A stretch of DNA of 21,174 bases, taken from positions 1 through 21,174 of IMG/VR virus record IMGVR_UViG_3300017527_000261. One strand, 5' to 3'. The translations under genes and the position numbers were made by a program. This DNA comes from a virus. Below, in pieces: positions 1 through 21,174 of this stretch (position 1 is the first letter of the stretch; every line of letters starts with the position of its first letter). The notes under the pieces were generated by a model. The model was given only the letters and a program-made list of their open reading frames with translations. It did not search any database and was not told the DNA's origin.

Positions 1-68
1 GCGGCCGCAAGTTTGATTTCCAGGTCTCTAATTTTTTCCCTGAGTAATCGAAAATCGTTGTCTTTCAC
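1..68 (-). CDS. Small unknown protein, 5' part only
   Basis: The minus strand has a strong ribosome binding site (AAGGAGG) five bases before a GTG codon at 68-66. The frame then stays open to the window edge. The 22 visible residues are rich in alternating charged and hydrophobic residues (MKDNDFRLLREK, then IRDLEIKLAA), as in an amphipathic or coiled-coil helix. It lies 35 bases after the stop of the zinc-knuckle gene on the same strand, so the two are probably co-transcribed. The protein is cut off by the window edge and I do not recognise it. The ribosome binding site is the main reason to call it real. Confidence 0.5.
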   Translation of the reverse strand, partial: MKDNDFRLLREKIRDLEIKLAA

Positions 69-103
69 TTTTGCCTCCTTTTTTGCGGGTTTCTCTCTCG
101 TTT

Positions 104-493
104 TTATGCCCCCATCCTTCTTTCCGCGGCGCACATCGCCTCGTACTCAGCATCTTCCTCTATGGACCGCTCAACTCGCTCATCATTGGCCCAAGGAACA
201 ACCCTTTTACCCTTGCACTCATAACAGGGAACGTCATAAGCACCATTCACATAATCCTCGAAAAACCCAGGATCTTCGGCAAACTCATCGCCAGAGATAC
301 CGTGAGCATCGATGGAAGGATTAACGTGGCTGCCTTTGCCATCACAGGTGGGGCATACCACATACTCAAACGGCACCCAAACCTCGACTCCATCAGCGTC
401 TTCAAACAGAGCCAGCATTTTTTTCTCGTCCAACCGTTTATACCATTTCGGCATATTGCCGGCCCGGACACGATGATCGAAATAATAGCCCAT
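104..493 (-). CDS. DnaJ-type zinc-knuckle phage protein
   Basis: This 129-residue protein has two CxxC knuckles of the DnaJ zinc-finger style: CPTCDGKG at residues 47-54 and CYECKGK at 90-96. An acidic stretch of about 40 residues separates them. Small proteins with this paired CxxCxGxG layout are common in the early regions of tailed phages and have no settled function; binding to protein or nucleic acid through one zinc ion is likely. The start is well supported by AAGGAG eight bases before the ATG on the minus strand. It is the first gene of a leftward unit driven from the promoter at 536-564. A longer plus-strand frame overlaps it but lacks these signals. Confidence 0.8.
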   Translation of the reverse strand: MGYYFDHRVRAGNMPKWYKRLDEKKMLALFEDADGVEVWVPFEYVVCPTCDGKGSHVNPSIDAHGISGDEFAEDPGFFEDYVNGAYDVPCYECKGKRVVPWANDERVERSIEEDAEYEAMCAAERRMGA

Positions 494-535
494 TTAATTC
501 TCCTTTTTGGTGGGTTTCTTTCTCATTGCAAATAT

Positions 536-564
536 AACGTAATACACCTGTTTTGAGTTGTCAA
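536..564 (-). promoter_or_regulatory. Leftward sigma-70-type promoter
   Basis: Read on the minus strand there is TTGACA (564-559), a 17-base spacer, then TACGTT (541-536). It points at the zinc-knuckle gene, whose start is about 43 bases further on. The -35 box is a perfect consensus, while the -10 box keeps only the conserved TA and final T. It stands back to back with the rightward promoter at 597-624. Confidence 0.6.
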
Positions 565-601
565 GGATTTTTTTTAATTATTTTGGGATTTTTACCTTGA
601 C
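560..601. repeat. Inverted repeat spanning the divergent promoters
   Basis: GTCAAGG at 560-566 and CCTTGAC at 595-601 form a 7-base inverted repeat whose arms overlap the two opposing -35 boxes. A third near copy, ATCAAGG, lies at 604-610 inside the rightward promoter. It could be an operator controlling both directions, or simply a by-product of two outward-facing TTGAC boxes. Confidence 0.4.
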
Positions 602-624
602 TTATCAAGGAGCGTTGTTATTAT
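597..624 (+). promoter_or_regulatory. Rightward sigma-70-type promoter of the dpdA cassette
   Basis: TTGACT (597-602), a 16-base spacer and TATTAT (619-624) make a near-consensus promoter. Transcription would begin near 631, at or just inside the first ATG (629) of the next gene. Either the message is leaderless or the true start is the ATG at 677. The 32 bases between this -35 box and the opposing one are almost all A and T in the middle, like a shared UP element. Confidence 0.65.
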
Positions 625-628
625 AGGT

Positions 629-1279
629 ATGCGGAAGATTTCGGCATCGTATTGTTACGAAGCATCCGAGGAAATCATGATCGTAATGCCGTCAAATAAT
701 ACAAGTAAGGTTGTAAGGGAATTGTTTGATAAATATCCAGACAGAATCGCAATATTGAATAATCCTACAACAATAAAATATGCAGATATGCCAAATGCTT
801 ATGATAATGGTTGTTTTTTGAGATTTGACGAAACCCTATATTTTTTAGGATTGGAAAAAATAAGCAATCCAATGTTTGTAGTTTGTCCTGACGTTGTTGG
901 TTGCCACGACCGCACTCTTGCCCTCTGGCGCTATTATTATCCTAAAATAAAACAGTACAATTATCCGATTGCATTTGTGGCACAAAATGGATGTATTCCT
1001 GAAACTATACCGAAGGAATCTGATTGGATTTTTGTTGGTGGACTAGACCCTTGGAAAATGAATAATATAGAAAAGTTCGTAAACAATGGGAAACCCGTTC
1101 ACGTTGGCAGAGTTAATTCTTTAGCACGATTACAGCATTGTGAACGCCTTGGTGTTAAGTCGGTTGATGGTACTGGTTGGATGATGGCAAGAGATAAAAA
1201 ACACTATGATTTATTGGATTGGTTTTCAGGGAATTTTAAACAAAAATCATTATTTGAGGGAGAGAACTATGCCATGTAG
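629..1279 (+). CDS. dpdA: DpdA-like DNA 7-deazaguanine transglycosylase (TGT superfamily)
   Basis: The 216 residues carry, in order, the landmarks of the tRNA-guanine transglycosylase fold: an Asp loop VVCPDVVG (residues 84-91), FVAQNG (116-121, equivalent to the TGT VQGG loop), FVGGLD (135-140, equivalent to GGL), HVGRVNS (158-164) and SVDGTGW (178-184). Asp180 sits where TGT has its nucleophilic Asp in FDxxxPTR. Phage proteins of this short type are DpdA relatives that exchange guanine in DNA for preQ0 or another 7-deazaguanine, blocking host restriction. A preQ0-type transporter two genes downstream strengthens the DNA-modification reading over tRNA modification. The start is uncertain: ATG 629 lies almost on the predicted transcription start, while ATG 677 has GAGG five bases upstream and would give 200 residues. 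No preQ0-making enzymes are visible. Confidence 0.75.
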   Translation: MRKISASYCYEASEEIMIVMPSNNTSKVVRELFDKYPDRIAILNNPTTIKYADMPNAYDNGCFLRFDETLYFLGLEKISNPMFVVCPDVVGCHDRTLALWRYYYPKIKQYNYPIAFVAQNGCIPETIPKESDWIFVGGLDPWKMNNIEKFVNNGKPVHVGRVNSLARLQHCERLGVKSVDGTGWMMARDKKHYDLLDWFSGNFKQKSLFEGENYAM

Positions 1280-1505
1280 ACCGGATGAAAAATGCTGTTT
1301 TAGTTGTGAAAAATGGTTTGATATAAACAATGATTATGAACCTCATTATTATACCGAGCCGAGCAAACCTGAATTGTGCGATGTGTGTAATCAATATTCT
1401 TGTCCTCATTGTCATGCGTGTGGGTGTGAGTTGCCCGTTAAAACACTAAAAGCTGTTCATGCAATGGAAAAAACATACGAGAAATGGATAAAAAATAATG
1501 TTTAG
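1269..1505 (+). CDS. Cysteine-rich zinc-ribbon protein
   Basis: This 78-residue protein has ten cysteines (positions 3, 9, 10, 13, 37, 40, 45, 48, 51 and 53). They include CCFSC near the N-terminus and the dense run CDVC, then CPHC, HACGC. It should bind at least two zinc ions or a metal cluster. It starts inside the last codons of the dpdA-like gene and its end overlaps the transporter start by eight bases, so the three are almost certainly translated as one unit. GGGAGAG lies just upstream of the ATG. I do not recognise a family. Its position suggests a partner or regulator in base modification, but that is inference. Confidence 0.75.
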   Translation: MPCRPDEKCCFSCEKWFDINNDYEPHYYTEPSKPELCDVCNQYSCPHCHACGCELPVKTLKAVHAMEKTYEKWIKNNV

Positions 1506-1977
1506 TATTCTGGTTTTTTTACTGGCAATCGTGGCGGCGAACCTTAGTGTTGCATATTTCGGCCCTGTATCAACACCGTTCAACGCTTTTTTTCTGATTG
1601 GTTTGGATATTTCGTTGCGTGACCAAATTCACGAAAAATGGCATGGAAAGAACCTGGGTTCGAAGATGCTGGGCCTTATCTGTGCCGGTGCTATCATAAC
1701 ATATTTATTAAACCGTGGCGCCGGTATGATTTGTGTCGGATCGGTTATCGCATTTGCAGGAGCCTTGATTGTTGATGCGGTTATTTATCAAAAGCTATTA
1801 CACCGGAAAAAACTAATTAAAATGAACTGGTCGAATGTTGGGTCTGCGGCAACTGATTCGATTTTATTCCCGACAATAGCATTTGGGGTGTTTATGCCGT
1901 GGATAATCTTGGGGCAGTTTGTGGCAAAAGTGGCTGGTGGTGCATTGTGGGCATGGATTCTGACGAGGGGAAGATAA
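1498..1977 (+). CDS. VUT/YhhQ-family queuosine-precursor transporter
   Basis: The 159-residue membrane protein has five to six hydrophobic segments and the sequence features of the VUT (YhhQ) family. These are an N-terminal AANL stretch (13-16), a charged loop DISLRDQIHEKWHG with its Asp and Glu, and the late motif SNVGSAATDS followed by FPTIAFG (about 111-129). Members such as E. coli YhhQ import preQ0 and preQ1, the 7-deazaguanine precursors. Phage copies are known beside DpdA genes or 7-deazaguanine pathways. It overlaps the zinc-ribbon gene and completes a transport-plus-insertion cassette. It would act in the host inner membrane. It is somewhat shorter than the roughly 220-residue bacterial proteins, as phage members often are. 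The substrate is inferred from the family and neighbours. Confidence 0.8.
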   Translation: MFSILVFLLAIVAANLSVAYFGPVSTPFNAFFLIGLDISLRDQIHEKWHGKNLGSKMLGLICAGAIITYLLNRGAGMICVGSVIAFAGALIVDAVIYQKLLHRKKLIKMNWSNVGSAATDSILFPTIAFGVFMPWIILGQFVAKVAGGALWAWILTRGR

Positions 1978-1998
1978 TGAAAAACGGTAAAGAGTGAT

Positions 1999-2202
1999 AT
2001 GAAACTAAAAAAATACCTAAACAAAGTGCCGTCGTTAAATCGATGGTGTGAAGAAAACGGAATTGCATATGCCACGATCCAGAGGCATATTGAGCAGGAC
2101 AAAGCAATGTCGCCTTATAATGCCGCCCGAATAGAATTGATTACAGGTGGCGCCGTATCATCGGACGAAGTTTTATATCCGAAAGGCAAGGGCGTAAAAT
2201 AA
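1999..2202 (+). CDS. Cro/YdaS-like helix-turn-helix protein
   Basis: This 67-residue protein has a helix-turn-helix at about residues 10-45 (SLNRWCEENGIAYATIQRHI). It ends in ARIELITGGAVSSDEVLYP, a tail typical of small phage Cro and YdaS-type repressors. AAAGAG precedes the ATG. It stands just downstream of the modification cassette and just before a candidate promoter, so it may bind the divergent promoters at 536-624 or the one near 2206. No matching CI-type repressor or integrase is visible, so it does not prove lysogeny. Confidence 0.75.
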   Translation: MKLKKYLNKVPSLNRWCEENGIAYATIQRHIEQDKAMSPYNAARIELITGGAVSSDEVLYPKGKGVK

Positions 2203-2205
2203 TGG

Positions 2206-2234
2206 TTGACACGGTAAATTCTTCTTGATATTGG
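2206..2234 (+). promoter_or_regulatory. Possible promoter before the hairpin RNA
   Basis: A perfect TTGACA (2206-2211) begins just after the Cro-like gene ends. The best -10 at 17-base spacing is TATTGG (2229-2234), which is weak. It would start transcription about 30 bases before the long hairpin at 2270. Confidence 0.3.
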
Positions 2235-2269
2235 TTGAATATGCTTAAACACACTATCAAATTAAAGAT

Positions 2270-2366
2270 TTCCAATTTTAAAGAGGTTCCAGGATTTCGT
2301 TTGGGGCAACCCGGCGACGGCCCATTGTGTGCCGAGCATAATCCTGGAGCCTCTTTTTGTTTGGAA
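2270..2366 (+). ncRNA. Candidate structured RNA with three-way junction
   Basis: This gene-free stretch folds into a long hairpin. TTCCAA (2270-2275) pairs with TTGGAA (2361-2366), followed by a symmetric 4x4 internal loop. Then 2280-2296 pairs with 2340-2356 over 17 bases with one G-U pair. The 43-base apex holds two further small hairpins: GGG-GCAA-CCC (2303-2312), with a GNRA tetraloop, and CGGC...GCCG (2318-2321 with 2331-2334). The descending arm runs into CTCTTTTT, so it could also end transcription. It may be a phage small RNA, a leader element for the gene at 2397, or a terminator with an elaborate loop. I recognise no known RNA family. Confidence 0.45.
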
Positions 2367-2382
2367 TACCTTGGGCTTGATT

Positions 2383-2394
2383 AAATAGGGGGGA
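2383..2394 (+). promoter_or_regulatory. G-run ribosome binding site (copy 1)
   Basis: AAATAGGGGGGA lies three bases before the ATG at 2397. The same 12 bases recur at 7123-7134 before another small gene. A run of six G is an unusual Shine-Dalgarno form compared with AAGGAG elsewhere in the window. Confidence 0.5.
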
Positions 2395-2396
2395 TT

Positions 2397-2594
2397 ATGG
2401 CCGTCAATAAGGTGGCTAAAAAGGATTTGATTTGGGCGCTTGATGTGGCAATCGAGGGTAAAGACTGGCATCTTTATAGGTTAAGAGATGAATCAAAATA
2501 TCCACAAGAAATGATTAAACATAGGATTGAAAATGTGGAAAAAGAAAGAGATTTGTTAATAGATATTGCAATCAAAATCAAGGAGGGCCACTAA
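2397..2594 (+). CDS. Small unknown early protein
   Basis: The 65 residues are strongly charged and appear largely helical: a basic start (AVNKVAKKDL), a WALDVAIEGKDW segment and a C-terminal helix rich in Glu and Lys. There are no cysteines and no membrane segment. A G-run ribosome binding site precedes the start. The stop overlaps the next start by one base (TAATG), so the two are translationally coupled. I do not recognise a family. Confidence 0.65.
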   Translation: MAVNKVAKKDLIWALDVAIEGKDWHLYRLRDESKYPQEMIKHRIENVEKERDLLIDIAIKIKEGH

Positions 2595-3292
2595 TGAAGG
2601 GGGAACAAGCTATGGAAATATTTAATCTGGTAAAAGCGAAAAAGATGTTGCCGACTAAATTGGATGAGTTGGTACCGTTATCGTTCATTGGCGAATTGGC
2701 TGTAAAATTTGCTAAAGAAAAATTCGACCTCATGGAAAAACTAAACATGGCCGATGCACAACGCAAAGCCACCTTGAAAGATGGGCAAGGTGCTGGTGAG
2801 TTGCTTCTGACAATAGAAGGCCGGATTGGGGATATTGCATCAAAAGAACCCGATGCAAAAGGAATCCCCGTAAAAGCCAAGGGGGGCGCTCTTACGGGAA
2901 TGAAACCGTCTGGGAAAAAGCCAAAACATGAGCGCTTAAAAATGAACCGGCATCGTATGCAGCAATCCCAACAAATCTCCAAGCACCCTGAGATTGTGGA
3001 GAAGGTCAAGGCACAGGCAAAGGAAAATGAGGACATACCGACCAAGACAGCGGTGTTGTCGGAAATTAAGTACCAAAAGGAAAAGGTACGAAGGAAAAAA
3101 AGCGAAACATTCAGAAATAACAAAACCAAATTGCAAATATCAATCGAGGAAAGCGTTTATGTAACCGCCCTTGATAGGTGTGCAACTGTTTTGCCGTCTG
3201 TACCACCTAAAACATGGAGTGAGGGCGGGTTCCAAATGGCGAAAGCGAAGGCGAATATAATCATAAAAAGATTGGAGGTTTTTAATGGCTAA
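2594..3292 (+). CDS. Unknown basic early protein
   Basis: The 232-residue protein is lysine-rich. Residues 1-60 look helical, followed by a glycine- and lysine-rich linker (about 90-112). A helical segment at 113-170 contains RLKMNRHRMQQSQQIS, then KHPEIVEKVKAQAKE and DIPTKTAVLSEIKY. That last block resembles the helical spacer of ParB-like or replication-accessory phage proteins, but I cannot name a family. AAGGAGG from the end of the previous gene serves as ribosome binding site. A second in-frame ATG, at codon 7, is an alternative start. Its end overlaps the next gene by eight bases. A role in DNA binding or replication is inferred from composition and neighbours only. Confidence 0.65.
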   Translation: MKGEQAMEIFNLVKAKKMLPTKLDELVPLSFIGELAVKFAKEKFDLMEKLNMADAQRKATLKDGQGAGELLLTIEGRIGDIASKEPDAKGIPVKAKGGALTGMKPSGKKPKHERLKMNRHRMQQSQQISKHPEIVEKVKAQAKENEDIPTKTAVLSEIKYQKEKVRRKKSETFRNNKTKLQISIEESVYVTALDRCATVLPSVPPKTWSEGGFQMAKAKANIIIKRLEVFNG

Positions 3293-3707
3293 GGAAAAAT
3301 TTACACCGCAAGAGGTGCTGGATTTGTTAGGTGATGGAACGACCTACTCGAAAAAAGAGATTGCAGATCGACTTGGGTGTTGTCCTGCCACGGTGACTAA
3401 TAAGATTAAAACACTCCGGCAGGATGGCGAGCCGATAATTCATAGTAACAACGGATTATCACTCATTCTTAATAAAGAGCAATTAGAGGATTTCGGTAAG
3501 GCAACTGAAACGAGGGATTTTGTCGAATGGACAACACAAATGATTTATGGAATTGTGAGGCTTGCTCAACCGATTAAAAGATACCTGCCAGATATGAAAA
3601 GAACTTTGCGCATTTCTTATACGCCTGATGAAAGGAAACAACTATTGAAAACTTGCGCAAAAATTACAGCATTATTGATTTATGCAAATGAACAGGATGA
3701 TTTTTAA
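3285..3707 (+). CDS. Winged-helix DNA-binding protein
   Basis: The 140 residues begin with a clear winged helix-turn-helix. YSKKEIADRLGCCPATVTNK (about 21-40) forms the helix-turn-helix and IIHSNNGLSLIL (51-62) the wing. The C-terminal half (75-137) is helical and has no motif I know; it may dimerise. GGAGG precedes the start, inside the end of the upstream gene. Position just before the primase suggests replication control or transcription of the early operon. Confidence 0.7.
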   Translation: MAKEKFTPQEVLDLLGDGTTYSKKEIADRLGCCPATVTNKIKTLRQDGEPIIHSNNGLSLILNKEQLEDFGKATETRDFVEWTTQMIYGIVRLAQPIKRYLPDMKRTLRISYTPDERKQLLKTCAKITALLIYANEQDDF

Positions 3708-3708
3708 A

Positions 3709-3798
3709 ATGAAAAAACCAAAATTTCACCCATCTTGGCGAAAGCATAAGCGTGTATTTTTATGTCCGTATCATCAAGAAAAAACGCTATCATGCTAA
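3709..3798 (+). CDS. 29-residue mini-ORF with DnaG-zinc-like motif
   Basis: This short frame starts one base after the previous stop. It ends in CPYHQEKTLSC, which matches the first half of the DnaG/CHC2 primase zinc motif (CPxHxEKTPS). The rest of the zinc domain is missing because stops follow directly. It lies just upstream of a primase-polymerase gene. It could be a remnant of a CHC2 domain, a real microprotein or chance. No good ribosome binding site is visible, so it is tentative. Confidence 0.3.
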   Translation: MKKPKFHPSWRKHKRVFLCPYHQEKTLSC

Positions 3799-3932
3799 AG
3801 CTAAATAAAATGAAACAAATTGGAAAACATATTTGTGAAATTCTAATCGATCTGATTATTAAAACGCCTTACTCAAAAGAAAAATCCCTGATGGTGGACA
3901 AGCTGTTGGTTCTAATGGAAAGAGATAAATAA
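3792..3932 (+). CDS. Small unknown protein before the primase
   Basis: This 46-residue frame (or 40 residues from the ATG at 3810) ends in TAATG, sharing one base with the primase start as in other gene pairs here. The protein is helical and amphipathic: ICEILIDLIIKT, then KSLMVDKLLVLMERDK. No good ribosome binding site is visible before either start. The coupling to the primase gene and the lack of any other use for this stretch support it. No family recognised. Confidence 0.45.
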   Translation: MLKLNKMKQIGKHICEILIDLIIKTPYSKEKSLMVDKLLVLMERDK

Positions 3933-6040
3933 TGGGAACACTCGAAGATGCCACGCTGGTTTATCTCGAAGAAGGAAAATCAATAATCCCTATCCGTAAT
4001 GGTTCAAAAAAGCCGCTACTCCCCTGGGAAAAATACCAAACACAAATAGCTACACCAGATGAAGTTGAGGGCTGGTTTAAAAAATGGCCGACCGCTCAAA
4101 TCGCTATGGTAACGGGACAGGTATCCGGCGTTGCCGTAATCGATGGCGACAGCAAGGCCGGTAATGCTTGGATAAAAGCCAACCTACCCCGAACCACAGT
4201 CTATCAAAAAACCCCAAACGGCGCCCATGTGTTTTATGCCACCAATGGTCGGCCAGTTAAAAACAAGGTTCGAATAGCTCCCGATGTCGATGTCCGGGGT
4301 GATGGCGGATATGTTTTAATTGCACCATCGAAACACCCATCCGGAAAAACATACGAGCTTGTATTCCCGGTTGAAGGATCCGGCTGGGAAGATCTCACAG
4401 AATTTCCATACGACAAACTCCCCCAGGCAGACAAAAAACCGATAAAATACGATCCAGTTGATGAGGGTGAGCGCAACATTACTACGGCGCGAATTGCCGG
4501 GAAACTCATAAAAGATGGTGCTGATTTTCAAGGAATGTTGGATTATCTGTTATTTCAAAACTCAAGATGCAACCCACCTCAGCCAGAGCAAGACGTTGAA
4601 AAAACTGCAAAATCTATCTGGAAGACGCATTTCGAGAATCATCCTTTCGACAAGCCCCTCAGCAATCCTCAGCAATCATCAGCAGCAATCAGCATATCCG
4701 ATAATACCTCAGCAGCTCCTCAGCAAATCCTCAGCAATCCCTCAGCAAATTCGGCAAAATCATCAGCACAACAGAAGCTATTTATTGAAATCAAAGAATA
4801 CTTAATAGAAAACCCAGGATTTATAACAAATAGAGACATTTGCTATCAATTTGACCTTAAAACAAGAACGGAGAAAAACCGCCTGTATAGAGCACTTAGC
4901 GACCTGAAATTACAGGGAATAGCGTCAAAAGTACCAGGCAAACCGGGCCATTGGCGCATAATTGATGCTCAGGCGGACCCGATTGATATGTTTTCAGAAT
5001 CCCCTAAATCTGTACCAATCCCTTTACCGCTGGGGCTTTCCGGCATGGTTAAGATCCATTCAAAAGACATAATTGTGGTCGCTGGAACCACAAATTCAGG
5101 TAAATCTAGTTTTTTAACGTCTGTGGGGTATATGGCCGGATTGCTGAGGGGCTGTCAGGGTCAAATACATATAGAAAAAGAAAATATATATATAGACACC
5201 ATAAAAAACGTCCTGGCCGACAAAACCATGGACTACAAATCCCCTATGGACCAAATCGTTTACATGAACTCCGAAAGCCCGGATGAATTAAAACGGAGAG
5301 TTCAATCTTATCCAATGGCCGAAATAGCCTTTAGTAAAATGATGGCCTATGAACGAATGAATAATTTTGCGGACCTAATTCAACCCAACGCCATTAATAT
5401 AATCGACTACATGGAAATCGTAAGAGATTTTCACGAAGTTGCTGGTTACATCTCGGAAATCTATCAAGCCCTGGACCAAGGCATCGCAATCATAGCCCTA
5501 CAAAAGAAATCAAACGAACAGTTTGCCCGGGGCGGTGAGTTTAGCGCAGAAAAGGCCAGGCTTTATATCACCTTGGAAAACAATGCCCCATTCGGGGGAA
5601 TCTGTCGCATTGGTAAAGCCAAAAGTTTTCCAGCCGGCAAGAACCCCAATGGCCTTGAGGTTGATTATAAAATATATGGTGGTTGGCGGATGGAACCAGT
5701 ATCAAAATGGAGATATGTCGGAGCCAAGGAACGCGCCAGGGCAAATAAACAATATGAAGCCAATCTATCGGCAGACAAAGAATATGCCTACGAATTTAAG
5801 TTAATGGACGGCACAACGGCTGGCTTAAATTACAAAGATCGCAACAAATGGGTAAAACAATTCCCGGATGCCGGCGTAGACAAACACCTGAAAAGTGTGT
5901 CCAGGGCGTCAGAGTTTGATCCGTGGATGACAAAAGGTAAATGGTTTCATCAATTATTAGGTAGTTTAAAGAAATTACAGAACGCGGCAACAACGCCGGT
6001 GCAGCAAAAAATAATCGATTTTGATAAACGAGGGGATTAA
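3932..6040 (+). CDS. Primase-polymerase / helicase fusion
   Basis: This 702-residue replication protein has several parts. Residues 1-150 form a Prim-Pol domain (bifunctional primase/polymerase N-terminal family) with the catalytic pair DGD (71-73), GAHVFY (97-102) and VDVRGDGGYV (119-128). A helical primase C-terminal segment follows at about 176-237. A Ser/Gln/Asn/Ala-rich linker (242-282) is encoded by the phased repeat array. A winged helix spans 283-345. From about 370 comes a RecA/DnaB-like ATPase with Walker A AGTTNSGKS (384-392) and Walker B INIIDY (488-493). It would prime synthesis and unwind DNA at the phage fork. About 28 extra residues (about 408-438) sit between Walker A and the next strand (VYMNSE). 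The ATPase could be a packaging or RecA-type enzyme, but fusion to Prim-Pol makes helicase likelier. Confidence 0.85.
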   Translation: MGTLEDATLVYLEEGKSIIPIRNGSKKPLLPWEKYQTQIATPDEVEGWFKKWPTAQIAMVTGQVSGVAVIDGDSKAGNAWIKANLPRTTVYQKTPNGAHVFYATNGRPVKNKVRIAPDVDVRGDGGYVLIAPSKHPSGKTYELVFPVEGSGWEDLTEFPYDKLPQADKKPIKYDPVDEGERNITTARIAGKLIKDGADFQGMLDYLLFQNSRCNPPQPEQDVEKTAKSIWKTHFENHPFDKPLSNPQQSSAAISISDNTSAAPQQILSNPSANSAKSSAQQKLFIEIKEYLIENPGFITNRDICYQFDLKTRTEKNRLYRALSDLKLQGIASKVPGKPGHWRIIDAQADPIDMFSESPKSVPIPLPLGLSGMVKIHSKDIIVVAGTTNSGKSSFLTSVGYMAGLLRGCQGQIHIEKENIYIDTIKNVLADKTMDYKSPMDQIVYMNSESPDELKRRVQSYPMAEIAFSKMMAYERMNNFADLIQPNAINIIDYMEIVRDFHEVAGYISEIYQALDQGIAIIALQKKSNEQFARGGEFSAEKARLYITLENNAPFGGICRIGKAKSFPAGKNPNGLEVDYKIYGGWRMEPVSKWRYVGAKERARANKQYEANLSADKEYAYEFKLMDGTTAGLNYKDRNKWVKQFPDAGVDKHLKSVSRASEFDPWMTKGKWFHQLLGSLKKLQNAATTPVQQKIIDFDKRGD
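4658..4770 (+). repeat. Phased iteron-like array, candidate replication origin
   Basis: Nine copies of (C/A)TCAGCA start at 4658, 4668, 4678, 4688, 4708, 4719, 4730, 4741 and 4762. The two missing slots hold degenerate units near 4698 and 4752. Spacing is therefore 10-11 bases throughout, about one helical turn. Ten and eleven are not multiples of three, so the encoded linker is not regularly periodic. The 60 bases starting near 4777 are about 75 percent A+T. Phage lambda has the same arrangement, iterons and an AT-rich segment inside its O gene. Slippage-expanded linker DNA is the alternative. Confidence 0.55.
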
Positions 6041-6043
6041 AAA

Positions 6044-6391
6044 ATGATCGTAAAAAACAGTTACATCGAAACAGGCAAATATGGCGGATTAGCGGTGGAT
6101 GTCTACCAGGGCAGCTATAAAATATGCCGGGCGCAAAAAGGCAAGGACGGTAAAATATATGCACAATGGACGCATCCCCAAACCTATAACCAAGACACCC
6201 AGGAACGAGAACCAAACGAAAAAGCGATTCCATTTGCGATCACATTGGGTGACAGCAAGGAATCCGCAATAAATATTTTACGCGAGATTGCTCGCAGTAT
6301 TAAATCGGCTGAGAAAGTTGAGGCACCAGATGTGCCACCGGAACATCTTACAGCGAACCAAGACGAATATGGGAATCGAATACCGTTCTAA
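6044..6391 (+). CDS. Unknown small replication-region protein
   Basis: The 115-residue protein begins with beta-rich sequence (IVKNSYIETGKYGG, then LAVDVYQGSYKICRA, then GKIYAQWTHPQ). A helix follows (about 69-90) and then a loose acidic tail ending NRIPF. The tail resembles the IPF tip through which single-stranded-DNA-binding proteins contact partners, and the gene directly follows the primase-helicase with a GAGGGG site before the ATG. A single-strand-binding or helicase-partner role is possible but not shown; I recognise no fold with confidence. Confidence 0.65.
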   Translation: MIVKNSYIETGKYGGLAVDVYQGSYKICRAQKGKDGKIYAQWTHPQTYNQDTQEREPNEKAIPFAITLGDSKESAINILREIARSIKSAEKVEAPDVPPEHLTANQDEYGNRIPF

Positions 6392-6401
6392 TGGAAAATA
6401 G

Positions 6402-6896
6402 ATGTTAATAAAGCTAACACCACACAACCTATTTCATGCTGGTATGGTGGGGGTGTCACGACACATCAAAGGCGCATCAAAAAAAGGCCGGTATGGAGCA
6501 GACAACGTAAAGGCCGGATGGCAAATTAATTGTGATGGAGCCGCCGGAGAAATGGCGGTTGCTAAAGCATTTAACCTCTATTGGGATGGGGCGTTGGGCA
6601 ACTTTAATGCCAAGGATGTTGGGAAATTACAAGTACGCACCAACCCTAACGATTGGGGTGATTTAATTTTACATCCTAAAGACGATGACGAAGATATATT
6701 TATACTTGTTTTGTCCCACTTGGCTCCAACCTACAGATTAAAAGGTTGGCTAAAAGGGGCGGACGGGAAATTAAAAAAATGGTGGCGAGATGGGGCAAAG
6801 GGTAGGCCGGCTTATTTTGTTCCCCAATCGGCACTATCCCCAATAAAAGAAATTATTGAATTAAATCACAAAAATGGAATCCCAATACTGTTTTGA
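6402..6896 (+). CDS. Conserved phage protein, possible PD-(D/E)XK nuclease fold
   Basis: The 164-residue protein has GAAGEMAVAKAF (46-57), KDVGKLQVRT (71-80), DWGDLIL (84-90), APTYRLKGW (108-116) and a late PAYFVPQSAL (136-145). This order is familiar from a widespread phage protein family, often placed near replication genes. A conserved Glu in a helix followed by an Asp and a QVR strand resembles a PD-(D/E)XK nuclease core, with E50, D72 and Q77-R79 as candidate site residues. The nuclease activity is inference. Its last codons overlap the next small gene, and no strong ribosome binding site is visible at the ATG. Confidence 0.7.
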   Translation: MLIKLTPHNLFHAGMVGVSRHIKGASKKGRYGADNVKAGWQINCDGAAGEMAVAKAFNLYWDGALGNFNAKDVGKLQVRTNPNDWGDLILHPKDDDEDIFILVLSHLAPTYRLKGWLKGADGKLKKWWRDGAKGRPAYFVPQSALSPIKEIIELNHKNGIPILF

Positions 6897-7072
6897 AATC
6901 TAAGCCGCCAGAATATCTCGAAAACAAAACATCCTGCCCAGCTAGGGATTACCGGCATGGTGAGGACAGGGTATATTGTTACGCAACAACCTTTTGGCAC
7001 GGTAAAAGCCAAAAATGGGATAAATCACCGGTTTGTGACGAATCGGCTGATTATTGTGAATGGCCCCACTAA
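6893..7072 (+). CDS. Small cysteine-containing protein, TTG start
   Basis: A 59-residue frame starts at a TTG whose last two bases are the T and G of the previous TGA stop (TTGA overlap). It contains four cysteines (15, 29, 48 and 56) and many aromatics, including TSCPARDYRH, VYCYATTFWHG and YCEWPH. Cysteine spacing and charge look like a small metal-binding phage protein. The stop is followed immediately by the next frame. It fills what would otherwise be a gene-free gap. The unusual start is why it could be missed. No family named. Confidence 0.5.
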   Translation: MKSKPPEYLENKTSCPARDYRHGEDRVYCYATTFWHGKSQKWDKSPVCDESADYCEWPH

Positions 7073-7122
7073 TTGAATATGATAATATGGTTCTCGGTGG
7101 AGGAAAGTTTAATTGGAATAAA

Positions 7123-7134
7123 AAATAGGGGGGA
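7123..7134 (+). promoter_or_regulatory. G-run ribosome binding site (copy 2)
   Basis: AAATAGGGGGGA is identical to 2383-2394. It lies four bases before the ATG at 7139, which argues for that start rather than the TTG at 7073 or the ATG at 7079. Confidence 0.5.
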
Positions 7135-7138
7135 CAAA

Positions 7139-7303
7139 ATGATTCTGATCATAACAACTCGCAAATCAGATCTCAAAAAAGAAATCAAAGGAATCCCGGA
7201 TATTTATTTATCAATGGAAACTTTTTTGAGTGTTATCAAGACGTTTCGTGATTGTCTGAGCGAATGTATAATCAAAGAGCGGCGGAGCAAAGAAAGGAGG
7301 TAA
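7139..7303 (+). CDS. Small unknown protein
   Basis: From the ATG served by the G-run ribosome binding site this is 54 residues: a hydrophobic start (ILIITTRKSDL), then KGIPDIYLSMETFLSVIKTF and a basic C-terminus (KERRSKERR). An upstream in-frame TTG at 7073 would add 22 residues but lacks a binding site. It ends one base before the next gene, whose AAGGAGG lies in its last codons. No family recognised. Confidence 0.5.
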   Translation: MILIITTRKSDLKKEIKGIPDIYLSMETFLSVIKTFRDCLSECIIKERRSKERR

Positions 7304-7304
7304 T

Positions 7305-7511
7305 ATGGGGAGATTTTGGAGCGAGTTTAAAAAATCATGGAACGATCAGATGGTGTATTACGGTATGAAACAGCCGGATAATACCGGTAATGGTTACGAT
7401 ACTGAGCCTCTATGGGAGGAATGGGAGCCTATTTACCGTAAGTTTAGGAAGCTATATGGCCGGGATCCGTATAGCTTTCGTGAGCTTCAGGATTGGTGGG
7501 ATAGCTTTTAA
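7305..7511 (+). CDS. Small unknown aromatic-rich protein
   Basis: The 68 residues have an excellent ribosome binding site (AAAGGAGG, then TAAT, then ATG). The sequence is rich in Trp and Tyr (EPLWEEWEPIYRKFRKLYGR, then LQDWWDSF) and helical, with no cysteines or membrane segment. It sits in the operon between two other small genes. Function unknown. Confidence 0.65.
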   Translation: MGRFWSEFKKSWNDQMVYYGMKQPDNTGNGYDTEPLWEEWEPIYRKFRKLYGRDPYSFRELQDWWDSF

Positions 7512-7536
7512 TCATAAAAACAAAGGAGATTGTTAA

Positions 7537-7965
7537 ATGAAAACAGCATGGATCGCAATTACAATTATTTTAGTGTTGGTGAGTGGCGCATGGGCGCAGG
7601 ATACAACCGAAACAGAGCCTAAAATCGAGTTTGCCGGCGGCAGCTACGAAATTAAAGACAATGTAATGGTGGCCAGTATGGAAATTCCGCTTGTAACCGG
7701 CCGGCTGGATAAATACGGCAATGTGATTTTATCTAAAAACAGAGAGCGGCAATTTTCAACACCGAAAGAGATTGCAACCGACAGAGGCGAGGAAATTTAT
7801 ACCCGATTGATGGGTATTAAATCAGAGCGGGGTTTATTCGCGTTGAATGTTGTTGTGTTAAATTACTCGTTTATCACGATCATGAAATACCCGACGGTAG
7901 AATGGAACGATTATCTGGACGAAATTGTTGCGATCCTGGAAAGCGTGTCGGCCGAGACGAAATAA
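7537..7965 (+). CDS. Secreted or periplasmic unknown protein
   Basis: The 142-residue protein starts with a textbook Sec signal peptide: Lys2, a hydrophobic core over about residues 4-16 (WIAITIILVLVS), and GAWA before the likely cut at 20/21. The mature part is mixed alpha/beta, with FAGGSYEIKD, MEIPLVTGRLDKYGN and a C-terminal helix. There is no lipobox cysteine and no known domain. AAAGGAG precedes the start. It is the last gene before the terS control region. An exported phage protein at the end of an early operon could alter the host envelope or block superinfection, but that is speculation. Confidence 0.7.
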   Translation: MKTAWIAITIILVLVSGAWAQDTTETEPKIEFAGGSYEIKDNVMVASMEIPLVTGRLDKYGNVILSKNRERQFSTPKEIATDRGEEIYTRLMGIKSERGLFALNVVVLNYSFITIMKYPTVEWNDYLDEIVAILESVSAETK

Positions 7966-8013
7966 TACGAAACATAAAATACCAACAGAGCTTGTTCGAT
8001 TGATAAAAACCGC

Positions 8014-8043
8014 TTGACAAACCATACCGTTTTGTGGTAAGGG
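8014..8043 (+). promoter_or_regulatory. Possible promoter of the packaging operon
   Basis: A perfect TTGACA (8014-8019) is followed after 18 bases by TAAGGG (8038-8043), preceded by TGG like an extended -10. The -10 match is poor, as in promoters needing an activator. Position between early genes and terS suits a late promoter. Confidence 0.35.
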
Positions 8044-8096
8044 AATCCTAATAGCCGTATTACGTTGATATTACTCTGATTTCGGAAACGGTATGG
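8022..8096. repeat. 11-base inverted repeat around the terS start
   Basis: CCATACCGTTT (8022-8032) and AAACGGTATGG (8086-8096) are perfect inverted copies 53 bases apart. The left arm lies in the spacer of the candidate promoter and the right arm covers the terS start codon. They may be two operator sites that loop the DNA, terminase recognition sites, or an RNA stem hiding the terS start. Confidence 0.5.
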
Positions 8097-8635
8097 GAAA
8101 ACGGCATAAAATAGATTGGGAGGGAATTGAAAAAGAATACCGGATGGGACAAAGATCCGTAAGATCTATTGCCTCTCAATTTAAAACCTCACACACAACT
8201 ATCAACACAAGAGCAAAGGCCGAATCCTGGGTACAAGATAAATCAGAAGAGGTTAGATTAAGAACTCAAGCCGCGTTACTTTCCGAAAAACTTTCCAAAC
8301 GGAAACTTTCCAAAAAACTTTCCACACCGAGTAAAGATGACCTGGATCGTGCTATAAATACAAACGTAAGGGTTATCAAAGGGCATCGAAAAACTATCAC
8401 AAACCTGAATAATTATATCTCAGGCATAACCTTAAAACTAAAAAACCACGAAGAGGCCGATTGCGAAGATGATCTTAAAAAAGACATCCGGTTTCGCATT
8501 AACTCGGTCAAAGAGCTTTCCTTTGCGATTAAGAATCTAATCCCATTAGAACGCCAAGCATTTAACCTGGACGCCACATCAGGAGATGACGATGCCCCGG
8601 ACAGCATCAAAGTCACATACTATAAAAAATCCTGA
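8093..8635 (+). CDS. terS: Terminase small subunit
   Basis: The 180-residue protein has an N-terminal helix-turn-helix (about 20-46: RSVRSIASQFKTSHTTINTR, then AKAESW), typical of small terminases. A basic repeat LSEKLSKRKLSKKLS (63-77), a helical oligomerisation region (about 82-160) and a short acidic C-terminal segment follow. It recognises phage DNA and hands it to TerL, whose gene overlaps its end by 44 bases. The start has only a weak GGAAA before it, within the inverted repeat. A run of direct repeats in its coding DNA may be the packaging site. Confidence 0.8.
   Translation: MGKRHKIDWEGIEKEYRMGQRSVRSIASQFKTSHTTINTRAKAESWVQDKSEEVRLRTQAALLSEKLSKRKLSKKLSTPSKDDLDRAINTNVRVIKGHRKTITNLNNYISGITLKLKNHEEADCEDDLKKDIRFRINSVKELSFAIKNLIPLERQAFNLDATSGDDDAPDSIKVTYYKKS
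8279..8323 (+). repeat. Direct repeats in terS, candidate packaging site
   Basis: CTTTCC occurs at 8279, 8291, 8306 and 8318, each followed by A-rich sequence (GAAAAA, AAACGG, AAAAAA, ACACCG). The spacings are 12, 15 and 12 bases. In P22 and SPP1 the pac site lies within the small-terminase gene, so these may be binding sites for TerS. As the spacings are multiples of three and encode an LSxK repeat, protein-level repetition could explain them. Confidence 0.35.
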
Positions 8636-10199
8636 TATCGACGTGGATTTGGCGAAGTTTGAGCCGCGGCAAATGGAAGCCGTGAAAGCCCTGGACTCCG
8701 GGTTCATCAAATATCTGCTGTATGGAGGCGCCCTGGGTGGCGGTAAAAGCTATTTCCTGAGATGGTATGCCGTCCGGCGATTAATTGTTTTGTATAACGT
8801 ATTCGGCATCAGTCATGCCGTGGGTATGCTGGCTTGTGAAGATTACCCGTCGCTAAAAGACAGACAATTACAGAAAATAGGTCAGGAGTTTCCAGCCTGG
8901 CTGGGCCGGATGCACGCCGATCATAGAGAATATGGTCGGTGTTTTATTTTGAACAAACGATGGGGATCGGGCGTTATTTGTTTCCGGAATCTGGATGATC
9001 CTTCAAAATACCAATCTGCTGAGTTTGCTTTCATCCTGGTGGACGAGCTAACCAAAAACGATTACGACACGTTTACCTTCCTGAGATCCCGGTTACGATG
9101 GCCAGGTCTTCCAGATATCGAGTGCCAGTTTGCCGGCGGGACGAACCCCGGGGGAGTGGGGCACGGATGGGTGAAACAATTATGGATGGATAAACTATTC
9201 GGCGAGGAATGGTATCCGCCAGCAGCTCCGCACGATTACCGCACGCAATTCACATACATTCCATCAAAAGCGAGCGACAACCCACACCTGGATCCTGGAT
9301 ATTGGGCCGTATTGAATACCCTGCCTGAAAACCTACGAGCGGCGTTTCGCGATGGCGATTGGGACATATTCGTGGGTCAGGCGTTTTCAGAGTTTTCCAG
9401 GCTAACTCATGTGATTGAGCCGATACCAATTCCCGAGTATGCACCCCTGTATATGACTTATGACTGGGGCTATGGTGCCCCGTTTTCGATTGGATGGTGG
9501 TGGGTAGACCAGGACGGGAGGGTGTATCGATTCGCAGAATGGTACGGTTGGAACGGTCAACCAAACCAGGGTTTAAGAATGACCGATACGGCCGTGGCGA
9601 AACAGATAGTCGCCCGGGAAGCGCAAATGAGAAATGGCGGAATCCTGGATAAGAGTCAATCCGATTTCATACGAATATGTGATCCAACCTCGCAAAACAA
9701 GAAACCAGATTACAAAGGCGGTGGCCAGGGTCCGTCAACCATCGAAGAATTCGCCAAAGAGGGCGTTTTTCTATCCCCTGGTGACGCCAATCGTGCGTTA
9801 AAGATCCGGCAATTCCATTTACGACTCGAAGTGCCGAAGGACGGCACGATGCCGATGATGATGATATACAATACCTGTGAGCAATTCATTAGATGCTTGC
9901 CCAACATTGTGATCGATAAGAACAAGATCGAGGATGTGGATACCGATTCAGAGGATCACATATACGATGAGGCCGCTCATATCTGTATGGCACGGCCACT
10001 CGCGCTTAAAAACCCCACAAAACAAAAGAGCTTCACCGACAGGCGCATTGAGGAGCTATATCGCCCCAAGGCGGATGAGGGCCAGGAGATGTTCGGCCGG
10101 GAAGACTCCGCGGCGTGGCACAATCTTGGCGTAAACGAGCCGTACTATGGTGACGAGATACCGGTTGATGACGGCGCACTAACGAGGACAATTAGATGA
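8592..10199 (+). CDS. terL: Terminase large subunit
   Basis: From the ATG at 8592 this is 535 residues, the usual size. The ATPase domain has Walker A GGALGGGKS (45-53) and Walker B FILVDE (147-152). The RNase H-like nuclease has YDWGY (290-294), ICDPTSQ (362-368) and a late DHIYDEAAH, each giving an acidic metal ligand. It is the packaging motor and headful or cos nuclease, docking on the portal. AGGAG at 8581-8585 lies six bases before ATG 8592 but touches the ATG at 8586, so 8592 is preferred. The gene overlaps terS and its stop overlaps the next start (ATGA). Confidence 0.95.
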   Translation: MPRTASKSHTIKNPDIDVDLAKFEPRQMEAVKALDSGFIKYLLYGGALGGGKSYFLRWYAVRRLIVLYNVFGISHAVGMLACEDYPSLKDRQLQKIGQEFPAWLGRMHADHREYGRCFILNKRWGSGVICFRNLDDPSKYQSAEFAFILVDELTKNDYDTFTFLRSRLRWPGLPDIECQFAGGTNPGGVGHGWVKQLWMDKLFGEEWYPPAAPHDYRTQFTYIPSKASDNPHLDPGYWAVLNTLPENLRAAFRDGDWDIFVGQAFSEFSRLTHVIEPIPIPEYAPLYMTYDWGYGAPFSIGWWWVDQDGRVYRFAEWYGWNGQPNQGLRMTDTAVAKQIVAREAQMRNGGILDKSQSDFIRICDPTSQNKKPDYKGGGQGPSTIEEFAKEGVFLSPGDANRALKIRQFHLRLEVPKDGTMPMMMIYNTCEQFIRCLPNIVIDKNKIEDVDTDSEDHIYDEAAHICMARPLALKNPTKQKSFTDRRIEELYRPKADEGQEMFGREDSAAWHNLGVNEPYYGDEIPVDDGALTRTIR

Positions 10200-10417
10200 T
10201 TGAGATCCTCGCAACCACAGTTATAACCCTGGTGTGTGTTGCCGTGGGTTATTACATGGGCCGCAAGACGGTAATCATCGATGGAGCTGTTAAAGCGGCG
10301 CCCCCGGGCTGGGATCCTGGCCCGGCTGATGAGGCCGAAGGCGATTACATTGGTGACGAGATCCCCGAATACGGAATCACAGAGGGACGAACCCCAACGA
10401 TACAAGGACCACAATGA
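10196..10417 (+). CDS. Small membrane-anchored protein
   Basis: This 73-residue protein has one N-terminal membrane segment (about 4-21, including LATTVITLVCVAVGYYMG). A Pro/Gly/Asp/Glu-rich tail follows, with PPGWDPGPADEAEGD and GDEIPEYG. It overlaps TerL by four bases and the next gene by four. Short single-span proteins are common phage extras; a lysis role is possible but nothing specific shows it. The GDEIP motif also appears near the TerL C-terminus, probably by chance. Confidence 0.65.
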   Translation: MIEILATTVITLVCVAVGYYMGRKTVIIDGAVKAAPPGWDPGPADEAEGDYIGDEIPEYGITEGRTPTIQGPQ

Positions 10418-10875
10418 TTGTAGTTTGCCAAATATGCAAGATGGAGATAGCCGAAACATCCACAGACGAGCTATCTGTCCCGATAACAGGGTCTATGTTT
10501 CATCCTCACCGGGCCGGCTTCCCAGAGCCGTTCCCTGGTGGTCCGGACTGGATGTATATGCGTTGCCGGTATTGCCGGACAAGGCCGTTTTTGAGGGATG
10601 ACGAGGTTTTAACCACGGACGGGCTTATCGATGTCAACGAAGAAAAGCGGAAGGATCCGGCGTTATTAATTAACGTGTTAGAACCGATAACCGGCGATGG
10701 TGGCAGCGAGATTAGATTACCGCTTTCCCCCACGGATGATTTCATTTATTGCGATAAATGCAAGAAGCAATACCACAACACCCCAAAAGGATTACACTGG
10801 TATAACAAACACATAAAGGCGTGCAAAGATGAAGCTAAAATGGACGAAGATAGCAAGCAAGCTGCCGGCTGCTGA
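10414..10875 (+). CDS. Two-zinc-finger phage protein
   Basis: The 153-residue protein has CQIC at the start (5-8) paired with CRYC (51-54). A second set is CDKC (114-117) with H and C in HNTPKGLHWYNKHIKAC, giving a C2H2- or C2HC-like finger. The middle is acidic. It probably binds nucleic acid or a protein partner. It starts inside the end of the membrane gene (ATGA overlap) and its last 47 bases overlap the next gene in another frame. I do not recognise the family. Its place between terminase and portal suggests an accessory packaging or head-assembly gene. Confidence 0.7.
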   Translation: MIVVCQICKMEIAETSTDELSVPITGSMFHPHRAGFPEPFPGGPDWMYMRCRYCRTRPFLRDDEVLTTDGLIDVNEEKRKDPALLINVLEPITGDGGSEIRLPLSPTDDFIYCDKCKKQYHNTPKGLHWYNKHIKACKDEAKMDEDSKQAAGC

Positions 10876-11011
10876 TGCGGATGTTTTGATATTTGACGGC
10901 AAGGCGGTAAATCGGGCAAAATTCAAGCCGTTTTTTTATACGGACGGTAATCGCATAACGGGTATAACTCATTGGGCGGATATTCCGGAACCTCCAGACG
11001 AAAATGAATAA
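10829..11011 (+). CDS. DUF551-like small protein
   Basis: The 60 residues follow the DUF551 pattern: a Trp near the start (KWTKIASKLPAADADVLIFD) and a final ITHWADIPEPPDE, matching the usual ITHWMPLPEPP ending. Such proteins are widespread in phages and have no known function. The start overlaps the zinc-finger gene by 47 bases. The clear family ending makes the frame credible despite the overlap. Confidence 0.7.
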   Translation: MKLKWTKIASKLPAADADVLIFDGKAVNRAKFKPFFYTDGNRITGITHWADIPEPPDENE

Positions 11012-11019
11012 GGCATAAA

Positions 11020-13233
11020 ATGGTTGATTCAACACTAAAGAAAACCGATACCGAGTTATTACCGGGCGAAGGCAAGCCGAAAGAACTCGGCAAGAAGATA
11101 TTCTGGATCCTGGGCGAGATTCTAACCTACAAAGACACCCAGGGATTACCGCCCAAATGGGTGAAATCATATGAATTGTGCAAAAACAAGCATTGGAAAA
11201 CCAAGCACACCAAGAAACCCCTGGTATCGGCCAACATGATCGGCGCTCACCGCAAGAAAACCACGAATATGCTAACCAATAACAACCCGACGTTTAACGT
11301 TACCAGGTTCGGGTCTGAGGAGTCTGTTCCGGAAGAGCAAATGGAAATGGCGTTGCATACCGCCGAAAACTGGTGGATCGAGCAAGAGCAGCAATCGGTT
11401 TTGGAAGACAGCGTGTTAAACGGCGAAACGTATGGTTGTACGATTGAGAAAGCCGTGTTTAATCGAGAGCTGGAATACGGTATGGGCGAGGTTGAAACCG
11501 AAATCATAGAGCCGTTTCATTACGGCACTTACCCGGTGAAAACCAAGGATGTGCAGAAATGCGAGGCTAATTTGCATTATCGGCCGATGGCGCTGAGAGA
11601 GGTGAGGCGATTATGGCCCAAATCATCCGATAAGGTTCAGGCCGACAAGGAATACATCAGCAAATTACAGGACACACGCCGAGAAACCGCGGGCAAAGGC
11701 AAGAGTGATATTTCCTTTTTCGGATCGATTGGTGGTGTGGTTAAGCATTTTATAAACCCGGCCTCGGACGGCACGAGCGGCGAAGAAGAAGAAACCCTGG
11801 TTGTGGAGTGTTGGGTAAAGGATCGCACCGAAGTATCGGAGTCAATGGTTATTGAGGACGAGAATGGTCTTCCCGTAGAGCAAATTACAACGATTCCGAA
11901 ATACACCGGCTATATTCGCAAGGTCGTGTGTTGTAATGGTGGTGAGGTTATACTTGAGGACGTATCAAATCCCTCTATTAATCCCAACCTGGATCCCGAG
12001 CTGGCCCAGCAAACGTATTTATGGGATAAGTATCCATTTACTCGCACGCCATCCAACAAGGACAACATAAGCCCCTGGGGAATGACGGATATTGAACAAC
12101 TGGATGGATTACAGGCCGAGATAAACAAATCCCTGTCTCAATTTACGCTATTAAAAGATCGTAACTCCCGCCCGAAGATTATTAATCCGATAACATCCGG
12201 TGTTTCAAACGATCGATTCACCAACGCGCCTGGTATTATAAATCCGTCTAACAGCATGGAAGCCCAAGCGATTAGATACATGAACGGTCCTGAGATTCCG
12301 GGCGATATTCTTGAAGGTCTGAGTTTATACAAGGATTTCTTTTATGCGGTATCAGGGGCTTTTGAGTTGGAAAACGCTCAAACACCTGGCCGGGAGGTAA
12401 TTGCATACAAAGCCATCGCCGCTTTGATCGAACACGCTAAAACAACCGAGCAGGGTAAGATCCGCAATTACAGTAAGATGATTCGCGAACGTGGTCGAAT
12501 GTACTTATCCTTGGCGCAGAACTGGTACACCGAAGAACGCTGGATCGCATACGACGATGATACTGAATCCACATCCGTAAAAATCACGGGACAAGACCTG
12601 ATTGCGCCCGTAAAGCTAACGGTTGTTTCCGGATCCACGATGCCGAGAAGCCAGGTTCAGGAACGTGAGGAAGCGATCGAGCTGGCTGATAAGGGTCACA
12701 TCGATAGCGAAGCCCTGCTGAAATCCCTGGAATTTGACGGCCGTAAGGAAATACTAAAGCGTAAAAAGCAAGGACCGCTGGGTGTGTTAGCCGAATCCCT
12801 GGCCGTAATGGGTGCCCCGGAGCAATTCACTCAATTTGTTATGGAATTGGGTATGATGGAGCCGGACAAGGCTGAAAAGGCGATTGAATCCGGCGATATG
12901 CCCTCGTTTCAGCAATTATTGGAACCCGCTCCGGAGGGTGAGCAATTAAGCTCTTTGGATGTTGCCGAGCTGGACAAGGCCGCGGCTGAAATCGAGAAAA
13001 CCCAGGCTGAAACGATGCTGATCAAGGAAAAAATTCGTACTGAGCAAGCGGATCAGACGGCTAAACTGCACGGCATCGATTTGGATCAGGAAACATTGCA
13101 GCTAAACAAATATAAAGCCATTAAAGACGCTGACAACCGGGACAAGGTTGTTGAAATTTCCAAAACAAGCAATAAAACATCTCAAGGCCCGTATCGTGAA
13201 AAAGGTATGACGTCCAATAACATAAAACAATAA
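11020..13233 (+). CDS. Portal protein, P22-like
   Basis: At 737 residues this matches the P22-like portal size (P22 has 725). The N-terminal half carries the clip and stem-type core: ANMIGAHRKKTTNMLTNNNP (71-90), then WWIEQEQQSVLEDSVLNGET, and later DKYPFTRTP, ending in the stretch around GMTDIEQLDGLQAEIN. From about residue 650 there is a long charged coiled-coil region (AAAEIEKTQAETMLIKEKIR) like the barrel of podovirus portals. It forms the dodecameric ring for DNA entry and tail attachment. It follows terL with small genes between and precedes scaffold and capsid, the expected order. The ribosome binding site (AAGG) is weak. Confidence 0.9.
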   Translation: MVDSTLKKTDTELLPGEGKPKELGKKIFWILGEILTYKDTQGLPPKWVKSYELCKNKHWKTKHTKKPLVSANMIGAHRKKTTNMLTNNNPTFNVTRFGSEESVPEEQMEMALHTAENWWIEQEQQSVLEDSVLNGETYGCTIEKAVFNRELEYGMGEVETEIIEPFHYGTYPVKTKDVQKCEANLHYRPMALREVRRLWPKSSDKVQADKEYISKLQDTRRETAGKGKSDISFFGSIGGVVKHFINPASDGTSGEEEETLVVECWVKDRTEVSESMVIEDENGLPVEQITTIPKYTGYIRKVVCCNGGEVILEDVSNPSINPNLDPELAQQTYLWDKYPFTRTPSNKDNISPWGMTDIEQLDGLQAEINKSLSQFTLLKDRNSRPKIINPITSGVSNDRFTNAPGIINPSNSMEAQAIRYMNGPEIPGDILEGLSLYKDFFYAVSGAFELENAQTPGREVIAYKAIAALIEHAKTTEQGKIRNYSKMIRERGRMYLSLAQNWYTEERWIAYDDDTESTSVKITGQDLIAPVKLTVVSGSTMPRSQVQEREEAIELADKGHIDSEALLKSLEFDGRKEILKRKKQGPLGVLAESLAVMGAPEQFTQFVMELGMMEPDKAEKAIESGDMPSFQQLLEPAPEGEQLSSLDVAELDKAAAEIEKTQAETMLIKEKIRTEQADQTAKLHGIDLDQETLQLNKYKAIKDADNRDKVVEISKTSNKTSQGPYREKGMTSNNIKQ

Positions 13234-13248
13234 ACGAAAGGGGTTAGA

Positions 13249-13434
13249 ATGACTGTTAAATTCGTATCAAAAATATACAAATGGAATGGTATATCGTCTG
13301 ATATAAAACCAACATCCGGTGTTCAGGAAGGATCAACATTTCATTATATTGACACCGGCGAGGAGTTCATCTTTCATAATGGTATGTGGGAGGATGATTT
13401 GCGAATCGTACATAACGTACACAACGAAGCCTAA
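13249..13434 (+). CDS. Small unknown head-region protein
   Basis: The 61 residues contain FHYIDTGEEFIFHNGMWEDD (about 31-50). This motif is common in short proteins of phage structural regions, where a TGEE/NGMW beta hairpin is repeated in fibre or capsid-associated proteins. AAAGGGG precedes the ATG. It lies between the portal and a virion-type protein. Function unknown. Confidence 0.65.
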   Translation: MTVKFVSKIYKWNGISSDIKPTSGVQEGSTFHYIDTGEEFIFHNGMWEDDLRIVHNVHNEA

Positions 13435-13457
13435 CACTAACAAAGAGGAGAAACATC

Positions 13458-14042
13458 ATGTACGGAAAAGACAGCAATGGAACAGGAAGACCGGTTTTAG
13501 TGGATACTACTGGTAGGATGATAGTTGTAAGCAACCCGGTTGGCTTGGGTGAAGCGGCTATTGATGGAAGGTTGTTTTTTTGTGCAACGCAGGGTGAAGT
13601 GGCTTGTTCAACCACCTTAAACACTACCTTTACAGGGCTGGCATTGGGCAACCCCGCATCGAGCGGCAAAAACTATATCGTTCACAAGTTTAGCTATTCT
13701 CATACGGCTGTTATAGCCGATGAAACCAACCTTGCCCTTGCGACCGGCGTGGTTAGTGGTCTTGGAGCCGCGAACACCGTGAAGCCGGCATTGGTTGAGG
13801 GAGCCGGAACTTCTGATGCTATGGTAGATGAAGCGGCCACGATTGTTGCACCTGTTGTGGCGATGCAGATTGCAAGTTTAGACGACATGGCTGCCGCGGT
13901 TCAATGGACTGCTGCGCCGCAGATAGTTGATATAGGTGGGGCTATTTGCCTTGCGCCTGGTGCCGCCGTGTTTACTGATTCAACTTACGCTATCGGTGCT
14001 GTGATGCACTTTAGTTTCGTTTGGGAAGAAGTTGACATATAA
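13458..14042 (+). CDS. Probable virion structural protein
   Basis: This 194-residue protein is rich in Ala, Thr, Val and Gly. It has beta-strand-like stretches (NGTGRPVLVDTTGRMIVV, then NYIVHKFSYSHTAV, then GAVMHFSFVWEEVDI) and no catalytic or metal motif. That composition is typical of decoration, fibre or spike-base proteins. AGAGGAG precedes the start and it lies in the structural operon. A specific role cannot be assigned. Confidence 0.7.
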   Translation: MYGKDSNGTGRPVLVDTTGRMIVVSNPVGLGEAAIDGRLFFCATQGEVACSTTLNTTFTGLALGNPASSGKNYIVHKFSYSHTAVIADETNLALATGVVSGLGAANTVKPALVEGAGTSDAMVDEAATIVAPVVAMQIASLDDMAAAVQWTAAPQIVDIGGAICLAPGAAVFTDSTYAIGAVMHFSFVWEEVDI

Positions 14043-14069
14043 TCGCTAAGTGAGAGGTTGTTGCCAATA

Positions 14070-14450
14070 ATGCCACTATACGATTACGAGTGCGAGTGCG
14101 GTGAGTTATTCGAGTCTATTGAATCACCGGAAGTAACTGAGCTTGAGTGTCATTGTGGCGCAATGGCTCAGAGGATTATATCATTCGGTGGTCAATATTG
14201 TGCCAATGAGGATGCCGATTGGATCAAGAGTGTCGTCGAAGTCGTAAATAAAAAAAGTGAGAACCCTTACACTCAGGAGTTTCTTAAACACCCTAATAGA
14301 ACGAATCTTCGGCGGCACTTATCTTCTAACGGGTTGAGGCACGCGGAGCCGGGCGAGAGTTTTGATCCGCCACCGGCGTTAAATATTGAGCGTCATGGGG
14401 ATCGGGTGTTTCGGGAGCGACAACGAAAAAACAGTCTTGAAGTGAGGTAA
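14070..14450 (+). CDS. FmdB-like zinc-ribbon protein
   Basis: From the ATG at 14070 the protein has 126 residues and opens MPLYDYECECGELFES, the signature start of FmdB-type zinc ribbons. The second pair is CHCG (27-30). Both pairs are CxC rather than the usual CxxC. The C-terminal part (about 60-126) is basic and includes TNLRRHLSSNG and a final RERQRKNSLEVR. Upstream in-frame TTG codons (14058, 14061) are possible but the family start favours the ATG. GAGAGG lies 12 bases upstream, rather far. Phage versions are common near structural genes, function unknown. Confidence 0.75.
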   Translation: MPLYDYECECGELFESIESPEVTELECHCGAMAQRIISFGGQYCANEDADWIKSVVEVVNKKSENPYTQEFLKHPNRTNLRRHLSSNGLRHAEPGESFDPPPALNIERHGDRVFRERQRKNSLEVR

Positions 14451-14452
14451 CA

Positions 14453-14665
14453 ATGGGTTTGAAAGAAATAGCAGATCAACTCAATCAAGCGTCCGAGGAT
14501 ATAAATAAATACGCAGACGCTATCATTGAGATTAAAGTCCCCCCGCGAGAGAAAATATACAAAAATGAATCGGCAGAACTGGTAACTGTTGTTAATAGAG
14601 GTATCGAAGAAGTAAAAGCCGAAATGGATAAATTAAGACATGAGGCCGGCTTTGAGGCGCGATGA
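14453..14665 (+). CDS. Small coiled-coil protein
   Basis: The 70 residues are mostly helical with heptad-like spacing: LKEIADQLNQASEDINKYAD, then VVNRGIEEVKAEMDKLRHEA. There are no cysteines and no membrane segment. It starts two bases after the FmdB-like gene and overlaps the next small gene by four (ATGA). Function unknown; it may pair with a neighbour. Confidence 0.6.
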   Translation: MGLKEIADQLNQASEDINKYADAIIEIKVPPREKIYKNESAELVTVVNRGIEEVKAEMDKLRHEAGFEAR

Positions 14666-14790
14666 ACGTACAAACCCTCATAGATAAAATATCCAAATGG
14701 GTGAGCATGAAGTTCACCGGGATTGTTTCGATACATTTTAACAAAGGCGGTATAAGACGAATAAAGGTTGAATATGAGATAACAGAATAA
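14662..14790 (+). CDS. 42-residue protein, DUF2292-like
   Basis: This short frame begins with an ATGA overlap on the previous stop. It encodes NVQTLIDKISKWVSMKFTG, then IVSIHFNKGGIRRIKVEYEI. The pattern of one helix followed by a two-stranded hairpin around a Gly turn recalls the small DUF2292/YezD proteins found in bacteria and phages, but the match is loose. It is the last gene before the terminator. The overlap and family-like pattern support it. Confidence 0.5.
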   Translation: MNVQTLIDKISKWVSMKFTGIVSIHFNKGGIRRIKVEYEITE

Positions 14791-14812
14791 AATATAACGG
14801 ATTCTAGTGATC

Positions 14813-14828
14813 TCCGCTTAACGGCGGA
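14813..14828 (+). other. Small hairpin before the terminator
   Basis: TCCGC (14813-14817) pairs with GCGGA (14824-14828) around a six-base loop. It precedes the terminator hairpin by nine bases. It could influence termination or protect the upstream message from decay. Confidence 0.3.
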
Positions 14829-14837
14829 TCTAACCAA

Positions 14838-14874
14838 GCCCGGACTAACTTTTTGTTGGCCCGGGTTTTTTATT
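14838..14874 (+). terminator. Intrinsic terminator
   Basis: CCCGG then CTAAC (14839-14849) pairs with GTTGG then CCGGG (14855-14865), with one A-C mismatch and a five-T loop. The run TTTTTT follows. This is the clearest Rho-independent terminator in the window. It separates the terS-to-portal block from scaffold and capsid, yet no promoter is visible in the 40 bases after it. Confidence 0.8.
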
Positions 14875-14915
14875 TAGTGCGATAGATGGACTTCGCACCC
14901 ATCAAAGGAGATGTC

Positions 14916-15806
14916 ATGGACGAATTAACAGCGACGATAAATCCTGGCGAATCGTCAACGCCGGAAGAGGAAGGATCGGAAGACCTTACGCCTACTGTAT
15001 CGTCTGAGGAGACGCTAAAAACCGAAGGCGAAGATACAGACGATCAAAAGAGCGATGAGGACAGCAAGGGTGATGATGCCAAGACAGAACCTGAAGAAGA
15101 GCCAAGCGTTCGTTTTGACAAACACCCACGGTTTAAGGCACTGATAGAGGCGAATCGTGAATTACGCCAAAACAACAGCGACCTTATGGGTCAGGTTGGC
15201 AAGGTTCTTGAGCGGTTGGAAGCAAAGCCCCAGGAGACGGAGTCAACCGAAAATGTTCAGGATCTTTTAAATATGTCTGAGGAAGACCTTTTCGAGCAAT
15301 TACAGGACAAGCCGAAAGAGTTTCTGCAAAAATTCGCAAAAAGTCTTCAAGAAGGCACAAGGGATCAAATGCTTAATCAGTTCGAGGAATTTCAGCGAAC
15401 CCAGGAAAATCAGACAACCGAGCAGCGGGCGCAACAAGCCTACGAGCAGTTTGGTAAGGAAAATCCTGATTTCTGGCCAATGTGGGATTCCGGAGAGATT
15501 AAGTCTTACATGGACAAAAACCCGATTGAGACAGCCAAAAGCGCCTTTAACGCTCTTAAAGCAAAAGATGTTGAGAAGGATGTTCAGGATCGAATAGACG
15601 AAGCCGTAAAAAAAGCGGTTAAGGCAAAGGAAGACGAAATTAACAAAAACATTAAAGCAAAGCGAAGTTTGAGCTATTTGCCGGCTGGTCCAAGCGAAAC
15701 CAGATCGTCGAGTGATTCAGCCCCCGAGTTAGAGGATGTGAAAAAACACGGCGGGATGACCAGCGTTTTAACGAGGCGATTACAGCGAAGGCGTCAGCGG
15801 GCATAG
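14916..15806 (+). CDS. Scaffolding protein
   Basis: The 296-residue protein has the scaffold profile: a very acidic low-complexity N-terminus (about 1-65, Glu/Asp/Ser/Thr), a long coiled-coil middle (80-245) and a basic end (RRLQRRRQRA) likely to contact the coat. It lies directly before the capsid gene, as in P22-like phages. AAAGGAG six bases before the ATG at 14916 decides the start over the ATG at 14886. It would nucleate procapsid assembly and leave before maturation. Confidence 0.8.
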   Translation: MDELTATINPGESSTPEEEGSEDLTPTVSSEETLKTEGEDTDDQKSDEDSKGDDAKTEPEEEPSVRFDKHPRFKALIEANRELRQNNSDLMGQVGKVLERLEAKPQETESTENVQDLLNMSEEDLFEQLQDKPKEFLQKFAKSLQEGTRDQMLNQFEEFQRTQENQTTEQRAQQAYEQFGKENPDFWPMWDSGEIKSYMDKNPIETAKSAFNALKAKDVEKDVQDRIDEAVKKAVKAKEDEINKNIKAKRSLSYLPAGPSETRSSSDSAPELEDVKKHGGMTSVLTRRLQRRRQRA

Positions 15807-15833
15807 AGCCACTCTCGCTAACGGAGGTTGAAA

Positions 15834-16814
15834 ATGGCATTAACCTATGAAGAGCTTGAATCCGTTACCGAGGATTATTTTAAAACGGATGGCGGCAAGG
15901 CAGAGGATATCTATTTCAACACCAGTTTTCTTTTAAACTACCTGTTGAAACAGATGAAAGGACTCTGGGAGCGCCCCAGCGGCGGCATGAAAATCAGGGT
16001 GCCGCTTGAGTATGACGGGCAGGAGTCTGGATTTTACGAAAAGGGTGACACGCTTTCGAGCGATGATCGCGAATCGGTCAATGCGGCGTATTTTGAATGG
16101 AAGCACGCTTACGGAAATGCGACCGTTTACCGTATTGATCAGCTTAAAAACGCGGGCGATTACGCCCAGGTGCAACTTGTTACTCAAAGATTGGCCGGCG
16201 CTCAGAAAACCATTACGAAAACCCTGGCTGATTCGATTTACGATGCGGCCGGCGCCGGATCTACCCGATTAACCGGGCTGTTGGCTCTTTGCAACGAAAC
16301 CACGACCACGCAGTATGGCGGATTGGCCGAGGACGATGTTGTTGCGGCCGATGCAACGAAACCCTGGGAAGGCATTATGGGCACTACGGCCGCGGCTTTA
16401 ACGACAACCCTGTTGAGAACCATTATCAATACGGGTCATGTTCGTGACGGCGCAAAGGGTGATCCCGATTTGTTTGTCACTACCCGGGATTTATTTAATT
16501 TCCTCAAGGATCAACTGCAAGTACAGCAGCGATTCGTGAAGTCTGAGGACACGGCCAAGGCCGGATTTAAGGGCTTGGAATTTGAAGGCACGGCGGTATT
16601 TCCGGATGATTATTGTCCATCCGGGTACGGATTTGCTTTGAACTCCAATTACCTTGGGTTCGCCGTTCACCAGGACGGTCTGTTTATGAAGTCGAAATGG
16701 GCTAAGATTCCCGATTCGGCTGAAGACAAGTCCATAAAGATTTACTTCGACGGTAACATGATTTGTTCTAATCGAAAATCATGCGCCGGTGATAGTGGCC
16801 TTCTGGCCGCATAA
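15834..16814 (+). CDS. Major capsid protein, HK97 fold
   Basis: The 326-residue protein follows the scaffold gene and has the usual coat layout: a helical N-arm (TYEELESVTEDYF), an E-loop-like segment with IRVPLEYDGQESGFYEKGD (about 55-73), a long spine-helix-like region (QLVTQRLAGAQKTITKTLAD) and late strands (GLEFEGTAVFPDDYCP, then GFALNSNYLGFAVH). Its length suits an HK97-fold coat. GGAGG with eight bases before ATG 15834 supports the start. A TTG two codons earlier is rejected. It would form the icosahedral shell. Confidence 0.85.
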   Translation: MALTYEELESVTEDYFKTDGGKAEDIYFNTSFLLNYLLKQMKGLWERPSGGMKIRVPLEYDGQESGFYEKGDTLSSDDRESVNAAYFEWKHAYGNATVYRIDQLKNAGDYAQVQLVTQRLAGAQKTITKTLADSIYDAAGAGSTRLTGLLALCNETTTTQYGGLAEDDVVAADATKPWEGIMGTTAAALTTTLLRTIINTGHVRDGAKGDPDLFVTTRDLFNFLKDQLQVQQRFVKSEDTAKAGFKGLEFEGTAVFPDDYCPSGYGFALNSNYLGFAVHQDGLFMKSKWAKIPDSAEDKSIKIYFDGNMICSNRKSCAGDSGLLAA

Positions 16815-16886
16815 AAACTCAAATAACGGCTCTATAAAACCCGGAGGAAGCCCGGTTGAGCCGATTGAGCTTCCAAAGGAGAAACA

Positions 16887-17642
16887 ATGGCATCAAGACC
16901 TTTTAAGAAAGCAGGATTTCGGCAGGGGATTTATGAGGAATCGGCAACCCGTAAGGAAACGCTGGGCACGCTGAGAATTTTACAGGATGGTAGAAAATTC
17001 CGGTATGCGAAAGCGGGTTCCTCTGCGCTTGCGGCTGGTAAAATGGCTGTTGCGGCTGCGATCGCTACGCACGTTAAAGACGAGACTTGCCCCACAACTG
17101 CGGTGGGCACAAAGGTAATTACCCTTACCTGTGACTCAACCACCTACGCGCAAGATTATTTCAAGGGTGGTCTTTTCTCTATCACCGATGCCGCCGGCGA
17201 GGGACATTCTTACCCGATTAACGGAAGTAGCGCAGTTGCGGCTTCAACCTCAATTACCGTTTCGCTTGATGAGGGTATCCGCGTGGCGCTTACGACATCC
17301 AGTGAATACACCCTGCTTCATTCCCCCTGGATGGCTACGGTAGAATCCGCTACCGAAGAATCCTGCGCTGTTGGTATAACACCGATTGTAGTTACCGCGG
17401 CGTATTATTACTGGGCGCAAACCGGTGGGCTGGCGATTGCTTTAATGGCCGGCACTCCCGCTGTCGGGGCGAACCTGACGCTGGGTGATGACGCCGGATC
17501 TTTGCTCGGCGTATCCAATGCGGCGACTTCCAGTTCGGGGATCACTCTTGACGTTCTGCATTTACAACCAATTGTCGGGTACGTTTTTGGTACTGCTGGT
17601 GTGGATACTGAATATCAGCCCGTCTTTCTGACGATTGATTGA
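16887..17642 (+). CDS. Capsid decoration-like structural protein
   Basis: This 251-residue protein follows the coat gene after a 72-base gap and has AAAGGAG before the ATG. It is Ala/Thr/Gly/Val-rich and beta-strand-rich. The N-terminus RKETLGTLRILQDGRKFRYA (22-41) is a block seen in many environmental phage structural proteins next to the capsid. The C-terminus has YYYWAQTGGLAIAL and ANLTLGDDAGSLLG. A cement or decoration role is likely from position and composition but not proven. The stop shares two bases with the next start. Confidence 0.7.
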   Translation: MASRPFKKAGFRQGIYEESATRKETLGTLRILQDGRKFRYAKAGSSALAAGKMAVAAAIATHVKDETCPTTAVGTKVITLTCDSTTYAQDYFKGGLFSITDAAGEGHSYPINGSSAVAASTSITVSLDEGIRVALTTSSEYTLLHSPWMATVESATEESCAVGITPIVVTAAYYYWAQTGGLAIALMAGTPAVGANLTLGDDAGSLLGVSNAATSSSGITLDVLHLQPIVGYVFGTAGVDTEYQPVFLTID

Positions 17643-18340
17643 TGGATATTATTGAAACTGTACGGGACAGGTTAAAAAGCGCGGGTTGTCACGTTGACGA
17701 TAGCGGCGTGATAACCCTGCTTTATCCCGGATGGCGCCGGTTGGTAACGGATTTTATTCACATTAAGGTCGAGTCGAGATTTGATTGTAACCTTTGGCAT
17801 CATTTATTGTTTGATACGGTATTTGGACATAAGTATGTGCCGTCACCGTGTTTTAATTGTTACAAGGTTGTTGTTAAATTCAACACGGTGGAGGAATTAT
17901 TCAACGCATACGATGTTATGAAAACAATGGATTTTCCGAGCAAATGCGGATCTGATGGCAACAGGCACAACACGGATAAGTTGTACGCCGCTTATTTTTA
18001 TAATTACGGATTAGACGAGGGCCACGAAAGATACGAGATGGTTGTCAAAGCATTTCCTGGATTACCCGTAATATTAAAGCGTGGCTGCACCGAATATGAG
18101 CAAGCCTGTGGACCGTCCGACACATGGGAAGTATCAGACGAACAAAGAGAGATTGAAAAGGTGTTTTTCGATAATTTCACATGGGGTGCTGTCGAAGACT
18201 TGCAATCCCCCCTTCAAATCGCGGCGATTAAAGATGGTTGGATTAAGAAAGCGTATCAATGGGGAGACAAAACATACCTGAAGGTTAATGGCGGGAAACC
18301 GTTATACGAGCCTTTAGTAACATACCATAAGGAGATTTAA
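17642..18340 (+). CDS. Unrecognised cysteine-containing protein in the virion module
   Basis: The 232-residue protein looks soluble and not like a virion part. It has SPCFNCYKVVVKF (68-80), DFPSKCGSDGNRHNTDKLYA (97-116), and then ILKRGCTEYEQACGPSDTWE (about 144-163), plus two earlier cysteines. The CxxC and later Cys pairs could bind zinc or a cluster. A C-terminal helical part and a strand region (DKTYLKVNGGKPLYEP) follow. It starts at an ATG overlapping the upstream stop (TGATG), without a clear ribosome binding site, so it depends on coupling. It may be a moron or a DNA-acting enzyme, but I cannot assign a family. Confidence 0.7.
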   Translation: MDIIETVRDRLKSAGCHVDDSGVITLLYPGWRRLVTDFIHIKVESRFDCNLWHHLLFDTVFGHKYVPSPCFNCYKVVVKFNTVEELFNAYDVMKTMDFPSKCGSDGNRHNTDKLYAAYFYNYGLDEGHERYEMVVKAFPGLPVILKRGCTEYEQACGPSDTWEVSDEQREIEKVFFDNFTWGAVEDLQSPLQIAAIKDGWIKKAYQWGDKTYLKVNGGKPLYEPLVTYHKEI

Positions 18341-18342
18341 CA

Positions 18343-18585
18343 ATGACATGGGCGCAAGGAGCAACTACAAACAGAAGTATTTTTGGCGATAAGCGTGTTA
18401 CATACGGCACGTTTGCTCAAGTCAGCGGCGATACCGGCGGAGATATTGATACTGGCTTGGCGCACGTTGATTATTTCGAGTGCAGTTGGGGCAAGACATT
18501 TTCCGTATCCGGCGGCACAGTAACGGTCACAACGGCTGATCCTGTCGCAACGGTAGCTTGTTACTGGATGGCGATTGGCTATTAA
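18343..18585 (+). CDS. Small virion protein, tandem paralogue A
   Basis: This 80-residue beta-rich protein includes KRVTYGTFAQ (17-26), WGKTFSVSGGTVTV (49-62) and VACYWMAIG (71-79). The next gene encodes a paralogue of exactly the same length. AAGGAG precedes the ATG. Small size, Gly/Thr/Val-rich strands and location suggest a decoration or spike protein on the capsid. No family named. Confidence 0.75.
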   Translation: MTWAQGATTNRSIFGDKRVTYGTFAQVSGDTGGDIDTGLAHVDYFECSWGKTFSVSGGTVTVTTADPVATVACYWMAIGY

Positions 18586-18600
18586 ACGAGAGGTAAAGAA

Positions 18601-18843
18601 ATGGCTTTTGCACAGGGAACGACAGTACATAGAACTGTTTTCGGAAACAGGCGGGTTACATACGGCACCTATACTCAAGGCAACACCGATACTGGTGGCA
18701 ACATTGCTACCGGTTTAAACGCCGTTGATTATTTCGCGTGTACCTGGGGTAAAACATTTTCCGTATCTGGTGGAACGGTAACGGTTGGAACGGCTGATCC
18801 TACGGGCGATGTGGCTTGCTACTGGATGGCGATAGGACGGTAA
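18601..18843 (+). CDS. Small virion protein, tandem paralogue B
   Basis: This 80-residue protein aligns with its upstream neighbour without a gap. By eye, 55 of 80 residues are identical (about 69 percent), with the longest shared blocks RVTYGT, WGKTFSVSGGTVTV and ACYWMAIG. The two copies are 258 bases apart start to start, so this is a tandem gene duplication that has since diverged. Both keep a clean ribosome binding site (here GAGAGGTAAAG), so both are probably made. Confidence 0.75.
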   Translation: MAFAQGTTVHRTVFGNRRVTYGTYTQGNTDTGGNIATGLNAVDYFACTWGKTFSVSGGTVTVGTADPTGDVACYWMAIGR

Positions 18844-18846
18844 ATT

Positions 18847-19509
18847 ATGACTGCGCTTTCGGTTCTTAGGGACGAAGTTATACTCTTGGTGGATGATGCG
18901 GCGGTTGCAACTGATGCGATAGTGGATTCAAAACTAAACGAGGGTTTGGGTGACGTAGCCGGCAGGGTGTTATTACCTAACCTGGAAACCAACGACACGA
19001 TTGATACGGACAGCAATAATAACGTGTCAATGCCGGATGATTTCCATCGTCATTTAAGCCCCTGGGCGCACAGTACTACGCATAATCGGCGCATCAAGGT
19101 TTATAAATCCCTGCCACAGTTATTAAAATGGTTCGGCACGATTGATCTTGCCGGCAGCGTTTGTGGAATCGCAAGACAGGGCGCAAGTATTTATTATCAG
19201 CGTATTCCGGCTTCGGCTGAAACGATTATGCTGAATTATTTTAAATATCCTACCACCATGAGCGCCGACACCGACGAACCGGATTGTCTACCGGCTCATT
19301 TACATTCAAAACTGTTGGTTAATTACGCGTGCTGGCAATTGTTTAAGCGTATCGAGGACGGCGTTGAAGGGGAGGGCGCCAGCACCACAAGGCATAAAGC
19401 GGATTATATTGAAGCCGTTGCCGAGCTTATTTATTTTATTGGCCCAACCTCAGACGTGCCGGAAGAGCCGGAAGATGAATTACACTATGACGAATTGGTT
19501 AATTTATGA
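18847..19509 (+). CDS. Head-tail adaptor protein
   Basis: The 220-residue protein has an N-terminal helical adaptor-like part (LSVLRDEVILLVDD, then ATDAIVDSKLNEGLGDVAG). A beta-rich middle (SMPDDFHRHLSPWA, then ASIYYQRIPASAETIMLNYF) and a C-terminal helix (LLVNYACWQLFKRIEDGVEG) follow. This arrangement is typical of adaptor or gp4-type connectors that sit under the portal in podovirus-like phages. It precedes the tail-hub gene with an ATGA overlap. The call rests on layout and position. Confidence 0.7.
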   Translation: MTALSVLRDEVILLVDDAAVATDAIVDSKLNEGLGDVAGRVLLPNLETNDTIDTDSNNNVSMPDDFHRHLSPWAHSTTHNRRIKVYKSLPQLLKWFGTIDLAGSVCGIARQGASIYYQRIPASAETIMLNYFKYPTTMSADTDEPDCLPAHLHSKLLVNYACWQLFKRIEDGVEGEGASTTRHKADYIEAVAELIYFIGPTSDVPEEPEDELHYDELVNL

Positions 19510-20471
19510 GTAAAACAGTAAATTTATTTACCGGATCCACGGGGTTAAACAACAAGGTGGATCCTGTCAGGCTCAAGTTTGATCCTGAAACCGGCATGTC
19601 CGAATTATCCGAGGCGGTGAATACCGAAATAGAGTCGTCCGGGAGAATAGGCCGGCAATCGGGTTATAACGAACTTGTTTCCGGATCGTTTAAGAGCCTG
19701 TGTCCGTTTGATTGCGGGGGTTATTCCCTGGTACTGCAAAACGGTTCACAGCTAATGGCGGTTGATCATATTGGAACGCTGACCGGTGTTCGTTCCAGCA
19801 TGACGGACGCTTACATCGATTACGAGCTTGTTTCGGATGGTAAGCAAAATTGGACTTATTATCTAAACGGTCATGAACGCGGTCGTGTTTACAACATGGT
19901 ATCATACGAGTGGATCGCGCTTGACTATGTGGGACCGGACACCACGAAACAATTTTCCGATCCGCCCAACGGCCACCTCCTAACGCTCTACAATGGCCGA
20001 ATGTATATTGCCATGGATAATGTAATTTACGCTTCTGAGCCCCACGATTTCGGCAAATTCCTGATGGAAGAAAATTATATTCCGTTTCCAGGCGAAATAA
20101 CCCTGCTCGAGCACATGAGGGACGGAATTTTCGTAAGTGACGATTATTCGGTTTATTCTCTGCTTGGGGGGGATATTTTGCGACTGGATGATTCTTTTGC
20201 CTTAAACAAGGTTGGGGATAAGCCAATTATTCGGGGAACGGGTGTTCGGTGTATGGCGGAGAATATCGGCATGGATTTTTCCGGCGAGGTTATTTTAGCG
20301 TGGACTGATTTCGGGTGTATGGTTTTAGGTCCGGGCGGGTATTACAAAAATCATACTTTTAACAAGCTAATCCGGCGGGTGCCGGCTGAAGGAACCAATT
20401 ATTTGCCTGATTCAAGCTATGGGGCAAGTCTTGTTATGAACAACGAACAATTAATATCAACCTTTATTTAG
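19506..20471 (+). CDS. Tail hub / stabilisation protein, P22 gp10-like
   Basis: The 321-residue protein starts with a conserved NLFTGSTGLNNKVDPVRLKF (6-25), then RIGRQSGYNELVSGSFKSL. These are features of podovirus tail hub or DNA-stabilisation proteins of the P22 gp10 type. The body repeats short strand pairs with aromatic and glycine residues (NGRMYIAMDNVIYASEPHDF, then DGIFVSDDYSVYSLLGGD), as in a beta-propeller. Position after the adaptor fits. It seals the portal and carries fibres or spikes. It is shorter than P22 gp10 (472). Confidence 0.7.
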   Translation: MSKTVNLFTGSTGLNNKVDPVRLKFDPETGMSELSEAVNTEIESSGRIGRQSGYNELVSGSFKSLCPFDCGGYSLVLQNGSQLMAVDHIGTLTGVRSSMTDAYIDYELVSDGKQNWTYYLNGHERGRVYNMVSYEWIALDYVGPDTTKQFSDPPNGHLLTLYNGRMYIAMDNVIYASEPHDFGKFLMEENYIPFPGEITLLEHMRDGIFVSDDYSVYSLLGGDILRLDDSFALNKVGDKPIIRGTGVRCMAENIGMDFSGEVILAWTDFGCMVLGPGGYYKNHTFNKLIRRVPAEGTNYLPDSSYGASLVMNNEQLISTFI

Positions 20472-20481
20472 GAGAAAAACA

Positions 20482-21174
20482 ATGGCCTTATCACTAAGCA
20501 CCTGTCTTGTGAACAGGTTGGCTGGACAGGAGGTTACTGTAACAGATACGCCTGGGACTGCAATCGATTTCACGACTGGCACTATCACCACGACCTCCAG
20601 TGATTTTTTAACACAGGGTTTTCGGCCAGGACAGATTATTAAGATTGCGTCTTCGACCTCTAATGATGGTTATGTCACAGCAACCCAAGTGGCTGCTGCA
20701 ACCATTACTATATCTGAGACAATAACGGCAGAAACAGGGATAGCAGGAACAACGCTTTCCGTACCAACCATGATGAACTGGCTCAGTATTTTTAGGTATG
20801 GTGTGTTTGATGTTTATTCATCTCCGATGCCGGCCAACGCCGATCTTGCGGAAACCGGTACGAAGTTGCTTTCCATGACCGTGAGCGCGGGGGCTTTTAC
20901 GGCTGGGACATCGACCAATGGTATTGAATGGGAATTTGTTTCGGTGGGGAAAGTTCAGATCGTATCAACCGATACGATTCAGGGTGTTGGCTTGGCTACC
21001 GGGACCGCCTATTACGGGCGCCTTTACGATAACGGGTATATCACCGGGTTGGATTCCACGAATTTGCAATCACCACGGATTCAAGGCCGGGTGGCAACAA
21101 GCGGCCAGGATTTTGATATTACTCACACGGCTGTAACGATTAGCGTTACCAATACTCTTAGTTCGTTTAACATA
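20482..21174 (+). CDS. Virion structural protein, 3' end outside window
   Basis: The frame starts at ATG 20482 after AGGAGAAAAAC and stays open for all 231 visible codons to the window edge. The N-terminus is ALSLSTCLVNRLAGQEVTV. A beta-rich Thr/Ser region follows, then LSIFRYGVFDVYSSPMPANA, a pattern common in phage virion proteins. Further on are GVGLATGTAYYGRLYDNGY and a Thr-rich end. It may be a tail, fibre or capsid-associated protein. It is 3'-truncated by the window, so its full length is unknown. Confidence 0.75.
   Translation, partial: MALSLSTCLVNRLAGQEVTVTDTPGTAIDFTTGTITTTSSDFLTQGFRPGQIIKIASSTSNDGYVTATQVAAATITISETITAETGIAGTTLSVPTMMNWLSIFRYGVFDVYSSPMPANADLAETGTKLLSMTVSAGAFTAGTSTNGIEWEFVSVGKVQIVSTDTIQGVGLATGTAYYGRLYDNGYITGLDSTNLQSPRIQGRVATSGQDFDITHTAVTISVTNTLSSFNI

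Follow-up and report, generated by a model that had tools for sequence, protein, structure and literature searches.

A short DpdA-like transglycosylase beside a YhhQ-type transporter: a predicted 7-deazaguanine salvage module in a tailed phage fragment

Insertion of 7-deazaguanine into DNA by the transglycosylase DpdA, with protection from restriction as the outcome, has been established for phage CAjan (PMC6884629). Import of the base by phages has also been proposed: a preQ0/preQ1 transporter of the Vut_1 family, carried by Pantoea phage Vid5, was suggested in 2018 to salvage preQ0 (PMC6266253), and salvage was proposed again in 2019 (PMC6884629). YhhQ is involved in preQ0 transport (PMC5372724), and its homologues in phages showed no correlation with a specific phage group in the study of Hutinet et al. 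(PMC6884629).

The locus described here lies on the + strand near the left end of the window, by which is meant the whole stretch analysed, the complete 21,174-base linear viral record IMGVR_UViG_3300017527_000261. Since it encodes a P22-like portal (PF16510), a terminase and a major head protein, the window is a fragment of a tailed phage, which was probably podovirus-like. An earlier note on this DNA had placed an overlapping three-gene unit of transglycosylase, zinc-ribbon protein and transporter at 629-1977, and three overlapping same-strand ORFs were indeed present, the first two sharing 11 bp and the last two 8 bp, with small corrections needed to the gene starts. The first gene was confirmed but its start at 629 was not: the transglycosylase probably begins at ATG 677 (677-1279, +; 200 aa), since this codon is preceded by a well-spaced GAGGA, relatives of the short DpdA start at MxVMPSNN, corresponding to the same ATG, and the AlphaFold model shows disorder over residues 1-13 of the longer form. 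The mechanical ORF of the Cys-rich, zinc-ribbon-like protein opens at 1206, but the evidence favours ATG 1269, with GAGGGAGAG and its own ribosome-binding site, as the start, giving a 78-aa protein with 10 Cys (1269-1505, +) whose gene overlaps both neighbours. The transporter gene (1498-1977, +; 159 aa) is followed in the same transcription unit by a 67-aa ORF (1999-2202, +) with only weak helix-turn-helix-like matches. Further on, between two ORFs (2280-2356, +), lies a 17-bp stem, almost perfectly paired, with a hairpin inside it and a T run after it. It folds at -46.6 kcal/mol (z-score -6.65, no shuffle as good) and is probably the terminator of the 629-2202 unit or possibly, alternatively, a small RNA. 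A search of the initial 3 kb of the window with Rfam revealed no preQ1 riboswitch.

The protein encoded at 1498-1977 matched Pfam Vut_1 (PF02592) at E 9e-8 with a score exceeding the gathering cut-off, in agreement with the VUT/YhhQ-type transporter that had been recognised there earlier. Alignment of the transporter family profile to E. coli YhhQ gave an hhalign E of 3e-6, the several hydrophobic spans within 159 aa are those of a multi-span membrane protein of the QPTR/COG1738 kind, and the protein shares 51% identity with the VUT of Pectobacterium phage PEAT2; NCBIfam TIGR00697 gave no match to the window transporter itself. We assign it to the Vut_1/COG1738 (YhhQ-type) queuosine-precursor transporters, with transport of preQ0/preQ1 predicted from the sequence.

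Sequence searches alone placed the transglycosylase only weakly: no Pfam match was obtained, PDB sequence searches returned chance matches only, and the protein matched PHROG 15826 (E 9e-27), a family annotated as 'unknown function'. As searching viral contigs with the three proteins one at a time gave no matches, alignments were needed, and the AlphaFold (AF2) model was based on one of 56 sequences, namely the window protein and 55 viral relatives. The model (pLDDT 87.5, pTM 0.85) has a TGT-type TIM-barrel fold: in a Foldseek search of the PDB all 50 of the 50 matches listed were tRNA-guanine transglycosylases (best E 5e-6, TM about 0.5-0.58 by query length), and viral matches include annotated queuine tRNA-ribosyltransferases. 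Structure prediction of 629-1279 had been suggested earlier as a check, with a failure to match the TGT fold as grounds for abandoning the reading; since every PDB match listed is a TGT, those grounds do not exist.

The landmarks D59NG, PD88, AQ119NG, VGG138, HVG160RVN and D180G follow one another in the same order as in E. coli TGT, as the earlier note had observed, and their counterparts there, assigned by motif order and not by superposition, are D89, D143, Q187, GG214, G246 and D264. All six are near-invariant across the 56 relatives (D88, Q119, G137-G138 and D180 without exception, D59 in 55) and lie at the ends of successive strands in the model, and together they supply the catalytic Asp, the second Asp and the base-pocket Asp/Gln/Gly-Gly of the TGT/DpdA superfamily. 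The C-terminal zinc site of true TGTs, CxCxxC...H, is absent, the protein ending 36 residues past D180 with no Cys after that residue; as this subdomain is missing, nucleic-acid recognition by the short DpdA is unexplained. Direct profile comparison of the short family with E. coli TGT was not significant, and the predicted link to TGT rests on the structure model and on intermediate families. PHROG 887 ('queuine tRNA-ribosyltransferase') was matched by 20 of the 56 relatives (best E 1e-7), and profile homology to the longer, transporter-linked DpdA family was detected at E 3e-8. As regards the named subfamilies DpdA1 and DpdA2, the links observed were those to PHROG 15826 and, at the profile level, to the VUT-linked DpdA and PHROG 887; the short family may already be named in published work.

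Phages 9g, CAjan and Seuratvirus share with the system proposed for the window an enzyme of the TGT superfamily and DNA that carries 7-deazaguanine, but they make preQ0 themselves and their DpdA is larger, with a weak profile relation to the short one. The Vid5 transporter, also phage-borne, differs from that of the window in sitting within a biosynthesis cluster. Closer in arrangement are PEAT2, the Acinetobacter phage AB3P2 and their relatives, where the VUT gene likewise overlaps or adjoins a DpdA-family gene and where QueC, QueD and FolE were not found; their DpdA, however, is of the longer family (about 245-275 aa), related to the window protein at the profile level only, the gene order varies, and no zinc-ribbon ORF lies between the genes. 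A short DpdA (about 30% identity) overlapping a PF02592 transporter gene is found in the complete actinophages GreaseLightnin (Mycobacterium) and ReqiPine5 (Rhodococcus), in which, unlike in the window, the transporter precedes the enzyme and there is no zinc ribbon; QueC, QueD and FolE were not found in either phage, and their VUT genes are annotated just as hypothetical or membrane proteins. The closest short DpdA found (about 55%) is that of the IMG/VR contig L016, with a transporter directly downstream in the same order. Nevertheless, tblastn with a cut-off of 1e-3 did not match the L016 VUT to that of the window, no zinc ribbon separates the genes, and otherwise only a primase is common to the two.

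Among the window proteins scanned with Pfam, no relatives of QueC, QueD, FolE or QueE were detected, in line with the earlier statement that preQ0-synthesis genes are not visible; this holds for the window but does not carry over to the whole phage, about which a 21-kb fragment is uninformative. The linkage of the short DpdA to such genes was instead assessed in IMG/VR records fetched by the short DpdA alone and then tested for QueD, which scored above the cut-off in 14 of 41 records compared to none of 50 viral contigs taken at random. When the neighbourhoods of 87 loci were clustered, many of these loci being related so that the counts are not independent events, a QueD cluster appeared in 26 (median gap 34 bp) and a QueC-like cluster, overlapping upstream, in 18. 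One representative QueD passes the NCBIfam equivalog cut-off, and the representative QueC-like protein matches TIGR00364 below its cut-off. Like phage DpdA, the short family is thus linked genetically to genes for making or importing preQ0.

When the scan started from the transporter, 50 of the 56 non-redundant VUT loci of phages had a DpdA-family gene directly adjacent, at most 300 bp away and on the same strand, belonging to the longer family in 44 and to the short family in 6, which suggests a strong DpdA association among the phage VUT relatives of this clade. One VUT, in mEp021, has no recognisable DpdA neighbour. Mutual exclusivity of transporter and synthesis genes was also considered and dropped, the cases being too few and Hafnia phage yong3 having both. 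The short DpdA recurs in actinophages, uncultured phages and bacterial genome contigs, and the pair itself was present in six of the latter (Rhizobium, Saccharibacteria, Chloroflexia twice, Nocardia and Dactylosporangium). The window dpdA is closest to that of L016, while the window VUT is closest to those of phages with the other DpdA family; the pair therefore looks repeatedly assembled, which speaks for joint function. The functional link between transglycosylase and transporter proposed in the earlier note thus gains support from its recurrence across many phages.

We propose that dpdA and the transporter gene would act as a salvage-and-insert module. Through the transporter the infected cell would take up a 7-deazaguanine base, in all likelihood preQ0 (or preQ1), and the short DpdA would put this base in place of guanine in the phage DNA, using the base-exchange mechanism of TGT, with D180 as the putative nucleophile and D59 as the second catalytic Asp; DNA modified in this way would resist host restriction. 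The computed results bearing on this proposal are the fold, the catalytic landmarks, the transporter family, the DpdA-VUT linkage and the linkage of the short DpdA to preQ0-synthesis genes, and from these we infer DNA rather than RNA as the substrate, the identity of the base and the protection. Taken together, we consider salvage of a 7-deazaguanine base that shields the phage DNA to be quite probable. Besides the missing zinc subdomain and the non-significant comparison with E. coli TGT, observations on other phages run counter to it. Phage Orion, which has DpdA only, had no modification (PMC6884629), and the Arthrobacter phage Sonali (L006) and the Vibrio phage R29Z (L007) carry a short relative together with preQ0-synthesis genes, Sonali having a second annotated transglycosylase as well, so that the task of the short protein may be another one. 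As a separate observation, the coexistence in Sonali and R29Z hints at a division of labour.

That all listed fold matches are tRNA-guanine transglycosylases could also mean that the pair modifies host or phage tRNA, the transporter feeding a queuosine precursor to a short enzyme that alters tRNA decoding during infection. The normal role of VUT proteins is to serve tRNA queuosine, and fusions of VUT with TGT occur in bacteria (PMC11130926), but the C-terminal zinc subdomain of TGT is missing from the short enzyme, DNA is the substrate of those phage superfamily members that have been assayed to date, and queuosine requires QueA/QueG-type steps that were not found in phages (PMC6884629). We regard the tRNA reading as unlikely. 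Slightly less credible is a role for the short DpdA as an accessory relative of changed specificity (a sequence-context selector, a base remover or a non-exchanging binder), with the transporter serving another enzyme. The gene content of Sonali would fit this, as would the Escherichia phage SHIN8, whose copy of the short DpdA is divided between two frames, with an intact annotated transglycosylase alongside; against it, the active-site residues are invariant, and in the window, L016, GreaseLightnin and ReqiPine5 the pair was not seen to have another transglycosylase next to it.

No relatives of the 78-aa zinc-ribbon-like protein were detected in any search, it was absent, both between the genes and nearby, from all 16 of the other short-DpdA-transporter pairs examined, and its AF2 model taken alone was uninformative (pLDDT 56). 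Only unrelated HNH-like Cys-rich ORFs, further from the pair, were seen in L016 and in contig L094. The earlier inclusion of the zinc ribbon in the cassette is accordingly not supported, and on present evidence the protein is best treated as an orphan passenger and not as a cassette component. It could still be imagined as a working third part that provides in trans the metal- or nucleic-acid-binding portion which the short enzyme, having no zinc subdomain, is missing: its gene overlaps dpdA, and the two are alike in their low G+C (0.359 and 0.358; GC3 0.28 and 0.30) next to 0.438 for the transporter gene, as though acquired together. However, non-cassette genes nearby, around 3400-4000, can be as A+T-rich (G+C 0.335-0.36), and with 16 other pairs managing without it and no relative anywhere searched, we consider such a function very improbable. 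Least credible of all is an importer-fed split DNA transglycosylase, in which the separate zinc ribbon would replace the C-terminal zinc domain of a barrel-only DpdA. Three more Cys-rich zinc-finger-like proteins are encoded in the window at 104-493 (-), 10414-10875 (+) and 14058-14450 (+), in order DnaJ-like, BED/PHD-like and FmdB-like; in such a phage a zinc ribbon close to dpdA is nothing out of the ordinary.

Of the interpretation given in the earlier note, the TGT fold, the transporter and the link between them were thus retained and the zinc ribbon was not; the status of a distinct variant is weakened. The latter suffers from the two-gene dpdA-VUT module being the usual setting of these phage transporters, and since salvage had been proposed in 2018 and 2019 and the pairing occurs in GenBank records such as that of PEAT2, the module is not new. 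What is less familiar is the partner, the short DpdA of PHROG 15826 without a zinc domain, an uncommon version of a widespread pairing. As judged from sequence and model, the window pair is a real and functional-looking salvage module with an orphan extra gene, for which DNA modification is predicted. A family of 'unknown function' with over 500 IMG/VR loci, PHROG 15826, thereby becomes tied to 7-deazaguanine chemistry. The cultured mycobacteriophages with the pair, whose host was reported to be without the whole queuosine pathway (PMC6884629), are candidates for clean tests of import-dependent DNA modification; if their DNA were modified only when the base is supplied, protection of the phage would hang on a compound scavenged from the environment.

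Several further arrangements of short-DpdA genes were seen. Genomes of Burkholderiaceae (L220-L289, mainly Caballeronia and Paraburkholderia) often contain distant relatives, and neither a transporter nor QueD was found near them in these contigs. In SHIN8 (L009:3750-4342), and also in phiG7, the second short-DpdA relative occupies two overlapping frames, with preQ0 genes as well as the intact transglycosylase beside it in SHIN8, and it is either a decayed gene or a frameshifted product. Finally, two contigs have PAPS-reductase-family genes on the downstream side of the VUT-short-DpdA pair (L014:4589-5506 and L094:3698-4519), with a ParB-like gene in between in L094.
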